Shown: positions 1-64,000 of the stretch, piece after piece
Position numbering within the stretch: position 1 is the stretch's first letter
Layout of the letters: every line of letters starts with the position of its first letter
DNA from: Fibrobacter sp. UWB5
GTDB lineage: Bacteria > Fibrobacterota > Fibrobacteria > Fibrobacterales > Fibrobacteraceae
Direction of reading: 5' to 3'
NCBI RefSeq assembly: GCF_002210295.1
Contig: NZ_MWQH01000002.1
Location: forward strand, 62,001-126,000
DNA length: 64,000 nucleotides
Made by a program: the position numbers and the translations under genes
The notes under the pieces: generated by a model
What the model saw: only the letters and a program-made list of their open reading frames with translations
Databases searched by the model: none
Told to the model about the DNA's origin: nothing

Positions 1-1678
1 TGTCTGCGGCGGTCAGCGGCTCGGAACCTTCGGTGGTGCTTTCGGCAACCATGCTTTCCACGAGTTCTTTGAACTTGTCGAGTTCGCCAGAGGTAATAAC
101 GCTCTTGATTTTATCTTTGAAGGCAGCGACGCGCTTTGCGCTGATGATTTCGCCTGTCGGCAATTCCATCGTTTCAATCGGCTGGCGGGTCGCCTTTTCG
201 ATAATCTTGAGCATCTTCTTTTCACGCGGCGTGATAAAGAGAATGGCGTTACCGCTGCGGCCTGCACGACCCGTACGGCCAATGCGGTGCACGTAAGATT
301 CGGTGTCGTAAGGAATGTCGTAGTTCACCACGTGTGTAATGCGGTCCACGTCGATTCCGCGGGCAGCCACGTCGGTGGCGACAACGATATCGAGCTTGCC
401 CATCTTGAGGCGGTTGATGGTGCGTTCGCGCATGGACTGGGCGAGGTCCCCATTCAGCGGAGCTACATTGAAGCCGCGGCTTTCAAGCTTTTCGGCAACT
501 TCGGTCGTGTTCTGCTTGGTGCGTACGAAAATCAGTACGCCGTCAAAGTCTTCGCCTTCAAGAACGCGGGCGAGCGCTTCGATCTTGTGTTCGTTCTTTA
601 CGAGTAAATAACGCTGGCGGATGTTTTCGACGGTCGTCGTCTTGCCTTCGATGCAGGCTTCTTCGTATTCGCCCAGGTGCTGTTCAATAATCTTCTTGAC
701 TTCTTTAGGCATGGTGGCGCTAAAGAGGGCGCGCTGGGCGCTTGCAGGGATTTCCTTGAGAATGGTTTCCACATCTTCCATGAATCCCATGTCGAGCATT
801 TCGTCGGCTTCGTCGAGTACGATGGCCTTCACGCCCGAAAGAACGATAGAACCGCGCTTGATATGGTCAATCAGACGGCCCGGAGTGGCGACCACGATGT
901 TTGCCTGACGCTTGAGGGCGCGGAGCTGTACGGCGATGTCCTGACCGCCGTAAACCGGAACCACATGCACCTTGGGCATCTTGGCGGCGTACTGCTGGAT
1001 GGCTTCGGCCACCTGAATTGCGAGTTCACGGGTCGGCGTGAGCACGAGCATCGAGGTTTCGTGGCCGTTAAAGTCGAGCCTCGATAGGAGCGGAAGAGAG
1101 AATGCTGCTGTCTTGCCGGTACCGGTCTGTGCCGTACCGAGCAAATTTCCACCCTGCAAAAGGGCCGGAATAGCCTTTGCCTGAATGGGGGAGGGCGTCT
1201 CGTAGTTCAGAGCCTTGATGGCTTCAAGAACTTCGTCTGCAAGTCCGAGGTCTTCGAAAGTTACGAGGGCTTCGTCGCCCGGTTCCTCGTCAGAATCGTC
1301 ATCGGATTCTTCCGTCGGTTCTTCCTCTGCGGAGTCTTTTACAGCGGGTTGTTCGTCTTCGACCGGTTCGGCACAGCTCTTTTTAGATTCGGCGTAATCT
1401 TCGGCGCTTTCATCTTCTTCGGGCTGTTCGACTTCGCCTTCTTCGAATTCGACCTTCGTGCCGACTTCAATGGCGGACTTTCGACCCTTCTTGAGCACGT
1501 CGCCTTCTTCGTCGACGACCACGCCGTTCGGGTTCAGTTCCAGGAACGCGGCTTCATCGGCCTCGTCTTCGTCGGCACCGCCTGCAATAGCGTTCAAAAA
1601 CGCGTCTGCTTCGCGGGCAATCTTGGATTTGGGGTCAATAGCTTCTTCAGGAATACGTTCTTCAGTATTCTTCGTCAT
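1..1678 (-). CDS. DEAD-box ATP-dependent RNA helicase, 3' end outside window
   Basis: Translation of the minus strand from an ATG at 1678 stays open to the window edge (559 codons), so the C-terminus is missing. The first ~137 residues are a very acidic extension rich in Asp and Glu. A Q motif (TFEDLGL then ETPSPIQ), Walker A (AQTGTGKT), PTRELA, TPGRLIDH, DEAD box (LDEADEML), SAT (FSATMP) and the second RecA domain (VATDVAARGIDVDR, HRIGRTGRAG) follow in order. The family unwinds RNA in ribosome assembly, cold adaptation and RNA decay. AAGG lies 6 nt before the start codon and supports this start. The acidic extension is unusual for bacterial DeaD/CsdA/RhlE proteins. The subfamily cannot be fixed without the C-terminus. 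A second helicase of this family is at 20275-21672. Confidence 0.93.
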   Translation of the reverse strand, partial: MTKNTEERIPEEAIDPKSKIAREADAFLNAIAGGADEDEADEAAFLELNPNGVVVDEEGDVLKKGRKSAIEVGTKVEFEEGEVEQPEEDESAEDYAESKKSCAEPVEDEQPAVKDSAEEEPTEESDDDSDEEPGDEALVTFEDLGLADEVLEAIKALNYETPSPIQAKAIPALLQGGNLLGTAQTGTGKTAAFSLPLLSRLDFNGHETSMLVLTPTRELAIQVAEAIQQYAAKMPKVHVVPVYGGQDIAVQLRALKRQANIVVATPGRLIDHIKRGSIVLSGVKAIVLDEADEMLDMGFMEDVETILKEIPASAQRALFSATMPKEVKKIIEQHLGEYEEACIEGKTTTVENIRQRYLLVKNEHKIEALARVLEGEDFDGVLIFVRTKQNTTEVAEKLESRGFNVAPLNGDLAQSMRERTINRLKMGKLDIVVATDVAARGIDVDRITHVVNYDIPYDTESYVHRIGRTGRAGRSGNAILFITPREKKMLKIIEKATRQPIETMELPTGEIISAKRVAAFKDKIKSVITSGELDKFKELVESMVAESTTEGSEPLTAAD

Positions 1679-1830
1679 AATGCACCTTCAGGGACCCGTA
1701 AACTTCATCTGCGGCCCATGCCGCACTATCGAATGGTTCTGGCGCCGGTTGCCCGGCTGAACCTTGAAAAGCCCCGAAGCGCACTCGCGCTTATAAACCT
1801 GAAGTTTTTTGGATCCATTTTGTTGGATTT
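1679..1830 (-). promoter_or_regulatory. Structured 5' leader of the DEAD-box helicase, able to mask its ribosome-binding site
   Basis: On the minus strand the leader holds three perfect tetraloop hairpins. They are AAGCGC/GCGCTT (1792-1777), GCCGG/CCGGC with a GCAA loop (1757-1744) extended by GGTTC/GAACC (1763-1759 with 1739-1735), and TGCGGC/GCCGCA (1725-1710). All three are enclosed by a 7-bp helix, CTTCAGG (1804-1798) with CCTGAAG (1692-1686). The closing strand contains three bases of the AAGG ribosome-binding site (1688-1685). Formation of that helix should therefore reduce translation. I recognise no known riboswitch class. Folding was done by eye. Confidence 0.6.
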
Positions 1831-1835
1831 GCGGC

Positions 1836-1843
1836 CAAATGTA
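1836..1843 (-). promoter_or_regulatory. Probable promoter element (TACATTTG) of the DEAD-box helicase
   Basis: The octamer fits the TAnnTTTG pattern found upstream of many genes here. It would start the transcript near 1830, giving a ~150-nt leader. The position 17 bp upstream is only a weak -35 match (TTTAAA). Confidence 0.5.
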
Positions 1844-1901
1844 GAAATAAGGGGGCCCTTTTTAAAGGGTGTAAAACTTTTTAGTAAAAATGTATTGTTG
1901 A

Positions 1902-2105
1902 TACGAGAGAGGGATTGGACTACAAGCTCATTTCATTTCGCTAGGCGTCCTCCTCTCATTACGAGAGAGGGATGGGACAAAGCTTTCACTTCGTTTCAAG
2001 CTTTGCCCTTCGGGTTACGGCCGTTGGCCGTAATCCTTAACTGCGCTTTGTTCGCTACGCTCTCGCGCAGTTAATCGAACCCTCTCCGAGGGTTCTCATC
2101 CCGCT
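1902..2105. repeat. Intergenic multi-hairpin repeat element
   Basis: A block beginning acgagagagggat occurs at 1902 and again at 1961, 59 bp apart. The second copy opens a set of four hairpins, read here on the minus strand: GAACCCTC/GAGGGTTC, TTAACTGCGC/GCGCAGTTAA, TTACGGCC/GGCCGTAA and CAAAGCTT/AAGCTTTG. An outer pairing gggatg (1969-1974) with catccc (2097-2102) encloses them. No reading frame crosses it convincingly. It lies between the helicase promoter and the tRNA-Ser terminator. Confidence 0.55.
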
Positions 2106-2117
2106 TTTTTTTCAGTA

Positions 2118-2152
2118 AAATAAAAAGCGAAACCTTGCGGCTTCGCTTTTTA
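2118..2152 (-). terminator. Terminator of tRNA-Ser
   Basis: A 10-bp perfect stem (AAAAAGCGAA at 2122-2131 with TTCGCTTTTT at 2142-2151) directly follows the tRNA on the minus strand and ends in a T-rich tail. Confidence 0.8.
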
Positions 2153-2156
2153 TTTC

Positions 2157-2241
2157 AGGAGAGAGAGGGATTCGAACCCTCGGTCCTGTGACAGACTCCG
2201 GATTTCGAGACCGGCCCAATCGACCACTCTGGCATCTCTCC
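2157..2241 (-). tRNA. tRNA-Ser (anticodon CGA)
   Basis: The minus strand folds as a class II tRNA with acceptor stem GGAGAGA/TCTCTCC. The anticodon stem-loop reads CTCGAAA, giving CGA for UCG codons. There is a long variable arm, and a T arm with TTCGAAT closed by GAGGG/CCCTC. The body closely resembles enterobacterial tRNA-Ser(CGA). The discriminator position reads T, where serine tRNAs usually carry G. The CCA end is not encoded. Confidence 0.95.
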
Positions 2242-2283
2242 GAGGTTCGCATAATGTAGTAAAATATTTTTCGGCTGTCTACG

Positions 2284-2316
2284 AAAAAAGGACCAACCTT
2301 TGGTTGATCCTTTTTT
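2284..2316 (-). terminator. Terminator of the first tRNA-Glu
   Basis: The stem GGATCAACC/GGTTGGTCC on the minus strand has one mismatch or wobble, is flanked by A and T runs, and begins 6 nt after the tRNA end. Confidence 0.8.
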
Positions 2317-2321
2317 GTGAC

Positions 2322-2394
2322 TACCCCCAAGCGGTTTCGAACCGCTGTTGCGGGAATGAAAATCCCGAGTCCTGGGCCACTAGACGATAGGGGC
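2322..2394 (-). tRNA. tRNA-Glu (anticodon UUC), copy 1
   Basis: The 73-nt cloverleaf has acceptor GCCCCTA/TGGGGGT with a G1-U72 wobble, anticodon loop centred on TTC within CGGGA/TCCCG, and T arm AGCGG/CCGCT. It is identical to the copy at 2484-2556. CCA is not encoded. Confidence 0.95.
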
Positions 2395-2406
2395 GATTTG
2401 TGCGAC

Positions 2407-2436
2407 CAAATATAGGTAAGTATTTTTGTTTGTCAA
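2407..2436 (-). promoter_or_regulatory. Promoter of tRNA-Glu copy 1
   Basis: On the minus strand a perfect -35 TTGACA (2436-2431) is followed after 16 bp by TATATTTG (2414-2407). The tRNA begins 13 nt downstream. Confidence 0.8.
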
Positions 2437-2447
2437 GGGCGGATAAC

Positions 2448-2483
2448 AAAAAAAGGAACCTTTCTTTCGAAAGGTTCCTTTTA
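2448..2483 (-). terminator. Terminator of the second tRNA-Glu
   Basis: A 10-bp perfect stem (GGAACCTTTC at 2455-2464 with GAAAGGTTCC at 2469-2478) is followed on the minus strand by a T run. It lies between the two tRNA-Glu genes, so they are separate transcripts. Confidence 0.85.
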
Positions 2484-2556
2484 TACCCCCAAGCGGTTTC
2501 GAACCGCTGTTGCGGGAATGAAAATCCCGAGTCCTGGGCCACTAGACGATAGGGGC
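2484..2556 (-). tRNA. tRNA-Glu (anticodon UUC), copy 2
   Basis: The sequence is base-for-base identical to the copy 162 bp away and has the same fold. It has its own promoter and terminator, so the duplicates are two complete transcription units. Confidence 0.95.
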
Positions 2557-2568
2557 GTTTAGTAGGGC

Positions 2569-2599
2569 CAAATATAGGTAACTATTTAATTTTAGTCAA
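2569..2599 (-). promoter_or_regulatory. Promoter of tRNA-Glu copy 2
   Basis: On the minus strand -35 TTGACT (2599-2594) and TATATTTG (2576-2569) are 17 bp apart. The tRNA begins 13 nt after the motif, as in copy 1. Confidence 0.8.
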
Positions 2600-2631
2600 G
2601 GGGGCGACTCGAAAAAAATTAATTTTTCTGC

Positions 2632-4203
2632 GTGAATTTGCGAAAATGGCTGAAAAAATCCCTGAAAGGCGGCGTAATCCGCTTTTTGCCGATGGCGCTT
2701 TTGGCAAGTGCTGCCGATGCGGCGGTGCTCTGGGGTATTCGCTCCTTTATCGATATTGTCGGGGGCAAGGCAGATATTCCGCTTGCAGCCTGGGTCGGGG
2801 GAATGGTGGTGCTCGCCATGCTTCGTCTTGTATTCCTGTACGGCAAGTCCAAGGTTTCCGAAGGTTGGCTCTATAAGGTGTCTGCCCGGGTGCAGGCATG
2901 GTTCCTGCACAGGCTCCGCGATCTGGCTCCCAAGAATTTCCATACTCCCAAAGGCGAACGCATGGTTGAATCTGCTTACGAGGCCACGGTCGTGCTGCAG
3001 AATAATGGGGGAGTCTTTTTTCAGGCCGTGCAGGCGGTGCTTCAGTTGCTGGTTTTCTTGCCGGTACTCTTCTATATTTCTTGGCCACTTACGGCATTCC
3101 TTTTCGTGGTGATTGTGCCGCTGGTGGCGGTCCTTCAACGCAAACTACATAAGCTTGGTCCTGCCGAAGAGTCCCTGTTGCGGGCCCGTTCCGATTTCCG
3201 CGGAAATCTGTCGCTGGCCCGTAGGCTTTTTAGGCAGTGGAGCGGCCGCGACGAACGTAAGGATATTTCGGACGGCCTGTTAAAAGAGGTCCGCGGACTC
3301 CGCGATAACGGGCTGAATGCCGCCATCAAAAAGTCGGGCCTTTCGCTTTTGACCGAAACGGTTTCGGTGCTGGCTATGGTTCTTGTACTGGCGTTCTGCG
3401 CACTTCTCATGAGCCGCGGCTATATGGATGCGTCTGGCCTTGTGCTGTTTACCTCGGCGGTACTCCTCTGCTACAAGCCGGTCAAGGAATGCGCCCGTGT
3501 CATGCCACAGTTCCGTTCGGCGGTTTCGGCAATCAACGTCCTCGAAGAATTTGAACAGCTTGAATTGGCCGGAAAATCCGCTGGCAAGGAATTTGCCGCG
3601 GCACCAGATGCAACGCCCGATGCAACATCTGGCGCGGTGTCCATTCGCGGTGGTAAATTCACTTACGAAGGTTCCGAAACTCCCGTATTTACAGACCTTG
3701 CGCTCAATTGGTCCCGCGAAAAGCCGGTTCTTGTCCGTGGTAAAAACGGGGTGGGCAAATCCACCTTGCTTCGCCTGCTTGCGGGGCTTGAACAATGGAA
3801 TTCTGCCGATGCGGATTCCCCGCGTGATGTGTTCTTTGTCGCCCAAGACCTGGAACTTCCGCCCAAGTGGATGCTTTCGCGACTTCTGGAAAAAAGGCGC
3901 GGTGCCGAGGCTGCACAGACTCTCGAGTCCTTTATGCAGGCTTTGGGGGCTTCATCCCTCCTCCAGAAATCGGGCCTTTCGGGCGGCGAACGTGCCCGTG
4001 TGGCGCTTCTTTGGGCGCTAGCTTCGGACTGTCGCACGGTTCTGCTGGATGAACCTTTTGCATCCGTGGCGCTGGCAGACCGAGAAAATCTGCTAAAATC
4101 CTACCTTGATGCAGCTCACGCCTTGGGCAAATGGACAATTATTGTGAGTCACGATGTGCTTTCTCCCGAAGTTGAATGTATATTTAACGTTGCAAAGCTT
4201 TAG
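2632..4203 (+). CDS. ABC-type exporter-like protein (membrane domain fused to ATPase)
   Basis: This 523-residue protein has an N-terminal membrane half with about five hydrophobic spans (residues ~17-40, 50-70, 130-170, 240-285). An ATPase half follows: Walker A GKNGVGKST (370-378), Q-loop Q405, signature LSGGERA (449-455), Walker B TVLLDEP (469-475) and H-loop His507. The layout is that of a half-size type IV ABC exporter, which pumps a substrate across the inner membrane as a dimer. The substrate is unknown and no partner gene is adjacent. The assumed start is a GTG at 2632 without a ribosome-binding site. An ATG 20 codons in is an alternative. It precedes the gene at 4215 by 11 nt. Confidence 0.85.
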   Translation: MNLRKWLKKSLKGGVIRFLPMALLASAADAAVLWGIRSFIDIVGGKADIPLAAWVGGMVVLAMLRLVFLYGKSKVSEGWLYKVSARVQAWFLHRLRDLAPKNFHTPKGERMVESAYEATVVLQNNGGVFFQAVQAVLQLLVFLPVLFYISWPLTAFLFVVIVPLVAVLQRKLHKLGPAEESLLRARSDFRGNLSLARRLFRQWSGRDERKDISDGLLKEVRGLRDNGLNAAIKKSGLSLLTETVSVLAMVLVLAFCALLMSRGYMDASGLVLFTSAVLLCYKPVKECARVMPQFRSAVSAINVLEEFEQLELAGKSAGKEFAAAPDATPDATSGAVSIRGGKFTYEGSETPVFTDLALNWSREKPVLVRGKNGVGKSTLLRLLAGLEQWNSADADSPRDVFFVAQDLELPPKWMLSRLLEKRRGAEAAQTLESFMQALGASSLLQKSGLSGGERARVALLWALASDCRTVLLDEPFASVALADRENLLKSYLDAAHALGKWTIIVSHDVLSPEVECIFNVAKL

Positions 4204-4214
4204 CGGAGGCGATT

Positions 4215-4904
4215 ATGGATGGACAAATGGAAAAAGAGCAAGAACAGGTGAATACGATTGAAAATCCTGCCGAACAGAATGTGCCTGCTGAATCGAAGGA
4301 ATCGGGGGCGGCGCCGCTTGCTGAAGAAGAACCGAAACGCGAGTTCCTGTTCCGCTATCGCGGGTGGGTCCTGGGTATCCTTTCGTTGATCATGCTGGTA
4401 TTCGAACCGGCGGACCTTGAACTCATCATGTTCCTTATTTTTATCAATATCTTCATCTTGGCATTTTACCTGCGTGTCAAGGCGCGCCGCGTCATTGGCG
4501 AACATACTCGTGGTGACATCCAGGAAGCCGGTGAGTTGGTGACCTGGGGTGCCTACGCCAGGTTGCGCCATCCGCTGTACGTGTCCAACGCGGCGTTTGG
4601 AATTTCGCTGATCTTCTTGCACCTGGGTTTAAGTCTGCGCGTCATTCCGTTCATCGTGGTTCTTGTCGCGTTTGAAGCCTATCTGGGCAAACTCGACGAC
4701 CGCTTCTTGGAGAAAAAGTTCGGTGACGAGTGGAAAATCTGGGCGCAGCAGACCCCTGCCTTTTTCCCGCGCGAATTCCACCGCTCTGGACCGATGCGTT
4801 CTGCAAAAGAGGCGTTCCTTGCAGACCATTTTACATGGCTCTGGATGATCATGATCCTTTTGCTGATTGTTGTCCGTAAGATTGCGTTCATGCTATGGAC
4901 TTAA
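4215..4904 (+). CDS. Isoprenylcysteine carboxyl methyltransferase-like membrane protein
   Basis: This is a 229-residue protein. A charged N-terminal stretch rich in Glu (1-45) precedes hydrophobic segments at ~48-85, ~130-155 and ~205-225. The RHPLYVSN motif (~118-125) and the later EAYLGKLDDRFLEKKFGDEW region match the ICMT/phospholipid methyltransferase superfamily. Members use S-adenosylmethionine to methylate prenyl or lipid substrates in the membrane. GGAGG 5 nt before the ATG fixes the start. It overlaps waaA by 10 nt, so it is probably cotranscribed. An envelope-lipid substrate is inferred from context only. Confidence 0.7.
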   Translation: MDGQMEKEQEQVNTIENPAEQNVPAESKESGAAPLAEEEPKREFLFRYRGWVLGILSLIMLVFEPADLELIMFLIFINIFILAFYLRVKARRVIGEHTRGDIQEAGELVTWGAYARLRHPLYVSNAAFGISLIFLHLGLSLRVIPFIVVLVAFEAYLGKLDDRFLEKKFGDEWKIWAQQTPAFFPREFHRSGPMRSAKEAFLADHFTWLWMIMILLLIVVRKIAFMLWT

Positions 4905-6085
4905 ACGTAAAGAACTTAGGACGTCTTGCTGTAGGAACTGCCATTAAGACGGTGGCGAAGGCTGCAAGCAAGTTACCTCGTCTTGATCGCGAATATCATA
5001 TTGAAGAACGTTTCTCTGGGCCGTGGCCGAGTGATGGCCCATACCTTTGGCTTCATGGGGCAAGCCTCGGCGAATGCCGCATGCTTCTTGGGCTTGCGTA
5101 TGCGCTCCAAGAGGACTTGCCGAATTGTCCTAAAATCTTGATTACCTCGCAAAAGGTCGAGGTGGTCGCGTTCTTGAAAGATTCCTGCGCCGGAGCCGTC
5201 GAGGTGGCTATCGCTCCGGCAGATGTTCCGTCAACGTTGCACTTGTTTGCAAGTGCTGTGCAACCCTTGGGACTTATCCTAGCTGAAAACGAACTTTGGC
5301 CGGGCTACCTTTCGACCATGTCCAAGCTCTCGACCCGCAGAAACATCGCGCTTGTTTCGGGGCGTTACCGCAAGTCGTTCCCGTTCATCAATTTTTCGGG
5401 AATGGGGTATGCCTGCATGCAGACGGCTGCGGATCTCGGTCGCTTCACGTATGCGAGCAAGGGCTTTGTCCCGTGCACCATGGGTGGCGACTGGAAACTT
5501 TTAAACTGGGCCCGCGATGGAGGCTTGGTTTGCGTTCCTGAAAAACCGACCGTCGACGTGGTGTTCCTGTCGTTCCATCAAGAAGAAGCCGAAGCGCTTG
5601 TGTCCATGGCGAAGGATTCCGTGGACAGGGGCGACGCGGTGGTGCTCATGCCGCGCAAACTTTCGGAATTGAATTTGTTCCGCAGGCTTTTGAAAGAGTC
5701 TGAACTGCCTGTGGTAGATTATCCTTCTGTCGAGAAGGGCTCCGTCTCCTTGGTGACTCGTTTTGGACTCTCCCGTGAAATTCTTTTGAAATCCAGGAGC
5801 GCTGTTGTGGGCGGCTCGTTTGACCGCCGCTTGGGCATTCATGATTTTTGGGAACCTTTGCGGATGGGCGTTTCCACTTGTGTCGGTCCCTACGCCAAAG
5901 GGCACGACGATGTGGTGGCGAAACTGGTGAATGCGCATGTGGTCGCGCAGATCCTTACGCCTGCAGATTTCTTGCGCCGCCGTCACCCTTCGCCCGATGC
6001 GGTGCGGACGTTCTTGATGGCCGAGCGAATGAAGGTTTTGAATTCTTATAAGTTGTTGTTGAATTTTATAAAAGGGATTTTATGA
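4895..6085 (+). CDS. waaA: 3-deoxy-D-manno-octulosonic acid transferase
   Basis: The enzyme transfers Kdo from CMP-Kdo to lipid A precursor, an early step in making the lipopolysaccharide inner core. The 396-residue protein shows the N-domain signature GASLGE (55-60), whose Glu is the family catalytic base, then ENELWPGY. A GT-B-like C-terminal domain contains VGGSF and HDFWEP. The N-terminus is a short amphipathic stretch rather than a clear membrane anchor. It overlaps the methyltransferase-like gene by 10 nt and ispH by 4 nt (ATGA), forming a tight operon. Its presence indicates an outer membrane with Kdo-containing lipopolysaccharide. Confidence 0.88.
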   Translation: MDLNVKNLGRLAVGTAIKTVAKAASKLPRLDREYHIEERFSGPWPSDGPYLWLHGASLGECRMLLGLAYALQEDLPNCPKILITSQKVEVVAFLKDSCAGAVEVAIAPADVPSTLHLFASAVQPLGLILAENELWPGYLSTMSKLSTRRNIALVSGRYRKSFPFINFSGMGYACMQTAADLGRFTYASKGFVPCTMGGDWKLLNWARDGGLVCVPEKPTVDVVFLSFHQEEAEALVSMAKDSVDRGDAVVLMPRKLSELNLFRRLLKESELPVVDYPSVEKGSVSLVTRFGLSREILLKSRSAVVGGSFDRRLGIHDFWEPLRMGVSTCVGPYAKGHDDVVAKLVNAHVVAQILTPADFLRRRHPSPDAVRTFLMAERMKVLNSYKLLLNFIKGIL

Positions 6086-7014
6086 AAAAGGTGATTCTTG
6101 CGACTCCCCGCGGATTCTGTGCCGGCGTAGACCGCGCCATTCATGTGGTGGAACGCGCTATTGAAAAATTTGGAACCCCTATTTACGTGCGCCACGAAAT
6201 CGTGCACAACAAGTTCGTGGTGGATACCCTCAAGTCCAAGGGCGTTGTCTTTGTCGATGAACTGGACGAAGTCCCGTCGGGCTCGGTCGTGATTTTCTCT
6301 GCCCATGGGGTCGCCGAAGAGATTTATGCCGATGCCGAAAAACGCGGACTGCAGGTGCTGGATGCTAGCTGTCCGCTGGTGCTCAAGGTGCATTTCAGTG
6401 CCAAGCGCCATTACGCCGCCGGCCGCCATATCATTCTGATCGGGCACGCGGGCCATGCCGAAGTGGAGGGCACTTTGGGCCAACTTCCGCCGGGCGCCAT
6501 CACGCTGATCAAGAACGAAGCCGACGCACGGGCGGTGGAAGTCCCCGCTGACAAGGAACTCGCCTATATTACGCAGACCACGCTTTCGGTGGCCGAAACC
6601 CGCAAGATTATCGAAGCGCTCAAGGAACGTTTTCCCAACATTATCGGTCCCGATGCGGGGGACCTCTGCTATGCGACGGGCAATCGTCAGGCGGCGGTCC
6701 TCGATCTCTGCTCCAAGGTGGACATGCTTCTGGTGGTGGGCGCCAAGAATTCCTCCAATTCCAGCCGACTGATGGAACTTGGCCTTGAACAGGGAATTCC
6801 GAGCCATTTGATCGCTTCGGTCGAGGATTTGGAAATGAGTTGGTTCGATAAAATTGAATCGGTGGGTATTTCAAGTGGTGCAAGTGCTCCCGAAGTGCTC
6901 GTTCAGGGGGTGGTAGACTGGATAAAAGAGAAATTTGCCCCCGTAGAAATCGAAAATTTCGTAAAATTGGTCGAATCTACCAAATTTAACCTGCCAAAGG
7001 CATTGCAAGATTGA
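6082..7014 (+). CDS. ispH: 4-hydroxy-3-methylbut-2-enyl diphosphate reductase
   Basis: This is the last enzyme of the methylerythritol phosphate pathway. It reduces HMBPP to IPP and DMAPP with a [4Fe-4S] cluster in the cytoplasm. The three cluster cysteines are visible in GFCAGVDRA, DASCPLV and DLCYATGNRQ. Conserved HEIVHN and FSAHG motifs are present. The 310-residue length is typical. The start overlaps the waaA stop by 4 nt. It supplies precursors for the polyprenyl synthase at 47124-48128. Confidence 0.95.
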   Translation: MKKVILATPRGFCAGVDRAIHVVERAIEKFGTPIYVRHEIVHNKFVVDTLKSKGVVFVDELDEVPSGSVVIFSAHGVAEEIYADAEKRGLQVLDASCPLVLKVHFSAKRHYAAGRHIILIGHAGHAEVEGTLGQLPPGAITLIKNEADARAVEVPADKELAYITQTTLSVAETRKIIEALKERFPNIIGPDAGDLCYATGNRQAAVLDLCSKVDMLLVVGAKNSSNSSRLMELGLEQGIPSHLIASVEDLEMSWFDKIESVGISSGASAPEVLVQGVVDWIKEKFAPVEIENFVKLVESTKFNLPKALQD

Positions 7015-7083
7015 TAATTTAACCTTGACGGAATAGCGATTTTTTTCTAAAATTGCGTCCGTTATAAAACAACGGAGTTTATT

Positions 7084-7305
7084 ATGAGCCGCATTTGTGA
7101 AGTTACCGGCAAGGCCGGCCTCGTGGGCAACATGGTTTCCCACTCTAACCGCAAGAAGTTGATGAAGCAGCTGCCGAACCTTCAGAAGAAGCGTTTCTAC
7201 ATTCCTGAAGAAGACCGCTGGGTGACCCTCCGCGTTAGCGCTGCTGGTCTCCGCACGATCAACAAGCTTGGTATCCAGGCTGTTGCTCAGGAACTCGGCA
7301 TCTAA
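7084..7305 (+). CDS. rpmB: 50S ribosomal protein L28
   Basis: The 73-residue basic protein opens with the L28 signature MSRICEVTGK and continues with NRKKLMKQLPNLQKKRF. It is a large-subunit ribosomal protein. GGAG 7 nt upstream of the ATG supports the start. A TAAAATTG element about 40 bp upstream suggests its own promoter, independent of ispH. It stands alone here without rpmG. Confidence 0.96.
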   Translation: MSRICEVTGKAGLVGNMVSHSNRKKLMKQLPNLQKKRFYIPEEDRWVTLRVSAAGLRTINKLGIQAVAQELGI

Positions 7306-7335
7306 TCTAGATTTTCTAAGGTTTGCCAAGATTCG

Positions 7336-7430
7336 CCGCCTAACGGGGTAATCCCTCGCTAGGTGGTTCTTTGTGTTTATATAAAAGCGTCAATTTATGC
7401 CAGTTCTCCGGCTTTGTCGGGGAATTTTTG
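7336..7430 (+). terminator. Two hairpins ending the rpmB transcript
   Basis: The first hairpin pairs CCGCCTA (7336-7342) with TAGGTGG (7360-7366) and lacks a strong T run. The second pairs TTCTCCGGC (7404-7412) with GTCGGGGAA (7416-7424) and is followed by TTTTTG, a good intrinsic terminator. Confidence 0.7.
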
Positions 7431-7517
7431 TTTTATGTTGAAAAACAATTACGAATAGCCAATAACTAGTGGCTTTTTGTGCGTCTAAATGCCCTTATTT
7501 TGCTATTTTAGCGTTAT

Positions 7518-8990
7518 ATGCGCAAGTTTGCCTATTCATTGATTGCCTGTGTGGCTAGTGTTTTTGTTGCCCAGTCTTTTGCCCAGCCCCGTGACCTTTT
7601 TGCGGAGTTCGAGGCCGAAGCCGAAGCGGCTCAGTCCAGTGCGGCTGTCCAAGCCGCTCCGAGTTCCAGTAGCGTTGCGGCAAAGCCTGCTCCTGCTGCG
7701 AAACCCGCCCCTGCCTCTAGCAGCAGTGCGAAGGTCTCGTCCAGCTCGGTCGCTTCTTCCAGCAGTGTCCCGCAGTCCTCTAGTAGCGTCGTTGCTTCTA
7801 GTTCTAGCGTAGCACCGTCTTCTAGCTCCGTCGTCGTTTCCTCCAGTAGCGAAGTTCCGGCTCCGGTTGATTCCGCGGCTGTTGCCGAGGCTCCGGCTGA
7901 TGCGGACTCTGCCCTTGTAGATACTCTCGCTGGCGATTCCGTCAGGGAAATGACTCCTGAAGAAGCTTATGCCGCCGAAATGAGAAGGCATAACGAAGAA
8001 AACCGCATCCGCGATTCTCTCGCGATGGCGGGTTCCTCTTCTTCTGCAGACGTTCCGTCCTCTAGCAGCATGAACCGTCGCGAACTGCTGGGCCCTGTCA
8101 AGGTGTCCAAGGTGAACGGTATCGACGAAATGAAGGGCCGTTACAAGAGCCCGCGCAAGGCTTTGTTCATGTCCTTGGTGGTGCCGGGTTCCGGTCAGAT
8201 GTATGTGGGCGGTTCCAATTTCACTTATGTCCGCGGCGGCATTTACCTTGCTTTGGAAGCGGGTCTTTGGGGCGGCTGGTATTATTACTCCGTGAACAAG
8301 TACGACAAGCAGGTCGACAGGTATAAGAAGTATGCCCAGACGCATTATTCCATTGGCCAGTACGAAAAGCGCATGCGCGGCCTGTATAACGCCGACGCCG
8401 TGAACTACGAATCTGAATTCCGCCGTCGCTACCTGGGTACGCGCGAAACCTTCTGCGAAGGCATTTTCGGGACGGCAACTACGCACCGTTGCTACGACCG
8501 CGACAAGCTCTATTCGGGTGATGCGGAATACGTAAATGATTTCGTGAAGAATCCGAAGAGTCTGAAGGAAGAAATGAAGAAGGTCAAGTTCGAATCCCCG
8601 TCCGAAGTTTATCAGCTGATTGCTGACGACGCCTATATTCTCGGTTGGGACGACATTGGTGATGAAGATGTCGCCGTGGCAACGTCGCTTGCTCTTGAAG
8701 ATCCGAACAGCGCTACAGAGCCGCTGGCAAAGACGGAGTCGGACCACCAGAAGCAATACCGCAGCATGCGTGGCAAGGCCAACGACTACGCCGACATGCA
8801 GGCTTGGTTCTTTGGCGGTCTCATTCTGAACCATATCATTTCGGCTGTCGATGCCGCCATTACGGCTAATTCGCACAACAAGGCCCTGTACGAAGAAGAA
8901 CTTTCTTGGTACGACCACTTGCATTTCGATAGCGGATTGTCTTTTGTAGACGGCTTTGGTTTTAACGTGCAGGCAAGCTGGGGCTTTTAA
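7518..8990 (+). CDS. Exported protein with poly-serine linker and PGSGQ-type membrane domain
   Basis: This 490-residue protein has a signal peptide (1-22, ending SFAQ). A long low-complexity Ser/Ala/Pro linker at ~35-135 with repeated SSSSV blocks follows; such linkers are common in Fibrobacter surface proteins. After ~210 comes a region with VVPGSGQMYVGG and an aromatic hydrophobic span (GLWGGWYYYSV). This resembles DUF5683-type small membrane domains. The C-terminus again has a hydrophobic helix. The function is unknown. TATTTTAG at 7504-7511 lies just before the ATG, suggesting a near-leaderless transcript. The next gene overlaps its stop by 1 nt and has the same core architecture. Confidence 0.75.
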   Translation: MRKFAYSLIACVASVFVAQSFAQPRDLFAEFEAEAEAAQSSAAVQAAPSSSSVAAKPAPAAKPAPASSSSAKVSSSSVASSSSVPQSSSSVVASSSSVAPSSSSVVVSSSSEVPAPVDSAAVAEAPADADSALVDTLAGDSVREMTPEEAYAAEMRRHNEENRIRDSLAMAGSSSSADVPSSSSMNRRELLGPVKVSKVNGIDEMKGRYKSPRKALFMSLVVPGSGQMYVGGSNFTYVRGGIYLALEAGLWGGWYYYSVNKYDKQVDRYKKYAQTHYSIGQYEKRMRGLYNADAVNYESEFRRRYLGTRETFCEGIFGTATTHRCYDRDKLYSGDAEYVNDFVKNPKSLKEEMKKVKFESPSEVYQLIADDAYILGWDDIGDEDVAVATSLALEDPNSATEPLAKTESDHQKQYRSMRGKANDYADMQAWFFGGLILNHIISAVDAAITANSHNKALYEEELSWYDHLHFDSGLSFVDGFGFNVQASWGF

Positions 8991-9700
8991 TGAAACTGCT
9001 CCTGGTCCTGTTGCTCGCGACGGTGTCTGCGTTTTCGCAGACGGTGATTTCCGTTGACGAGAATGTGAGCAAGAATTCCGACAAGAGCTGGCTTTTGGCA
9101 ATGGGTGCCTCGGCCGTGTTGCCTGGTATGGGCGAACGCTATCTCGGCGAACAGCAGTTCGTGCGTCCGTTCGTGTGGACCGATATCGCCCTCTGGTTTA
9201 CGGCGATCAGTTCTTACGTGATTGGCGAACGTTATATTTCGTCTGCCCACAACTATGCTGTGCGCCACGCTGGCCTTAATTCCAGCAGCAAGAACGTTTC
9301 GATGCTCAATACGGTGGGTGACTATCGTAGCCGCAGCGGTGTCGAAGGCCAGAATTCTTCACCCGATATGGACGAAGACTACAACCAGGCGATGATCCGT
9401 GCCGGCAAAGAAATTGACGAAGATTTGTCTGCGGATATCCAGTGGGACTGGGGCTCTAGCGACAATCCCGAAACGACAGAACATATCGATGAATTCAAGA
9501 GCCGCATGCGTCATTACCGTGTGAGCCGGATCGTATTCCAGGTGTCAGTTGGCGCCCTTCTTTTGAACCGCGTGATTTCAGTCCTCAATACGATCAGGGT
9601 TTACCGTGCGACCTCTTCCAAGAGCTTTGCCGAGCGCATGGAATTTGTACCTGAATTCTACGAAGATGGTAGCGGCTTGATCATGAATGTAAAATTCTGA
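8990..9700 (+). CDS. Exported PGMG-type membrane protein, relative of the preceding gene
   Basis: This 236-residue protein has a signal peptide (1-17). The segment AVLPGMGERYLGE is followed by a hydrophobic span, the same pattern as VVPGSGQMYVGG upstream. A charged middle region contains acidic repeats, and a second hydrophobic helix lies at ~185-205. It ends in MNVKF. The start codon overlaps the stop of the preceding gene (TAATG), so the two are translationally coupled and probably act together in the envelope. The function is unknown. A third protein with this plan is at 30726-31484. Confidence 0.72.
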   Translation: MKLLLVLLLATVSAFSQTVISVDENVSKNSDKSWLLAMGASAVLPGMGERYLGEQQFVRPFVWTDIALWFTAISSYVIGERYISSAHNYAVRHAGLNSSSKNVSMLNTVGDYRSRSGVEGQNSSPDMDEDYNQAMIRAGKEIDEDLSADIQWDWGSSDNPETTEHIDEFKSRMRHYRVSRIVFQVSVGALLLNRVISVLNTIRVYRATSSKSFAERMEFVPEFYEDGSGLIMNVKF

Positions 9701-9740
9701 CCCGATGCAACTAAGTCTCCTGCCCAAACATCTAAAACAC

Positions 9741-10859
9741 ATGAAAAGCTTTTTAATTCTCCTTTTAACTTCGGTACTCTTTGTTGCTTGTGGCGGTGGA
9801 GATGCTTCTCAGGGTAAGGGCGGGGCTCCCGCAGGTAAAGGCGGCCCACAAGGCAAGGGTGGTCCTGGTGGCCCGGGTGGCAGGCCTGCTCGCGAAATCG
9901 CTGTGGAAGGCTATATTGCCGAGGCCCATGAATCGGGCAAGACTTTTACTGCCATGGCAACGCTTGAACCGCTGAACAATGTGCAGTTGACGGCTGCCGC
10001 CTCCGGTAAGCTTACGAACCTTTACGCTAAAGACGGCGCCCAGGTGCAAAAGGGTACGCTCCTCGCTAAAATTGACGATTCCGAACTTCGTGCACAACTC
10101 AAACAGGCTGAATCGAACCAGCTGCTCGCTCAGCAAAAGTTTGATCGCGTCAAGACGCTTTTCGAAAAAGACGGTGCCACCAAGGCCGACATGGAATCCG
10201 CCGAGGCTTCGCTTAAGTCTGCCGAAGCTTCCGTAGAACTCATCAAGGCACAAATTGCAAAGACCGAAGTGCGAGCCCCGTTTGCGGGCAAGCTCGGCTT
10301 TGTGAATGTGTCCGTGGGCGCCTGGCTTACAACCGGTACGTCGATTGCCTCCCTTAGCGAAGTGAAAAAACTCAAGGCGAAATTTGCGCTCCCGCAGCGT
10401 TACGCATCGACGCTTAAAGTGGGCGATGCCGTAGATGTGAAGGATGAAGAACGCAATGTGGCTAAGTCCGGCAAGGTGAAGGCTTTGGAAGCTGCTCTTT
10501 CTGAAAGCAGCCGCACGCGTCAGGTGCTTGTCGAAATCGATAACGCGGGCAATGAACTTCTGGCAGGTTCTTACGCCAAGGTGAATGTCTCGATGCAGGC
10601 GGGAAAGGCCAAGAGCATCCCGATTCCGGCAGAAGCTTTCACGCTTGATAAAGACGGCGCCTACGTGTTTGTGGCGACTGGTGGCAAGGCCAAAATCAAG
10701 CATGTCGAAACGGGCCTCCGCACGCCGATTGCGGTTGATGTCACAGGCGGTCTCGATGAAGGCGATACGGTGATTACCTCTGGCTTGATTAGCCTTCGCG
10801 AAGGTGCTTCCGTCCGTATCCGCGAAATCCGTCATAATACCGATTACGAAGTGGAGTAG
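9741..10859 (+). CDS. RND efflux periplasmic adaptor lipoprotein
   Basis: The 372-residue protein begins with a lipoprotein signal (LFVAC, Cys17). A Gly/Lys/Pro-rich flexible linker (~18-52) is unusually glycine-dense. The HlyD/AcrA-type adaptor fold follows: a lipoyl half (TAAASGKLTNLYAKDGAQVQ), a coiled-coil hairpin (~115-180), the second lipoyl half (VRAPFAGKLG) and a beta barrel. Adaptors bridge an inner-membrane pump to an outer-membrane channel. An upstream ATG at 9705 would add 12 residues ahead of the lipoprotein signal and is less likely. The pump gene follows after 7 nt. No TolC-type gene is in the window. Confidence 0.88.
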   Translation: MKSFLILLLTSVLFVACGGGDASQGKGGAPAGKGGPQGKGGPGGPGGRPAREIAVEGYIAEAHESGKTFTAMATLEPLNNVQLTAAASGKLTNLYAKDGAQVQKGTLLAKIDDSELRAQLKQAESNQLLAQQKFDRVKTLFEKDGATKADMESAEASLKSAEASVELIKAQIAKTEVRAPFAGKLGFVNVSVGAWLTTGTSIASLSEVKKLKAKFALPQRYASTLKVGDAVDVKDEERNVAKSGKVKALEAALSESSRTRQVLVEIDNAGNELLAGSYAKVNVSMQAGKAKSIPIPAEAFTLDKDGAYVFVATGGKAKIKHVETGLRTPIAVDVTGGLDEGDTVITSGLISLREGASVRIREIRHNTDYEVE

Positions 10860-10866
10860 GTAAACG

Positions 10867-13800
10867 ATGAGTGTCGCGAACCTTTCCGTACGTCGCCCGG
10901 TCCTTATGACCGTGATGGCGCTCGTGATTATTTTGCTTGGCGCCTTTGGTGCTTCTAACTTGGGCGTGCGTGAATACCCGAATGTAGACTACCCGCTCAT
11001 TCAGGTGCGTACTTCTTACCCGGGCGCAAACGCAGCCGTGGTCGAAGCCGAAGTCACTGAAATCTTGGAAGCATCCATCAACAGTGCGTCTGGTATCAAG
11101 GCTCTGACCTCTACCAGCCGCGATGGATTCTCCTTCATCAATATTGAATTTGAAACCGGCATGGACCTGGAAGCGGCTGCCAACGAAATCCGTGACCGCG
11201 TGAGCCGCGTGCGCCGTCGCTTGCCGGATGATGTGGATGAACCGACCGTCTACAAGTCTGACAGCGATAATGACCCGATTTTGATGGTGAGCCTTGTGAG
11301 CGACAAACTCGACCCGATGGAAGTTTCGGAACTGGCGAACAACTTTGTCAAGGAACGCTTGCAGACCATCAACGGCGTTTCTGAAATTGCCATTTGGGGC
11401 GAAAAGCGTCCGACGGTTCGCTTGTGGATTGATCCGGTGCGCTTGCAGGCTTTAGGCGTTTCGGGCGCCGAAATGTCGGCGGCTCTCAAGAAGGGAAACT
11501 TGGAACTTCCTTCGGGCTCTATCGAAGGTAGCGAAACCACGCTTTCCATCCGTACGCTTGGTCGAATTCTTGACCCGAAGGCGTTTGAAAACATCGCCGT
11601 CAAGACGGCTGCCGATGGCACCGTGATTCGCATTTCCGATGTGGCTGACATTCACTACGAACCGAAGGATACTCGTACTGGCTTTAGACGCAACGGCAAG
11701 AATTCCATTACGCTTGCGTTGATGGCGCAGCCCGGGTCGAATCACGTGGAAATTGCCGATGAATTTTACAAGCGAGTCGAAGACATTCGCCGCGAAATTC
11801 CCGAAGGCGTTGATGTCCTTTATGGCCGTGATACTTCTATCAATATCCGTGCTTCCATTAAAGAAGTGGTGGAGACGATTTTCATTGCGTTCTTGTTGGT
11901 GATTGCGATTATCTTTGCCTTCTTGCGTGAAGGTCGCACGACGCTGATTCCGATGGTGGTGGTGCCGGTTTCTGTAATCGGTAGTTTCTTCGTGCTTTAC
12001 TTGTGCGGTTTCTCGATTAACGTACTGACCTTGCTAGCGATGGTGCTCGCCATTGGCCTTGTGGTGGACGATGCCATTGTGATTGTGGAAAATATTTACC
12101 ACAAGATTGAAAAGGGAATGACGCCGAAGCAGGCGGCTGTGGCGGGTACGAATGAAATCTTCTTTGCCGTGATTGCAACCTCAGTGGTGCTGATGGCTGT
12201 GTTTGTACCGGTGCTTGCGCTGGGCGGTACGACGGGTCTCTTGTTCCGTGAATTTGTGGCGGTGATGATCGGTACGGTGTTCCTTTCGACGTTGTGCGCT
12301 CTGACGCTTTCGCCGATGCTTTGCTCCAAGTTCTTGAAAAAGCAGAAACAGGGATGGTTCTTCCGTGTGACAGAACCGTTCTTCGATGGAATGAACCGTG
12401 TTTACTCAGTGCTGCTCGGCGGTTTCCTCAGAATGCGTTTGCTCTTGTTCCCAATTGTGGCGGGCCTTTTGGTGGCGGCCTATTTCTGCTTCAATAACAT
12501 GAGTAGCGAAATGGCTCCGACCGAAGACTCGAATGCCGTCATGGTGAACTTGAACATGCCTGAAGGCGTGACACTGACGCGAACCAAACGCATGGCCGAT
12601 GCCTTTGCCGAAGAAGTGATTGCCCTGTTAGATAGCAACGAATATACCGAATTCCAGGCGGGTGCATGGAATGCGGGCAATTCGAGAATGCGCTTGACTT
12701 TGAATGACAACAAGAAGGCGCGTCGCCCGCAGAGTGTAATCGCCCGTGAAATCCAGCTGCTCGGAAACGAGTACCCCGACTTGCGCGTAATGGTGTTTGA
12801 ACCACAGAGCATCAGTACACAGCGCGGTGGCCTTCCGGTGCAGTTCGTGTTGCAGGCTCCGAATATCGAAATCTTGCGTACGCTTGTTCCCAAGTTCGAA
12901 GAAGAAGCGAGCCATAGTCCTGTGTTCAGCGTGGTGAACACGAACTTGCGCTTTACCAAGCCGGAACTCCATATCGAAATTTTGCGCGACAAGGCCAACG
13001 AAGAAGGCGTGTCGGTGAACGATATTGCGCAGGCGGTGCAACTTGCCATTAGCGACCAAAGCTACGGCGAATTCTACAAGGATGGTCGCCAGTATGACAT
13101 TATCGGTGCGGTGGGTTATCAGTACCGTAGCATGCCCGAAAACATTGCAATGCTTTCTGTGAAGAATGGCAAGGGTGAACTGGTGAGCATTGAAAACTTT
13201 ATCACCTATAGCGAACAGTCCGCATCGCCGTCGCTCCCGAGATTCAATCGCTTTAGCGCTGCGACCATTCAGGCGGGCCTTGTACCTGGCAAGACGATTG
13301 GCGACGGCGTGGAAGAAATGCGCCGCATTGCAAAGCTCTTGCTGAAGGATTATCCGAACGTGAGTACGGCTTTGAGCGGTTCGTCGAAGGAATTCGAAGA
13401 AAGTTCCAGCGGACTCTACATCGTGTTCCTCTTGGCGCTTGCGCTGGTGTTCTTGGTGCTTGCGGGGCAGTTTGAAAGTTTCCGCGCTCCGTTCGTCATC
13501 TTCTTTACGGTGCCGCTTGCTTTGGCGGGTGCGCTCGCTTGCTTGTTCATTACGGGCCAGACGCTCAATATCTTTAGCGAGATTGCGCTGATTCTCTTGA
13601 TTGCGCTTGTGACGAAGAACGGCATTCTGATTGTGGAATTTGCAAACCAGATTGCGGCGAATACGGGCTGTAACAAGCTTGAGGCGGCTCGGTTAGCGGC
13701 GGAACGCCGCTTCCGCCCAATCCTCATGACGAGCCTTTCGACGGTATTGGGCGCTGTGCCCTTGATTCTCACGGGCACCCCGAGCCGTATCGCCATGGGC

Positions 13801-13926
13801 ATCGCTATCGCCGGTGGCCTTACGTTTGCGACGTTTATGACGCTCTTTATTGTGCCGGCAGCTTACAGCTTCTTTGCGGGCAAGGTCGATTCCAATACTA
13901 CCACTGACGCCTCAAAGATGGCGTGA
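10867..13926 (+). CDS. RND multidrug efflux transporter, HAE1 family
   Basis: The 1019-residue protein has the AcrB/MexB-type layout: N-terminal helix (MSVANLSVRRPVLMTVM), a porter domain with REYPNVDYPLIQV, six central helices including the conserved VVDDAIVIVENIYHK helix (~397-411), a second porter domain and six C-terminal helices with TKNGILIVEF. It uses the proton gradient to expel drugs or other amphipathic molecules. It forms a two-gene operon with the adaptor. The outer-membrane component must be encoded elsewhere. Its stop meets the stop of the convergent ftsB-like gene with no spacer or visible terminator. Confidence 0.92.
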   Translation: MSVANLSVRRPVLMTVMALVIILLGAFGASNLGVREYPNVDYPLIQVRTSYPGANAAVVEAEVTEILEASINSASGIKALTSTSRDGFSFINIEFETGMDLEAAANEIRDRVSRVRRRLPDDVDEPTVYKSDSDNDPILMVSLVSDKLDPMEVSELANNFVKERLQTINGVSEIAIWGEKRPTVRLWIDPVRLQALGVSGAEMSAALKKGNLELPSGSIEGSETTLSIRTLGRILDPKAFENIAVKTAADGTVIRISDVADIHYEPKDTRTGFRRNGKNSITLALMAQPGSNHVEIADEFYKRVEDIRREIPEGVDVLYGRDTSINIRASIKEVVETIFIAFLLVIAIIFAFLREGRTTLIPMVVVPVSVIGSFFVLYLCGFSINVLTLLAMVLAIGLVVDDAIVIVENIYHKIEKGMTPKQAAVAGTNEIFFAVIATSVVLMAVFVPVLALGGTTGLLFREFVAVMIGTVFLSTLCALTLSPMLCSKFLKKQKQGWFFRVTEPFFDGMNRVYSVLLGGFLRMRLLLFPIVAGLLVAAYFCFNNMSSEMAPTEDSNAVMVNLNMPEGVTLTRTKRMADAFAEEVIALLDSNEYTEFQAGAWNAGNSRMRLTLNDNKKARRPQSVIAREIQLLGNEYPDLRVMVFEPQSISTQRGGLPVQFVLQAPNIEILRTLVPKFEEEASHSPVFSVVNTNLRFTKPELHIEILRDKANEEGVSVNDIAQAVQLAISDQSYGEFYKDGRQYDIIGAVGYQYRSMPENIAMLSVKNGKGELVSIENFITYSEQSASPSLPRFNRFSAATIQAGLVPGKTIGDGVEEMRRIAKLLLKDYPNVSTALSGSSKEFEESSSGLYIVFLLALALVFLVLAGQFESFRAPFVIFFTVPLALAGALACLFITGQTLNIFSEIALILLIALVTKNGILIVEFANQIAANTGCNKLEAARLAAERRFRPILMTSLSTVLGAVPLILTGTPSRIAMGIAIAGGLTFATFMTLFIVPAAYSFFAGKVDSNTTTDASKMA

Positions 13927-14226
13927 TTATTTAACCATCTGGAATACGCGCTCGCCTTTGCGGCTCATGCCATAGCGGGTGCGTAACAGGTTCTCTTTGT
14001 ACAGGGAATCGTTCTTGAGTCGTTCAATCTCGATGTTGCAGGAGTCGATGGCGTGCTGCAGGGAATCGATTTGCGCTTCGTACCTAGCGATGTTCTCCGT
14101 GATTTTTTGCTGTTGCTTCAAGCTGTTTTTTCCAAACATCAACTGCGAAATGACAATCGCGATTGTCGCGACGATCGTAAACAGGATTATCCAGAAAAAA
14201 CGCTTTTTCACGTCAAGTTGCTCCAT
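13927..14226 (-). CDS. FtsB/DivIC-type septum formation initiator
   Basis: The 99-residue protein has a short cytoplasmic N-terminus, one membrane span (~10-30) and a coiled coil (~35-80). A YGMSRKGERVFQM end matches the FtsB/DivIC family consensus (rxyGmvkpGE). Such proteins join FtsL and FtsQ in the division complex. It overlaps the end of dprA by 14 nt and is cotranscribed with it. Confidence 0.82.
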   Translation of the reverse strand: MEQLDVKKRFFWIILFTIVATIAIVISQLMFGKNSLKQQQKITENIARYEAQIDSLQHAIDSCNIEIERLKNDSLYKENLLRTRYGMSRKGERVFQMVK

Positions 14227-15127
14227 TAAAGTAGAACTGGAAGTTGTCCGGTGAATGGACTAGACCCGAAAGTTCTAACTCTGTTAATATAGCTAAAATA
14301 TTGTTGGACTTAAGGTTACAATCGTTCTGCAACTCCTGAAAAGTCTTCTTGAAACCATTGAATTGCTTAAATAGGGCAAGGGCTTCGCTAGAAAGATTGC
14401 AACCGATTGCTTCGATTTGAGTGAGGCTGACTGCGGCAGGGGCATCCGAATCCGTCTTGATTTTGGGTAACCCGGCAATGGTGCGCAGGCTTTCGGGCAC
14501 AAAGACGGGCTTGGCCTTCCCTTGGTCCAAGTATTGATTCGGTCCGGCGGCAGCTTCGCTATCGAAATCTCCGGGAACGGCGATCAACAGCTTGTTTTCT
14601 TGTAGGCAATAGTCGGCAGTGATGAGCGCACCGCCTTTAGCTTTACTTTGTACTAAAACCGTGGCGCGGCTGAGGCCGCTGATAATCCTGTTGCGTGCGG
14701 GGAAGTTTCCTTTGAAAGAGGGAAAGTCTTCTTCGTATTCGGTCATAATGCAGCCGCCGGCATCAATAATGCGGCGGGCGAGTGTCGCTCGGTCTCCTGG
14801 AATAGGAACGCCCAGTCCCTGCGCAATAACAGCAATCGTAGGAATCCCAAAATCAAGCGCCGCCTCGTGGCAATAATAATCAATGCCTTGCGCAAGCCCG
14901 GAAACGACGACGGCTTGTGTTCCTTGCAAGGATTTCACCAAGCGTCGGCAAAGTTCGCGGGCGGAACTGGTAGGGCGGCGCGTGCCAACCATGGCAATCC
15001 CGATGCAATCGCTTGCGGGCAAGCTGCCGCGAACGTACAGTAACGGCGGCGCTAATGGAGATTCCCTGAGGGAAAGCGGGAATTGTTTCGGTTCAAGTGT
15101 TTCGTACTTTCTATCTTTGTCTGTCAT
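14213..15127 (-). CDS. dprA: DNA-processing protein DprA
   Basis: DprA loads RecA on incoming single-stranded DNA during natural transformation. The 304-residue protein has the Rossmann-like DNA_processg_A domain with MVGTRRP (near residue 45), SGLAQGIDYYCH, FPARNRIISGLS and GGALITADYCL. A C-terminal winged-helix region follows (~235-304). The N-terminal SAM domain of some homologues is absent. The chosen ATG at 15127 begins just before the linker to the Rossmann domain. An open frame runs further upstream but is antisense to mazG and has no family similarity. Its start codon interlocks with that of mazG inside CATG. Confidence 0.9.
   Translation of the reverse strand: MTDKDRKYETLEPKQFPLSLRESPLAPPLLYVRGSLPASDCIGIAMVGTRRPTSSARELCRRLVKSLQGTQAVVVSGLAQGIDYYCHEAALDFGIPTIAVIAQGLGVPIPGDRATLARRIIDAGGCIMTEYEEDFPSFKGNFPARNRIISGLSRATVLVQSKAKGGALITADYCLQENKLLIAVPGDFDSEAAAGPNQYLDQGKAKPVFVPESLRTIAGLPKIKTDSDAPAAVSLTQIEAIGCNLSSEALALFKQFNGFKKTFQELQNDCNLKSNNILAILTELELSGLVHSPDNFQFYFNGAT
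15112..15119 (+). promoter_or_regulatory. Promoter element (TATCTTTG) of mazG
   Basis: The octamer fits the TAnnTTTG pattern. The mazG ATG starts 7 nt after its last base, so the transcript should be leaderless or nearly so. It lies inside the dprA coding region. Confidence 0.55.
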
Positions 15128-15932
15128 GAAATATTCCTTTGAAGACTTGGTGAAAATTATGGCGACCCTCCGCTCCCCGGAAGGCTGCCCTTGGGATAAG
15201 CAACAGACGCACCAGTCGTTGCTCCCGTATTTAGTCGAAGAATCCCACGAATATATCGATGCCGCCCAGGCAAACGACAAGGCTCACATGGCCGAAGAAT
15301 TGGGCGATGTACTATTCCAGGTAGTATTCCATTCGCAAGTCGCCAAAGAAAACGGCGATTTTTCTATCGACGACGTGGTGCAGGGAATCTGCGAAAAAAT
15401 GATCCGGCGCCATCCGCACGTTTTTGGCGATGCGAAGGTTGATGATTCGAAAGGCGTAGTCCGCCAGTGGGAACGCATCAAGGCGCAAGAAACGAATAAT
15501 CTAAAAATGCAAGGCAAGTCCGCTATGGACAAAGTAAGCAAAAGCTTGCCGACGCTTGCCCGTGCTCAAGAGCTCCAGCGCCGTGCCGCCAAAGTGAGCT
15601 TTGACTGGACCGAGGCTGAACCTGTCTTTAACAAGGCTGTGGAAGAATTTAGTGAATTCCGTGCCGAAATGCAAGCGGCCTCTCCTGAAAATCGCAACGT
15701 GGAACGCATGGAAGATGAATTCGGCGATATCATGTTCAGCTTGGTGAATGTGGCGCGCCACTGTGGCTTCAATGCGGCCCTTGCGCTGGAACGCGCAAAC
15801 TCCAAGTTCGAACGCCGCTTCCGCGTGGTAGAACAGATGGCCCGCGACCAGGGCAAAGAAATGAAGGACGTGGGCCTCGAAGGCTTGCAAGAAATGTGGA
15901 AACAAGCGAAGGCCGCATCCAAGTCGTTCTAA
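15126..15932 (+). CDS. mazG: Nucleoside triphosphate pyrophosphohydrolase MazG
   Basis: MazG hydrolyses NTPs to NMP and PPi, and in some bacteria limits (p)ppGpp or damaged nucleotides. The 268-residue protein carries the tandem all-alpha MazG repeats. The first shows RSPEGCPWDKQQTH, EESHEYIDA and EELGDVLFQVVFHS (metal-binding EExxE and ExxD). The second shows RMEDEFGDIMFSLVNVARH. The start at 15126 is chosen because the conserved MKYSFEDLVKIMATLR opening is there. The open frame upstream is antisense to dprA. No ribosome-binding site precedes it, consistent with a leaderless mRNA. Confidence 0.92.
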   Translation: MKYSFEDLVKIMATLRSPEGCPWDKQQTHQSLLPYLVEESHEYIDAAQANDKAHMAEELGDVLFQVVFHSQVAKENGDFSIDDVVQGICEKMIRRHPHVFGDAKVDDSKGVVRQWERIKAQETNNLKMQGKSAMDKVSKSLPTLARAQELQRRAAKVSFDWTEAEPVFNKAVEEFSEFRAEMQAASPENRNVERMEDEFGDIMFSLVNVARHCGFNAALALERANSKFERRFRVVEQMARDQGKEMKDVGLEGLQEMWKQAKAASKSF

Positions 15933-15997
15933 ATTGGAGCATTCCATTTTGGAATACGAAAGTTGAAAAAATATTTTCGCATTCCTGATCCCGATGG

Positions 15998-16003
15998 TAT
16001 ATT
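15998..16003 (+). promoter_or_regulatory. Putative -10 element of the small RNA gene
   Basis: TATATT lies 7 nt before the base of the RNA's first stem. TTTTCG, 18 bp upstream, is a poor -35. This resembles other promoters in the window, where the -10 region carries most of the signal. Confidence 0.4.
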
Positions 16004-16010
16004 AAGTAAT

Positions 16011-16141
16011 GTGCTTCCAGTCCATTCTGATTTAGCGAAGGGATGCTGGAGCAAATCACGGGGTAGAATAGACCGGAAGCACGCTTGTTTTCTTCTAATT
16101 CCACTTGTCCCGCAGAGGTCTCCCTTCTGCGGGACTTTTTG
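16011..16141 (+). ncRNA. Candidate small RNA, family not recognised
   Basis: A ~130-nt unit lies between mazG and fusA with no reading frame. Its 5' part folds into one long hairpin. The pairs are GTGCTTCC (16011-16018) with GGAAGCAC (16075-16082), GTC with GAC, ATTCT (16024-16028) with AGAAT (16065-16069), and GATTT (16029-16033) with AAATC (16053-16057). A 7-nt bulge ACGGGGT (16058-16064) and a loop of ~19 nt remain. A 24-nt single-stranded stretch and a strong terminator follow. It lacks the SRP RNA motif and the 6S layout. It could instead be a processed mazG 3' end. Confidence 0.6.
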
Positions 16142-16142
16142 T
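16107..16142 (+). terminator. Terminator of the small RNA (and of mazG read-through)
   Basis: A 10-bp perfect stem pairs GTCCCGCAGA (16107-16116) with TCTGCGGGAC (16126-16135), followed by TTTTTGTTG. Confidence 0.85.
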
Positions 16143-16152
16143 TGCTATAAAT

Positions 16153-16187
16153 GAAAAAATCCCCGGTGCGTTGCACCGAGGATTTTA
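16153..16187 (-). terminator. Terminator of fusA
   Basis: On the minus strand AATCCTCGGTG pairs with CACCGGGGATT across a short loop, with one wobble, and is followed by a T run, 29 nt after the fusA stop. Confidence 0.8.
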
Positions 16188-16215
16188 AACTTCTAAGAAG
16201 TTTGGCTTGTGCTAA

Positions 16216-18345
16216 TTAAGCTCTTGCCTTGGCCTTGTCGCCGTACTTCTTGATGAGTTCTTCCTGGATGTTCTTCGGAACCGGGAGGTACTTGCAGAAT
16301 TCCATGGTGAATTCTGCCTTACCCTGGGTCATAGAACGCAGGTCAGTGGCGTAGCCGAACATTTCGGACAGCGGGACTTCGGCGGTGATGGTGGTCATGC
16401 CGAGTTCTTCGTTCGTACCGGTGATGGTACCACGACGCTGAGAAACGTTACCAACAACAGAACCCTGGAATTCGGTCGGAGTCTGGATTTCGACCTTCAT
16501 GATCGGTTCGAGGATCTGAGCGCCAGCCTTTTCGAAAGCTTCGCGGAAGGCCATACGGGCTGCAACCTGGAACGCCATATCAGAAGAGTCAACCGGGTGG
16601 TATGCACCATCCTGGACTTCCATTTCGATACCCACAACCGGGAAGCCGATCAAGGAACCTGCTTCCATGCAGCTCTGGAAACCCTTGTCGCAAGACGGGA
16701 TGTATTCCTTCGGAATACGGCCACCCACGACGGAGTTAACGAAGTTGTAAACCTTTTCCTGGTCGCCTTCGACAGCCATCGGACGCATTTCGCCGACAAC
16801 CTTAGCGTACTGACCAGAACCACCGGTCTGCTTCTTGTGGGTGTAGTCGAACTTGGCCGGACGGGTAATGGTTTCGCGGTAAGCCACCTGCGGAGCACCG
16901 GTCGTCACGTCGCACTTGTATTCGCGGCGCATACGTTCGATGTAAACGTCGAGGTGAAGTTCGCCCATACCCTTGATGATGGTCTGGCCGGATTCCTTGT
17001 CGACTTCCACCTGGAACGTCGGGTCTTCCTTGGTGAAGCGGTTCAGAGCCTTGGACATGTTGTCCAGGTCGTCGCGGTTCTTGGCTTCGATCACGAGTTC
17101 GATCACCGGATTCGGCACGTGCATAGAAGTCATGTTGTAGTGGTTCTTGCCATCGGTAAAGGTCGTACCGGAGGCGCAGTCGATACCGAACAGAGCAACG
17201 ATGTCGCCTGCACCGGCTTCGGTGATATCCACCATTTCGTCAGCGTGCATACGCACGAGACGGCCCACGGACACCTTCTTGCCGGTGGCCATGTTGGTGA
17301 TCATGTCGCCCTTCTTGAGGGTACCCTGGTAAATACGGATGTAGGTGAGCTGGCCATAGCGGTCGTTCACGAGCTTGAATGCGTAGCAGACGAGCGGTGC
17401 GTTGTCTTCGGACTTCAGCACGACTTCGGCTTCGTTGTTGTCGAGGTCAAGGGCCTTGTTTTCAACTTCGGTCGGGTTCGGGAGGTAGTCGATAACGCCG
17501 TCGAGGAGCTTCTGGACGCCAACGTTCTTGTGAGCGGAACCCATGAACACCGGGGTCACTTCGAGGCTGATGGTAGCCTTACGGATGGTGGCCTTGATGA
17601 GGTTCTTGTCGATTTCGTCGACGCCATACTGGCCTTCCATAGCCTTTTCCATGATTTCGTCGCTGTAGTCTGCGCAGCAGTCGATCAGCTTTTCACGGTA
17701 TTCGTTGGCCTGGTCAACGAGTTCGGCCGGGATTTCCTTTTCGATCATGTCGTCGCCGTTAGCGCCTTCGAAGTAGTAGGCCTTCATTTCGACGAGGTCG
17801 ACCACGCCCTTCAGTTGGTCTTCGAGACCGATAGGAATCTGCATGACGCAGGGCTTGTGGTTGAGCTTTTCCTTGAGCATGACAGCCACGCGGAGCGGGT
17901 TTGCACCGGAGCGGTCGCACTTGTTCACGAACACGACGCGCGGCACATGGTAGCGCTTCATCTGGCGGTCAACGGTAATAGACTGGGACTGAACACCTTC
18001 CACGCCGGTAAGCACGAGGATAGCACCGTCGAGCACGCGGAGAGAACGTTCCACTTCGATCGTGAAGTCCACGTGCCCCGGGGTATCGATGATGTTGATG
18101 GAGTCGGCTTCGCCAGACTTGGTGTGGGTCCAGTTTGCAAACGTAGCAGCGGACTGAATCGTGATGCCGCGTTCGCGTTCAAGTTCCATGGAGTCCATCG
18201 TGGCACCGACGCCGTCTTTACCACGAACTTCGTGGATAGCGTGGATACGCTTTGTGAAGTAGAGGATACGTTCGGTAAGGGTGGTCTTACCGGAGTCGAT
18301 GTGGGCAGAAATACCAATATTTCTGTGCTTTTCAATGTTTTTCAT
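16216..18345 (-). CDS. fusA: Elongation factor G, spirochaete/mitochondrial-like type
   Basis: EF-G is the GTPase that drives ribosomal translocation. The 709-residue protein has the G domain motifs [24 protein letters not shown] and NKCDR, then domains II-V with YRETI and [12 protein letters not shown]-type segments. The opening reads [19 protein letters not shown] and continues with an insertion ending [12 protein letters not shown]. This matches the spdEFG1/mtEFG1 subfamily rather than canonical EF-G (AHIDAGKTT, DGAATMDWM). The gene stands alone, away from the str operon. It has its own promoter ~44 bp upstream and its own terminator. Confidence 0.93.
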
Positions 18346-18388
18346 ATTTTATTCCACAAATGGAGTTGATGTTTGTTTGAGTTGCGCC

Positions 18389-18396
18389 CAAAGATA
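18389..18396 (-). promoter_or_regulatory. Promoter element (TATCTTTG) of fusA
   Basis: The octamer fits TAnnTTTG and lies 43 nt upstream of the fusA ATG. It abuts the T run of the terminator that ends the preceding gene. Confidence 0.55.
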
Positions 18397-18397
18397 G

Positions 18398-18425
18398 AAA
18401 AAAAAAGCCCCCTTTCAAGGGCTTG
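18398..18425 (-). terminator. Terminator of the EcsC-like gene
   Basis: On the minus strand AAGCCCTT pairs with AGGGGGCTT and a run of nine T follows, 28 nt after the stop codon. Confidence 0.75.
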
Positions 18426-18453
18426 ACTTTGGGAATAGGCTTGAGTTTGGCTT

Positions 18454-19104
18454 TTAAACCTGATTTTCGGCATTTTCGACGATTACGTCTGCTTCTTCGG
18501 CAAGGGAATCGTCGGGATTGTCGGCCAGAGCCTTGAAATAGCTTGCGGCCGTTTTACCGACTTCGGTGGTGTCGTAGAAGGAATAGGCTCCGTTTCCGAG
18601 AGCCCCGATGGCCGGAATGGCTCGGAGGGCGGCTCTGCCCAGGAATTTGGTCGAGACCTTCACGCCGATTTTCTTGAGAAGCTTCTCGAGGACGGCAAAA
18701 GAGACCTTCTGGACTACAATTCGGCTTCCGGTGCGTACGGCGATGTCGCGGACAAGTTGGGCGGCGCTGTGGCGGAACAGGCACCAGACCATGGCTTCGC
18801 GGCTCAGTTGGGCGAATTTTCCGTAAGTTGCGGCAATGTCAGACACCAGCTGTGCCTGAATGCGCCAGATGGCGGCAATGTCTGGAACCGAGGTCAAAAC
18901 GCCAGTGACGCCGGCCGGAACCGAAAGCGTGGCGCTTACCAAGGAGGCCTTGACCGCGGCCTGGCGGATCAGTTTCTTGATTTTTTCGTCAGAATTTTCG
19001 GTGGGGGAGTGCAGGGATTCCGGAATGTCAGTAATCAGCTCGAACAACAAGGCGCTCAGCTTTTCCTTGATTTTTTCCATCTTTTCGTCGGTACAATCGC
19101 TCAT
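18454..19104 (-). CDS. EcsC-like helical membrane-associated protein
   Basis: This 216-residue protein is rich in Ala and Leu. The segment SVPAGVTGVLTSVPDIAAIWRIQAQ (split across helices at ~75-100) and a late AIPAIGALGNGAYSFYDTTEVGK (~165-187) match the overall plan of EcsC family proteins. The first has alternating hydrophobic helices; the second has a conserved AIP.iGA.gga.. turn. The biochemical function of EcsC-type proteins is not settled. It has a 59-nt upstream gap with TATATTAG as a possible promoter, and a terminator downstream, so it appears monocistronic. The family assignment is moderate. Confidence 0.55.
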   Translation of the reverse strand: MSDCTDEKMEKIKEKLSALLFELITDIPESLHSPTENSDEKIKKLIRQAAVKASLVSATLSVPAGVTGVLTSVPDIAAIWRIQAQLVSDIAATYGKFAQLSREAMVWCLFRHSAAQLVRDIAVRTGSRIVVQKVSFAVLEKLLKKIGVKVSTKFLGRAALRAIPAIGALGNGAYSFYDTTEVGKTAASYFKALADNPDDSLAEEADVIVENAENQV

Positions 19105-19163
19105 AAAAGTCTCCTTACGAGACTAATATACATTATTAAATGTGAAATGAGGAATGAGCGATT

Positions 19164-19499
19164 TTAGAAGATAATCTTGGCGAGTCCGCCGGCGAGTCCG
19201 GGGAGGTTGTAGCGGAGGGTCTTGCCTTCGAGCCAGTACGAAAGTGCCTGGTCAATCCACTCGCGTTCGCTGGTGATTTTGCGGACCACGATATCGGTGC
19301 CTGTGTCGGTATCGTCAAAATAATAGTATCCGCGGAACTTGATCGGGAAAATTTCGCCGTGCAATAGAACGCTTACGTCGGCGGTGCCGTTGTCCGAATC
19401 AATAGACACGGACTGGACATCGCCGAAGCGCTTGACCAGTTCGTGGTTCTTGACAAAGGCTTCCACCGCCTTGTTGCGTAAATTGCCTAACAGCGACAT
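19164..19499 (-). CDS. Conserved hypothetical protein, 111 residues
   Basis: I do not recognise a family. The protein is soluble with no signal peptide. It starts with a helix (MSLLGNLRNKAVEAFVKNHELVKRF). A beta-rich segment (DVSVLLHGEIFPIKFRGYYYF) follows and then a helix (DQALSYWLEGKTL), ending in a Gly/Leu-rich tail. It starts 10 nt after map and shares its direction, so it is the last gene of the helicase-map run. Any link to helicase or map function would be guesswork. Confidence 0.65.
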   Translation of the reverse strand: MSLLGNLRNKAVEAFVKNHELVKRFGDVQSVSIDSDNGTADVSVLLHGEIFPIKFRGYYYFDDTDTGTDIVVRKITSEREWIDQALSYWLEGKTLRYNLPGLAGGLAKIIF

Positions 19500-19509
19500 G
19501 AATCCCCGT

Positions 19510-20271
19510 TTAGCGCGGCAAAGTGAGAATCTCGATGCCGTTCTTGGTGCGGGCCACGGTGTGTTCCCACTGGGCGCTCAAAGAACCGTCGCGGGTCACT
19601 GCAGTCCAGCCGTCGCTGAGCGTCTTGGTGCCCGGGCGACCCACGTTGATCATAGGTTCAATCGTGAACACGTGACCGACTTCGATAAATTGCTTCAGAA
19701 CATTGTTGCGGAAGTGGTAAAGGGTCGGTTCTTCGTGGAATCCGCGACCGATGCCGTGACCGCAGTAGTCTTCCACCACGCTAAAGTCATGTTCTTCGGC
19801 GACATCCTGAATGATGTTTCCGATGTCGTAGTAACGGGCGCCGTCTTCGCCGGCAACGCGAATGCCTTCTTCCATGCAAAACTTGGCGGTGTCCACGAGT
19901 TCTTGGGCGAGGTTGCTCACGCGGCCGACGCAGAACATGGCGGATGTATCGCCGTGGTAGCCCGAAAGAATCGTGGTGATATCGATGTTCACGATATCGC
20001 CGTCTTTCAGGATGGTGTTTGCGCTCGGAATGCCGTGACACACGACTTCGTTGATGCTGATGCAGGCGTAACGCGGGTAACCGTGGTAACCCATGCAAGC
20101 AGAAATACCCTTGTGCTTACGGGTATAGTCGCCGATGAATTCGTCGATTTCGAGTGTTGAAACGCCGGCCTTGCACATTTCGCCTGCGCGGATCAGCGTT
20201 TCGGCGGCGAGGGCGCCGGCGTCGCGGATCAGTTCGATTTCTTTTGCGGATTTAATCTTGATTTTGGCCAT
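19510..20271 (-). CDS. map: Methionine aminopeptidase, type I
   Basis: The enzyme removes the initiator methionine from new proteins. The 253-residue length fits type I. The metal ligands sit in NIDITTILSGYHGDTS (two Asp), HGIGRGFHEEP (His), FTIEPMINVG (Glu) and the C-terminal AQWEHTV (Glu). It begins 3 nt after the DEAD-box helicase gene, so the two are cotranscribed. Confidence 0.95.
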   Translation of the reverse strand: MAKIKIKSAKEIELIRDAGALAAETLIRAGEMCKAGVSTLEIDEFIGDYTRKHKGISACMGYHGYPRYACISINEVVCHGIPSANTILKDGDIVNIDITTILSGYHGDTSAMFCVGRVSNLAQELVDTAKFCMEEGIRVAGEDGARYYDIGNIIQDVAEEHDFSVVEDYCGHGIGRGFHEEPTLYHFRNNVLKQFIEVGHVFTIEPMINVGRPGTKTLSDGWTAVTRDGSLSAQWEHTVARTKNGIEILTLPR

Positions 20272-20274
20272 AAC

Positions 20275-21672
20275 TTATGCCTTTTTCCATGCGTAACGGT
20301 CGACCAAGTAGGCGAGCAGCATCTGGTCTTCTTCGGTTCCGTTAGCGAGTTCTTTTACAAGGGGGATAACGCGGCTGATACGTTCGCGAGCCTTCTGGCC
20401 ACCGAAGTGGTTCTTTTCCTGTTCCAGCTTGGCACGCACGCGTTCGCTGACTTTCTTCGCAATTTCTTCGTTGGTCGGAGGTTCCATCTTGATGAAGTTG
20501 ATGCCGAAATCGGCGGCTGTCTGCTTCATGTCGATTTCTTCGACCGGCGTAATCAGCGAAATGCAAAGTCCGCTGCGACCCGCACGGGCGGTACGTCCGC
20601 TACGGTGCACATACACTTCGTGGTCATCGGGGTGGTCGTACACGATTACGTGTGTCACGTGGTCCACGTCAATACCGCGGGCGGCCACGTCCGTACAAAT
20701 GAGAATGCGGAGTTTCTTGTCGCGGAAGGCGTTCAAGGTCTTTTCACGCATGTTCTGGGCGACATCGCCGCTCAGGGCGCCCACGTTGAATCCGTAGCCC
20801 GAAAGCACCTGTTCCAGGTAGCTCACGTCGCTCTTCTTGTTGCAGAAAATCATGCAGCTTTCAGGATTGTAGTATTCCAGCACCTTGATGGTCATGGAAT
20901 CCTTGTCCATCACGTCGCAGGGGTACCAGCGGTGTTCCAGGTTGTTGGCAATCACCTTGTCGTAGCTGAGCGAAAGGAATTCGGCGCTCGGACGCTGGAA
21001 TTCGCGGGCTAGGCTCTTCACCGTCTGCGGGATGGTGGCGCTGAACATGGTGCAGGCAATCTGCTTGGGCAGGTACTTGCGGATCTTCTGCATGTCGGGG
21101 TAGAAACCCATCGAAAGCATTTCGTCGGCTTCGTCCAGAATCAAGTCGCGGATGTCGAGGAAGTCGACGTTGCCACGCTGTACGTGGTCCATCAGGCGGC
21201 CGGGGGTTGCGACAATGATATGCACGCCGTTCTTAAGTGCCTTGAGCTGGGGTTCGTAGCTTACGCCGCCGAAAATAGCGACCGAGCGGATACCCGTTCC
21301 GGCAGAGAGCTTTTCAATTTCGTCTTGCACCTGCAAGCAGAGCTCGCGGGTCGGCACCAGAATAAGGGCCTGCGGGAAAACGTGGTCGCGGACAATCACC
21401 TGCAAAAGCGGGAGAACGTAGGCGCCGGTCTTTCCCGAACCGGTCTTGGACTGCACCAGCATATCGCGGGCGGCCAGCATGTAGGGCATTGTCTTGCGCT
21501 GCACCGGCATCAGGTCGGTCCAGCCGTGCTGAGCGAGAACAGCCTTCTGTTCTTCGGGCAGCATGTCAAAAGTGTAGTCGGGGAGCTTGTGTTCGGGCTC
21601 GATAATCTTAACGGGAGTCAGAAACGGATTTACTTTCTCTTCTTTCTTTTCTTCTTTTACTTCTTCACTCAT
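20275..21672 (-). CDS. DEAD-box ATP-dependent RNA helicase
   Basis: This 465-residue RNA helicase has a short Lys/Glu N-terminus. Walker A SKTGSGKT (75-82), PTRELC, TPGRLMDH, LDEADEML, FSATIP, TDVAARGIDVDH and HRSGRTARAG follow in order. PVQRKTMP serves as the Q motif. A C-terminal tail of ~90 residues is helical and basic. The ATG at 21672 is preferred over one 39 bp upstream because the promoter TAAATTTG (21688-21681) lies between them. It leads a run with map and the 111-residue gene. It differs from the helicase at 1-1678, which carries a long acidic N-terminus. Confidence 0.92.
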   Translation of the reverse strand: MSEEVKEEKKEEKVNPFLTPVKIIEPEHKLPDYTFDMLPEEQKAVLAQHGWTDLMPVQRKTMPYMLAARDMLVQSKTGSGKTGAYVLPLLQVIVRDHVFPQALILVPTRELCLQVQDEIEKLSAGTGIRSVAIFGGVSYEPQLKALKNGVHIIVATPGRLMDHVQRGNVDFLDIRDLILDEADEMLSMGFYPDMQKIRKYLPKQIACTMFSATIPQTVKSLAREFQRPSAEFLSLSYDKVIANNLEHRWYPCDVMDKDSMTIKVLEYYNPESCMIFCNKKSDVSYLEQVLSGYGFNVGALSGDVAQNMREKTLNAFRDKKLRILICTDVAARGIDVDHVTHVIVYDHPDDHEVYVHRSGRTARAGRSGLCISLITPVEEIDMKQTAADFGINFIKMEPPTNEEIAKKVSERVRAKLEQEKNHFGGQKARERISRVIPLVKELANGTEEDQMLLAYLVDRYAWKKA

Positions 21673-21680
21673 AGTGAGCG

Positions 21681-21688
21681 CAAATTTA
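21681..21688 (-). promoter_or_regulatory. Promoter element (TAAATTTG) of the second DEAD-box helicase
   Basis: The octamer fits TAnnTTTG. It ends 9 nt before the ATG at 21672, leaving a leader of only a few nucleotides. Confidence 0.5.
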
Positions 21689-21781
21689 GTAAAAGGCGAG
21701 TGACGCGGCAAAGTAATTTATTGCTTTGGCATGGCCGAGCCGTACTAAATGCACTCCAAAGGAGTGCAATGATAGAAAATT

Positions 21782-23068
21782 CTACTTGAAGGGAGTCCAG
21801 TGGTATTCCAACCCAACACTGATAAACCAGTCAACTGTGGTGGCGCCGATGGTCGTAGGCTCGGCGGCGGCATCGGGAGAAGGCTCCACATAGACGTCCT
21901 TGCCGCGGCTCGAAATGCCCGTGCGCACGCTCAAACCGTAGTGCTGCAGGAATACGCATTGCGTGCCAAATCCAAAGAGAGCTCCCTTGTAGGGGTCTTC
22001 GGTCTTGAAGCGGGTCTGGTATTCTCTCGAGGGCTTTTTCTTGGAATCCTTGACATCGATGTCTTCGGAATAGAAACTGTATTGGAATCCGAGGAAGGCG
22101 AACAGGTGCAAGTCCAACCATTTGAAGGGGTCATAGGTCCTTGCAAACATCACGTTCAGGCCGATTTCGTGCTGGGCGAAACTCCAGTGGTCCAGTTCCT
22201 CGTAGACTTCGTCTCGTTCGTCGATTTTGACATCGTGGTTTGAATAGCGGTAAAAGATTTCGCCACCGATAAAGCCAAACCAGATTCCGCCGGCATACAA
22301 TGTGAATAGCGGGGTGGAGTCGTCCATGAAATTCCAGAGGCTTACGGAGTCGCGGGTGGCGCGATAGTTAGAAACTCGGCTTCTGATTTTGCGCTTGTAC
22401 CAATTGTAGGGCGTAAAGGGAATGTGGGCCTGGGCATAGCCGGCCGAAATGCCTGCCCAAGAACGGAATGTGGGTGTTTCCTTGTAAAGGTCGTCGGGTT
22501 CCGATTCCATTTTGAGGCGTTCTTCTTTCGTTAGTCGGCGCTTGGTATTGCGGCCGAAGAAGGCGCTTGCGATGTCGTCGCCCAGGGCAATCTTGTCGTT
22601 GTTCTTTTGGACTGTGCCTGCCGTTCTTGGCTCGAGCGTCGTTTCGTCGAAAATGGCAATCTGCAAATAGTTTCCCTTGTCGGCGATGAACAAGACGATT
22701 TTGTCTTCGAGAGCCTGGAGCTTTGCCATCATGGCGGGGTGACGGGCCTTCAAGAGGTGTGCGTTCAGGCCGGGTTCGATATTGTTCGAAAGCCAGGTGG
22801 CGTAACGCATGGCGACGGTGTCGCGTTCCCATTCGCCGTAAAGTCTGCATTTGGGTTCGCCGATGCCAGAATTGTTGCGGCGTAAAGACAGGCAGAATTC
22901 CTTGGGATCAATCGCCGGGTCCTTATCGGGAGTCCAAATCAAAATGTCGGCATTTTGCCAAAGAGTCCAGTGGGAATCAAAGAATACGTCCTTGGCGTGT
23001 GCGGTGCCTGCCAAAAACGCCTGTGCCAAAATGACGGCAACAAATGCGACTAGGGAGAGGTGTTTCAT
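21782..23068 (-). CDS. Exported envelope protein, probable outer-membrane beta barrel
   Basis: The 428-residue protein has a signal peptide (1-25, ending TAHA). An N-terminal part (~30-190) contains Cys-bearing segments and a helical stretch. From ~195 the sequence is rich in alternating aromatic/hydrophobic strands (AGISAGYAQAHIPF, LFTLYAGGIWFGFIGGEIFY, LHLFAFLGFQYSFY). It ends in VGLEYHWTPFK, as outer-membrane barrels do. No family is recognised. Its ATG overlaps the stop of the lipoprotein gene (ATGA), so the pair is translationally coupled and probably works together at the outer membrane. Confidence 0.68.
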   Translation of the reverse strand: MKHLSLVAFVAVILAQAFLAGTAHAKDVFFDSHWTLWQNADILIWTPDKDPAIDPKEFCLSLRRNNSGIGEPKCRLYGEWERDTVAMRYATWLSNNIEPGLNAHLLKARHPAMMAKLQALEDKIVLFIADKGNYLQIAIFDETTLEPRTAGTVQKNNDKIALGDDIASAFFGRNTKRRLTKEERLKMESEPDDLYKETPTFRSWAGISAGYAQAHIPFTPYNWYKRKIRSRVSNYRATRDSVSLWNFMDDSTPLFTLYAGGIWFGFIGGEIFYRYSNHDVKIDERDEVYEELDHWSFAQHEIGLNVMFARTYDPFKWLDLHLFAFLGFQYSFYSEDIDVKDSKKKPSREYQTRFKTEDPYKGALFGFGTQCVFLQHYGLSVRTGISSRGKDVYVEPSPDAAAEPTTIGATTVDWFISVGLEYHWTPFK

Positions 23069-23754
23069 TTGCCTGCCCCCGTGTACATGTTCTTGCGGAT
23101 TTGCTGGACTGTTAAACGCATCAGTTGTTCAAGGTCGTTCAGGGTCAGCTTGAAAACCGGGTGCTGGATCTCGTCGACGGCGCTAAACAGTGGACGTTGT
23201 TTTACATTGTCCCACAATGTGTACGACACGATGGCGCTGATGTTCTTGACATCGCGCTTGTCTTCCAATTCGTTATGAATCAGGGCGTAATCGAAGAAAT
23301 TTTCACGCTTCAGGTCGGTGCCGATAATGACTTCGTGAATCAACAGAATCTGCGGGGGAATGGTTCCATCGGGGGCGGTAACAGTTACGCCCTGCTCCGG
23401 AAGCTTGCCCTTCATGAAGATACGGTCATCGAGTTTTTGGCTTTCTTCGGGGAAGTTTGCCAAAAGCGAATCGGGCAACACGCTGAGCTTGCTGTAACCG
23501 CCGCGGAATTCATGTTCCACGGCCTTTGCGCAGAACTCGGTCGCCTTGATTTGCGTGCTATCGCCAAAGTCCAGACGATTTGCAAACCACTTGGTTCGGG
23601 TAATGACGAACGCCTTCTGAAGCCCCGCTATCGTAAGTTCTCCATAGGGGGCTTGCTTGTAGGCGGGGTGCTTTGCAGACCATTGGTAAGAATCGGCGCA
23701 ACCCGTGAAGAGTAGCGCCGTCAGCACAAACAATGTTCCCCAAAGGCGTGCCAT
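23065..23754 (-). CDS. Lipoprotein of unknown function
   Basis: The 229-residue product starts at the ATG at 23754, chosen because it gives a clean lipoprotein signal (MARLWGTLFVLTALLFTGC). The longer open frame upstream lacks one. After the Cys come mixed alpha/beta segments with PPQILLIHEVIIGTD and VSYTLWDNVKQRPLFSAVDE. No family is recognised. It lies 13 nt after pyrE and overlaps the barrel gene by 4 nt. An accessory role to that barrel is inferred from coupling only. Confidence 0.68.
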   Translation of the reverse strand: MARLWGTLFVLTALLFTGCADSYQWSAKHPAYKQAPYGELTIAGLQKAFVITRTKWFANRLDFGDSTQIKATEFCAKAVEHEFRGGYSKLSVLPDSLLANFPEESQKLDDRIFMKGKLPEQGVTVTAPDGTIPPQILLIHEVIIGTDLKRENFFDYALIHNELEDKRDVKNISAIVSYTLWDNVKQRPLFSAVDEIQHPVFKLTLNDLEQLMRLTVQQIRKNMYTGAGK

Positions 23755-23767
23755 TAATCCTTGCTGG

Positions 23768-24439
23768 TTACGGAGCGCCCCACTTTTCGCGGTAGGCGTA
23801 CACCTTGTCGAGGATTCCTTCGGGAGCGTTGATCTTCTTGCGGTTTTCTTCGCTTTCGAGGAATGCAATGATATCGTTGATGTTTACGATAGAGTGGGCT
23901 TCGATGCCGTATTCATCTTGCACGGTCTGGAGTGCGGACTTCCCGTTTTCGAGCTTTTCCTTGCGGTCCACCGAGATCAAGAGACCGATGACATTTGCAT
24001 TTTCGATCTTCGAAAGAGCCTGCATCGTTTCGTTCACGCTGGTGCCGGCCGTAATCACGTCTTCGATAATCACGACGTTCGTCTTTTCGGCGTACTTGTA
24101 ACCGACCAGCATGCCGCCTTCACCATGGTCTTTGGCTTCTTTGCGGTTGTAGGTAAAGGTGAGGTCCGAGTTGTACACGTCGGAAAGTTTCATGGCGGTG
24201 GCAGCGCACAGGGGAATGCCCTTGTAGGCCGGTCCGTAAAGGTTCTGGGCCTTGCCGTCAAAATGCTTCATGAATGCAGCGGCGTAAAATTCAGCGAGCT
24301 TGGAAAGGGTACGTCCGGTACGGAATTCTCCGGTATTGATAAAGTACGGCGTGTTGCGGCCGCTCTTGGTCACGAAATCGCCGAACTTGAGAGCGCCGGC
24401 TTCAACGAGAAAATGGACAAATTGGTCTTTGTTATTCAT
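23768..24439 (-). CDS. pyrE: Orotate phosphoribosyltransferase
   Basis: The enzyme joins orotate and PRPP to make OMP in pyrimidine synthesis. The 223-residue protein carries the PRPP-binding motif VVIIEDVITAGTS (near 120-132), the YGPAYKGIPL segment and the flexible loop YNRKEAKDHGEGG. It sits in the leftward run that begins with purU, between a small membrane protein and a lipoprotein. Confidence 0.94.
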   Translation of the reverse strand: MNNKDQFVHFLVEAGALKFGDFVTKSGRNTPYFINTGEFRTGRTLSKLAEFYAAAFMKHFDGKAQNLYGPAYKGIPLCAATAMKLSDVYNSDLTFTYNRKEAKDHGEGGMLVGYKYAEKTNVVIIEDVITAGTSVNETMQALSKIENANVIGLLISVDRKEKLENGKSALQTVQDEYGIEAHSIVNINDIIAFLESEENRKKINAPEGILDKVYAYREKWGAP

Positions 24440-24483
24440 AATGCAGTTGCGGCTTGGCCGCAGTTCATAGTTAAAAGATTACG

Positions 24484-24984
24484 TTATGCGGCTCCGCACA
24501 GAAGGCTTACGATCTTTGCAAACACGTTCGTTTCTTCTGTAAGGATTTCAATGACTACCAAGAGGACTGAAATGAGCACGCAAAGTCCGATGTAGAAATA
24601 GAACGACTTCTTGAATCCCTTGATCTTCATCTTGAAAATGGCCCAAGCAATCACGCTAAAGATAGCGCTGAAAGTCCATGCAGCGACGGCGCCGAGCGAA
24701 ATACCCGGAATCAGGCTGATGGCGAAAGTGATTGCGATACCCGGCATAAAGTAAAAGCAAATGCACAGGACGCTCAAAAGGGCGAATCCGACGTAATGCG
24801 AAAAACCGCGTTCACGCTGGACAATCACCTGGGGCTGGGTCGGCGTTGCGACGGCTTCTTCTACGGCAGGTTCCTGCGGAACGATTTCGGCTTCGGGTGC
24901 CGGAGCAGTTTCGGTTTCGACAACCGGGGCGACTTCAGCGGGGGTCTCGGCTGTGGTTTCGTTTTGGTTCAGTTCTTCGGACAT
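24484..24984 (-). CDS. Small membrane protein with acidic Pro/Glu/Ala N-terminus
   Basis: The 166-residue protein has a disordered acidic N-terminal third (1-55) rich in Glu, Ala, Pro and Thr. Three hydrophobic helices follow (~63-85, 88-112, 123-145). No enzyme motif or family is recognised. It lies 18 nt after purU and 44 nt before pyrE, so it is cotranscribed with nucleotide metabolism genes, though nothing in the sequence ties it to that pathway. Confidence 0.65.
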   Translation of the reverse strand: MSEELNQNETTAETPAEVAPVVETETAPAPEAEIVPQEPAVEEAVATPTQPQVIVQRERGFSHYVGFALLSVLCICFYFMPGIAITFAISLIPGISLGAVAAWTFSAIFSVIAWAIFKMKIKGFKKSFYFYIGLCVLISVLLVVIEILTEETNVFAKIVSLLCGAA

Positions 24985-25002
24985 ATTGTCTCCTGTAAAA
25001 TT

Positions 25003-25848
25003 CTAGAGGATAAAGGTACGGCCCGCATAAACGAATACGCGGTGTTCCAACCAGAGCTTGAGGGCGGCCGAAAGCGTGCGCTTTTCGATATCCTTACCCA
25101 GTTCCACAAGTTCATCGATGCTGGCGGTTTCGGGCACGCGCTGGATGTCCTGGCAAATAATCGGGCCCTGGTCCAGGTCTTCGGTGGCGAAGTGGGCGGT
25201 AGCACCGATAATTTTCACACCCTTGTGCCATGCCTGGTGGTAGGGCTTGGCGCCCTTGAAGGCCGGCAAGAATCCGTGGTGAATATTGATAATGCGGTAT
25301 TTGAATTCCTCTGTAAAGGCTTCGCTCAAAATCTGCATATAACGGGCGAGGACCACCGTATCCGTCTTGGTTTCGGCGATAATTTCGCGGAAACGGTTCT
25401 CGGGAATGCTCTTGTCCGGGTTCGACGGCACATAGTAGAACGGTACGCCGAAGGTGCCGCCCACGGGGCCGAGGTCGGGGTGGTTACCCACGATGCAGCT
25501 GAACTCGCAGGGGAGGTCGCCATCGCGATGCTTGAGCAAAAGGTCATAAAGGCAGTGGTCCGTCTTCGAGACGAAGATGGCAACGCGTTCAATTTTGGTG
25601 GTATCGAACAATTTCCAGTTCAGGTGGAGGTGGCCTTCCAGGGTCTCCAGGTGCTTGCGGACTTCTTCGATATTTTCGGATTCCGCTTCAAAAACGGCAC
25701 GTAGAAAGAAAGTTTCGATATCTTTTGCCGTATGTTGCTGTAAATCAACAATGTTGGCGCCCGCCTTGGCGAGCACCTGGGTTGTTCCGGCAATAAGGCC
25801 CTTTTGGTCAGGGCAATGAATCTGCAAAATATAACGAGTAATAGCCAT
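25003..25848 (-). CDS. purU: Formyltetrahydrofolate deformylase
   Basis: PurU hydrolyses 10-formyltetrahydrofolate to formate and tetrahydrofolate, feeding formate-dependent purine synthesis and balancing one-carbon pools. The 281-residue protein has an N-terminal ACT domain (ITRYILQIHCPDQKGLIAGTT). The catalytic formyltransferase-like domain shows NHHPDLGP-like SCIVGNHPD, INIHHGFLPAFKGAKPY and GATAHFATEDLDQGPIICQD. TAATTTTG sits 4 nt before the ATG with no ribosome-binding site, suggesting a leaderless transcript. It heads the purU-pyrE run. Confidence 0.93.
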   Translation of the reverse strand: MAITRYILQIHCPDQKGLIAGTTQVLAKAGANIVDLQQHTAKDIETFFLRAVFEAESENIEEVRKHLETLEGHLHLNWKLFDTTKIERVAIFVSKTDHCLYDLLLKHRDGDLPCEFSCIVGNHPDLGPVGGTFGVPFYYVPSNPDKSIPENRFREIIAETKTDTVVLARYMQILSEAFTEEFKYRIINIHHGFLPAFKGAKPYHQAWHKGVKIIGATAHFATEDLDQGPIICQDIQRVPETASIDELVELGKDIEKRTLSAALKLWLEHRVFVYAGRTFIL

Positions 25849-25852
25849 AGCC

Positions 25853-25860
25853 CAAAATTA
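25853..25860 (-). promoter_or_regulatory. Promoter element (TAATTTTG) of purU
   Basis: The octamer fits TAnnTTTG and ends 5 nt before the purU ATG. Confidence 0.5.
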
Positions 25861-25948
25861 TAAAATCGCAGGGATTAAGTCTTTGCTCTCCTTCCGAAAA
25901 TCTAAAATATTCTAACTTTAAAACGAAAACTTTATACGAGAAGGAAAA

Positions 25949-27064
25949 ATGAGTCGTAAATTCTCTTTCAAGTCTATGATTGCCGTCGTATTCGGTATGG
26001 CTGTTGTCCAGGCCGTTGCTGTTCCGCAGAAGTCCTGGGATGCTATTTATAACGCCGAAGGCGAAGGTGATTATTCCGCTGCCAAGATCGATGGCAAGAT
26101 TCGTTTCGGTAAGTACACGCACTATAAGGAAGTCCAGCCGGTTTCTTTCAAGGTTTCTGACAGCCTGTTCGCTTTCTCTGTTGCCGGTAACATGACCGTT
26201 CCTGCCGACAAGATCGAAAAGGAAGGCTTCTACAACAAGTGCAACGAAACCATGGAAGCGTGGATTTCTTTCTTTAACAAGCCGCGCGATTTCGGTGGTG
26301 AACAGCTTGTCATCAATATTGCTGGCGTCGACCTCGCTTGTGGCGACGAACTTTTTGCCGTGGGTGATTTGCGCATCAAGTTCACGAACCCCAAGGCTCA
26401 AGAAGCATGGGCTACTAACCTGGAAGGCCGTGAAAAGTACAAGCGTGAAAAGGTGGTGGAATACCGCCGCGCCGAACAGGAACATCGCGCTTCACTCCGC
26501 GACGTTTCGGGCATGGTCAAGGACCCGCGTGATGGCCAGGTGTACCGCACTATCAAGGTCGAAGGCCGTGAATGGTTCGCCCAGAACGTGAACTACAATG
26601 TCGAAGGTCATTCCTGGTGCTATGAAGACAAGGAAAATTACTGCGCCCGCGGTGGTCGTCTGTATGACTTGGAAGGCGCCCGTAAGGCATGCCCCGAAGG
26701 CTGGCACCTGCCGCGTGACCGCGAATGGATGGACTTGCTGACAGGCCTTACCAAGTGCTATGACGGCGTGGACAAGTGCGAAAAGTTTGCAAACAAGATG
26801 AAGGCTACTACCGGTTGGCAGGGCGGTGGCGGTACCGACGAATACGGCTTCTCTGTCTTCTCTTCGGGTTACCGCAAGATGGTGGGTAAGTCTATCGTCC
26901 GCTACGAAGACATGGGTGAATACGCTGGCTTCTGGTCTGCACAGAACGGCCGTAACGAAACCATTTGGATTTGGGCGATGGGTCGTATGAGCGACCAGAT
27001 GGTTCGCCAGCTGGTGCCGAGCAAGACCAACGCCTACTCCGTCCGCTGCATCAATGGTAACTAA
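25949..27064 (+). CDS. Exported protein with Fibrobacter succinogenes major (FISUMP) domain
   Basis: The 371-residue protein has a signal peptide (1-25). A region of ~160 residues without a recognised family follows, including a conserved Cys pair (NKCNET, DLACGDE). The FISUMP domain (TIGR02145) occupies ~190-371. Its hallmarks are DPRDGQVYRTIKVEGREWFAQN, NYCARGGRLYDLEGARKACPEGWHLP, a KMKATTGWQGGGGTDEYGFS segment and the C-terminal AYSVRCINGN. This domain is highly duplicated in Fibrobacter and is thought to be extracellular; its ligand is unknown. It is the clearest taxonomic marker in the window. It is monocistronic, with TAACTTTA upstream and a terminator downstream. Confidence 0.9.
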   Translation: MSRKFSFKSMIAVVFGMAVVQAVAVPQKSWDAIYNAEGEGDYSAAKIDGKIRFGKYTHYKEVQPVSFKVSDSLFAFSVAGNMTVPADKIEKEGFYNKCNETMEAWISFFNKPRDFGGEQLVINIAGVDLACGDELFAVGDLRIKFTNPKAQEAWATNLEGREKYKREKVVEYRRAEQEHRASLRDVSGMVKDPRDGQVYRTIKVEGREWFAQNVNYNVEGHSWCYEDKENYCARGGRLYDLEGARKACPEGWHLPRDREWMDLLTGLTKCYDGVDKCEKFANKMKATTGWQGGGGTDEYGFSVFSSGYRKMVGKSIVRYEDMGEYAGFWSAQNGRNETIWIWAMGRMSDQMVRQLVPSKTNAYSVRCINGN

Positions 27065-27085
27065 TCTTTAGTTGACATTCAACAA

Positions 27086-27115
27086 AGAAAGGCTCCCGAA
27101 CGGGAGCCCTTTCTG
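27086..27115. terminator. Bidirectional terminator between the FISUMP gene and argS
   Basis: A stem pairs GGCTCCC (27091-27097) with GGGAGCC (27102-27108), with AAAG/CTTT flanks that can act for both convergent transcripts. Confidence 0.75.
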
Positions 27116-27151
27116 TATTATGTAGCGAGAAGCTCGCGCCGAAGGCACGGC

Positions 27152-28879
27152 TTACATCTGGCGGATCGGGAAGAGGCCGAGCAAGTCAAGCACGTTTTCG
27201 AGCACGATCTGCGTTGCCTGCACCAAGAAGAGTCTGGACTTTTCTTCGGCGCTGCCAAGCACGCGGTCTTCGTGGATGAACTTGTGTGCGGCTTCTGCGA
27301 TTTCGAGAGCGTACTGGGCGAGAACGCTCGGTTCGTCACCGGCGACAGCGTCCAGAATCTTCTTGCCCTTCTTCGACAGGATGTTGATGAGGCTGTAAGC
27401 GGCATCGTCGCCGAGTTCGGCAAAGTTCACGTCCTTGATTGCGGCGGCGAGGTCCGCGCGTTCAATGCCGGCCTTGCGCATGATGCTGCACAGGCGCACG
27501 TGGGCGTTCTGCACATACGGACCGGTGTCGCCTTCGAAGCTCATCACGGCGTCCCAATCGAAACGCACATCCTTCAGGCGGCTGTTCTTGAGGTCGTTGA
27601 AGGTGAGTGCGCTGATACCGATCTGGCGAGCGATGAGTTCCTTGTTTTCGAGGTTCGGATTCTTCTCGTCAATGAATTCGAGAATCTTCTTCTGGGCGGC
27701 TTCAATCACGTCGCGCAACAGGCTGGCAGTACCCGTACGGGTCTTGCCCTTTTCCCATTTGCCGTCGACCAACTGCAGAATTACGCCGAACGGAATGTGG
27801 TACATGTCCTTGTACCATTCGCGGCCCATCTTCTTGAGCACGTGGAATACCTGCTTGAAGTGGAGAGCCTGTCCGAGGTCCACCACGTAAAGGCACTTGT
27901 CGAAGTTGTATTCCTTCTTGCGGTAGCAGGCGGCGGCCAAGTCGCGGGTTGCGTACAAAGTAGAGCCATCGCTCTTACGGATAAGGCAGGGGTTCAGGTC
28001 AAATTCGTCGAGCATCACCACGTCCAAATCCTGACTCTTCACCATCAAATTCTTTTCGCGGAGTTCGTCGAGAATGGCCGGAATCTTGTCTTCGAAGAAG
28101 GATTCGCCGGTGTAATGGTCAAAGCCTACGCCCATCATGTCGTAAATACGCATGAGTTCCTTGAGCGTTGCCGCACGGAAGGCGGTCCAAAGCTTGCGGT
28201 AGAATTCATCGCCCTGTTCGAGCTTGGTGAATGCGGCGCGTGCTTCGTCTTCGAGCCCCGGCTCTTCCTTGCTGGCCTTGGAGAAGGCTGCGTAAAGGAT
28301 GTTGAGTTCCTTCACGGTCAGGCTATCGAGTGTGGCGTCGTCTGTCGGGCGCTTTTCGCGCAGGTACATCACGATGAGCTTGCCGAAAGCGGTACCCCAG
28401 TCGCCCAGGTGGTTAATGCGTTCCACCTTGTAGCCGGCGGCCTTGTAAATGCGGGAAAGCGAGTTTCCGATCATTGTCGAACGCAGGTGGTGGAAGGCGA
28501 GTTCCTTACCGATGTTGGGGGAGCTGAAGTCGATGCAAACGACCTTGCCGTTCGGCGCGGCGTGTCCGTATTCCAGACCCTTGGCGGCGATTTCTTCGAG
28601 AGTGGACTTCGCGAGGAATCCGCGGTCGATGAAGAAGTTCAGGTAACCGTTCACGGCTTCCACCTTCGAAAGGCCGGCGGGGAGCTTCACCTGTGCGGCG
28701 AGGTCTTCGGCAATCATCTTCGGGGCCTTGCGCATTACCTTTGCGAGCGAGAAGCACGGAATAGTGAAGTTGCCGTGGCTGGTGTCAGGCGGCACAGAGA
28801 TAAGCTTGAGGGCGGCTTCCTTTTCGAAGGAACCGGTAGCGGCCAGCGCTTCTGCGATTTCTTGCTCAAACGAGTTCAT
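27152..28879 (-). CDS. argS: Arginyl-tRNA synthetase
   Basis: This class I enzyme charges tRNA-Arg. The ~575-residue protein has the N-terminal additional domain and an HIGH-type motif in SSPNIGKELAFHHLRST (near residue 120). It also has INHLGDWGTAFG and the C-terminal anticodon-binding DALR-type helices (GPYVQNAHVRLCSI onward). The KMSKS loop is degenerate (KGKTRTGTA). The ATG at 28879 is preferred to the GTG two codons earlier. The gene overlaps rsfS by 14 nt and closes the LytR_C-rsfS-argS operon. Confidence 0.93.
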   Translation of the reverse strand: MNSFEQEIAEALAATGSFEKEAALKLISVPPDTSHGNFTIPCFSLAKVMRKAPKMIAEDLAAQVKLPAGLSKVEAVNGYLNFFIDRGFLAKSTLEEIAAKGLEYGHAAPNGKVVCIDFSSPNIGKELAFHHLRSTMIGNSLSRIYKAAGYKVERINHLGDWGTAFGKLIVMYLREKRPTDDATLDSLTVKELNILYAAFSKASKEEPGLEDEARAAFTKLEQGDEFYRKLWTAFRAATLKELMRIYDMMGVGFDHYTGESFFEDKIPAILDELREKNLMVKSQDLDVVMLDEFDLNPCLIRKSDGSTLYATRDLAAACYRKKEYNFDKCLYVVDLGQALHFKQVFHVLKKMGREWYKDMYHIPFGVILQLVDGKWEKGKTRTGTASLLRDVIEAAQKKILEFIDEKNPNLENKELIARQIGISALTFNDLKNSRLKDVRFDWDAVMSFEGDTGPYVQNAHVRLCSIMRKAGIERADLAAAIKDVNFAELGDDAAYSLINILSKKGKKILDAVAGDEPSVLAQYALEIAEAAHKFIHEDRVLGSAEEKSRLFLVQATQIVLENVLDLLGLFPIRQM

Positions 28880-29282
28880 CTTCACTGCTCTTCTTCTTGG
28901 AGGTCTTCTTCACAAAGTCATTTTCGTCGAGAGTTTCAACGGTGCCGTCGGCGTACAGACGGTCCAGGGAAATCTCGTTGCGCTTTTCTTCTTCGAACAG
29001 GTGAACCATCAGGTCAAGGCCTGCGTCGAACACGGCCCAGCGCACTCCTTCCTTGTATTCCACGCCCACGGACGGAATGTTGGCGGCCTTGAATTCCTTG
29101 CGGAGTTCATTCAAAATGGCCTGCATCTGGGCTTCGCTTTCGCAAGTGGCGACAAGGAAAAAGTCGGTCACGTCCTTGATACCGCGAAGGTCAATCAACT
29201 GGACGTCCTGGGCGCGCAATTCAAAAAGAATGCTGGCGCCGATATTTACGGACTCTGGCAGGTCTTTGATTTTTGTTGTCAT
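28866..29282 (-). CDS. rsfS: Ribosome silencing factor RsfS
   Basis: RsfS binds ribosomal protein L14 and blocks subunit joining in starvation. The 138-residue protein has the family core: DVQLIDLRGIKDVTDFFLVATCES, VGVEYKEGVRWAVFDAGLDLMVHLFEEEKR and SLDRLYADG (split here by family blocks). The C-terminus adds a short Lys/Ser/Asp tail. It overlaps the upstream LytR_C gene by 4 nt and argS by 14 nt. The rsfS-LytR_C adjacency is common in several phyla. Confidence 0.93.
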   Translation of the reverse strand: MTTKIKDLPESVNIGASILFELRAQDVQLIDLRGIKDVTDFFLVATCESEAQMQAILNELRKEFKAANIPSVGVEYKEGVRWAVFDAGLDLMVHLFEEEKRNEISLDRLYADGTVETLDENDFVKKTSKKKSSEDELV

Positions 29283-29707
29283 TTTTCTTCTCCCTGTTCG
29301 GGTTCTATGATTTGATTAAAGTCTTTTCCGATGTATACGGCGGCATCGACGACAGCGCGGTCGCTATGGACAATCAGCACGTTGTCGGTCTTGAGCGCTT
29401 GGGCAAGAGCCTTCGCGCCTTCCCATTCGGGGTTCCTAAGCACAAGAACGGTCTCGTCGTAATTTTGCAGACGGTCGTTTCTGGAGCTTACAATGTCAAA
29501 GCCGTTGTCGCGCAGGTAAGAGCGCATCTTGGCTGCCGCGCCCTGCATGCCGCAACTGTTCAACACTTCGACATCGCCCTTGTAGGTACGCTTGACCTTT
29601 ACGACTTGGGGCTTCTTTTCTTCTTCACATCCCGTCAAAAGAAATGCCGCTAAAACGGCCATGACGGCAAATGAAAAAGGAAATGTTTTGGAACGGCTTT
29701 TGTTCAT
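29279..29707 (-). CDS. Lipoprotein with LytR C-terminal domain
   Basis: The 142-residue protein has a lipoprotein signal (AAFLLTGC near 21-28). A LytR_C domain follows: VEVLNSCGMQGAAAKMRSYL, GFDIVSSRNDRLQNYDETVV and VLIVHSDRAVVDAAVYIGKD. These domains are found in envelope proteins and are of uncertain function. TAGATTTG lies 9 nt before the ATG, and the gene heads the operon with rsfS and argS. Confidence 0.82.
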   Translation of the reverse strand: MNKSRSKTFPFSFAVMAVLAAFLLTGCEEEKKPQVVKVKRTYKGDVEVLNSCGMQGAAAKMRSYLRDNGFDIVSSRNDRLQNYDETVLVLRNPEWEGAKALAQALKTDNVLIVHSDRAVVDAAVYIGKDFNQIIEPEQGEEK

Positions 29708-29716
29708 TTTCTAGTG

Positions 29717-29724
29717 CAAATCTA
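29717..29724 (-). promoter_or_regulatory. Promoter element (TAGATTTG) of the LytR_C-rsfS-argS operon
   Basis: The octamer fits TAnnTTTG and lies immediately upstream of the first gene of the operon. Confidence 0.5.
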
Positions 29725-29759
29725 GAAAAATGTGAACTGCTGTCATAATGTTATTTGTC

Positions 29760-30347
29760 TTACCTGCAGTAATAAGGCGTTCTCCAAGGACATCCGCCAT
29801 ACAAGTAGCGGTAGGGCCCGTACGCCTTGAACGCATCGTTTTCGTTCACGAACATGACTCTGAACGACATGTTGTCATTGGGCTTGTACTCCAAGGCGAT
29901 GTCGGGTATGACAACGCCTACGTTTCCTTGGCGGGCATCTTCCTTGGCGATGGGGGTTCCAAAGCGGAAATTCGAATACAGCGGCATCCAAAGTCCCACG
30001 TTTGCGTATAAATGAAGCTCCGGAGTGAATTCGTAGGCGAGATGCGCCATGTAGCTTTGCTGGGCAAAACTTCCGAAGGTTCCCCCCATAAAACTCACGG
30101 AATAGGTGTAGGCGACTTTGAGGGCGGGGTCAAAGGTTTCGTGTCTTACCAGGCGATCGGGGTCGAAATGTTCGCGGTTCCAGGGAATTCCGTCGTCTGG
30201 AACCACGTAGACGGTATCGACAATCGTGTCCTTTGCGGCTGTTTTTACAAGGGAAGAATCGTTTTTGCTAACAACAGAGTCTGCCTTTACGGGACTTTCC
30301 GCAAAAGCAAATGCAGTAAGGACTATGGTTAGCAATAAAAATCGCAT
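29760..30347 (-). CDS. Exported protein, small probable outer-membrane barrel
   Basis: The 195-residue protein has a signal peptide (1-16). A Ser/Val/Asp spacer follows, then strand-like segments from ~75 (LKVAYTYSVSFMGG, YMAHLAYEFTPELHLYANVGLW, VIPDIALEYKPNDNMSFRVMFV). It ends in a Tyr/Gly/Pro/Cys-rich tail (YLYGGCPWRTPYYCR) in place of the usual C-terminal aromatic strand. No family is recognised. It starts 23 nt after panD in the same direction. Confidence 0.62.
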   Translation of the reverse strand: MRFLLLTIVLTAFAFAESPVKADSVVSKNDSSLVKTAAKDTIVDTVYVVPDDGIPWNREHFDPDRLVRHETFDPALKVAYTYSVSFMGGTFGSFAQQSYMAHLAYEFTPELHLYANVGLWMPLYSNFRFGTPIAKEDARQGNVGVVIPDIALEYKPNDNMSFRVMFVNENDAFKAYGPYRYLYGGCPWRTPYYCR

Positions 30348-30370
30348 GGCTAGAATATAGCAAATGCGAA

Positions 30371-30718
30371 TTAGACGATTTCGTTCTTGTTATTGACGTG
30401 GATAACTGTAGGCTTCCACGTTTTGGCTTCTTCTTCGCTCATGGTTGCATAAGCCACGATAATCACGAGATCGCCGGGCTGAACAAGTCGTGCGGCAGCG
30501 CCGTTCAGGCAAATCACGCCGGAACCGGCAGGGCCTTCAATGACATAAGTGTCCAGGCGGTTGCCGTTGTTCACGTCAAGAACGCCCACTTTTTCGAAGG
30601 GAAGAATGTTGGCTGCATCCATCAAGTCGCGGGCAATAGTAATCGAACCCTCGTAATTGAGGTTTGCGTCGGTTACAGTTGCGCGATGAATTTTGCTCTT
30701 GAGTAATTCTAGCTGCAT
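30371..30718 (-). CDS. panD: Aspartate 1-decarboxylase
   Basis: PanD makes beta-alanine for pantothenate and coenzyme A. The 115-residue proenzyme shows the self-cleavage site YEGSIT with Gly24-Ser25, which yields the pyruvoyl group. Other family motifs are [20 protein letters not shown] and [15 protein letters not shown]. The ATG at 30718 is chosen because it matches the conserved N-terminus. The longer open frame overlaps the upstream gene. It lies 7 nt after the 30726-31484 gene. Confidence 0.95.
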
Positions 30719-30725
30719 GATGCGC

Positions 30726-31484
30726 TTAGAACTTGACATTGAAGAATCCCGCAACACCCTTTTCCGGGGTCGGGAGAATGCCGTAGCTGAAGCGGTTTGC
30801 GTCCGGGTTGCTGTCCCACTGGGTGCTGAAGAAAGCGTCAGCAAAGGACCAAATGTGTGCACCAGCCACAAAAATCAAACCATACCACCAAGCGGAATTG
30901 CCGTCAATGGCGAGGTAAACTGTTGCGCCTACACTCACACCCCAAAGGGCGTCAATCCAGATAGCCTTCATGGATTCTTGCTTGTGCCACTGATACAGCG
31001 AGGGAACAAGAAGAGAAAGATAGGCGTAACCCTGGTCGCCAGAGTGGTTGCGGTAGGAACGGTCAATATCTGCGTCTTCGAGGCCGCCAGAACGCTGGGC
31101 GAGCCATTCTTCTTCAGAAACGCCGAGCTTTTCCCAGGGCTTCTGCAAATATTCGGAGGGACGGACACCCATTTCGACGAGGTGCGTCAACTTGTCTCTT
31201 GTAACGCCTTCCTGCTTGGCCTGCTGGAATTCCCATTGGGTCAGGCCCATTTCTTCGTAGTTGAATCCCTGCCATTCGTCGGCAGTTGCAGATGCTTCGC
31301 CAACGCTTGCGCTGGAAGCTTCTTCGGCGTCGCTGCTGTTGTCGTCAGCAAAACCGTCGTCTGTTGTTTCCTCGGAGGCCCCGTAAGAATAGGAATCTTC
31401 GGAAGATTCGTCGTCGTCAAACTGTGCGAACGCAATGGAGCCGCACAAAAGCACCGTTGTGAGAATCTTGCACCAATTCGCCAT
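30726..31484 (-). CDS. Exported membrane protein, third PG/PS-type paralogue
   Basis: This 252-residue protein has a signal peptide (1-20). A Ser/Asp/Glu/Ala-rich acidic linker (~21-65) is followed by a helical region that includes [16 protein letters not shown] and [15 protein letters not shown] membrane-like region (~145-205) contains [11 protein letters not shown] and two hydrophobic spans. The C-terminus reads FFNVKF. The plan resembles the proteins at 7518-8990 and 8990-9700. GGAAG 5-9 nt ahead favours the ATG at 31484 over a TTG five codons earlier. It precedes panD by 7 nt, but its function is unknown. Confidence 0.68.
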
Positions 31485-31506
31485 CGTTTCTTCCTTCAAA
31501 AAATAA

Positions 31507-31590
31507 TGCCGGGGGAGGGAATCGAACCCTCACACTCTCGCGAGTACCGGATTTTGAGTCCGGCGCGTCTACCAATTTCACCACCCCGGC
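31507..31590 (-). tRNA. tRNA-Leu (anticodon CAA)
   Basis: The 84-nt class II tRNA has acceptor GCCGGGG/CCCCGGC, anticodon loop CTCAAAA in CCGGA/TCCGG (anticodon CAA, codon UUG), a long variable arm (ACTCGCGAGAGT) and T loop TTCGATT. CCA is not encoded. Confidence 0.95.
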
Positions 31591-31612
31591 TCGGGGTTTG
31601 CTCAAATATAGA

Positions 31613-31620
31613 ACAATTTG
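31613..31620 (-). promoter_or_regulatory. Promoter element (TATATTTG) of tRNA-Leu
   Basis: The same octamer as at the tRNA-Glu genes lies 22 nt before the tRNA 5' end on the minus strand. A -35 match is weak. Confidence 0.55.
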
Positions 31621-31669
31621 TGTTTTTTTGCAGGGGAAAAATGCGAAAAAAGCGCTTTTTTGTGCAAAT

Positions 31670-32587
31670 TTACCTTTTCAAAAGGGGCTGATATTCAATT
31701 TTAAGGGGTGCAAGCTTACTTGCTGCGAAATCGACAGCTTGATCTTTGGTTTCGAATTTGCCCGTTTGGACCAAATAAAGCGTTTTTTCGCCGCGAGGTT
31801 GCTCTATAATTGTGCAGGCGATTTTTTGCTTTTTCAGATTCGAAACCAGTAAGTCTGCATTAGATTTTGTTCCAAATGCGCCCAATTGCAAAGTCCAGTA
31901 TTCTGCCGATGCGGTGGCGGTGGTCGTAGGCGCTGTTGCGGGAGCCGGTGTAGCGACGGGAGCTGTGGCGACAGGTGCCGCGGCTTTAGGTTGTTCGACT
32001 GCAGGTGCCGGTTCGGCAACGACGGGCTTGGGTTCCGGAGCGGCTACCTTTGCGGGTTCGGCGGCAGGAGCGTCCTTTGCCTTCGATGCGGTTTGAATTG
32101 CTTTGAGAGAATCCGGATTGTTTAGCAGGTTGCAGCGTTCGTTCAGGTCTTCCGATTTTACCTTTGCCTTAACGGCCTTGCAAACCTTCTGCAGTACAAT
32201 AGCTTGGTGCGGGTGCGAAGTTTCGATTGCCTGAATCAAGTCTTCGGCGGCCTTGTCATACTTGCCAAGGTAGAGCCTGAACTGGGCGCTCGTCATCATC
32301 AGGTCCGAATAAATCGCTCTTTGCGGATTCGTCGTCTTGATCAGACTGTCGAGACGGTTGCCTGCAATCTTGAACGACTGCGCGCTCCCCATTTGCGAAA
32401 GGGCGAGTACGTTCCACAAGTAGCATTCGGCGCGCAGGGAATCCGGTTCCTTGGGACAGGCGGCTTCGTAGGCGGCAGCGGCTTCTTTCCAGTTGCCGGC
32501 AACGTATGCCTTTTGCGCATCAGCCATCGTCTGTGCGAATGCGGCTGTTGCAAAAATCGCTGTTAAAGTAATCAGTATTTTTTTCAT
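31670..32587 (-). CDS. Exported SPOR-domain protein with helical repeats
   Basis: The 305-residue protein has a signal peptide (1-18). TPR-like helices follow (~20-150; e.g. AQKAYVAGNWKEAAAAYEAAC). An Ala/Pro/Val-rich linker spans ~160-225, and a C-terminal SPOR domain runs ~228-305 (YWTLQLGAFGTKSNADLLVSNL, then YLVQTGKF). SPOR domains bind denuded peptidoglycan at the septum, so a periplasmic cell-wall role is likely. The ATG at 32587 is preferred to the GTG two codons upstream. It lies 42 nt after miaB. Confidence 0.85.
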   Translation of the reverse strand: MKKILITLTAIFATAAFAQTMADAQKAYVAGNWKEAAAAYEAACPKEPDSLRAECYLWNVLALSQMGSAQSFKIAGNRLDSLIKTTNPQRAIYSDLMMTSAQFRLYLGKYDKAAEDLIQAIETSHPHQAIVLQKVCKAVKAKVKSEDLNERCNLLNNPDSLKAIQTASKAKDAPAAEPAKVAAPEPKPVVAEPAPAVEQPKAAAPVATAPVATPAPATAPTTTATASAEYWTLQLGAFGTKSNADLLVSNLKKQKIACTIIEQPRGEKTLYLVQTGKFETKDQAVDFAASKLAPLKIEYQPLLKR

Positions 32588-32629
32588 TTTCACTAATCCA
32601 ACTTCCTACTGTCTACTTCCTACTTCTTA

Positions 32630-33952
32630 CTAAACTAATTTTCCTCTAATCGTCCACCCGCGAATGTCGTCCAGCTTCACCTTCACGTAGTCGCCGGGCT
32701 TCACTATCTGGCCATCTTCGGGCTTGAACACCACCTTCTTGAAGTTGTCGGTGCGGCCACGCAGTTCCGTCTCGTCGCGTGCGGAGTTCTTTTCTACCAG
32801 GAGTTCCTCGGTGCGGCCGAGCATCATCTGGTTACGCTTGAGCGTGATGGCGTTCTGCAGTTCCACCAGGCGCGTGTGACGTTCCTGCTTTTCGGCCTCG
32901 GTGAGCGTCTCCGTTTCCTTGTACGATTCCGTGCCCTTGCGCGGGCTGTAGATGAACATGAACGCAGAGTCGAATTGGCAGTTTTCAAAAGCCTTGAGCG
33001 TCTGCTCGAAATCCTCTTCCGTTTCGCCCACAAAACCGCAGATTACGTCCGTCGAAATGCCGTAGAACGGGTCTTTGCTGCGCAGCTGCTCGATAATCGA
33101 GAGGTACTGTTCCATGTTGTGCTGGCGGCGCATCTTCTTGAGCATGGCGTCGGAGCCGCTCTGGATGGGGATGTGCGCATAGTGGCAAACCTTCGGGTTG
33201 TTCAGCAGCACGTCGATGAGCTCGTTCGTGTAGTGCCTCGGGTGCGGGCTCGTAAAGCGAATGCGGCGGATGCCGTCGATTTCAGAAACCTTCGTAAGGA
33301 GATCGGCGAAGTTCCCGCCTTCCGTCTTGTAGGCGTTCACGGTTTGGCCCAAGAGCGTCACTTCGGTAATGCCCTTGTCTGCGGCCTTGCGGACTTCGGC
33401 GAGCACGTCTTCCATGTCGCGGTACTTTTCCGGCCCGCGCAGATACGGCACAATACAGTAGCTGCAGCGCTTGTTGCAACCGCGCTGAATCGCGACGAAG
33501 GTCGTGAAGTCGTTCTGGAGCTTCGCGTATTCGCCCAAGTAGTTTTCGCTCAGGTCCTCGTCGATGAACATCTTGTGGTGCGTCAGGTGCAAGGGACTTT
33601 TGGCGTCGCCCAGCAGCAACTCCGGAATTTTCTTGTACTGGTCCGGGCCCACGATGTAGCTCACGTTAGGCAAGCGCTTCAAAAGTTCCGGCCCGCGATT
33701 CTTCGCCATGCAACCGCAAACGACCACCTTAACGTCGGAATTCTTCTTGTTCAGGTACTTGAGCTTGCTGATGTTCGCGATGGCGGTTTCCTCGGCCTTT
33801 TCGCGCACGCTGCAGGTGTTCACGATGATAAAGTCGGCATCTTCCTGGTTGCTCGTCTCGACACAACCGCACATGTCGAGCTCCTGGGCAATCATCGCCG
33901 AGTCGTACTCGTTCATCTGGCAGCCGTATGTGGCCAAGTGGTATTTTTTCAT
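32630..33952 (-). CDS. miaB: tRNA-2-methylthio-N6-dimethylallyladenosine synthase
   Basis: MiaB adds the methylthio group at A37 of tRNAs reading UNN codons, using two [4Fe-4S] clusters and SAM. The 440-residue protein has the N-terminal UPF0004 domain with its three cysteines (YGCQMN, NTCSVRE, VVCGCMA). The radical SAM motif is CNKRCSYCIVPYLRG. A C-terminal TRAM domain follows (TELRGRTDNFKKVVFKPEDG). TATATTTG ends 6 nt before the ATG, giving an almost leaderless mRNA. Substrates would include tRNA-Leu(CAA) and tRNA-Ser(CGA) encoded in this window. Confidence 0.95.
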   Translation of the reverse strand: MKKYHLATYGCQMNEYDSAMIAQELDMCGCVETSNQEDADFIIVNTCSVREKAEETAIANISKLKYLNKKNSDVKVVVCGCMAKNRGPELLKRLPNVSYIVGPDQYKKIPELLLGDAKSPLHLTHHKMFIDEDLSENYLGEYAKLQNDFTTFVAIQRGCNKRCSYCIVPYLRGPEKYRDMEDVLAEVRKAADKGITEVTLLGQTVNAYKTEGGNFADLLTKVSEIDGIRRIRFTSPHPRHYTNELIDVLLNNPKVCHYAHIPIQSGSDAMLKKMRRQHNMEQYLSIIEQLRSKDPFYGISTDVICGFVGETEEDFEQTLKAFENCQFDSAFMFIYSPRKGTESYKETETLTEAEKQERHTRLVELQNAITLKRNQMMLGRTEELLVEKNSARDETELRGRTDNFKKVVFKPEDGQIVKPGDYVKVKLDDIRGWTIRGKLV

Positions 33953-33957
33953 GGGCG

Positions 33958-33965
33958 CAAATATA
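33958..33965 (-). promoter_or_regulatory. Promoter element (TATATTTG) of miaB
   Basis: The octamer is identical to those of the tRNA-Glu and tRNA-Leu genes and begins 13 nt upstream of the ATG. Confidence 0.6.
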
Positions 33966-34231
33966 GAAATTTACTTGGAAATACTTAAATGCTGGTGCTT
34001 GGAAAAGTGTCTTTCTGAGCGAGAGGCGAAACCTTGAAGTCGAAGAATCTATTGATGTTGTGAGGGGGAGTAGTCCCCCTCGCTCTAGCCACAACTCAGC
34101 CTGCACCGCACGCGAACAAAAAATCCGCCTGCGGCTCCGACTGTTTGCTTTGCGGTCAGTCTATCGCCGTGTCTGCCGCTACCCCTACTGCGGGGACACC
34201 CCGCAACGCCCCGACCTTGCTAAAAATGAAT
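33966..34231. other. Non-coding GC-richer stretch with one strong hairpin
   Basis: No supported gene or RNA is seen here. The only clear structure is an 8-bp perfect stem GAGGGGGA (34062-34069) with TCCCCCTC (34074-34081) and a gtag loop. The stretch separates miaB from the AT-rich nuclease/toxin segment. Confidence 0.5.
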
Positions 34232-34264
34232 AAAAAAAAGAAGGGTTTTGTGGATCTACCCTTC
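34232..34264 (-). terminator. Terminator downstream of the nuclease gene
   Basis: On the minus strand GAAGGGT (34264-34258) pairs with ACCCTTC (34246-34240) and is followed by eight T. Between it and the nuclease stop (34265-34483) I see no gene. Confidence 0.75.
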
Positions 34265-34483
34265 AAAAAACCTGGCCGCCCAGATTGTAACCGATTGCTC
34301 GGCCATTGAATCCCGGCTTTATGGAATTCCCTTTTGTGGGCCCATACGTCGCAATTTCAGAAGTTTAAACAACAACTTACTTTCACTCCAATTCAAATAT
34401 AAATCTTTTTTACTTAAAAATCAATATTTAGGGCGAAAGTTTATAAATTTCTTAAATTATGAACTCTTCGAAAAATGGCAAAA

Positions 34484-34978
34484 TTATTTGAACCTTTCAT
34501 CTGGATATTTTACACCGAATTTACTTGGCGTAAAATATTTGACTTCCCCGTTGTCATTGACTGCGAAGATGTGAAGACACAAAACTTTTGCAATCTCCTT
34601 TGGTATCCTATTTAAAGCCACTTGTGCAGATTCCCAATATAAGCCTAATCCGTATTTATAGGCATGATTTATTCTTGAAATGCCGGACCCGTTTTTTGAT
34701 ACTGAAAATCTCTTAACACGCATCCTTGTAATGATTTGTCCTAATGCATTAAGCCAGCCTTCTCTATTTATTGATTTTGCTGATTTAGAATATGATTTGC
34801 CTTTGCATTCAATGAAAAAGTATTCGCTGTTCCTTTTTCCGCCAACAAGTTTTAGATCACACCCATGTTCATGTAAACCGCGTTGTTCAGTTTTTTCTTC
34901 ATGCCAATTTCCGTTTTTCTTATTTATCATAAATTCTATTATGCGTTTGACTACGAATTCTTCGGTTATTTCAAGCAT
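34484..34978 (-). CDS. Lone PD-(D/E)XK nuclease-like protein
   Basis: The 164-residue protein shows the restriction-endonuclease-fold signature: HGCDLKLVGG, then FFIECKGKS, giving Asp followed by Glu-x-Lys about 17 residues later. A helix with EEFVVKRIIEFMINK precedes it. A C-terminal segment reads LCLHIFAVNDNGEVKYF. No methyltransferase, specificity subunit or helicase accompanies it. GGAG 8 nt before the ATG supports the start. Base composition is clearly more AT-rich than the neighbours, as is the adjacent toxin-antitoxin pair. This suggests joint acquisition. The target and function are unknown. Confidence 0.65.
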   Translation of the reverse strand: MLEITEEFVVKRIIEFMINKKNGNWHEEKTEQRGLHEHGCDLKLVGGKRNSEYFFIECKGKSYSKSAKSINREGWLNALGQIITRMRVKRFSVSKNGSGISRINHAYKYGLGLYWESAQVALNRIPKEIAKVLCLHIFAVNDNGEVKYFTPSKFGVKYPDERFK

Positions 34979-35010
34979 GTTGCAATCTCCGTAGGTACTT
35001 AAAATTCTTT

Positions 35011-35328
35011 TTATTTTTCAAAACCCAACAGCAGCATATAATTCCGCTTGGCGTAAAGAACGCGATGGATTTGAACCACGTTACCCCTGACGACATAGAA
35101 CATCAGATAATTGTCAATAGGAATGACTCTGTAGCCGATAAGCTTTAATAGAGGATCCTGATGAACACTGTATGTAAACGGGTGGTTTTTTAAAATCCTA
35201 ACCTGTTCGAGAAACTTTTCAAAAACGGAATTTGATGATGTCTTTAGAACATTCGTAAAATAAGACTTGATTTCATTCAGGTCTTTCTGTGCGGAAGGTG
35301 TGATGACGACTACGTATTTTTTAGCCAT
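35011..35328 (-). CDS. RelE/ParE-family toxin
   Basis: The 105-residue protein has the family pattern: an N-terminal VVVITPSAQKDLNEIKSYF helix, a middle NHPFTYSVHQDPLLKLIGYRVIPIDNYLMFY and the C-terminal VVQIHRVLYAKRNY strand. Relatives cleave ribosome-bound mRNA (RelE) or poison gyrase (ParE). The subtype is not decided here. It overlaps the antitoxin by 8 nt, the usual coupled order of antitoxin then toxin. Confidence 0.85.
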   Translation of the reverse strand: MAKKYVVVITPSAQKDLNEIKSYFTNVLKTSSNSVFEKFLEQVRILKNHPFTYSVHQDPLLKLIGYRVIPIDNYLMFYVVRGNVVQIHRVLYAKRNYMLLLGFEK

Positions 35329-35578
35329 TCATCAGGTCCTTCAAGAATTTTTCTGCGTCGGTGCATTCCGCGCCACGTTCTACTTCAGAGATTGCTTCGG
35401 CAAGTTTTGAATACAGTTCCAACTGCGCCATCTGTTTTTCGTAACATTCGATAGACATCACGACCATGTCTCCCACGCCGTTTTTGGTGAGGTACATTGG
35501 CTCGTCATATTTGTGGACCGTCTCGGCAACACTTGTGAAGTTGTTTCTTAAGTCTGAAATTGGTCGAATGGTCGGCAT
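35321..35578 (-). CDS. Phd/YefM-family antitoxin
   Basis: The 85-residue protein begins with the Phd/YefM DNA-binding core (IRPISDLRNNFTSVAETVHKY) followed by MYLTKNGVGDMVVMSIECYEK. A C-terminal acidic helix would wrap the toxin. AAGGAG 6-7 nt upstream of the ATG supports the start. Palindromes just upstream are likely autorepression sites. Confidence 0.88.
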   Translation of the reverse strand: MPTIRPISDLRNNFTSVAETVHKYDEPMYLTKNGVGDMVVMSIECYEKQMAQLELYSKLAEAISEVERGAECTDAEKFLKDLMNG

Positions 35579-35592
35579 GGAGGACTCCTTTA

Positions 35593-35622
35593 TTATGATA
35601 ATATAATATCATAATTATGATA
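35593..35622 (-). promoter_or_regulatory. Operator palindromes of the toxin-antitoxin operon
   Basis: A 16-bp perfect palindrome TATCATAATTATGATA covers 35607-35622. A second inverted pair, TTATGATA (35593-35600) with TATCATAA (35607-35614), shares its middle half-site. Three TATGATA-type half-sites thus stand 15-45 bp before the antitoxin start, as expected for cooperative Phd/YefM repression. Confidence 0.7.
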
Positions 35623-35855
35623 TGTCAATAGGTCGGCTTATAAATTTCTATATTTACTACATGTCCCTGTTGCTTGCCGTTTTGTTCCTTGCGCTTTTCA
35701 TTAGCGCCATTGTCCGTGGAAAGTTTTCTTACGGCAAGGCGGATTACGATTTTCATGAGCATCCGGTGCAGTTTGTCATCGTTGTCGTATTCATTTTGGG
35801 AGTGTCGGCGCTTTGCTTTTACCGATTCCTCGTCGAGATGGAATTCATTCGGTAA
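35622..35855 (+). CDS. Small two-span membrane protein
   Basis: The 77-residue protein has hydrophobic helices at ~9-31 and ~50-68 joined by a short charged loop (GKFSYGKADYDFHEHP). It ends VEMEFIR. I recognise no family. The ATG at 35622 overlaps the toxin-antitoxin operator. A second ATG at 35661 follows a TATATTTA-like element and is an equally likely start, giving 64 residues. It precedes gph by 21 nt. Confidence 0.5.
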   Translation: MSIGRLINFYIYYMSLLLAVLFLALFISAIVRGKFSYGKADYDFHEHPVQFVIVVVFILGVSALCFYRFLVEMEFIR

Positions 35856-35860
35856 ATTTC

Positions 35861-35868
35861 TACATTTG
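35861..35868 (+). promoter_or_regulatory. Promoter element (TACATTTG) of gph
   Basis: The octamer fits TAnnTTTG and ends 9 nt before the gph ATG. Confidence 0.5.
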
Positions 35869-35876
35869 GGCGCGCT

Positions 35877-36557
35877 ATGCTCCAAAAGAAATCCCTCATC
35901 GTTTTTGACTTGGACGGGACTCTGTTCAATACGCTGGGCGACCTTGCCGTGGCGGTGAATTTTGCGTTGCGCCATTTCGGGCTTCCGGAACACGATGAAC
36001 AGCGCGTGCGGACTTTTATCGGGAATGGTTCGATGAAGTTGATTGTGCGTAGCATGGGGAAGGCCGCGCTCCCTGAAAATATGGCCCGCTCCGGTGTGAC
36101 CGTCGAAATGGTTCACAAGGTCTATTCAGATTTTTACTGGGAACATTGTACCGAACGCACACTCCCGAATCCGGGAATCGTTGATTTTTTGAACAACTCT
36201 AAAGCCCGTGTGGCGATGCTTACGAACAAGCCGCTTCGCCCCAGCGAAAAAATCCTCGATCACTTTGGGCTTCGCGACCGCTTTGAATTTATCCTTTGCG
36301 GCGACACTACGCCTGAACGCAAACCGAGCCCCGCAGGCTTGCTCAAGATTCTTGAAATGGCAGGCGTCTCTCGTGAAGAGGCCGTCATGGTGGGCGATGA
36401 CCAGCCGGACATTCTTGCAGCCCGCAATGCCGGGGTCGATTGCATTACGCTCCTTTGTGGCTTTGGAAAACCGGTGAACTTGCTTCCGTTAAAGCCCGAA
36501 AATACGGTCGAGAGCTATGCGGAAATGTGCCAGTTGCTGGCTAGAATCTCTAACTAG
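35877..36557 (+). CDS. gph: Phosphoglycolate phosphatase-like HAD hydrolase
   Basis: The 226-residue protein has all HAD motifs: I FDLDGTLFNT (Asp nucleophile), II MLTNKP, III KPSPAG (Lys) and IV VGDDQPDILAARNAG. A helical cap domain lies between I and II. Gph removes 2-phosphoglycolate formed in DNA repair. HAD phosphatases are promiscuous, so the substrate is an inference from similarity. Confidence 0.85.
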   Translation: MLQKKSLIVFDLDGTLFNTLGDLAVAVNFALRHFGLPEHDEQRVRTFIGNGSMKLIVRSMGKAALPENMARSGVTVEMVHKVYSDFYWEHCTERTLPNPGIVDFLNNSKARVAMLTNKPLRPSEKILDHFGLRDRFEFILCGDTTPERKPSPAGLLKILEMAGVSREEAVMVGDDQPDILAARNAGVDCITLLCGFGKPVNLLPLKPENTVESYAEMCQLLARISN

Positions 36558-36578
36558 TATTTTTTCTATATTCATACC

Positions 36579-37310
36579 ATGACTTTCAAAATTATATCTT
36601 CTGTTCTGGCGGCAACTCTCGCCCTTACGGTCACTTCCTTTGCCGACGAGGCCATCCGCTTTGTTCCCGAAAATTACCCGATAGGCGTCTTGAATCAGGG
36701 CGATACCAAGCATATCGTTTTGCAAGGTGCTAATATCACGGACAAAGAAATCGTTCTCGAAAACGTGTTCGGCCAAGGCAATGGCATGTCGAACTTCAAG
36801 TACCCGAACAAGATTCCTGCCAAGGGCACGGTCAAGATTGAATTCGACTTTAACTCTGCCGAAATGGAAGGTCAGATTAAACCGGTTGTGGTGTTGGTGG
36901 ATACCACCGGCAAACCTTATCTTGCCAATATGGATGGCATCGTGAAGGTTCCGTTCATTTTCGGCGAAAAACTCTTTGATACGGGCTACTACGCCAAGGG
37001 CGAAAAGCGTGAATGGACTTTCTATGTATGGGGCACCGACAAGAAGGAACGTCCGGACTTGACTCTCGCGCCCGAGTCCGCCAAACAGTTCTCCATGTCT
37101 GCCAAACCCGTAATGCTGAACGTGGACAAGTTTGACCAGATTAAGGAAGGTGGCAAGGTCCCCGGCCTGAAAATCACCCTTTCGACCAAGGGGCTCTCCC
37201 GCGAAGGCTGGGAACTCAAGCAACAGAGTATCCGGAAGATCGTTTCGTTCAAGAGCAAAAAGTACCCGAAGGCTACGCCTGACGTGCTGATTGTTGGTTT
37301 CTGGAAGTAA
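36579..37310 (+). CDS. Exported protein with DUF1573-like Ig fold
   Basis: The 243-residue protein has a signal peptide (1-22, ending TSFA). A first Ig-like domain holds QGDTKHIVLQGANITDKEIVLENVFGQG and a KIPAKGTVKIEFDFNSAEM strand, the DUF1573/ASH-like pattern. A second region contains TFYVWGTDKKERPDL. No enzyme motif is visible. It lies 21 nt after gph and is followed by a hairpin (37319-37348 region) before tRNA-Pro. Confidence 0.65.
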   Translation: MTFKIISSVLAATLALTVTSFADEAIRFVPENYPIGVLNQGDTKHIVLQGANITDKEIVLENVFGQGNGMSNFKYPNKIPAKGTVKIEFDFNSAEMEGQIKPVVVLVDTTGKPYLANMDGIVKVPFIFGEKLFDTGYYAKGEKREWTFYVWGTDKKERPDLTLAPESAKQFSMSAKPVMLNVDKFDQIKEGGKVPGLKITLSTKGLSREGWELKQQSIRKIVSFKSKKYPKATPDVLIVGFWK

Positions 37311-37360
37311 AAAAACGGCTTTTTTGGGGCTTTAGCCTTGCAAAAAAGCCCACTTTTATC

Positions 37361-37368
37361 TAATTTTG
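37361..37368 (+). promoter_or_regulatory. Promoter element (TAATTTTG) of tRNA-Pro
   Basis: The octamer fits TAnnTTTG and ends 18 nt before the tRNA 5' end. Confidence 0.5.
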
Positions 37369-37385
37369 ACCCACCAATGAACCAA

Positions 37386-37459
37386 CGGGATGTAGCTCAG
37401 CCTGGTAGAGCGCTTGAATGGGGTTCAAGAGGTCGCTGATTCGAATTCAGTCATCCCGA
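37386..37459 (+). tRNA. tRNA-Pro (anticodon GGG)
   Basis: The cloverleaf has acceptor CGGGATG/CATCCCG with the C1-G72 pair typical of bacterial proline tRNAs. The anticodon loop ATGGGGT in CTTGA/TCAAG gives GGG (codons CCC and CCU). A73 follows and CCA is not encoded. Confidence 0.94.
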
Positions 37460-37460
37460 T

Positions 37461-37497
37461 AAAAAACACCGCTTTTAAAAGCGGTGTTTTTGTTTTA
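37461..37497 (+). terminator. Terminator of tRNA-Pro
   Basis: AACACCGCTTTT pairs with AAAAGCGGTGTT, followed by a T run. It can also end the convergent GGDEF gene's transcript. Confidence 0.8.
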
Positions 37498-37528
37498 GAA
37501 GCTTGTATCGGTTTTATGCCGGAGCGTT

Positions 37529-39415
37529 TTAACTCTGCTTTTCTTCCTCTTCAGGCGAATTTTCGTCATTGCGTTCATCTTCGCCCTTTTCTTGTTCCGC
37601 AGATTCTGCGGCCATTTTGAGCGGATGGTCTTCGATATAGTCGAGGCTCACCTGGAAATTTTCGCCCTTGGGCTTGTCGGCATTCTTTTTCAATGTGGCA
37701 AGTTCGATAGCAGCGGCCTCGTAGTCGGTCTCGGTCACCCATTCGGGCTTCCACACGATGACGCGGTTTCGACCGCCTTCTTTACCCTGGTAAAGTGCCT
37801 TGTCGGCCATTTGAATGCTTCGGTCTGCACCCAGACGGTCGTCGAACTTGGCGACACCGAGCGTAATGGTAATCTTGATGGTGAAGTCCGCATAGCGAAC
37901 GGTCATCTTTTCAATCTGCCTGCGGAAGCGTTCGGCGACCACTCTTGCACCTTCGAGGTCCGTTTCGGGCAACAGCGTCAAGAATTCTTCGCCACCGTAG
38001 CGGGCAAAGACATCGTACTTGCGCAACAGACCGCGAATGGTCTGGGCCACCGACTTCAGGATGATATCGCCACAGGCGTGACCGTAGGTATCGTTGATAT
38101 TCTTGAAGTGGTCGATGTCGATAAAGATGAAACAGAAGGGTTTGTGCGTACGTGCAGAACGACCCATTTCGTTTGCGATGGTTTCGTTCATTTCGCGGCG
38201 GTTCGGAAGTCCCGTCAGTTCGTCGGTCTTCGAAATCAGTTCCAGCTTCTTGTTGGCCAGTTCCAAATCCTTGGTTCGTTCCTTGACTTCCTGTTCCAAG
38301 ATTTCTCTATGGGCGTTCAGTTCCTTAATCTGACGTTTAATGGTATCGTGCATCGAGTTGAAAGCGTTGCCCAACTGGCCCAGTTCGTCTTTACGGCTAC
38401 CCACGTCAATGTTTTCGATATCAAGGTCTCCGTCAGTGATTCTACGGATGTGCTTGGTAATGCGGTTCAGCGGAACGCCCAGCATGTAGAACATCCATGC
38501 TGCGACAAGGAAGATTATCAGAATTGAAATCACGAGAATGGCGATGCTTGCCTGCGTTGCCGAGGAAATAAGTTCATCGATTTCTCTCTGCGGCTGGAAG
38601 GCGAAAAGACCGAAGTCCGTGTTGGAATCAAAGTAGTAGTTGACAAGGTATTTTTCGTTGTCGGACAGCTTCTGGAATTGGGCCTTCTTGACATCGTAGT
38701 TGCGGGGGTCGATATCTTTCAGTCCCAGTTCCGAAATCTTGTGGGAATCGGTCAGCCAGCGTTTCAAATCGGGGTGGTAAAGGATTTCACCCTGACCATT
38801 GATGGCGACCAGGAATCCGTTTTTGCCGACTTTATAGTTCGGAAAGTTGGTCCAGAGTCTGCGGAGTGAGAATTCTGCAAGCAGGTATCCGCTGGAACTA
38901 GACTTGTTTGTAATGCTAATGCCGAACAGACGCTTTGGGGGTGCATCCTTTGTTTCCCTAAACCAGGGCGTCAAGTAAGGGCGGTGCGGAGTAATGCGCG
39001 AAAAATCAATGGGGTAGGGGCTTTCTGTTGGAATGCCGACCATGGAGTTGTCGCAGATGAACGAGTTGTCTCTGTCGTATAAAGTAACGGTTTCACCCGA
39101 AATGAACAATGTCGAAATGCTGTAGCTCTTAAGGTAGCTGGCAGCCGTATTCGGATCGAGACTTTGAATTTCGGATGTCTTGGAAAGAAGTGTCAGGCGG
39201 TCGCCGAACTGCTTCATTTCGCTAGATGCCATGTAGCCAATCTGCGAGAGAGTCGACTCGTTGTTGTTGAAACTCCATTCCAACATCAGGTTTGTCTGTT
39301 TTGACGTGAAAATAAAGATACTCCCCGTGACCACGAGGGTCATGGAGAAAATCAAAACGATAAGCACCTTGAAGACGATGCTTCGTGAAAAACCTGATAT
39401 GGTAGTGGTCGACAT
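37529..39415 (-). CDS. Diguanylate cyclase with Cache sensor and HAMP
   Basis: The 628-residue inner-membrane protein has a membrane span at ~14-36 and a periplasmic Cache-type sensor (~40-285). The second span is at ~291-313, followed by HAMP (~314-365), a coiled coil (~365-395) and a GGDEF domain (~397-556). The active site is GGEEF (474-478) and the inhibitory RxxD site RKYD is intact (465-468), so it should make c-di-GMP and be feedback-inhibited. The C-terminal ~70 residues are charged. It starts 22 nt after an anchored solute-binding protein gene, implying that the two share a signal. Confidence 0.92.
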   Translation of the reverse strand: MSTTTISGFSRSIVFKVLIVLIFSMTLVVTGSIFIFTSKQTNLMLEWSFNNNESTLSQIGYMASSEMKQFGDRLTLLSKTSEIQSLDPNTAASYLKSYSISTLFISGETVTLYDRDNSFICDNSMVGIPTESPYPIDFSRITPHRPYLTPWFRETKDAPPKRLFGISITNKSSSSGYLLAEFSLRRLWTNFPNYKVGKNGFLVAINGQGEILYHPDLKRWLTDSHKISELGLKDIDPRNYDVKKAQFQKLSDNEKYLVNYYFDSNTDFGLFAFQPQREIDELISSATQASIAILVISILIIFLVAAWMFYMLGVPLNRITKHIRRITDGDLDIENIDVGSRKDELGQLGNAFNSMHDTIKRQIKELNAHREILEQEVKERTKDLELANKKLELISKTDELTGLPNRREMNETIANEMGRSARTHKPFCFIFIDIDHFKNINDTYGHACGDIILKSVAQTIRGLLRKYDVFARYGGEEFLTLLPETDLEGARVVAERFRRQIEKMTVRYADFTIKITITLGVAKFDDRLGADRSIQMADKALYQGKEGGRNRVIVWKPEWVTETDYEAAAIELATLKKNADKPKGENFQVSLDYIEDHPLKMAAESAEQEKGEDERNDENSPEEEEKQS

Positions 39416-39437
39416 AGGCGGTTACTTTAAAAACTTG

Positions 39438-40964
39438 TTATCTCTTGCGCTTGCGGAGGAAGGCAAACAGGAACCCGAGGATAAGCATGACGGCGAATAC
39501 GAAGGGGGCTGTCTTCATGTTGTCGTCGACGACTCCGTTCGTGGAATCCTTGGCGACTTCAACCACAGGCGTTTGCTCTTCGTTAATCTTGTTCCAGGCT
39601 GCCTTGAATTCGGCTGCCGTCATAATATTGGTTGTCGGGTAGTTCAACTTTTTGTCGATTTCGACCGTGAGGTCCTTGAATATCTCGTACAGCTTGTCTT
39701 CGGAATAGAGCGACGGGATTTCCATCTGTTCCCAAATGGCGCTGAATAGTGTGTTGAGTTGCTGTTCCAGTTCGCCCCATTCCGGAATGGCCACGTAGGC
39801 GCGACCGGTTTCTAGTGCGCGGACCAACACTCGGTATTCTTCGTCTTCGGCCCAAGTCTGCAAAACCTTTCTAGAGGGCGGCAACAGGCCAATCTGCTTG
39901 GTGTAAGCGTCCAGGTTTTCATCGTCGGTCAAGAAGAGCAAAAGGTCAAGAGCTTCTTTGCGTTTGTTGTTTGCCGGAATGGCGAGGTTTGAACCGCCGA
40001 TAAAGCTGACGCTTCCGACCTTGCCTCTAGGAATGGGAACCACCATGACGCTGTCGGAACCGATTCGGGCGTTAGAAAGGCCTCCCATGTTTCCGTGGAA
40101 ACGGGTCTGCATGATGATTTCGGAAGTGCTCACGATAAAGGCGAGTTCGCCATTGTTGAATTGCTGGGCAATCTGTGCCGTATTGGTCTGCAGGGCTTCG
40201 GGCGCTACGAGCGTATCCATAATAAAGTGGAGGTAGCTTGCAATGCCTAGGAGCGTTTCTTCAGAAAGGATGTTGGCGTGCCATTTGCCGTCGGCGTCTT
40301 TCTTGATGAACGAACCGCCGTTGCTCCAAATCCAGGGAGCAAAGTTGTGAGGAAGGTTCCAGTCGCTCCTGCCGGGGAATGCGTAACCGCGTACGTGGGC
40401 ACCGTCTTCAAGAACTTCGTCTTTTTGGTTGATTTTGCGAATTGCGTTCTTGAATCCTTCGTAGGTTCTAATGGAATCTTTAGTGATGCCGTGTTCAGCA
40501 AGGATTCTCTTGTTGGCAAGAACAGCTCGAATATCGATAAACCAAGGCACGGAATAGATTGTCGAGTCTTCGTCGATATGGGTCGTGTTCCAGCTGACGG
40601 GGACAAAACGTTCCGGTTGAATTGCCGAAAGTTCTTCGTTTAAGGGCTTAATTTCTTTGCGGGATGCAAAGTACGGAATCCAAGTAGTGCCAAGCTGCAA
40701 TACATCGGGGGCCGGCTGAGTTCCGGAAAGCGCTGCCGTAATGCGGTTCCAGGCTTCACCCCAGTCAAGCACTTCGACCTTGGTCGGAATGCCAGTTTTC
40801 TGGGTGTAAAGTTCAAGACGTTTTTCGAGGGTTTCTTGCGGAGATGCGCCATTGGGCATAATCCAAACTGTGAGCGGTTGCTTTTTAGGGGCGGCCATAA
40901 CTGCAGTCGAGGCTATAGCAATCGCTAGAATTGAATGCATAATTCTATTCATCTTTATACCCAT
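39438..40964 (-). CDS. Membrane-anchored extracellular solute-binding protein (family 1-like)
   Basis: The 508-residue protein has a signal peptide (~1-25). A sugar-type solute-binding fold follows: LTVWIMPNGASPQETLEKRLELY, TGIPTKVEVLDW, PDVLQLGTTWIPYFAS and VPWFIDIRAVLAN, split as blocks. A C-terminal membrane helix (APFVFAVMLILGFLFAFL) ends in RKRKR, placing it as a tethered periplasmic protein. AGGAG 8 nt ahead of the ATG at 40964 fixes the start. No ABC permease or ATPase lies nearby. The next gene is a Cache-HAMP-GGDEF cyclase, so sensing is a more natural role than import. Confidence 0.85.
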   Translation of the reverse strand: MGIKMNRIMHSILAIAIASTAVMAAPKKQPLTVWIMPNGASPQETLEKRLELYTQKTGIPTKVEVLDWGEAWNRITAALSGTQPAPDVLQLGTTWIPYFASRKEIKPLNEELSAIQPERFVPVSWNTTHIDEDSTIYSVPWFIDIRAVLANKRILAEHGITKDSIRTYEGFKNAIRKINQKDEVLEDGAHVRGYAFPGRSDWNLPHNFAPWIWSNGGSFIKKDADGKWHANILSEETLLGIASYLHFIMDTLVAPEALQTNTAQIAQQFNNGELAFIVSTSEIIMQTRFHGNMGGLSNARIGSDSVMVVPIPRGKVGSVSFIGGSNLAIPANNKRKEALDLLLFLTDDENLDAYTKQIGLLPPSRKVLQTWAEDEEYRVLVRALETGRAYVAIPEWGELEQQLNTLFSAIWEQMEIPSLYSEDKLYEIFKDLTVEIDKKLNYPTTNIMTAAEFKAAWNKINEEQTPVVEVAKDSTNGVVDDNMKTAPFVFAVMLILGFLFAFLRKRKR

Positions 40965-41256
40965 GAACAACTCTCCTTTCTTAATCGCATCGTCATGTTT
41001 ATACGAACATTAAAATAATAAAAAAAAGAGAAAAGTGACAAAAATCACTGAAATGGATTGGTTATTCATAGTCCAAAATGGAATAGAAAACTCCAATAGC
41101 CATGTTGATTGTAAAAATAAATAAACAATATGGCGTGAATGTGATAAAAAATCAAAAAGTGAGAAATTTTAAGAGGAATATCACCAAAGAATCATTTTTT
41201 AGTTATATTTTCCACGTCGTAAGAAAACGATAAACAACCCTTAAGGAGTTAATAAA
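40965..41256. other. AT-rich divergent intergenic region
   Basis: This holds the divergent promoters of the solute-binding protein and DUF3332 genes. TTATATTTTCC near 41204-41214 and AAGGAG before the ATG at 41257 serve the rightward gene. A run of A-rich tracts occupies the middle. No reading frame or clear RNA is seen. Confidence 0.5.
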
Positions 41257-41691
41257 ATGAAAAAAGGTATCATTACCCTTCTCTGCGCCGGCATGATCGT
41301 TCTTTCCGGCTGCTATGGCAAGTATGCATGCTTCAACAAGCTGCTCGCATGGAACGGCACCCTTGGTAACAAGTGGCTCAACTCCATCGTCCACTTCGCC
41401 ATGAACGTGATCCCGGTCTACGGTATCGCTCTGTTCGTGGACTTCCTCGTCCTCAACACTGTCGAATTCTGGACTGGCTCCAACCCGCTCGCTGCTGGCG
41501 ACTCCTACTATGAAAAGGACGCTCAGGGCAACACCATTGCTGCTGTCAAGAACGCTGACGGTTCTATGACTGCTGAAATCACCACCGCTGCTGGCGAAAA
41601 GGCCGTCCTGACCCTCCAGCGCGATGAAAACGTTATCCGCGCCATCGACGCCGAAGGTAACGTTGTCGCTCAGCGTGAACTCGACAAGTAA
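41257..41691 (+). CDS. DUF3332-family lipoprotein
   Basis: The 144-residue protein has a lipoprotein signal (MIVLSGC, Cys19). It then shows the DUF3332 pattern YACFNKLLAWNGTLGNKWLNS, IPVYGIALFVDFLVLNTVEFWTGSNPL (in blocks), and a C-terminal beta-rich tail that reads like VLTLQRDENVIRAIDAEGN. The function of the family is unknown. AAGGAG upstream and very regular codon use suggest good expression. It is monocistronic, with a terminator at 41713-41743. Confidence 0.82.
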   Translation: MKKGIITLLCAGMIVLSGCYGKYACFNKLLAWNGTLGNKWLNSIVHFAMNVIPVYGIALFVDFLVLNTVEFWTGSNPLAAGDSYYEKDAQGNTIAAVKNADGSMTAEITTAAGEKAVLTLQRDENVIRAIDAEGNVVAQRELDK

Positions 41692-41712
41692 TTTCTTACT
41701 TGATTGATTTTC

Positions 41713-41743
41713 AAGGACCTTGGTTTTGCCAAGGTCTTTTTTT
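41713..41743 (+). terminator. Terminator of the DUF3332 gene
   Basis: GACCTTGG pairs with CCAAGGTC across a ttttg loop, followed by seven T. It isolates this gene from the signalling module downstream. Confidence 0.85.
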
Positions 41744-41768
41744 ATTGATTTTATTATATATTTAGGCT

Positions 41769-42473
41769 ATGCTTAGGCGTGTGTGCTACATAGGGGTGTT
41801 GTTGTTCACCTTGTCTTTGATGTCTTGCGTCAATGACGACATCAAACGTGGAAACGACGCCTTGCGTATTGGCGACTATGAACGCGCTATTACGAATTTC
41901 TCGAAAGCCTTGGATGTTGAACCGGCCAACCGCGATGCCCGTTACGGGCTTGCGCTTTCGTTCTATGCCGAAGCGGAACAAGCGGACCGTTTCAACGATT
42001 CCTCGTTTGTCCGTTGGAGTCGCGCCGCCCGCGAATTCAAGATTCTTTACGGTCTAGATAGTAGCGGAAGCATCAATGCCAATTATTCGACTTGCTTGTT
42101 CTACTTGGCCCGCGCTACGTTGAATCAAGATGCGTCTGCAAATGTGTTGCCCTTATTGGATAAATCTATACAACTGGATAGTTTGAACTATTTTAGCTAT
42201 AACTTGAAGGGCTTGATTCTTGCCCGGAGCAGTGCTCCTGGTAATCTGAATAGCGCAAAGAACATATTCATCCATATCGTGACTCGAGAACCCGGATTCA
42301 TTTCGGCGTACATCAACCTCGGAAATATCTACTGGGAAGAAGGCGATGTGGAATCGGCCTGGGATACTTGGTCTGCGGGCTTGCAGAAGGCGCCCACGAA
42401 CAGCTCCCTGATTTACTGGACTCAGGTTGCCGAAGATTCTTTGAAGTCGATGGTGCTTTCGGGTAGACTATGA
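41769..42473 (+). CDS. TPR-repeat lipoprotein at the head of the kinase module
   Basis: The 234-residue protein has a lipoprotein signal (FTLSLMSC, Cys20). Tetratricopeptide repeats follow: GNDALRIGDYERAITNFSKAL, NANYSTCLFYLARATLN, YFSYNLKGLILARS and FISAYINLGNIYWEEGDVESAW. These form a protein-binding scaffold on the periplasmic side of a membrane. TATATTTA (41757-41764) ends 5 nt before the ATG. Its last 4 nt overlap the kinase gene, so they are coupled. A role as sensor or partner for the kinase's extracytoplasmic tail is inferred from this coupling. Confidence 0.82.
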   Translation: MLRRVCYIGVLLFTLSLMSCVNDDIKRGNDALRIGDYERAITNFSKALDVEPANRDARYGLALSFYAEAEQADRFNDSSFVRWSRAAREFKILYGLDSSGSINANYSTCLFYLARATLNQDASANVLPLLDKSIQLDSLNYFSYNLKGLILARSSAPGNLNSAKNIFIHIVTREPGFISAYINLGNIYWEEGDVESAWDTWSAGLQKAPTNSSLIYWTQVAEDSLKSMVLSGRL

Positions 42474-43630
42474 GCGTAAAAAGCGAAAAGTCTATGGCAA
42501 GCATCTTGGACAGGGCTTGCGATTGCGCCTTGTTGCATCAGGGTGGCGAAGCCGATGTTTACGAACTTGCATGTGGCGAAGACTTTTATGCCTTAAAGTG
42601 GTACCATTCCGGTTGCCGCTTTGAAGAATCCGTCGTTGACCGCCTGAAGCACTTGAACATTCCTGGGCTTTACCGAGTCCGCGAATCGGGCGTTCGTGAT
42701 AATACGCCATACTTGGTTTACGATTTTATTGAGGGCGTGAGTTCGGCTGATGTTCCGGCGATGCCGGTAGCGGTGGCATTGAAACTCTTGCGTGGAGTAG
42801 TGCAGACACTTGATGCCTTGAATAAAGAAGATATCCATCACGGCGATATCAACCCTTCGAATGTCTTGCTTTGCAAGTCTGGCAATAGCTTGCAGACTCT
42901 TGTGATCGATTGCGGCATTGTGGGGCCCGGCGCCTTGGCTTATGCGGCTCCGGAACGCTTTCAAGGCAAGCCCGCCAGCACGCAGAGCGACCTCTACAGT
43001 TTGGGAATGCTTTTGTTCCGCTGGATTGCCGGCGTTGATTTGCTTGAATCGGACGATTACAACAATCTGGCTGCCCAAGCTCTGGCTATCGAAGGCTTGG
43101 ATATTTCTTCGCGACTTTATGACCTGGACCGTTGCAAGCCGCAGGAGCTTTCGGCACTGGAGCCTTTGTGGAAGGCCATGCTGCGGGAATCTCCGGAAAA
43201 CCGTGCCGAAGATTTTGACGAGTTGGACGAACTTCTGGAAATCGCCCTCGAATCGATCGGCGTGGGGGAGGTAACCGCCCAAACGGCTCTGCAAAAATAT
43301 GCTGGCGAAGTCCTTCCCGAAAAAATGGGGCGAAAATTCCCGACAGAGCAAAAAAGCGCTTTCCCGTACAGCCAAAACGATAATGAAAACAAAAAAAATA
43401 CCTTAAAAATTGCCGTTTTGGCCATTTTAGGACTTATATTAATTGCAACGGCGTTTTTCGTGTTGGTTGGGACAAAAAGTCCCGACATCGACGAAACAGG
43501 AAATTTGTTGCTTCAGAAATCCAGAAGTCTGGAATCGGTTGAATCGGGATTGGAAAGTCGTGGAAATTCTGCTCCTGATACGCTTCCGCCTGCGGTACTG
43601 AAGGATTTGCCTACGCCCGTATCGGAATAG
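42470..43630 (+). CDS. Transmembrane eukaryotic-like Ser/Thr protein kinase
   Basis: The 386-residue protein has an N-terminal kinase domain (~15-265): a degenerate Gly loop (QGGEADVY, 24-31), Lys43 in YALKW, a catalytic HGDINPSNVL with Asp126 and Asn131, and DCG in place of DFG (147-149). AAPERF and SDLYSLGMLL follow in the activation segment. A single membrane helix (~312-334) leads to a ~50-residue extracytoplasmic tail rich in Ser and Pro. Key catalytic residues are present, so it is probably active. It is coupled to the TPR lipoprotein by a 4-nt overlap and precedes the sigma-54 activator by 19 nt. Confidence 0.85.
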   Translation: MSVKSEKSMASILDRACDCALLHQGGEADVYELACGEDFYALKWYHSGCRFEESVVDRLKHLNIPGLYRVRESGVRDNTPYLVYDFIEGVSSADVPAMPVAVALKLLRGVVQTLDALNKEDIHHGDINPSNVLLCKSGNSLQTLVIDCGIVGPGALAYAAPERFQGKPASTQSDLYSLGMLLFRWIAGVDLLESDDYNNLAAQALAIEGLDISSRLYDLDRCKPQELSALEPLWKAMLRESPENRAEDFDELDELLEIALESIGVGEVTAQTALQKYAGEVLPEKMGRKFPTEQKSAFPYSQNDNENKKNTLKIAVLAILGLILIATAFFVLVGTKSPDIDETGNLLLQKSRSLESVESGLESRGNSAPDTLPPAVLKDLPTPVSE

Positions 43631-43649
43631 TTTTTGAAAGAGGTTTCGT

Positions 43650-45104
43650 ATGAAGTCAGAATCGATGCTCGCGACAGAAAGAATGCTCGATGTCGTAAGA
43701 ATCTTACTGGATGAAGTCCAGCCGGAATCTCTTTTTGTGAAAATTCTCGAAGTGGCCAAGGATGTATTGCATGCCGATGCCGCGGTCCTTGATACCGGCG
43801 GCGAAAATGCGATTCACTTGAGCAATCCCGAAAAAGTTTCGATTTCTATTTCTGCAGTAAAGCAGGCCAAGCTCGAAAAGAAGGCCGTGGTGTGGAACCA
43901 GCTCGATGACGATTCCGCCGACCTTTCGAAGTCTATTGTACAGAACCAGCTGACAAGCATCATGGTGTCGCCGTTCCGCACGCCCGAAAGCGAAGCCGGT
44001 TACCTGTACTTGCAACGCGCAGCCCGCGAAGAACCTTTTACCGAAGACGATAGCGCCCTGTTCGATTCCTTCGTGATGGTGTGCGAAAAGTTCGCCTTTG
44101 CCGCCTTCGACCGTTTGCGCGACAAGGAATCCTTGAATGTCTTGCGCAATGTCATCCGCAAAGACGGCATTGTGTATTCGAGCAAGGCCATGTCCGACTT
44201 GATCGCTCTTGCAGACAAATTAGCAGGGCTCCCGATGCCGGTAATTATCCGTGGCGAAACGGGAACCGGTAAAGAAGTCATTGCCCGCTATATTCACAGG
44301 CATAGCCCTCGCGCAGACAAGCCTTTTATCGCTGTCAACTGTGGCGCCATTCCGGAACACTTGATGGAATCGCTTTTGTTCGGACATGCCAAGGGTTCAT
44401 TTACGGGAGCCATTGAAACCCGTAAGGGATTTTTTGAAGAAGCCGATGGCGGAACGATTTTCCTCGATGAAATCGGTGAACTGCCCATGAACATGCAGGT
44501 GAAGCTTTTGCGCGTGCTGCAGGAAAAGCACATTACCCGCGTGGGCGACAACCGCGAAATTCCGGTGAACGTGCGCATCATTAGTGCAACGCATGTAGAC
44601 TTGGAAGAAGCAGTCAAGGCAAAGCGCTTTAGGGAAGACTTGTACTTCCGTATTCAGGTGATGCCGGTAGAAATGCCGCCCCTGAGAGACCGCGGACAAG
44701 ACGTTGTTCTCTTGGCCGAGGAATTCCTGACCCGCTATGGGGCGGAATACGGCCGCGGAAAGTTCCACTTGAGCCGTAACGCCGAAAAGGCGATGCTCAG
44801 CTACCACTGGCCGGGCAACGTGCGCGAACTCGAAAACAAGGTCCAGAAGGCCCTGGTTCAGGCGGTGCATGGGGTCGTTCAGCCCGCCGATTTGGGCTTG
44901 GGCGATGTCCAGTCGCAGGCCAAGGAGTCTCCGCGTACGCTTAAGGAAGCCCGCGAAATCGTGGAACGCGAAGTAATTGGCAGGGCGCTTTCCGACAGTA
45001 ATGCGAATCTGACGCTCGCAGCGACGATTTTGGGCATCGACCGCAAGGTTCTGCGCGAAATTATGGAAAGATTGGGAATGAAAAAAGAAGACTATAAGAA
45101 ATAG
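43650..45104 (+). CDS. Sigma-54-dependent activator with GAF, AAA+ and Fis domains
   Basis: The 484-residue protein has a GAF-like sensor (~10-155) and a sigma-54 AAA+ domain (~170-400) with Walker A GETGTGKE (202-209). The sigma-54 contact loop is GSFTGA (249-254, usually GAFTGA). Walker B reads TIFLDEIGELP. FRIQVMPVEMPPLRDR and YHWPGNVREL follow, then a Fis-type helix-turn-helix (~440-475). It remodels sigma-54 polymerase at -24/-12 promoters. It lacks a receiver domain, so control by the GAF ligand or by the adjacent kinase is likely. A consensus sigma-54 promoter lies 33 nt after its stop. Confidence 0.92.
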   Translation: MKSESMLATERMLDVVRILLDEVQPESLFVKILEVAKDVLHADAAVLDTGGENAIHLSNPEKVSISISAVKQAKLEKKAVVWNQLDDDSADLSKSIVQNQLTSIMVSPFRTPESEAGYLYLQRAAREEPFTEDDSALFDSFVMVCEKFAFAAFDRLRDKESLNVLRNVIRKDGIVYSSKAMSDLIALADKLAGLPMPVIIRGETGTGKEVIARYIHRHSPRADKPFIAVNCGAIPEHLMESLLFGHAKGSFTGAIETRKGFFEEADGGTIFLDEIGELPMNMQVKLLRVLQEKHITRVGDNREIPVNVRIISATHVDLEEAVKAKRFREDLYFRIQVMPVEMPPLRDRGQDVVLLAEEFLTRYGAEYGRGKFHLSRNAEKAMLSYHWPGNVRELENKVQKALVQAVHGVVQPADLGLGDVQSQAKESPRTLKEAREIVEREVIGRALSDSNANLTLAATILGIDRKVLREIMERLGMKKEDYKK

Positions 45105-45136
45105 TTTTATATATTTATTATAGCCTAAAAGACGGT

Positions 45137-45151
45137 TGGCACGGAATTTGC
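45137..45151 (+). promoter_or_regulatory. Sigma-54 (-24/-12) promoter
   Basis: TGGCACGGAATTTGC matches the consensus TGGCAC-N5-TTGC with the required 12-bp step between GG (45138-45139) and GC (45150-45151). Transcription would start near 45163, one base before the ATG of the next gene. Confidence 0.85.
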
Positions 45152-45163
45152 AAGAGATTGAGT

Positions 45164-45643
45164 ATGAAAAAGACTACTTTCATAACGACAATTATGATGG
45201 CTGCAGCGCTTAGCTACGCTGCTCCGTCTTCTGCGCGTCCGGAGTCTTCTGTCCCGACCCCCGCCGAGAATATGGAAATTTCGCGAGAAATGCCCAATCT
45301 CGGTGCAAAGGAAAGCGCAGATTGGCAGAAATTGCGCGCAGAACGTCGTGCTGCCCGAGAGCAAATTCTTAGGGACTTGCGCAACAGTTCCGCCGCGGAA
45401 AAGAAAAATATCCGCCAGGAAGTCTCGAAAAAACGAGACGAAAAGCCTCGCTTGGAGGGGGAAATCCCGAAAAATCAATCTCGCGAACGTCGTCCTTTTT
45501 ATGAGCAACCTGGGTCTCATCAAATGAACCCGATGCGAGAAATGCCCCATGGTCCGGGGCCGGCTCCCATGTATCCCATGAATCCCATGCATCCCATGTA
45601 CCCCATGGGTCCTGTGAAGCCGATGGATCATCCCCATCGCTAA
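45164..45643 (+). CDS. Exported Met/Pro/His-rich protein under sigma-54 control
   Basis: The 159-residue protein has a signal peptide (1-20, ending LSYA). A charged helical middle (~45-105) is rich in Arg, Glu and Lys. The C-terminal ~40 residues are dominated by Met, Pro, His and Tyr, with repeated MxPM units (MYPMNPMHPMYPMGP). Met- and His-rich segments of this type bind Cu(I) or Ag(I) in known periplasmic proteins, so metal binding is a hypothesis. The start at 45164 leaves essentially no leader behind the sigma-54 promoter. The stop touches the ATG of the barrel gene. Confidence 0.75.
   Translation: MKKTTFITTIMMAAALSYAAPSSARPESSVPTPAENMEISREMPNLGAKESADWQKLRAERRAAREQILRDLRNSSAAEKKNIRQEVSKKRDEKPRLEGEIPKNQSRERRPFYEQPGSHQMNPMREMPHGPGPAPMYPMNPMHPMYPMGPVKPMDHPHR
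45569..45613 (+). repeat. Five tandem 9-bp units encoding Met-x-Pro
   Basis: Consecutive units ATGTATCCC, ATGAATCCC, ATGCATCCC, ATGTACCCC and ATGGGTCCT lie in frame within the Met/Pro/His-rich gene, consistent with expansion by slippage. Confidence 0.85.
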
Positions 45644-46954
45644 ATGCGTTTCATTGTAATAGTGCTATTGATGTTTTCGTCTTTGCTTTATGCCGAGACG
45701 CAAGAATCTGTGTACTTCCGTGCAATGAAGGCTGAAGAAGCCGGTGATGTGTCGGCCGCCCTTGCAGCCTTCGAAGAAGCGGTTCAGATTCCCGGTCCCT
45801 ATACTGAGGAACTTCGCGAAATCATTGACGAATATTATAAGGCCCTTGATGCGACTACGGAAACGAAGAATCCGTGGTCGCTTCGTTTTTTGGGGGATCT
45901 CGGTTTTTACGGCTTGCATTATAATGAATATGGCGGTGTAGAGAAAGTCAGCGAAACCGGCGGTGACATCTTCTTTTCGCTGACGCCATTTGTGGACTAT
46001 TCTACGGGCGACTGGATTCATTCTTTTGGACTGGGTTTTTCGGGCGACTGGTTTGTGGCGAACGAAGATATGCCCGTGCTCGATACGAACGACTGGAATA
46101 TTTCGGTCGGGCTTGAATATTCCTTGGTCGGTAAATCCCTGATGCTTGACGTGGGTGCCGATATCAAGATTGTCGAAGGCGCTTACGTTTCTCCCAATTT
46201 TTATGTGTGGGTGGAACGCGATTTCTACCGCTTTGAAAAGCAGCGTGTCGGTGCGGCGGCCTGGGGGTACTATGATCCCGATGGTCCGCTTTCGTTTGCA
46301 TTATACGGCTCCTGGCACAGGATGGTTCCTTACGGCTTGAACTGGTCTGTTTATGCGGGGGCCCGTTTCGAGGCGGATTCCGCGGTGGATTTTGTGAGCT
46401 ATATGGAGTCGTATAAGAACGCTATTGAAGAGTTGGAACAAGAAGATGAATGGGGTACAGAGAATCAGTGGGGAAATTATTCCATGTACGGAAACTGGCA
46501 GAACCCGATGCAGGTTTGTCTGGAAACCTATGGACCGGAATGCTATAATTGGAATGTCGGAAAGCTGGATTCCATGTATTGGGCGCAGCAGAATGCGTCT
46601 AAGGATACGACGTCTTCCATTAGTGTAGCGATTCCCAAGTATTTTGCCAAATGGTTTGGCCCAACCCTCCGTTCACGGGTGTCCTATAAGTTCAAGCGCA
46701 ATATAACGCTCGAGGCGAGGCTCAATCTGTTCTACGGTTTTGTCTTGGATGGCCCGGATAGCAATTACGAAAAGATGCGTAAATTCAGTGGCGTCTGGGG
46801 AACCATGCTTTATTGGAAACCGAATGCATTGACGCTCTATTTAGGCGTTGAACAATTCTACAAGCATTACAGCTTGCCCCGATATTATAAGGGCGTCTAT
46901 CCGGAAAACAGTATTCTTTCTGAAATGAAAGTCGGTTTCAAGTGGGAAATTTAA
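45644..46954 (+). CDS. Exported TPR-like plus outer-membrane barrel protein
   Basis: The 436-residue protein has a signal peptide (1-17). A short TPR-like helical part (~20-75; MKAEEAGDVSAALAAFEEAVQ) is followed by strand-rich segments from ~80 (LRFLGDLGFYGLHY, SFGLGFSGDWFVA, ISVGLEYSLVG, YVSPNFYVWVERDF). The last strand reads EMKVGFKWEI with a terminal aromatic/hydrophobic pattern, typical of outer-membrane barrels. It starts directly after the stop of the Met/Pro/His-rich gene, so both depend on the sigma-54 promoter. No family is recognised. Confidence 0.72.
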   Translation: MRFIVIVLLMFSSLLYAETQESVYFRAMKAEEAGDVSAALAAFEEAVQIPGPYTEELREIIDEYYKALDATTETKNPWSLRFLGDLGFYGLHYNEYGGVEKVSETGGDIFFSLTPFVDYSTGDWIHSFGLGFSGDWFVANEDMPVLDTNDWNISVGLEYSLVGKSLMLDVGADIKIVEGAYVSPNFYVWVERDFYRFEKQRVGAAAWGYYDPDGPLSFALYGSWHRMVPYGLNWSVYAGARFEADSAVDFVSYMESYKNAIEELEQEDEWGTENQWGNYSMYGNWQNPMQVCLETYGPECYNWNVGKLDSMYWAQQNASKDTTSSISVAIPKYFAKWFGPTLRSRVSYKFKRNITLEARLNLFYGFVLDGPDSNYEKMRKFSGVWGTMLYWKPNALTLYLGVEQFYKHYSLPRYYKGVYPENSILSEMKVGFKWEI

Positions 46955-46958
46955 AAAC

Positions 46959-46989
46959 GAAAAAAGCAGGACGACGTCCTGCTTTTTTA
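46959..46989. terminator. Bidirectional terminator between the barrel gene and tRNA-Ala
   Basis: GCAGGAC pairs with GTCCTGC across gac, flanked by A and T runs on both sides. It serves both the barrel gene and the convergent tRNA. Confidence 0.88.
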
Positions 46990-47062
46990 TGGAGATAGTG
47001 GGAGTCGAACCCATGACCTACAGATTGCGAACCTGTCGCTCTACCAACTGAGCTATATCCCC
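46990..47062 (-). tRNA. tRNA-Ala (anticodon CGC)
   Basis: The 73-nt cloverleaf has acceptor GGGGATA/TATCTCC carrying the G3-U70 wobble that identifies alanine tRNAs. The anticodon loop TTCGCAA gives CGC (codon GCG). The outermost T-stem pair is an A-C mismatch. A73 follows and CCA is not encoded. TATATTGC (47082-47075 region) upstream is the likely promoter. Confidence 0.93.
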
Positions 47063-47123
47063 AGGATGTAGGCGCAATATAACTTATTTTGAGACCATTG
47101 GCAAGTCATGCGCCTTGATTGGA

Positions 47124-48128
47124 CTAGTTCCCGCGGTTGTCCATCGAAGAGAACATCTGGATGATTTCTTCGGTGAAAAGCGAGTTCGGAAGTCCTTGAG
47201 CTATTTCAAGTGCCTTTTCAAGATGATCTTGGGCGTTGGCCTTTGCCTTCTTGAATGCGTCCTTTTCGTTCAATTTCTCGATGATCTTTTCGGGAATGTC
47301 GGGCTGGTCCGCCTTTGCGATGAGCGATTCCATGTCGGAGCGTTCCTGTGCGTTGCAGCTTTCGAAATAGTACAGCAGCGGAAGCGTGATCAGTCCATTG
47401 CCTAAATCGGTGAACTTGGCCTTGTCCAGATTCTTGCTGCCAAAACCGTAGTCCAAAAGGTCGTCGACAATCTGGAATGCAATTCCGAAATGGCTACCCA
47501 TTTGGGCGCACTTGTCGGTGTTTTCTTTGTCGAATCCGGCAAGGATTGCTCCGATGCGTGCGGCCGCAGCAATCAGGGAGGCTGTCTTTCCGTCGATGAT
47601 GCGGTCGTATTCTTCGAACGAGAGACGCATGTTTCCGGACTGGTCCAATTCCAGGATTTCACCGGCGATTAATTTGTCTGCAGCTTTGGAAAGGACGGTC
47701 GGAATGTCGTGAGATTCTTCGTCAATCACGCATTGCATGGCCTGCGAAAGAACGTAGTCGCCGATCAACACGGCCACTTGCGTGCCCCATTCGCGGTGTG
47801 CGGTCTTTTGTCCGCGACGAATGTCGGTGCCGTCGATAATGTCGTCGTGCACGAGGCTTGCAAGGTGCAAAAGTTCAATGCCTGCGCAAGCGTGAGCCAC
47901 GCGCAGGGGATCGGGCTTTTGTGCACCGCTTTGCGCAATTAGGCAAAGGAGCGTCGAACGGATGCGTTTTCCTTTGCGCAGAAACAGCGATTCCAGTCGT
48001 TCGCAAATTCCTGCGGGAGCATTCTTGGCGACGCCGAGAATGACCTTTTCGGTAAGTTGCAATTGTTCTTGGACAAGTGCGCGTGCCTGAGAAAGCACGG
48101 TCTGAAAATCTGCCTTAGTCGGAGCCAT
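47124..48128 (-). CDS. Polyprenyl (long-chain) diphosphate synthase
   Basis: The 334-residue enzyme condenses IPP units onto an allylic diphosphate to make the quinone side chain or a related prenyl chain. It shows GKRIRSTL, the first Asp-rich motif DDIID (95-99), GDYVLSQA, GKTASL and the second Asp-rich motif DDLLD (222-226). The residues before the first motif (ELLHLASLVH) suggest a long-chain IspB/GerC3-type enzyme rather than FPP synthase. It lies 8 nt after gyrB and uses isoprenoid units made by ispH. Confidence 0.9.
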   Translation of the reverse strand: MAPTKADFQTVLSQARALVQEQLQLTEKVILGVAKNAPAGICERLESLFLRKGKRIRSTLLCLIAQSGAQKPDPLRVAHACAGIELLHLASLVHDDIIDGTDIRRGQKTAHREWGTQVAVLIGDYVLSQAMQCVIDEESHDIPTVLSKAADKLIAGEILELDQSGNMRLSFEEYDRIIDGKTASLIAAAARIGAILAGFDKENTDKCAQMGSHFGIAFQIVDDLLDYGFGSKNLDKAKFTDLGNGLITLPLLYYFESCNAQERSDMESLIAKADQPDIPEKIIEKLNEKDAFKKAKANAQDHLEKALEIAQGLPNSLFTEEIIQMFSSMDNRGN

Positions 48129-48136
48129 TGGAACCT

Positions 48137-50080
<1,944 letters not shown>

Positions 50081-50136
50081 TTACCTTGTTTTCTTCTTCT
50101 AAAATCTTTGTGTCGGGGAGTCTATTTGACATGCTT

Positions 50137-50463
50137 TTATACGAAAAGAATGTCCTTGATAGAGGGCTTCCCGAGCAATAAATTACACTTGTCAATAATA
50201 GCTTTTTTTTGCAAGAAAAGTTCCTGTTTCCACGCGGAACTGTCGCACTTTAGCGTCAAAATATTCTTGTTTATTTTGGCAATTTGTACGTGGGGTTTTA
50301 TGAGTGGCCCCACGATGGTTTCAAGCCCTTCGGAAAGCTTTTCGAAGGCCATTTCTTCGCCTAACGGAGTCTTGTCCAAAAGCATTTGCAACAGGACGCT
50401 GATGTCCTCCGGGTCCTTGCCGCAGACCGGTTTTTTACGCTTTTTGCGAAAGGGAATTTCCAT
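50137..50463 (-). CDS. dciA: DciA-type (DUF721) replicative helicase operator
   Basis: DciA helps load DnaB in bacteria that lack DnaC or DnaI. The 108-residue protein has the DUF721 core: DISVLLQMLLDKTPLG, EKLSEGLETIVGPLIKPHVQIAKI and a LTLKCDSSAWKQELFLQKKAII segment with the conserved Trp. A basic N-terminus (RKKRKK) may bind DNA. It overlaps the mlaE-like gene by 1 nt and lies upstream of gyrB. Confidence 0.82.
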   Translation of the reverse strand: MEIPFRKKRKKPVCGKDPEDISVLLQMLLDKTPLGEEMAFEKLSEGLETIVGPLIKPHVQIAKINKNILTLKCDSSAWKQELFLQKKAIIDKCNLLLGKPSIKDILFV

Positions 50464-51236
50464 TAGAGCAACAGCAACTTGGAAAGCACAAAGCCGCCAA
50501 TCAAAATGCTTGTCATGCCGGCAACAACGGTAGCCTTGGTGTTCTTACCCACGCCTTCGGCACCGCTATGGGTAGTGAAACCGAAGAAGCATGCGTAGCT
50601 TGCAATAAAATAGCCGTAAAGGGTTGCCTTGATAAGGCCCACCACCAAGTCCCAGTTTTGGTAGAACATGCGCACACCGTAGAAGAATACGGCGAAGGAC
50701 ACGTCCTTGTAAATGTGGGCCACTTCGTAACCGCCGACGATACCGATAAAGATACTGATCACCGTAAGGGTCGGAAGCATGATGATGGTGGCGATCAAGC
50801 GCGGCGCAAGCAAGAACTTATAAGGGCTTAAGCCGAGAACCTTGTAGGCGTCAAGCTGTTCAGTCACAGCCATGGTACCAAGCTCGGAACACATGGACGC
50901 TCCAATTCGGCCAGCAAGCACCATGGCGGTCAAAATCGGGCAGAGTTCCACCATCACCGATTTACCCACGGCCATTCCCACAAACATCAGGGGAATAATG
51001 TCTGCAAACTGGTAGGCAAGCTGCCAGGCCATAATTGCGCCCGTGGCAAGCGATGCGGCCACCACCACGGGAATACTGGTAAGCCCCACGTGCTGCATCT
51101 GTTCCACGGTTGTGTGGAAGTTGCTAAACGCTCCGGGGACGTTCTTGAAAAGCTGCCAGACAAAGTGCAGGTAACTTAACACCGTATGCAGAAACTTCCG
51201 GATAAACTTACCCAGACTTTCTGCAATTCTGTTCAT
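50463..51236 (-). CDS. mlaE: MlaE-family ABC lipid-transport permease
   Basis: The MlaE family moves phospholipids between inner and outer membranes with MlaF (ATPase) and MlaD (MCE). The ~257-residue protein has an N-terminal amphipathic helix and five membrane spans. The family core includes GLTSIPVVVAASLATGAIMAWQ, ELCPILTAMVLAGRIGASMCSELGTM and VTEQLDAYKVLGLSPYKFL. A TTG at 51248 is an alternative start. No ATPase or MCE gene is adjacent. It follows the protease gene by ~18 nt. Confidence 0.87.
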   Translation of the reverse strand: MNRIAESLGKFIRKFLHTVLSYLHFVWQLFKNVPGAFSNFHTTVEQMQHVGLTSIPVVVAASLATGAIMAWQLAYQFADIIPLMFVGMAVGKSVMVELCPILTAMVLAGRIGASMCSELGTMAVTEQLDAYKVLGLSPYKFLLAPRLIATIIMLPTLTVISIFIGIVGGYEVAHIYKDVSFAVFFYGVRMFYQNWDLVVGLIKATLYGYFIASYACFFGFTTHSGAEGVGKNTKATVVAGMTSILIGGFVLSKLLLL

Positions 51237-51254
51237 GACGGTAATCAAGGATTC

Positions 51255-53030
51255 CTACTTCTTCTTGGATGCTTTCTTGGACGGAGCGCTGATGGCCTTC
51301 TTGTAAAGGTTCATGTCGCTCAAATACTTGATGGCTTCGTTCAACTGCTTGTCCTGTTTCAGGGAGAAGGCGGTGCTGACGGAGTCGTTGATGAACGCGG
51401 TCAGGAGCTCGCGCTTGATGCCGTCCTTGATGTACTGCTTGTTCTCGTCAAACTGGGCGTTGCGGTTGTTTTCAAGGGCCTTGCGCATGTCGGCGATGCG
51501 CTTGGCGAGAGCGGTGTCGCTCACGACCTTGGCGCTATCGCCCATGTAGTTCTGTTCGCGGATAATGCTCTTTTCGAGCTGGTCCACGCCTACCAGTGCG
51601 TTGCTCTTGATCTTGGTAAAGTTCGTGTCCTTCATGCAGAAGTCGCGGAACTGCGTAAACAGGCTGTCGGGGACTTCCCAGTTGGCGTCAATCTTCACGT
51701 TGTTCTTTTCGAGATCCGGACGGATCTTGACGGCAAACTTGAAGTACATGGCCATGCGTTCTTGAACCTGCACGACCCAGGGCATGGGGGAAAGTTCCAC
51801 TTCTACGTCAGGAGAAATGCCGCCGCTACCGAACATCATACGGCCGTTATGGGTGTAGAAGGTGTCGACCTTGGCAGTGTCTTTCTTGGTAGAATCGGCC
51901 TTGCCGTCGCCTTCGTCGGCGTATTCTTCTTCAAGGAGCTTCAGGCCCTTGATGCCGTTTTCGGGCTTGTTGATGCAGCGTCCGAAGGGCAGGTAGTAGA
52001 AGGCGGTTGTAAGCTTGAGGGCGTTACCCTGGTTGTCCAGCGGGAAAATTGTCTGCACAGAGCCCTTACCGAAGGAAGTCTTACCGATAATCAGGGCGCG
52101 GTCCCAGTCCTGAAGGGCGCCGGAAACAATTTCGGCGGCGCTGGCAGAACCCTGGTTCAAAAGAACGACCATCGGCACTTCAGGCTTCACGATTCCGTTT
52201 TTGCGGGCGTGGCTTTCGGTCTTCTGAGTGCGGCCACGGGTGCTCACAATCAAGTTGCCCTGCTTTAAGAACAATTCGCTGATTTCGATAGCCTGGTTCA
52301 GGAGACCACCCGGGTTGTAGCGCATGTCGAGAATGATCTTCTTCATGCCCCTCTTCTGCAGAATCTTGAGGGCGTTTTCGACGTCGCTCGTGGTCTTGTC
52401 GCTAAAGGTGGCGAGCTTGATGTAGCCGATATCCTTGGTGACCATGCCGTAGTAGGGCACGGCGTGTACAATGATTTCGGCTCGGGTAATGGTAAAGTCC
52501 ATTAGATCGGGCACGCCTTCGCGTTCAATGGAAACGGTCACGTCGGTGCCGATTTTACCGCGGAGCTTGTTCACGGCTTCGTCGAGGCTTAAGCCTTTGG
52601 TGTCCTTGCCGTCAATTCTACGGATGCGGTCGCCGGCACGAATGCCCAAGCGGAATGCCGGGGTGCCGGAAAGCGGTGAAATGACGGTCAAAATGTTGTC
52701 GCGGAGGCTAATGGTGATGCCCACGCCGCCGAACTTGCCTTCCATCGAAACCTTGAGGCTTTCGTAGTCCTTGGGCGAAAACACCGTGGTATGCGGGTCC
52801 AAGATGTTGCGGATGCCGTTCAATGCCGCGTCGGTGAGCTCGGTCGGGTTCACGTCTTCGACATATTTGCGGTTGACTTCGGAAAGCACCTTGTTCAGGC
52901 GCGAAACTTCGTTATAGAAATCGCCAGGAGGATCTTTCTTGTCGCTTGCTGCAAGCGGGCTTGTGGTGAGGCACAGAGCCGAAAGACCGGCTACAAAAAG
53001 GGTTCGAAAGTTCAGCATATTGAAATTCAT
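51255..53030 (-). CDS. C-terminal processing protease (S41 family)
   Basis: This periplasmic serine protease of the CtpA/Prc type has 591 residues. The order is a signal peptide (1-28), an N-terminal helical part, a PDZ domain (~95-190; FGGVGITISLRDN, GIRAGDRIRRIDG) and the catalytic domain. The Ser lies in LLNQGSASAAEI and the Lys in GKTSFGKGSVQ. YNPGGLL is the S41 signature. The C-terminal ~170 residues are helical and charged and end in a Lys-rich tail. Such enzymes trim periplasmic or cell-wall proteins. It heads the ctp-mlaE-dciA-gyrB run. Confidence 0.92.
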   Translation of the reverse strand: MNFNMLNFRTLFVAGLSALCLTTSPLAASDKKDPPGDFYNEVSRLNKVLSEVNRKYVEDVNPTELTDAALNGIRNILDPHTTVFSPKDYESLKVSMEGKFGGVGITISLRDNILTVISPLSGTPAFRLGIRAGDRIRRIDGKDTKGLSLDEAVNKLRGKIGTDVTVSIEREGVPDLMDFTITRAEIIVHAVPYYGMVTKDIGYIKLATFSDKTTSDVENALKILQKRGMKKIILDMRYNPGGLLNQAIEISELFLKQGNLIVSTRGRTQKTESHARKNGIVKPEVPMVVLLNQGSASAAEIVSGALQDWDRALIIGKTSFGKGSVQTIFPLDNQGNALKLTTAFYYLPFGRCINKPENGIKGLKLLEEEYADEGDGKADSTKKDTAKVDTFYTHNGRMMFGSGGISPDVEVELSPMPWVVQVQERMAMYFKFAVKIRPDLEKNNVKIDANWEVPDSLFTQFRDFCMKDTNFTKIKSNALVGVDQLEKSIIREQNYMGDSAKVVSDTALAKRIADMRKALENNRNAQFDENKQYIKDGIKRELLTAFINDSVSTAFSLKQDKQLNEAIKYLSDMNLYKKAISAPSKKASKKK

Positions 53031-53076
53031 GCTTTAAAAATACAATTTCATTTGTTTGTCGGGGTACAGAAAACGG

Positions 53077-53104
53077 AAAAAACCGGCCATTCGGCCGGTT
53101 TTTA
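53077..53104 (-). terminator. Terminator of the sigma factor gene
   Basis: On the minus strand AACCGGCC pairs with GGCCGGTT across gaat, followed by six T. Confidence 0.85.
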
Positions 53105-53134
53105 ATATAAGGAGAGAGAGAAAAAAGGTCAAAA

Positions 53135-53989
53135 TTAGGCGGCGTCGTTCAAAACGCGGGCAAGCTGTTCGTTCCTGAGCTTTTCGAGCGCGGAATCCTT
53201 GAGCTGGCGGGTGCGTTCCTTGGAAAGGCCGACCATCGGGGCGATTTCTTTCAAGTTCAGGTCGGAATCCATCTTGAAACCGAAATAGAGCTTGATGATT
53301 TCCTTTTCCTGGGCGGAAAGGCTGTTGTTCATCGCCTTGTTAAAGAGCTTGGAGCGGTTGTTCTTTTCGGCGAGTTCGTCGGTGCGGAATTCTTGTGCCG
53401 CAATGGTATCGCCGAGCGTCATGTCGCCATCTTCGCCAACGGGGGCGTCGAGAGAGGTAGACTTGTTGCCCATCATCAAGATCTTTTCGATGTCGTCGGC
53501 TTTGTACTTGCTGACGCCTTCGAGGCTCTTGGGGTCGAGCATGAGACCGCCGCCAACGACCTGGTGCATGGCGCCACCCTTCTTGGCGAAGCGACGGAGC
53601 ACGAGTTCCTTTTCGGCGCTGATGCGGACCAAACGACCGCGTTCTGCGATGGCGCGGGTGATGTTCTGGCGAACCCACCAAACGGCATAGCTGATGAACT
53701 TGATTTTCTGGGTGTGGTCAAAGCGGCGGGCGGCTTCAATGAGGCCCATGTTGCCTTCGTTGATGAGCTCGTTCACGTCGATGCCCTGACCCTTGTAAAG
53801 GTTTGCGATGTTCACGACGAAGCGGAGGTTGCTTTTGACGAGCAGGTCCATGGCTTCGCGGCTGCCTTCGCGGACTTTGGCGAGAACAACCTTTTCCTGT
53901 TCCTTGGTAAGCAGAGGATATTTAGAAATATCGTTCAGGTACTGGAAATAAACATCCCTGTCGTCACGAACGTGTGTATTCTTTGTCAT
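53135..53989 (-). CDS. Short RpoD/SigA-family RNA polymerase sigma factor
   Basis: The 284-residue protein has region 1.2 (YLNDISKYPLLTKEQE), region 2 (NLRFVVNIANLYKGQGIDVNELINEGNMGL in blocks) and 2.3-2.4 (FISYAVWWVRQNITRAI). A region 3 of unusual sequence follows, then region 4.2 (LNLKEIAPMVGLSKERTRQLKDSAL). It lacks region 1.1, as do Bacteroidetes primary sigma factors of ~287 residues. GAGG 5-6 nt before the ATG at 53989 favours this start over one 69 bp upstream. It could be the main sigma factor or a group 2 paralogue. Confidence 0.88.
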   Translation of the reverse strand: MTKNTHVRDDRDVYFQYLNDISKYPLLTKEQEKVVLAKVREGSREAMDLLVKSNLRFVVNIANLYKGQGIDVNELINEGNMGLIEAARRFDHTQKIKFISYAVWWVRQNITRAIAERGRLVRISAEKELVLRRFAKKGGAMHQVVGGGLMLDPKSLEGVSKYKADDIEKILMMGNKSTSLDAPVGEDGDMTLGDTIAAQEFRTDELAEKNNRSKLFNKAMNNSLSAQEKEIIKLYFGFKMDSDLNLKEIAPMVGLSKERTRQLKDSALEKLRNEQLARVLNDAA

Positions 53990-54163
53990 ATCAACCTCGT
54001 TGCTTGTTGTTTCGTTTACATTCGTAAATCTACCTCCATTTGCATTTTGAAGTGTCATAGATTACGCCTTTGTTCGCAAAAGTTATTTGTGAATTTCGTC
54101 AAAGAAAACGGCACTTTTGTCATGTTTTTGTCATAACGCCCTTTTTTTTGCCCAAATAAGGGC

Positions 54164-54171
54164 TATTTTTG
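54164..54171 (+). promoter_or_regulatory. Promoter element (TATTTTTG) of the LytS-type kinase
   Basis: The octamer fits TAnnTTTG. Transcription would start ~14 nt before the ATG, leaving room for the GAGG ribosome-binding site. Confidence 0.5.
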
Positions 54172-54189
54172 TGTCTGCAAGAGGAAAAA

Positions 54190-55404
54190 ATGACGACAAA
54201 GTACGCAAAATCCGCTTTTAGGGCTTTTTTACGCCGCAATTATGAACGTTTTGCGGAACTTCAAGAGGCTCAATTCGAAAAAGGAGAACGTGAACTGATT
54301 GAAATCATGGGCGATGAGAACGATGCCCAGTATCCGATTCCGACATTTGTACTGATGATTCTGATTTGGATGTTTATCTTGCTGTTCCCGTTAATATTGT
54401 TGCTGGATCCGACATATCCGTTGACGCAAGTGTCGCTTATTAATCTTTCCTGCTACTATTTGCCGCTTCTGGCAACGTTCTTGACCTTCTTGGTAAACCA
54501 GCGCTACCTTGTTCCAAAGTGCTTCTTTAGAAAACGTTATGCTTTGTTCTTTGCCGGCAACGCCGTGATTCTTTTTCTTTCGTTGCTAGGCCGCGAAGTG
54601 TTCTACTTCTTGATTCAGCGCAAGGCGGGCGAGGGAATTGTAGATTTCTTCAGCAACTATTGTTTTAGTGCGGGGACCGTGCGCGGGCATTTTTCCGTCT
54701 GGACTGTACTTGTGTTTCTGATTGCGCTTGCGCTCATCTGCTTTGTTTGCATTTTGATTTCAATGTTTTCGAGGTTGATTATCAGGGCATTTATCTTGCG
54801 TGAAAAGAAACGTTCGACTCTGGAATATGAACTCAAGTTCTTGAAGAACCAACTCTCGCCGCATTTCTTGTTCAATACCTTGAACAATATTACTAGCTTG
54901 ATTCGTATAGACCCTGGCCTTGCCGAAACAAGTATGACGAAACTTTCGCAGCTGATTCGTGTGATGCTTTACCAGACAGGCGACAAGTATATTTCGCTTA
55001 AAGAAGATGTGGGCATTTTGGAAAAGTATGCGGAACTTGAGAAATTGAGACATGACGATTCATTTGATTTCAAATTTGAATACGAACTTGAAAATCCCGA
55101 TTGTCAAGTGGAACCCTTGCTGATGATGCCCTTGATGGAAAATGCGATGAAACATTGCGTGAATCCGGATGGTAAAAGCTTTGCCCGTATCAAGATTGTG
55201 CAGAAAGGGGATGAACTTAGCTTTGTGGGCGAGAATAGTAACTTTCCACGCAAGGCGAAACCGAATGCAAGCGGCCTTGGTCTTTCGACCTTCAAGAAAC
55301 GCCTGGAACTCATGTATAGCGGGCGTTACCATTATGAAGGTCGCGTAGAAGGTGATGTGTATATAACTGAACTGAAGGTGAAACTGAAAAAGGATTCCGT
55401 GTAA
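54190..55404 (+). CDS. LytS-type sensor histidine kinase, orphan
   Basis: The 404-residue membrane kinase has four hydrophobic spans (~50-75, 80-103, 117-142, 170-198). The His_kinase domain carries the phospho-accepting His225 in QLSPHFLFNTLNNI and the N box PLMENAMKHC. A GLGLSTFKKRLELMY box completes the ATPase. LytS-type kinases normally pair with a LytTR response regulator. None is encoded beside it. GAGG 5 nt before the ATG at 54190 fixes the start. A terminator-like hairpin follows at 55504-55535. Confidence 0.88.
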   Translation: MTTKYAKSAFRAFLRRNYERFAELQEAQFEKGERELIEIMGDENDAQYPIPTFVLMILIWMFILLFPLILLLDPTYPLTQVSLINLSCYYLPLLATFLTFLVNQRYLVPKCFFRKRYALFFAGNAVILFLSLLGREVFYFLIQRKAGEGIVDFFSNYCFSAGTVRGHFSVWTVLVFLIALALICFVCILISMFSRLIIRAFILREKKRSTLEYELKFLKNQLSPHFLFNTLNNITSLIRIDPGLAETSMTKLSQLIRVMLYQTGDKYISLKEDVGILEKYAELEKLRHDDSFDFKFEYELENPDCQVEPLLMMPLMENAMKHCVNPDGKSFARIKIVQKGDELSFVGENSNFPRKAKPNASGLGLSTFKKRLELMYSGRYHYEGRVEGDVYITELKVKLKKDSV

Positions 55405-55503
55405 ACGCTGTATACACTTTTTTTGAAAAATTCCGAATGACGTCTTTACAATAAAAATTTGTTTATCTATAATTCGGTTCGGAGCAATTAAATAGTTTTT
55501 TAG

Positions 55504-55535
55504 ATACATCTGTTAGCCACAGGTGTATTTTTTTA
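55504..55535 (+). terminator. Terminator of the LytS-type kinase gene
   Basis: ATACATCTGT (55504-55513) pairs with ACAGGTGTAT (55519-55528) with one wobble, followed by a T run. Confidence 0.75.
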
Positions 55536-55578
55536 TCCTGTTTAATGCTTTGTTTTTATATGGCTTTTTATATCGCGG

Positions 55579-55594
55579 CCTAGCGAGTGCTAGG
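55579..55594 (+). promoter_or_regulatory. Leader hairpin upstream of the secreted trio
   Basis: CCTAGC (55579-55584) and GCTAGG (55589-55594) form a 6-bp stem with a GAGT loop, the same loop as in the helicase leader at 1-1678's gene. It lies 35 nt ahead of the ATG at 55629. Confidence 0.4.
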
Positions 55595-55628
55595 GAGCTT
55601 AACAAACATCTTTAAAAATGGAGGTCCT

Positions 55629-56885
55629 ATGATCAGTAGGATGTCAAGGTGTGCAGCCTTGATTGGGACCGTATTGTCTCTTTCAAGTTTTGCGCAAGTT
55701 TGTAATGATGTTTCGCTGTATAAAAATGGCGAAGCAGGTAAAATGGAAATGGCTGGCATGACGTTCCCGGAAGCACCGGAGTGGAGCGCCAATTGGGGTA
55801 AAATGAACTCGGGCGAAAAGGAGGCGCTTACCCCGCCTTATATTCGCTGGTCCGGCATGAAGAACAAGGCGGGAGATTGGACGGGATTGTTGTCGTTTGA
55901 CAAGTTGCCCTTGGCCGTCCAATCCGGGAACGTGGCGCTCAAAGTGCGCGCGACGCAGAAAAGCAAGTTCGGAATCTGGCTTGCGGGCGATTTCGGCAAT
56001 AGCGGCGTGAAATTCTTTGATCTCGATGCCAATAAGACTTATTCGCTGAAGATTGCTGTCGCTGAACTTCTCGGAAATTCCGCAAAGGCGGTCAAGCATG
56101 TAGGCGTTGGGCTTTTTGATGTTCCTGCGCATCAATACACGACCCTGTTTATTGACGATGTATCGGTAAGTTGCGCGGTGTCGAACGGCTCGGTTGCCGA
56201 AGTGTGGACTTATCCATACAGCGATTTGGACCCGAGGACCCCTCGCCGCGAAGGCAAATTCATCTCAACGCCAGCGCCGATGACGTCTGCTGCCTATTCC
56301 GAAGAAAAACGTCGTAAAATTGCAGATTCCACTAGCGCTGATTTTGTTTTGAGTGAATTAGAACATTATCAGATTCAAAAATTTTGTGGCCGGACCGATT
56401 TGACTCCGCAAAAATCTCGCGATGGCTGGTTCAACAACATGTACTTTATCGATCGGAATCGCTTGCGTGATAGCGTGATTGCGAATCCGAAGGGGTTGTT
56501 TTACGAGGCAAACGAGGCTGCCGCTGGTACGGATAATCTCGAAATGCCCTTGCTGATAGGCAATGTGGATTACGCTTACCGCGCCTGTAACGATAGCGTT
56601 TGTAAGGCTGGGCGGTTACAAAATGCAAGAATTCTGCAGGCGGGGGTCCCGTCGGCAACTGTGAGGGGATCTCGACTCAAGATTTTCTATGATCCCTATT
56701 TTGTTTGCACGAATAGAAGTGTGCTTCCGAAGGTGGAAATTTATACGAAAAACAAGTGGCAGTCGCTAGAACCAAAGTCCGAAATGCTGCTAGAGTTTGA
56801 ATCGGCGGGCGAGCAGTCCGTAAAAGTAAGGCTCTCTGAAGGCGGTGTAACCATTAACCAGACGTTATTCGTGGAGGTGAAATAA
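55629..56885 (+). CDS. Secreted protein with carbohydrate-binding-like N-domain
   Basis: The 418-residue protein has a signal peptide (~1-24). A beta-sandwich-like domain follows (~25-195: NVALKVRATQKSKFGIWLAG, TYSLKIAVAELLG and LFIDDVSVSC). Such jelly rolls often bind carbohydrates, but no family is confirmed. The second half has several Cys residues and a C-terminal Ig-like strand set (EQSVKVRLSEGGVTINQTLFVEV). GGAGG 4 nt before the ATG at 55629 favours this start over one 42 bp upstream. Its stop overlaps the next ATG by 1 nt. Confidence 0.68.
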   Translation: MISRMSRCAALIGTVLSLSSFAQVCNDVSLYKNGEAGKMEMAGMTFPEAPEWSANWGKMNSGEKEALTPPYIRWSGMKNKAGDWTGLLSFDKLPLAVQSGNVALKVRATQKSKFGIWLAGDFGNSGVKFFDLDANKTYSLKIAVAELLGNSAKAVKHVGVGLFDVPAHQYTTLFIDDVSVSCAVSNGSVAEVWTYPYSDLDPRTPRREGKFISTPAPMTSAAYSEEKRRKIADSTSADFVLSELEHYQIQKFCGRTDLTPQKSRDGWFNNMYFIDRNRLRDSVIANPKGLFYEANEAAAGTDNLEMPLLIGNVDYAYRACNDSVCKAGRLQNARILQAGVPSATVRGSRLKIFYDPYFVCTNRSVLPKVEIYTKNKWQSLEPKSEMLLEFESAGEQSVKVRLSEGGVTINQTLFVEVK

Positions 56886-59407
56886 TGAGATTCGTATTAT
56901 TTGTTTTGGCATTGTTGCTTGGTTTTTCAGTTTCTACGGCAAGGGAACATATTGATTTGGTCTTTAGTGGAAATTACGGATTGGATTCAATGTGTGTGGC
57001 AAAATATGATATTAAAAATTCAAGAAATAGCGGATTTACGTTGACAGGTCTTCCTTGTTCTGCGCTTCCGATGTATGATAAGGTGAGAATAAGGGTCCTT
57101 AATCCGCGGAAAGACGACTCGAAAAAAATGCACTTTAGCCTGGTTCGCCCGTTCCTGATGATTGATGGCATTTACCTCAGTACAAATGGAATGCGGACTT
57201 TAAGCGAAATGCAGGACGAAGTTGAACGTTTTGGCATTGTTGACCCGCTTGTAGAATTGGGCTACACGCCCGTTCTTGTGCAATTCCCGCAAACTGTGAG
57301 ACGGTCTCTGTTGGAAAATTCTCAAAGTTTTGCGAAAATGCTTCATTTGATTAATTCGGAATACTGGTTTGGATTTGATAACAAACTGCAAGATGGTTTT
57401 GTTGTGCTTGGGGTAAGTCAAGGCGGTATCTTGGGCCGTTATGGTTCGTACTTGTACGATATCGCACGGAATAAGATGACGGACGCCCCGATTCGGCTGT
57501 ATTCGTCTTTGGATTCGCCGCACCAAGGAGCCATTTTGCCGCTTGCGCTTTTTTATACGATTGATTTTTGGGCTCTAGATGGTGGTTCCGGGGGAGCTGA
57601 GGCTTTCAGGGATTTGATTAATGGCCCTGGTGCTAGCGGGTTGTTGCTGTATGAGAGAATGTGCAAGAATAAAGATTGTTCCGATTATTCATACGAGGTG
57701 AATGCATCGCCTAACCGATTCCTTTTTGGGGAGTACCGTAAGGCGGCGGAATATAAGGGCTTTCCTTCTGTACTTATTGCGCAAGGCCAGCTGAAAGGGG
57801 CTATTCCGGCGCATTCTGACACATTCTTTGTTTTGAACAGGCATGCAAAAAAATACGGGTCTCCGTTCGGTCGTGCTGAAAGTAGGCTTTATTCTTATCT
57901 CGATGGCAAAACCCCAATTGCCCAAAATAGAAAATATCAGTATCTAGATGGGGTTAAAGAAAAAACGCGTTCGGCGCAGGCTTTCTATGATTTTATTCAA
58001 GGAAGTACTTATCCGTTTTCGGAAACAATGTATGAAAGCTTACGCCAAGGCATGCTTGATGCAATGGCGGATGATATGAAAGTTCTTTATGTTGTTCCTT
58101 TTTCAACTGGTTGGGATGAAGACGTATTGATTCAAAAGAATAGCACCTTTATTCCGACCACAAGTGCGATGGATTTGAAATGTAGTGGGATAAGTTCCAT
58201 TACGGAACCTTGTGCGTTTTACCAAAATTACTCCGATTTCCCGTTTACAAATCCTGGCGCAAAAAGTTCCGCCAATGCGGTTTATGCGGTGGATGCGACG
58301 CACCCGCGTTATAAGGAACCGATTAGCGGGAGACATATTGAATTACCTTCAAGCAAGAAATTGAAGGCGGATTCTGCCATTATTAGCGGATTGCAGGTCG
58401 ATATGTGGCGAGTCCTTTGTGAGTTGGCTAATTACGACTACGATTATGTAAGCAAGGAATTCCGCAATGAAAACCTGGCTTGGTATTTTAAGCCGGGGAC
58501 CAATTGTATGGACCAAACGAAAATGCCTGAATTCTTGAGGAAGGGCGGCTATGTACAGAAGAAGTATTTCGCTTATGGTCGCTACGATTATAATGCGGAG
58601 GCGACGGAAAGTGACAAGAGCGTGATTTTCGATGTGCCGGCTGGATGGCATAAGGTTGCTGTATTTGACAATGGCGAAGACCTTCCGGAAGGCGCTTCTG
58701 TCGGTTTTGACATTACGGTTAACAATACGAAAGGCTCTTGGATGAAAGCGGAACTTTTGTTGCTGAAATCTAAGTCGGGAATAGGCCAGTTGCAGTTGCA
58801 AGAGGTGGCTGTTCCGGTAGATGGCAAAAAGCATCGTGTTCACTGGAAACTCCCTGCGAATGAGGGTTCGCTTAAGAAATATCATTGGATTCGTTTGGTG
58901 TTGAATTCCGATGGGGGGAATGTGACTGTTGCGAATCCGGCACTTACGATGACTGTTGAAGATACCGGTAAGGACTATGAAAGTGCTATTGCTGAATTAT
59001 ATCCGGAAGCGTACAAATTTGCCTCATGGACGCCGTCTGCATCGGTGGAGACTTATCTTGAAGGGGCCAATATGGGGGCTGAACTGGATTTTAAGAAAAT
59101 AGGTAGCGAAGCTTATTTGGATCTTAAAGGCGAAAAGAGCTTTGAATCCTATAAGAAACTCCAGATTTATTATTGGCCGGGGTCTTGCCAAGGGACAGGC
59201 GTGTATTTTGATTCGTACTTATCAGGAATGCAGTATTTGAGAGATTCTGCTACAATAGAGGGGGACTTTATTGTAAAAGAAATTTCTCTTTCAGATGTCA
59301 TAGATACGAAAATTACGCATAATTACAAAAAAATCGCGTCTAGGCTGGTCTTTAGGAGCGGCAAGACGGATGAGGTTTGTCTTGTGTACAGAATCTTGGC
59401 AAAATAA
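56885..59407 (+). CDS. Secreted alpha/beta-hydrolase, lipase/esterase-like
   Basis: The 840-residue exported protein has a signal peptide (1-19). The N-terminal ~330 residues look like an alpha/beta-hydrolase: a nucleophile elbow GVSQGG (Ser178) preceded by a strand (DGFVVL), followed by RLYSSLDSPHQGA. That last motif resembles the TPH/SPHxG motif of lipases and PGAP1-like enzymes. Catalytic Asp and His cannot be assigned by eye. The C-terminal ~270 residues form beta-rich modules with Trp/Tyr-rich ends. The substrate is unknown; an ester in plant cell wall or lipid is possible. It is coupled to the preceding gene. Confidence 0.68.
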   Translation: MRFVLFVLALLLGFSVSTAREHIDLVFSGNYGLDSMCVAKYDIKNSRNSGFTLTGLPCSALPMYDKVRIRVLNPRKDDSKKMHFSLVRPFLMIDGIYLSTNGMRTLSEMQDEVERFGIVDPLVELGYTPVLVQFPQTVRRSLLENSQSFAKMLHLINSEYWFGFDNKLQDGFVVLGVSQGGILGRYGSYLYDIARNKMTDAPIRLYSSLDSPHQGAILPLALFYTIDFWALDGGSGGAEAFRDLINGPGASGLLLYERMCKNKDCSDYSYEVNASPNRFLFGEYRKAAEYKGFPSVLIAQGQLKGAIPAHSDTFFVLNRHAKKYGSPFGRAESRLYSYLDGKTPIAQNRKYQYLDGVKEKTRSAQAFYDFIQGSTYPFSETMYESLRQGMLDAMADDMKVLYVVPFSTGWDEDVLIQKNSTFIPTTSAMDLKCSGISSITEPCAFYQNYSDFPFTNPGAKSSANAVYAVDATHPRYKEPISGRHIELPSSKKLKADSAIISGLQVDMWRVLCELANYDYDYVSKEFRNENLAWYFKPGTNCMDQTKMPEFLRKGGYVQKKYFAYGRYDYNAEATESDKSVIFDVPAGWHKVAVFDNGEDLPEGASVGFDITVNNTKGSWMKAELLLLKSKSGIGQLQLQEVAVPVDGKKHRVHWKLPANEGSLKKYHWIRLVLNSDGGNVTVANPALTMTVEDTGKDYESAIAELYPEAYKFASWTPSASVETYLEGANMGAELDFKKIGSEAYLDLKGEKSFESYKKLQIYYWPGSCQGTGVYFDSYLSGMQYLRDSATIEGDFIVKEISLSDVIDTKITHNYKKIASRLVFRSGKTDEVCLVYRILAK

Positions 59408-59484
59408 GGTCTTTTTTTAAAACGTTAATCTTATTTTTCTTTGCGGCATGGTGGTTGTCGTGCCGCATTTTTAGGAGCAATGAT

Positions 59485-60285
59485 ATGAAAAAACAATTAA
59501 TACTGTTGGCCGCGTTGTCTGTGGCGCTTACGGGGTGCTTGAAACCGACTACCCATTCTATAGGAACAGCGCTGATGCCTGCTCCGATTATGCATCGTAG
59601 TTCTCCGGATAGCTCTGCGCAGGAATTGTCTGTGGCGGCTTCGGGGGTTTACGGACATACGGGCGATGCCTACAATTTGGAAAACCTGAATGCATTTGGT
59701 GGCAACATTGGTTTGACTTATCGTATGGCGGGAACTTTATCGCCTTTCTTTTTGAATGTGGCTGCGGGTGTATTTGGAGGTTCGCTTCATTTTGGTTGTG
59801 ATGCCTCTCATCGCTGTTCTAGGGAAGATGAATATGACAAAGATTATATCACTTGGTTGGATTCTAAACAGGGACGTAAAAGCTATAGCTTTTGGAATAT
59901 GCAAGAACGAATCTTGATCGGTGCTGATTTTAGCCCGGCCTTTTTTATTCTCGGAAGTGCAATTGGTTTCCAATTGTATGAGGGTGTTTCTTCTGACTAC
60001 GATCACATGCGTAGAAGGTTGGATAACGAAGGGCTTATGGAAAGCCGAGGGCACGATAACGGCGCAGACGTGACAACTTCTGTGTGGTTTGGATCGTATT
60101 TTGGACGAAATGGTCGGTTTGGAAATCTAGTTGCTGAGTTTGACATGATTTTCAAACACGAGTATGAAGATGCAGTAGGCTCTATCAAGTGGACTTATAC
60201 ACACCCGAGCGGATTTTTCGGTGGGGTGTCGCGAGGAGACTTGATTGACTTCTCACTGTTTGTGGGAAAACAGTTCGTGTTTTAG
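59485..60285 (+). CDS. Lipoprotein with barrel-like body
   Basis: The 266-residue product from the ATG at 59485 has a lipoprotein signal (SVALTGC, Cys18). GGAG 7 nt upstream supports this start; the longer open frame overlaps the hydrolase. The body has strand-like segments (GGNIGLTYRMAGTLSPFFLNVAAGVFGG in blocks, VWFGSYFGRNGRFGNLVAEFDMIF) and ends in FSLFVGKQFVF, resembling a barrel's last strand. It closes the trio and may localise or export the hydrolase; this is inference. Confidence 0.68.
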   Translation: MKKQLILLAALSVALTGCLKPTTHSIGTALMPAPIMHRSSPDSSAQELSVAASGVYGHTGDAYNLENLNAFGGNIGLTYRMAGTLSPFFLNVAAGVFGGSLHFGCDASHRCSREDEYDKDYITWLDSKQGRKSYSFWNMQERILIGADFSPAFFILGSAIGFQLYEGVSSDYDHMRRRLDNEGLMESRGHDNGADVTTSVWFGSYFGRNGRFGNLVAEFDMIFKHEYEDAVGSIKWTYTHPSGFFGGVSRGDLIDFSLFVGKQFVF

Positions 60286-60334
60286 ATCCCGGGTCAAGCC
60301 CGGGATGACAAGAAATCTGCGCCCGGGATGACAA
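60286..60334. repeat. Extragenic CCCGGGATGACA repeat
   Basis: A palindrome ATCCCGGG/CCCGGGAT (60286-60306) overlaps a 14-bp direct repeat GCCCGGGATGACAA at 60298-60311 and 60321-60334, with a 23-bp period. It lies between the convergent lipoprotein and carboxyltransferase genes. Confidence 0.7.
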
Positions 60335-60366
60335 TAAACCGCGTCCGTTGACACGAAATAAAAAAA

Positions 60367-60396
60367 AGAGCCCCGGCGGTTTGCCGGAGGCTCTTC
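60367..60396. terminator. Bidirectional terminator between convergent genes
   Basis: AAGAGCC...CGGC pairs with GCCG...GGCTCTT with a small internal mismatch. A run precedes and T-rich sequence follows, serving both directions. Confidence 0.78.
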
Positions 60397-60415
60397 TTAA
60401 TTTGTTTCGAACAAA

Positions 60416-61990
60416 TTACTTGAGGGTCTGAACCTGCACGTCCCAGCTCTGGTTGCCAAGAGCGATACGGTAGGTGCTTGCAGCGCCGGCCTTCATGTTC
60501 TTGGTGTCCACTGCCGGAGCAGCGTTCGGGTCCTTCTTCGGCACGCCAATGTGGCGGTTGCCCTTGAGGAATTCGATACCCTTGTTGCCAGCCTTCGTTT
60601 GGAGGCAGCCCGTGATGAAGATGGTTTCGTCGGTAACCGGCAGACCATTTTCTTCGAGGAGGGCCTTGGCCTTCGGAATGCCCGGTTCGAGAATTTCTTC
60701 TGCGCACTGGACGCCCGGATAGGCTTCCTTGAACGGCTTCATGTTGAACTGGTCGGCAGCGATCTTCACGAGTTCCGGATCCGGTTCGCAAGGAGTCTTA
60801 CCCTGGTAACCGAGGAGCATCTTGCCGTAGCCTTCGGTCATCTTGAACCACGTACCGCGGCCTGCAGCCTGGTTCAAGGTGTTCATGTAAGCCTGCTGGA
60901 AGTAGAACTGAGAAACCGGCGTCACGGAAGAAGCAAAGCCACCGCGGCGGACGCATTCACTCATGTTCTCGATAACCTTCGGGAACAGGTGGAAGGTCTT
61001 GGTTTCGCGCATCATGAGGGTGTTGGCGGTAAGAGCGCCACCCGGCATGGGGCTGAAGATCACGTCGGTCGTAATCTGACGGGCTTCAGGCGGAAAGTTG
61101 TAGTCCTTGAGGCATTCTACGGCGACGTTGTTGGCTTCCATGAGTTCCGGAATGTGATCGTCGACGATGCTGTCTTCACCGAGGGCGAGCTTGTAGTCCG
61201 TACCCTTGAGGGCGTGGAACATGGAGAACAGGTCGGGCTGAGCCGTACCGCCGGAAAGCGGCTTGCGGCCGAGGTCAACGCCATCAGCGCCACCTTCGAT
61301 AGCAGCCTTGTACTGGGCCACACCGGTACCGCAGGTATCATGGCTGTGGATACGGAGTTCGACCTTGTCGCCGAGGAGCTTACGGGCGCGCTTGAAGGTT
61401 TCATAAACCTTGGTCGGGTTCGTGGTACCGGATGCGTCCTTGAAGCAAACGGAAGCGAACGGAACGCCTGCGTCCAAAATGTTGCGGAGGATGCGTTCGT
61501 AGAATTCCGGGTTGTGGGCGGCGTTGAGGTCGCATCCCGGAGGAAGTTCCATCATGGTCACGACGACTTCGTGTTCCAGACCGGCGTCGGTGATGCACTT
61601 ACCGGAGTAAATGAGGTTGTTGACGTCGTTCAAGGCGTCGAAGTTACGAATACGGGTCATGCCGTGCTTCTTGAACATGTCGGCATGGAGCTTGATCATA
61701 TCGCGCGGCTGCGGAGCGAGGGCCACCACGTTGATACCGCGGGCGAGGGTCTGCAGGCGGATGTTCGGGCCTACAACGCGGCGGAATTCGTCCATCATGT
61801 CGAATGCGTCTTCGCCGCAGTTCTGGTACAGAGCCTGGAAACGGGCGCCGCCACCAGCTTCAAAGTGGGTGATGCCGGCCTTGACGGCTGCTTCGACAGC
61901 GGGCATGAAGTCCTTAGCGAAGACACGAGCACCGAAAATAGACTGGAAACCATCGCGGAACGAGGTATCCTGGAACTTGATCTTTTTCAT
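60416..61990 (-). CDS. Oxaloacetate decarboxylase alpha / transcarboxylase 5S-like carboxyltransferase
   Basis: The 524-residue protein is a carboxyltransferase of the pyruvate carboxylase/OadA/5S group, moving CO2 between biotin and pyruvate or oxaloacetate. The HMGL-like TIM barrel shows QDTSFRDGFQS near the start, the Lys site CFKDASGTT and the metal ligands HSHDTCGTG. A conserved carboxylase domain follows (GGALTANTL). It lacks a C-terminal biotinyl domain. The ATG at 61990 has AGGA 7 nt ahead. The opening departs from the usual RDAHQS. Biotin carrier and membrane subunits are not adjacent. In a succinate-forming anaerobe it may link pyruvate and C4 acids. Confidence 0.85.
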   Translation of the reverse strand: MKKIKFQDTSFRDGFQSIFGARVFAKDFMPAVEAAVKAGITHFEAGGGARFQALYQNCGEDAFDMMDEFRRVVGPNIRLQTLARGINVVALAPQPRDMIKLHADMFKKHGMTRIRNFDALNDVNNLIYSGKCITDAGLEHEVVVTMMELPPGCDLNAAHNPEFYERILRNILDAGVPFASVCFKDASGTTNPTKVYETFKRARKLLGDKVELRIHSHDTCGTGVAQYKAAIEGGADGVDLGRKPLSGGTAQPDLFSMFHALKGTDYKLALGEDSIVDDHIPELMEANNVAVECLKDYNFPPEARQITTDVIFSPMPGGALTANTLMMRETKTFHLFPKVIENMSECVRRGGFASSVTPVSQFYFQQAYMNTLNQAAGRGTWFKMTEGYGKMLLGYQGKTPCEPDPELVKIAADQFNMKPFKEAYPGVQCAEEILEPGIPKAKALLEENGLPVTDETIFITGCLQTKAGNKGIEFLKGNRHIGVPKKDPNAAPAVDTKNMKAGAASTYRIALGNQSWDVQVQTLK

Positions 61991-62050
61991 AGTGTTTTCC
62001 TGTGGGATAAATCCCTTGTTTTTACTGTACAATAAAATACGGGGCTAAAA

Positions 62051-63151
62051 TTAGAAAAGTTTGAAGACTAAATCAACGTTGCCGTACCAGTTTAGGCCGC
62101 TAATGTCGAATTTATTGTCGCCAAAATTGGCCATTCCGGCTCGTAATTCAATTCCGAATATGCCTGGCGAAACGCTGCCACCGCCAAAATACCGGGCTCC
62201 CGTAATGCCGGCGGTGTAGCTGTAGGAATAGGCGTTGGCCATTCCCTTTCCGAACTTTTCCTTGTAACTTTTGTCATCATCTTCGGGAAGTTCGATGGCG
62301 TGCAGCTTAAAGCCGCCGTACACGGCGATTTCGTAGTCATAAGAGTAGTAGAGTTTTGCCCGGAGCAAGGTTTCGACGGCGGTGTAGCTGATGTCGTTCT
62401 TGGAATAGGTAATGCCCGACTGGACGACGTCTTCTTTGTAGGGGTCGGTAAAGAGGATGCCTCCGATGCGGAACTCGGCGCAGTAGCTGCCGAACAGGCA
62501 ATATCCGAAGCCGATGTCGAAAATAGGACCGGGATTCAGCTTTTCATTGGCTCCATTACTGAAGAATTCTCCGCCGAAACCCATGAAAAAGATTCCGTGG
62601 CTTTTATGAAGGGTCTCTTGTTGCGGCTTTATATAGAAGAATTCTTCCAGGAAAGTTCGCTGGTCTTCGTTGGTAATCTTGTCGAGCTGCAGCTGAACAA
62701 ATCGTATGCTTTGGTCCTTAAAGGAGGAAAGATCCAAGAAACAGTAGTAGACGATTATCCGGACAAACGCGGCGTCCCCGGCCGAGAGTTTTTTCAGGTC
62801 TTTGTCCCATTCGCTACTTGCGAGGTAGGCGTAGATTTTTTCGTAAAAGTTGGGGTTGCTCCAGCCGAATTCCGAGAGTCGCCCGAATGCCGTGCGGTAC
62901 ACGTTTATGGATCGGGCGTAGCTTTCTCTGATGACGTCTGTGTTGGCGAGGGCTTTGAAATCTTTTTGGAGCAGGTAGTTGCCCATGGCTTGATCGAAAT
63001 AGGGGACTACTTTAGTTTCTTTTTGCGTTGTAACGCCCCAGCCCCATTCGTTGCCAGCTTCGAACTTTGTTGCGTCGGCGGATTGTGAATAAATGAAAGC
63101 ACAAAGGAGTAAAAGAAAAACTTTCTTGAAAATGCTAGCGCGGTTCGCCAT
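62051..63151 (-). CDS. Exported envelope protein with barrel-like C-half
   Basis: The 366-residue protein has a signal peptide (~1-27). A helical part (~45-190) contains DAAFVRIIVYYCFLDLSSF and DQRTFLEEFFYIK. Strand-rich segments follow (GIFFMGFGGEFFS, FDIGFGYCLFGSYCAEFRIGGILF), ending in NWYGNVDLVFKLF with a terminal Phe, as outer-membrane barrels do. No family is recognised. It overlaps the preceding gene by 17 nt and shares its two-part layout, so the two look like diverged tandem copies. Confidence 0.68.
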   Translation of the reverse strand: MANRASIFKKVFLLLLCAFIYSQSADATKFEAGNEWGWGVTTQKETKVVPYFDQAMGNYLLQKDFKALANTDVIRESYARSINVYRTAFGRLSEFGWSNPNFYEKIYAYLASSEWDKDLKKLSAGDAAFVRIIVYYCFLDLSSFKDQSIRFVQLQLDKITNEDQRTFLEEFFYIKPQQETLHKSHGIFFMGFGGEFFSNGANEKLNPGPIFDIGFGYCLFGSYCAEFRIGGILFTDPYKEDVVQSGITYSKNDISYTAVETLLRAKLYYSYDYEIAVYGGFKLHAIELPEDDDKSYKEKFGKGMANAYSYSYTAGITGARYFGGGSVSPGIFGIELRAGMANFGDNKFDISGLNWYGNVDLVFKLF

Positions 63152-64000
63152 ACTTTAGTTTACTCCTATCGTAGAATTGTAACAATGGCGTGAGGGTGAC
63201 GGTGACTAATCCTCCGTCACTATCCTTGACGATATTGGTGTAGTAATTGCTGATGCTTGCGATGAGTCTTAAGCCAACGCGGAAATGTCCGTCGTCCTTG
63301 TATTTGCTGAAATAGAAATCAAATGCAGTGCCGAAATGGAGGCCGATTCCACCATGGGTTTTCAGGGGCTCGGCGACATCTTTTTCTTGAAGGTCGCTGA
63401 TGAGAATTGTCGGGCCTATGTAGATTCTGTTATCGATATAGGAGGTAGAAAAGGTGCGGTAGCCGGCATAAATGTCTATGAGGAATAAGTTCTGGTATTT
63501 GTTGTCATTGAGGTAATCGGATTTAATGATTCTGCTGTTGTAGCCGCCGCCGAATTTCTTGTAGAAAAATTCCAGGGATAGGTCGAAGGTTGGGTTGTGA
63601 GCGAAATCGTAGCTGTATGCATCGCCGAGACCCCAGGAAATGCCGCCGCCAATGCCCCATTGAATGTTCCACACGACTCCGTAATCTACGTAGAAATAGT
63701 CGGTGATAAAATTCCACTGTTCGATTTTCTTGATACTGTCTGCACTCGCTTGTATAAGACCGTTCATTTCGCTTTGGTCGTTTGACGCAAGTGATGCAGC
63801 GAAAACTCGCCAGAAGGCGCGGTCGCTGGAACTGCGGTCAGATAGCGCCTTTTCCAGTTCGCCGGAATGGTACATGGCCCTAAGGGAATCTTGCAACATT
63901 GTGTGAATGGCCACCTCTTCGTCATCTGCATAAGGGGTGCTATAATAGCCGCAATCGGTATAATCTTCGAAGGTGCCCATGTAGGCGCTGAATAGACGCT
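63135..64000 (-). CDS. Envelope protein, 5' end outside window
   Basis: The frame stays open to the window edge, so the N-terminus with its expected signal peptide is missing. An internal ATG at 63980 is probably not the start. A helical region (DRAFWRVFAASLASNDQSEMN, then WNFITDYFYVDYG) precedes strand-rich segments (NIQWGIGGGISWGLG, FDLSLEFFYKKFGGGYNSR, IGLHFGTAFDFYF, FRVGLRLIASISNYY). The same order occurs in the next gene, which it overlaps by 17 nt. The function is unknown. Confidence 0.65.
   Translation of the reverse strand, partial: RLFSAYMGTFEDYTDCGYYSTPYADDEEVAIHTMLQDSLRAMYHSGELEKALSDRSSSDRAFWRVFAASLASNDQSEMNGLIQASADSIKKIEQWNFITDYFYVDYGVVWNIQWGIGGGISWGLGDAYSYDFAHNPTFDLSLEFFYKKFGGGYNSRIIKSDYLNDNKYQNLFLIDIYAGYRTFSTSYIDNRIYIGPTILISDLQEKDVAEPLKTHGGIGLHFGTAFDFYFSKYKDDGHFRVGLRLIASISNYYTNIVKDSDGGLVTVTLTPLLQFYDRSKLKYGEPR

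Follow-up and report, generated by a model that had tools for sequence, protein, structure and literature searches.

The helicase gene deaD of Fibrobacter sp. UWB5 is preceded by a leader of about 150 nt that, judging from the way its sequence varies among relatives, is a structured cis-regulatory element whose pairing has been kept by evolution in the sense strand. On the same comparative grounds, it represents a family of conserved structured RNAs that is new to Rfam 15 and confined to a single Fibrobacter clade. We rate the chances as about even that two competing folds of this leader control either the translation or the lifetime of the deaD mRNA, with the DeaD protein itself as the likeliest regulator.

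The leader is located on the minus strand of the window (the entire DNA stretch of 64,000 nucleotides that we analyzed), directly upstream of the deaD start codon at position 1678. The window is Fibrobacter DNA, and the GTDB contigs matching it carry this name. The gene product is a DeaD/CsdA helicase: its DEAD, Helicase_C and DeaD_dimer domains match the corresponding Pfam models above their cut-offs, as does the DbpA-type RNA-binding domain present in the full protein, and the best NCBIfam model for the protein as truncated by the window, PRK11634, scores below its own cut-off. A first-pass annotation of this DNA had already noted a folded, possibly regulatory leader of a DEAD-box helicase gene. 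The conserved pairing found upstream of deaD agrees with this view and makes a regulatory role of the long, structured leader of this DeaD/CsdA-type helicase very probable. Most leader-bearing genomes encode a DeaD protein with a long acidic N-terminal extension that starts with a TEERIPEE-like motif. The extension is much shorter in the leaderless Fibrobacter clade (L095-L107, compared with 1-1678 of the window), and it is short as well in two genomes, G053 and G036, that nevertheless possess the leader. Further upstream on the minus strand reside two tandem tRNA-Glu(TTC) genes (2322-2394 and 2484-2556) with equal model scores and near-identical surroundings, and a tRNA-Ser(CGA) gene at 2157-2241 adjoins this pair. 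The intergenic segment 1880-2110, which separates tRNA-Ser from the deaD promoter, contains repeated and inverted motifs (ATCCCTCTCTCGTA...); its matches elsewhere in the genome, two in number, are confined to about 40 bases.

Table 1. Features of the deaD leader and its surroundings in window coordinates (SD, Shine-Dalgarno)
Feature	Position	Strand	Remarks
deaD/csdA, 5' part	1..1678	-	779 aa in full; gene runs past the window edge
Shine-Dalgarno AAGG	1685..1688	-	6 nt before ATG; AAGG in all aligned leaders
SD-side segment CCCTGAAG	1686..1693	-	YCCYGAAG across relatives; complement of B
P1 3' strand GGGTCC	1692..1697	-	shares 1693-1692 with the segment pairing with CUUCGGGG
P2 3' strand TGAAGTT	1701..1707	-	partner of 1806-1800
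P5 hairpin GCGGC-ATGG-GCCGC	1711..1724	-	loop not conserved
P4 variable hairpin GCCGG-GCAA-CCGGC (1757-1744) on GGTTC/GAACC (1763-1759/1739-1735)	1735..1763	-	
Candidate anti-SD segment (B) CTTCGGGG (= CUUCGGGG site)	1772..1779	-	CGGGG invariant in 49 leaders
P3a hairpin AAGCGC-GAGT-GCGCTT	1777..1792	-	loop near-invariant
P2 5' strand AACTTCA	1800..1806	-	pairs with 1707-1701; contains most of CTTCAGG (1804-1798)
P1 5' strand GGATCC	1811..1816	-	pairs with 1697-1692; predicted fold
Predicted promoter -7 box TACATTTG	1836..1843	-	fits TAnnTTTG; conserved among leaders

The predicted fold of 1679-1830 has a free energy of -52.5 kcal/mol, compared with -43.7 +/- 3.9 kcal/mol for dinucleotide shuffles, a gain in stability (z -2.24; 4 of 200 shuffles as good) that is modest taken alone. 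The three hairpins with 4-nt loops noticed in the first pass upstream of the ATG are confirmed by the letters of the minus strand, and in the predicted fold it is P1 that forms the closing helix, immediately ahead of the SD site (Table 1). The closing role had been ascribed before to a 7-nt complement, CTTCAGG (1804-1798) with CCTGAAG (1692-1686). This complement does exist and covers three of the four AAGG bases, but it does not close the element: the minimum free energy fold of 1679-1830, although more stable than shuffles, lacks the CTTCAGG/CCTGAAG helix, and the 5' strand of that helix pairs with TGAAGTT in P2. A GCAA hairpin on an extended lower stem (P4) is present in the window as had been described; across the relatives, however, the GCAA loop is not conserved and the hairpin varies in sequence and length. 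Inspection of the sequence after the hairpins revealed no U run resembling that of an intrinsic terminator, and control of translation or stability is therefore favored.

Our evolutionary analysis relied on 56 parsed leaders, 49 of which are distinct and were used for the helix counts. As a null model, the paired columns were simulated along the deaD tree at fitted rates and without pairing constraint in 1000 replicates. Taken together, 99.9% of the P2, P3a and P5 cells of the 49 leaders are paired, a level reached in none of the 1000 simulations, and the pairing observed over all 24 pairs was reached in four. All P2 pairs are formed in 48 of the 49 leaders (5/1000 simulations reach that), and every pair of P3a and of P5 is kept in all 49, with 7 and 11 of the 1000 simulations, respectively, being as good; in P3a, a C-G pair has been exchanged for U-A on both sides in 18 leaders. 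Covariation in relatives had been proposed as a check on the leader, and such compensatory changes are indeed present. The non-Watson-Crick cells of P2, P3a and P5 are sense-strand G-U, with no A-C at all and a single U-U mismatch, which points to the sense deaD mRNA as the selected form.

P1 is probably a real helix with moderate support. In its own columns, the paired fraction was reached by 258, the doubly changed pairs by 80 and both by 13 of the 1000 simulations, figures that are to be read with a 5' offset picked for best pairing, a choice favoring P1. Its variants among the 49 leaders comprise GGATCC/GGGTCC, GGATCC/GGATCC, GGGCC/GGCCC, GACCT/GGGTC, GACCT/AGGTC, AACCT/AGGTT and GGGCATCC/GGATTCCC. 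P4, with a mean z of -2.3 over 43 leaders and missing from the six others, has been rebuilt with unrelated sequences (GATTC/GAATC, GACGC/GCGTC, TGCTC/GAGCA, CGCT/AGCG). An additional helix in the RNAalifold prediction, P3b (GGUUU/GGGCU; alignment columns 26-30/52-56, window approximately 1799-1795/1774-1770), keeps its pairing in all 49 leaders, always with the same three U-G wobbles; since these pairs are fixed, the conservation of P3b is uninformative for or against this helix.

TAnnTTTG together with an upstream TTTG is the Bacteroidota-type promoter arrangement. TAnnTTTG is found upstream of 52 of the 56 leaders, and a TTTG box follows 18-19 nt further upstream in 44 of the 56; that of the window reads TTTA. 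From this putative promoter, we predict the deaD transcript to start at about 1832-1828 (near 1830), and P1 and P2 would therefore lie within the transcript. A start downstream of 1798, at which the helix proposed in the first pass could not form, is improbable given the conserved promoter-like TACATTTG (1843-1836) upstream of it. The window contains five copies of a related box, TTCTANATTTG, where 0.13 would be expected. Boxes of this kind are located at 31603-31613, 29717-29727, 33958-33968 and 35858-35868, one of them 12 nt before a tRNA gene; they provide a promoter consensus usable for the genus. An upstream open reading frame beginning with the ATG at 1818 was considered and dismissed, as close relatives have lost this start codon (L003, L006 and L008 read AAAACGGATCC).

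The leader region was detected by DNA search in most genomes of the genus. A covariance model built from 47 leaders has a single match in each of 56 out of the 80 genus genomes; where examined, the match is always positioned directly upstream of deaD. The model found no match in 88 other Fibrobacterota genomes, and no leader is present upstream of deaD in those related genera and leaderless genomes that were tested. Among the 24 genus genomes without the leader, 16 possess a leaderless deaD orthologue, so that this type of regulation appears to be dispensable outside the clade; the other eight, all incomplete assemblies, gave no orthologue match. All leader-bearing genomes fall into one clade of the deaD tree, which was calculated from the helicase core. 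The sister lineage of this clade (L092 and L093; genomes G026 and G028) carries just upstream of deaD a short hairpin leader, GGACAT-TGG-CTTCAGGATAGGTGCGAAG-CG-ATGTCCTGAGGTG, in whose predicted fold the SD site is masked via CUUCAGGA/UCCUGAGG. This leader has the appearance of a reduced or an ancestral version, with pairing of the type that the first-pass annotation had envisaged. Either the leader had a single origin in the clade, or it was reduced in the sister lineage and lost elsewhere. Searches of Rfam 15 with the window and divergent relatives yielded only tRNAs at the gathering score, in keeping with the earlier remark that the leader belongs to no described class, and only chance-level matches (best E 2.8 or worse) at E values up to 10. 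Apart from Fibrobacter(ales) sequences, a pattern scan of GTDB returned five actinobacterial contigs, which reach 17 bits at most with the model or remain unscored and were set aside as chance matches. Mimicry of 23S rRNA was likewise rejected, with a local alignment score of 28 against a shuffle mean of 27.1 and 89 of 200 shuffles as good, a comparison whose reach does not extend to short motifs.

Which part of the leader might hide the ribosome-binding site is a question for which the sequence offers two candidates. Over all offsets scanned, the best complement of the SD region (1693-1686) is CUUCGGGG (1779-1772), a nearly invariant segment formed by the 3' strand of P3a and the following invariant CGGGG. 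In 44 of the 49 leaders, the SD-side segment pairs with CUUCGGGG at 8 of 8 positions through G-C or G-U, and its main variants (TCCTGAAG, TCCCGAAG, CCCTGAAG and CCCCGAAG) all complement it; five leaders break the pairing. An equally good anti-SD segment occurs in 0.2-5% of shuffled leaders, and since the 5' strand of this pairing shows scarcely any variation, there is no two-sided covariation in it. We regard the evidence for CUUCGGGG as the exact SD-masking partner as suggestive. An extension of the CUUCGGGG pairing into the spacer between SD and start codon was discarded; strong as it is in the subclade of the window, it does not outperform random spacers when all variants are considered. 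The other candidate is the CTTCAGG/CCTGAAG helix, which in the first-pass annotation masks the SD site until the helicase melts it and thereby activates its own translation. For this reading speak the perfect 7-bp complement in the window and the masked SD site of the reduced leader in the sister lineage. However, this helix is intact in 27 of the 49 leaders and broken in 22, namely in the CCCGAAGG and GAAAGG clades, while P2 is broken in one. Folds forced into it are on average about 7 kcal/mol worse than P2, and its mean ensemble probability lies between about 0 and 3% in all conditions tried. Furthermore, a helicase melting its own block would produce positive feedback. Consequently, we consider this version of events very improbable.

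The CUUCGGGG:SD pairing shares 1693-1692 with P1 in the window and also competes with the base of P3a. The overlap between this pairing and P1, each of which is moderately supported, exists in the window and in the majority of clades, L028-type leaders being an exception. The two folds differ in mean energy by 1.5 kcal/mol, with each being better in part of the leaders; unconstrained folding accordingly yields CUUCGGGG:SD in some leaders and P1-P2 in others, and the predicted balance is sensitive to the amount of coding sequence folded. We consider a two-state leader likely.

Comparison of the sequences thus shows a junction of P2, P3a, P5 and the optional P4, with near-invariant joining segments; the probable helix P1 comes after it, and the SD site is immediately adjacent to P1. 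These features lend themselves to a regulatory model with two states. In the one state, P1, P2 and P3a would be formed and the SD site would be single-stranded beside P1; in the other, CUUCGGGG of the P3a/J3 region would capture the SD site and the bases preceding it. When free DeaD is plentiful, it would bind or remodel its own leader and thereby lower DeaD synthesis, so that the DeaD level would track the load of structured RNA in the cell. This negative feedback could be exerted either by DeaD binding to the junction or by DeaD speeding the refolding into the SD-masking form, and the leader would probably allow the cell to sense the existing amount of DeaD. We view DeaD as the best candidate for the regulator because of the exclusive association of the leader with deaD, the RNA-binding domain of the product and the known autoregulation of related helicases. 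On the basis of gene association and precedent, autoregulation by DeaD is hence the most plausible option. A more specific and distinctly unlikely variant of DeaD autoregulation would turn the leader into a gauge of helicase activity, in which a translatable P1-P2-P3a fold formed co-transcriptionally would be refolded with the aid of DeaD into the form with the CUUCGGGG-masked SD site.

The deaD leader of E. coli is much longer than its Fibrobacter counterpart. Both belong to the same gene family, and helicase autoregulation has been reported for E. coli deaD/csdA, there via mRNA stability and Rho-dependent termination according to Ojha and Jain (2020; doi 10.1261/rna.074112.119). In comparison, the leader of Fibrobacter, with its length of about 150 nt, is short and compact, and it is specific to one clade; this distinction is drawn from descriptions of the two leaders. 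The DEAD-box helicase CrhR of Synechocystis is described as depending for its expression on itself and on temperature, with control of transcript and protein half-life; the abstract of that report names no such conserved leader fold (PMC3485376).

A different role for the leader, which we judge unlikely, would be the control of deaD mRNA stability, with the structure serving as a platform for RNase binding or cleavage, and DeaD or the degradosome feeding back on decay. DeaD-type helicases act in RNA decay, and the P1-P2 fold is predicted to leave the SD site free. Moreover, there are precedents in the feedback on E. coli rne, reported to act through a 5'-UTR stem-loop, probably in E. coli deaD as well, and in the negative feedback via the 5' UTR reported for rnj of H. 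pylori (PMC5874925). By description, the sensor stem-loop of rne resembles the Fibrobacter leader in being a conserved leader structure that controls the RNA-processing enzyme encoded downstream, here RNase E; it works by cleavage and mRNA decay in E. coli, and the gene is unrelated. Against a role in decay, the Fibrobacter structure directly abuts the SD site and the anti-SD complement is conserved. An improbable alternative is a ligand-responsive riboswitch, in which a modeled pocket between P2, P3a and P5, lined by near-invariant joining segments, would bind a ligand that favors P1/P2 over SD masking. The unpaired junction bases are near-invariant, and the variable P5 loop and the optional P4 arm lie outside, as would be expected of an aptamer, with competing folds near the SD site. 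Translational riboswitches with SD/anti-SD switching resemble the leader in having invariant bases that join the helices of a junction core, arms that are optional, and competing pairings around the SD site. Metabolite riboswitches usually govern metabolic or transport genes and are spread more widely; in contrast, the Fibrobacter leader is limited to a single gene, one copy per genome and one clade, and it matches no Rfam family.

The weakest of the ligand, temperature and RNase-feedback alternatives is a response to temperature, since the predicted trend differs among clades and many of the source genomes stem from guts; we hold it to be quite improbable. Under such a scheme, cold would favor the P1-P2 fold with its free SD site, and warmth would favor SD masking. 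In the window leader, the predicted accessibility of the SD site is 0.61 at 10 °C and indeed decreases to 0.27 at 39-42 °C, P2 drops from 0.88 to 0.02 over the same warming, and deaD homologues are reported to be cold-induced in other organisms (PMC9800685). But other clades (L028, L031 and L041) show no such trend or the opposite one, the outcome depends in addition on the length of coding sequence folded, and many source genomes derive from the guts of warm-blooded hosts, in which the temperature is therefore nearly constant. The thermosensor option raised in the first pass thus finds no consistent support across clades.

DEAD-box helicases are general RNA remodellers and, to our knowledge, studies beyond E. 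coli and cyanobacteria have revealed little about how bacteria adjust helicase levels to demand. Should the gauge variant be true, the helicase would read its own RNA-remodelling capacity off its own mRNA, and not by simple binding. The compact leader with its optional arm, dozens of variants, a reduced form in the sister lineage and a leaderless lineage offers a well-controlled natural series for the study of helicase autoregulation, and it adds an uncatalogued structured RNA family to those of the Fibrobacterota.

Follow-up and report, generated by a model that had tools for sequence, protein, structure and literature searches.

A row of five same-strand genes in a Fibrobacter genome raises the question of whether an envelope sensor, a Ser/Thr kinase, a sigma-54 activator, and the promoter that it serves are encoded side by side as one regulatory circuit. 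To our knowledge, the sigma-54 activators described so far are for the most part switched by a histidine kinase or a ligand, and Ser/Thr kinase circuits are known chiefly from Myxococcus. Fibrobacter is a rumen cellulose degrader. We analyzed the row within a 64,000-nucleotide stretch of DNA from Fibrobacter sp. UWB5 (the window), for which an earlier note had proposed a complete circuit leading from a periplasmic sensor to an envelope output.

Five adjacent genes and their predicted products

The five open reading frames (ORFs) were confirmed at 41769-46954, and the ORFs and profile matches bore out the positions, plus strand, parts, and order that had been proposed; the predicted envelope location of the row's proteins was likewise supported. 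The features of the row are listed in Table 1; the scan that gave the two flanking terminator-like hairpins found 6 hairpins overall versus 7.8 in shuffles, i.e., no excess.

Table 1. Features of the five-gene row and its boundaries (window positions)
Feature	Position	Strand	Remarks
Terminator-like hairpin	41713..41739	+	12 pairs and T run; parts row from upstream DUF3332 gene
TATATT, possible -10 element of first operon	41757..41762	+	6 nt before start codon; consensus only
TPR lipoprotein gene, 234 aa	41769..42473	+	Cys20 after signal sequence
Hanks-type Ser/Thr kinase gene, 386 aa	42470..43630	+	Pkinase match, catalytic residues, model
Sigma-54 activator gene, 484 aa	43650..45104	+	GAF-like domain, AAA+ with GSFTGA, Fis-type HTH
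TATATT, possible sigma-70-type element	45110..45115	+	Upstream of -24/-12 site
-24/-12 promoter, TTGGCACGGAATTTGCA	45136..45152	+	Exact 17-nt match
Small exported protein gene, 159 aa	45164..45643	+	Core at about residues 26-69, variable tail
Outer-membrane protein gene, 436 aa	45644..46954	+	Signal sequence, 3 TPR-type helices, 14-strand barrel (predicted)
Terminator-like hairpin closing the row	46960..46988	-	Near-symmetrical; reported on minus strand

The first protein matches TPR_16 (39.8 bits; cut-off, 32.7), and its Cys20 is invariant in 17 of 17 aligned sequences. The second matches Pkinase (PF00069) with 53.2 bits (cut-off, 31.7) and has PknB as its best structural match. Its catalytic residues are intact, K43, D126, N131, D147, and the APE at 160-162 being invariant in all 18 sequences, and its catalytic motif reads HGD in place of HRD. 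The model places a single predicted transmembrane helix at about residues 305-334, with about 50 residues past it. Since the profile search reported no histidine kinase or receiver family for the row's proteins, the term "phosphorelay," used in the earlier note, is unsuitable.

The activator, previously described as GAF-AAA-Fis, has an AAA+ domain (Sigma54_activat, PF00158; 243 bits, residues 175-340) and a Fis-type DNA-binding domain (HTH_8, PF02954), which scored 22.0 bits, exactly at the cut-off of 22, in the window protein and 21.9-32.1 bits in all 10 relatives' activators scanned. Its GSFTGA loop, a variant of GAFTGA, is invariant across the 36 activators compared. The GAF part is only marginal in the window activator, since GAF_2 remained under its cut-off (18.8 versus 28.6 bits); PF01590 was above cut-off in 5 of the 10 relatives' activators scanned. 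At E values up to 0.1, the profile search reported neither an FHA match nor a receiver family for the window activator, which has the GAF-like domain instead.

Neither of the two output proteins had a convincing Pfam or NCBIfam match (best matches for the small and the barrel protein in the window, Tektin, E 0.01, and LRR_adjacent, E 0.036), and R3H-assoc was matched in one of 25 orthologues of the small protein (E 0.00068). The window protein does have the Met/Pro/His-rich tail that gave the small protein its initial description, but the richness is not conserved: across the 25 aligned orthologues, the tail differs in both length and composition. Because the tail varies while the core is conserved, we rejected copper or other metal binding via the tail, the basis of an earlier suggestion of copper as a signal, as a general function.

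For the last protein, AlphaFold2 predicts three N-terminal TPR-type helices and 14 strands (mean pLDDT, 81), and CymA is a structure match (Z 21.5; rmsd 3.3; 268 aligned). The predicted fold fits the antiparallel outer-membrane beta-barrel class, with 14 strands; the absence of Slam-type barrels among the structural matches listed excludes nothing. Its orthologues gave TPR_2 (weak, in 7 of 32), LRR_adjacent (best E 0.00087; 10 of 32 members at E values up to 0.1), and Glyco_hydro_120_ins (best E 0.00046; 2 of 32). The prior assignment as a TPR-barrel outer-membrane protein is thus borne out by the predicted structure, but the gene is not a constant member of the row, as detailed below.

Conservation in Fibrobacter and in other Fibrobacterota families

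To compare relatives, we used 36 Fibrobacter loci picked by their activator (L040-L076, with L071 dropped because its identities were the same as those of L040). Gene order is conserved in these 36 loci, i.e., beyond one strain, and the five-gene row is real and conserved in relatives. (i) The small gene comes after the activator gene, whose product is 82-98% identical, in all 36 loci. (ii) The kinase is present in 35, the single miss falling at a contig end. (iii) The lipoprotein is present in 34; the two misses begin inside the row, and L069 matches residues 192-234 only. (iv) The barrel is present in 32 and was not found in L063-L066; as these four keep the promoter and the small gene, the core output may be the small protein and not the barrel. 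One genome (G008, 99% complete) had no close kinase or activator match.

Four other Fibrobacterota families (f3, f4, f5, and f8) supplied 12 loci, 11 of which show the core order of TPR protein, kinase, and activator; the core is kept in five of the nine families sampled. Eight of 10 relatives' activators scanned contain an FHA-type match, which was over the cut-off in 3 of the 10. Since these matches lie in the cognate activators of relatives, they lend independent support to a kinase-to-activator step and would favor signaling along this path. Outside the phylum, the kinase motif was found beside the activator in 0 of 42 more distant loci, which were picked by activator similarity alone and include several short contigs; the motif itself recovered 34 of the 37 positives within the genus and 7 of the 11 elsewhere.

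In genus g5, all six species aligned have two elements before the small exported gene: one resembling GGAACGAAAGGTGTCG, with a variant in one species, and a GG-N10-GC element. The g5 -24/-12 element is off consensus, reading AGGCG where TGGCA is expected. The exact pattern of the putative g5 activator site has one match per genome, at the locus, in five of six genomes; its reversed control gave nine matches across the six. Because the locus is the sole exact match in these five genomes, a local loop from the activator to the adjacent promoter appears supported. The g5 and Fibrobacter small proteins share a weak hhalign match (probability 73%, P 3e-5, 34 columns); single g5 proteins had reached 1.4 and 6.6% against the Fibrobacter profile before the g5 alignment was used. 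With hhalign probabilities of 0.1-1.2%, homology of the small and barrel-like proteins of L179 and of the upstream protein of L184 with the Fibrobacter proteins was not supported.

The -24/-12 promoter and the search for an activator site

The consensus sigma-54 promoter noted between the activator and the small gene is an exact site. The 3.36-Mb genome contains nine such sites, and the reversed pattern, used as a control, none. For the sigma factor itself, the genome gave one rpoN-type match (Sigma54_DBD). With two mismatches allowed, the window gave 7 matches versus 6.35 in shuffles, so that only the exact site stands out. It is conserved in 25 of the 36 relatives (as an exact match in 23 and with a single edge mismatch in L046 and L060) though the flanks diverge, with position weight matrix (PWM) scores of 18.6-30.1; no site in the remaining 11 loci scored above 10.3. 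In a tree that left out L074, these relatives make up a single clade, which has a support of 93/100 and is present in 94% of bootstrap trees, and the promoter is thus not an obligatory part of the row. As they retain the activator at 84-87% identity, it would need other targets or another logic there.

The TATATT element precedes the -24/-12 site by 23-65 nt in all 23 loci examined; of three loci outside this set, it is present in L064 and L075 but absent from L065 (25 of 26 in total). Since it precedes the site almost always, a second, sigma-54-independent promoter at the small gene is possible. A 5'-leader hairpin between the two elements is strong in some relatives, e.g., L041, L058, and L060 (z -4.9, -4.9, and -6.1, respectively, with simple shuffles), and is absent in the window and several other loci.

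No activator site was recognized in the window, where the highest PWM score was 5.1 (shuffle p 0.26), and a g5-type pattern had no match anywhere in the genome. Eight of 26 loci had PWM matches at p ≤ 0.05, but these sit at differing distances and so leave no activator-site footprint in Fibrobacter. Further candidates were rejected: (i) a site within the 3'-terminal part of the activator coding sequence, where no drop in third-position variability was found; (ii) GTTTC-N5-GAAAC, seen at dnaK, which is absent upstream of the 26 small-gene promoters apart from one looser match (L053) and whose genome count of 5 is below that of the reversed control (14); and (iii) GGAAC-N4-GTTCC, which at 15 places versus 10 in the control gave no clear signal.

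A proposed envelope-monitoring circuit and its alternatives

We consider it fairly probable that the row encodes an envelope-monitoring circuit in which the lipoprotein, the Hanks-type kinase, and the sigma-54 activator act on the adjacent -24/-12 promoter to yield an exported output. The TPR lipoprotein, probably located in the outer membrane, would meet the short tail of the kinase in the periplasm, and an envelope change would alter the activity of the kinase on its cytoplasmic side. The kinase may then phosphorylate the activator or itself and thereby switch the activator on, a step with which the FHA-type domains in relatives' activators are consistent. The activator would drive RNA polymerase-sigma-54 at the site just behind its own gene, a promoter recognized by its sequence. 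The output would be the small exported protein, which probably serves in the periplasm as a chaperone, an adaptor, or a ligand for feedback, together with the predicted outer-membrane barrel in most Fibrobacter relatives. Of the complete circuit read from the row at the outset, the parts, their order, the promoter, the location, and the conservation have stood, whereas the phosphorelay, the copper hint, and an obligatory promoter have not.

Unlikely, in our view, is that the activator chiefly governs a broader sigma-54 stress response, e.g., of chaperone genes, in which the small-protein/barrel promoter is only one of several targets. Exact -24/-12 sites do precede dnaK, clpB, htpG, groES, and hsp20 (22 of 60 sites in seven Fibrobacter genomes; by NCBIfam on one representative each, DnaK, HtpG, and GroES were over the cut-off and the clipped ClpB and Hsp20 under it), and, among the five proteins, the activator shows the highest conservation, and the clade that lacks the local promoter still has it. 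Nevertheless, the genome holds seven activator-type matches, and nothing assigns the row's activator to the chaperones. The 8-mer GAACGAAA, which is part of the g5 activator site, occurs in seven of seven dnaK upstream regions, but these genes are orthologues, so that the finding counts once, and none of the 15 sites at clpB, htpG, groES, and hsp20 has it within 250 nt. The single exact g5 activator site per genome also argues against a wide regulon.

A bolder version of the envelope-monitoring circuit, which we hold to be clearly doubtful, would be widespread in Fibrobacterota and mostly single-target, with the small protein mimicking the kinase tail, competing for the lipoprotein, and shutting the kinase off after sufficient export of the small protein. 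Such competition could occur because the conserved VPTPxE-type segment of the small protein resembles, by eye, the LPxPxxE-type end of the periplasmic kinase tail.

We give little credence to an operon of envelope genes in which kinase and activator are unwired and the small-protein/barrel pair is transcribed from TATATT or by read-through. TATATT is present in every one of the 23 loci examined, no terminator-like hairpin was reported between the activator and the small gene in the window, and the 11 promoter-less relatives seem to express the pair from the activator transcript; however, this reading is at odds with a -24/-12 site kept amid diverging flanks in 25 of 36 relatives, with a core gene order kept across families, and with the FHA-type matches. 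A ZraPSR/CpxP-type chaperone feedback, with the small protein as a true ZraP/Spy relative, is very improbable: the protein is exported, behind a sigma-54 promoter, and beside its activator, and zinc-bound ZraP is described in the accessible part of PMC10848872 as repressing its own operon, but the Met/His tail is not conserved and we rejected family membership, as Metal_resist was matched in just 1 of 25 orthologues (E 0.046; LTXXQ was not listed) and the sole match among PDB sequences had an E value of 9.7.

Relation to known systems

The earlier note knew of no described system with these parts, but a similar design is in print. PrsT-PrsK-PrsR (PEP-CTERM/EpsH), the closest described design, combines, according to the accessible text of PMC1569441, a TPR protein with a lipoprotein signal, a transmembrane kinase, and a Fis-family sigma-54 activator, and was proposed to switch exported proteins via an upstream motif and a -24/-12 site. 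The Fibrobacter row likewise has a TPR lipoprotein beside kinase and activator, and PrsR is the window activator's best NCBIfam match, although under the cut-off (361 versus 502.6 bits); the PrsT model reached only 35.8 bits on the lipoprotein (cut-off, 312.2). In contrast to the histidine kinase and response regulator of the Prs system, Fibrobacter has a Hanks-type Ser/Thr kinase and a GAF-type activator without a reported PrsR-type receiver domain, and relatives' activators carry an FHA-type part. The Prs targets described in that text are PEP-CTERM proteins, whereas no PEP-CTERM-like ending was noticed in the Fibrobacter small protein.

In the type VI secretion threonine phosphorylation pathway RtkS-PpkA-Fha, as given in the accessible part of PMC10482370, a periplasmic protein activates PpkA, whose substrate is an FHA protein; this succession resembles the one proposed here, but its output is secretion-machine assembly, not transcription. 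ZraPSR and CpxP-CpxAR, as far as described in the accessible part of PMC10848872, also have a small exported accessory protein next to the sensor and activator of an envelope response, but they use a two-component kinase, and the Fibrobacter small protein has no detectable homology to theirs. ZraR is a sigma-54-dependent activator (model NF007689), as in the Fibrobacter row. The FHA-domain sigma-54 activators of Myxococcus xanthus (Jelsbak 2005) reportedly combine FHA, AAA, and Fis parts and may be steered by Ser/Thr kinases. Relatives of the module share this architecture, whereas the window activator has no FHA match; unlike in M. xanthus, the Fibrobacter kinase, lipoprotein, and presumed target sit in one conserved row. 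The accessible part of PMC2875238 contains nothing on FHA activators. Among the titles and abstract starts listed from the open-licence literature, which give no proof of absence, we found no paper on sigma-54 or the row's kinase in Fibrobacter; in the accessible text of a Fibrobacter succinogenes membrane-proteome paper (PMC4619616), "kinase" occurs 0 times and "sigma" once, as a supplier.

With an animal-style protein kinase apparently in place of the usual bacterial two-component sensor, the row looks like a complete envelope-to-promoter alarm line. Presumed sensor, kinase, activator, and target promoter occur together; because these parts adjoin, the core is shared by several families, and the g5 activator site has one exact match per genome, the kinase-to-sigma-54 step is directly testable, and the row gives a regulatory handle on the Fibrobacter envelope.

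Organization of the five-gene row

The five genes that the earlier note had reported were found on the + strand at the positions compiled in the table. They lie in a genome of 3.36 Mb (17 contigs) and encode, in order, a TPR lipoprotein, a Hanks-type kinase, a sigma-54 activator, a small exported protein, and a barrel protein. Genes one and two share 4 nt, gaps of 19 and 59 nt follow genes two and three, respectively, and gene five begins directly where gene four ends. The row is bounded on both sides by terminator-like hairpins. A tRNA-Ala gene lies directly behind it and a DUF3332 gene upstream; relatives of the latter were detected by tblastn at 27 of 36 Fibrobacter loci selected by their activator, and two of the nine misses are loci that begin within the row. 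The activator shares 98% identity with its counterpart in Fibrobacter succinogenes MAG RUG10152. The ATG of the lipoprotein gene follows a TATATT by 6 nt, which, if it is a −10 element, would suggest a nearly leaderless message. MAG RUG13674 contained two differing copies of the locus (L071 and L073), and another locus, L044, is classified as Clostridiales yet is Fibrobacter-like; both are probable binning errors.

Coordinates of the features, on the window or on a related locus
Feature	Sequence	Position	Strand
Five-gene row	window	41769-46954	+
TATATT through ATG of the lipoprotein gene	window	41757-41771	+
-24/-12 site	window	45136-45152	
tRNA-Ala (anticodon cgc)	window	46989-47063	-
TPR-like protein ahead of the gene-one relative	L184	184-1815	

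Properties of the encoded proteins

The product of gene one has Pfam TPR matches and carries, behind a signal sequence, Cys20, which is invariant in all 17 aligned orthologues and is followed by V, N, or R. In Escherichia coli, the residue after the lipoprotein Cys directs the protein to its membrane, and this rule would favour the outer membrane. In the kinase, K43, D126, N131, and D147 were invariant (18/18); its predicted structure showed a kinase fold, with PknB as nearest structure, and a single long helix (residues 305-334). What comes after the helix is no more than a short tail that contains an IDxTG...SR segment and in most sequences has an LPxP ending, and the kinase thus seems to have no periplasmic sensory domain of its own. 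The sigma-54 activator encoded by gene three carries the GSFTGA motif together with an HTH of the Fis type. The product of gene four looks exported; its core (residues ~26 to 69) is conserved and its tail variable. Gene five was modelled as a 14-strand barrel preceded by TPR-type helices, matching CymA (Z 21.5, rmsd 3.3, 268 residues) and BcsC, terminal TPR included (Z 12.4, rmsd 8.2, 278 residues). At four loci (L063 to L066) the barrel was not found, and promoter and small gene were kept, which makes the small protein the more constant of the two outputs.

Distribution of the row

The activator search covered 60 relatives and the own genome. The activator was present in 32 of 37 Fibrobacter genomes, including that of the window. 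No close match for kinase or activator was found in G008 (99% complete), nor for the activator in G012, G014, G022, and G030 (74 to 86% complete). Among the matches listed outside the genus, 17 spanned most of the activator at 40 to 47% identity, and none in the Fibrobacterota families f2, f6, f7, and f9 was full length. Twelve of the 17, drawn from eight genomes in families f3, f4, f5, and f8, were taken, and 11 showed the order gene-one relative, kinase, activator; the twelfth locus (L187) stops 208 nt upstream of the activator. The earlier note had proposed a synteny search for the five genes; the core order is conserved beyond one strain, in four other families. Ten of the 11 kinases matched the window kinase by blastp (E values of 3e-8 to 1e-3, weakest in L181, L182, and L183), and the eleventh (L184) was identified by motif and Pfam (129.5 bits). 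Pfam kinase matches exceeded the cut-off in all three sequences scanned (L177, L178, and L184). A simple pattern flagged a lipobox in the gene-one relatives of L178 and L184. In L184, a TPR-like protein ahead of the gene-one relative runs into a strand-rich-looking part; similar-looking ORFs occur in L183 and L185, and the L184 protein could not be aligned with the window barrel.

The -24/-12 promoter and other sites in Fibrobacter

Within the window, matches to the -24/-12 pattern at two mismatches did not differ from chance, and the case for the promoter proposed in the earlier note therefore lies in its exact match and its conservation. Of the 36 relatives, 25 have kept a site ahead of the small gene, within divergent flanks; it is exact in 23 and has a single edge mismatch in 2, and in 20 of the 25 its distance to the start codon as assigned here is 29 nt. 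In the remaining 11, the intergenic stretch is short (44 to 54 nt) and contains an AGGAG resembling a ribosome-binding site, and the locus has no site that scores comparably. They form one clade (support 93/100, just under the tool's star), corresponding to one change; their small gene is probably transcribed as part of the activator message. TATATT, which may represent a second promoter, stands upstream of the site in 25 of 26 loci, namely, all 23 that were scanned plus L064 and L075; L065 is the exception. Between both elements, L041 to L043, L058, and L060 have a hairpin of changing sequence (z to -6.1) that is absent from the window.

Exact sites numbered 9 in the own genome (reversed control, 0) and 165 in 15 other Fibrobacter genomes (reversed control, 8). 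We examined 60 sites, comprising 9/9 of the own genome (L037 to L039 among them) and 51/54 of six relatives (L125 to L175). (i) Chaperone genes followed 22 of the 60 (dnaK, 7; clpB, 5; htpG, 5; hsp20, 3; groES, 2). Representatives fit these names by NCBIfam, clipped ClpB and Hsp20 being under the cut-off; to our knowledge, a sigma-54 heat-shock regulon would be unusual. Just before the site, GTTTCAGAACGAAAC was invariant in all seven dnaK upstream regions (L038, L127, L135, L138, L149, L160, and L174). (ii) In six genomes (L031, L129, L132, L145, L154, and L164), a site precedes a gene for a sigma-70-family factor of 270 aa (280 aa as called in L154), making a sigma cascade possible; several have a TTGTCATA...TATGACAA-type palindrome there. 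(iii) Nitrogen genes (L033, L035, L036, and relatives) combine sites with upstream TTTACA...TGTAAA-like repeats; they include glutamate synthase, and PII and a glutamine-synthetase-like gene, both under model cut-offs. (iv) An exported gene that we interpret as porin-like, which had no NCBIfam match, has a site and a conserved hairpin-like stretch upstream (L034, L128, L133, L141, L158, and L171).

A conserved upstream element in genus g5

In six species of another genus, g5, a small exported-looking protein (A5) is encoded directly after the activator. The gap contains two elements: a conserved one, which reads GGAACGAAAGGTGTCG in most of the species and is the putative activator site, and a GG-N10-GC element that includes TTGC. 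In the window itself, the search for an activator site gave no recognizable one. The loosened pattern of the first element matched once in five of the six genomes, always at this locus; in G048, the sixth species, the element is a variant that falls outside the pattern. The reversed control gave 9 matches over the six genomes, so the pattern itself is not rare and its weight lies in its placement. GAACGAAA, the inner 8-mer of GTTTCAGAACGAAAC, is common to the dnaK upstream regions and the putative g5 activator site. The g5 and Fibrobacter small proteins aligned weakly over KESxDWQK (probability 73%, P 3e-5); other comparisons of small, barrel, and upstream proteins across genera were not significant.

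Proposed link between kinase and activator, and comparison with known systems

Ten activators of relatives outside the genus were scanned for FHA domains. PF00498 was over the cut-off in L180, L182, and L183 and under it in L177 and L184; PF16697, which we take to be an FHA-type fold, added L178, L185, and L188 under the cut-off, and L179 and L187 matched neither. Fibrobacter activators are ~100 residues shorter and have no FHA part, which was probably lost. Since phosphothreonine is the established ligand of FHA domains, as PMC2875238 also states, these domains are the best evidence here that the Ser/Thr kinase would signal to this activator.

The activator and the kinase belong to the sigma-54 activator and Hanks-type families, respectively, and the FHA activators of Myxococcus are alike in logic. 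PrsT-PrsK-PrsR (PMC1569441) has a similar layout, but with a histidine kinase and a receiver, neither of which was detected in the row. ZraPSR likewise has a small exported protein beside a sigma-54 activator (PMC10848872); the small protein of the row is, as far as its sequence tells, no member of ZraP/Spy. RtkS-PpkA-Fha is alike in sensing (PMC10482370). Taken together, the observation of the earlier note is confirmed, on stronger support than its author could have had. The note knew of no described system with this set of parts; what is new is the way in which they are combined, whereas the kind of design was already known. A link between sigma-54 and the bacterial exterior is a published generalization (PMC3162934), and an envelope output is therefore expected rather than surprising.
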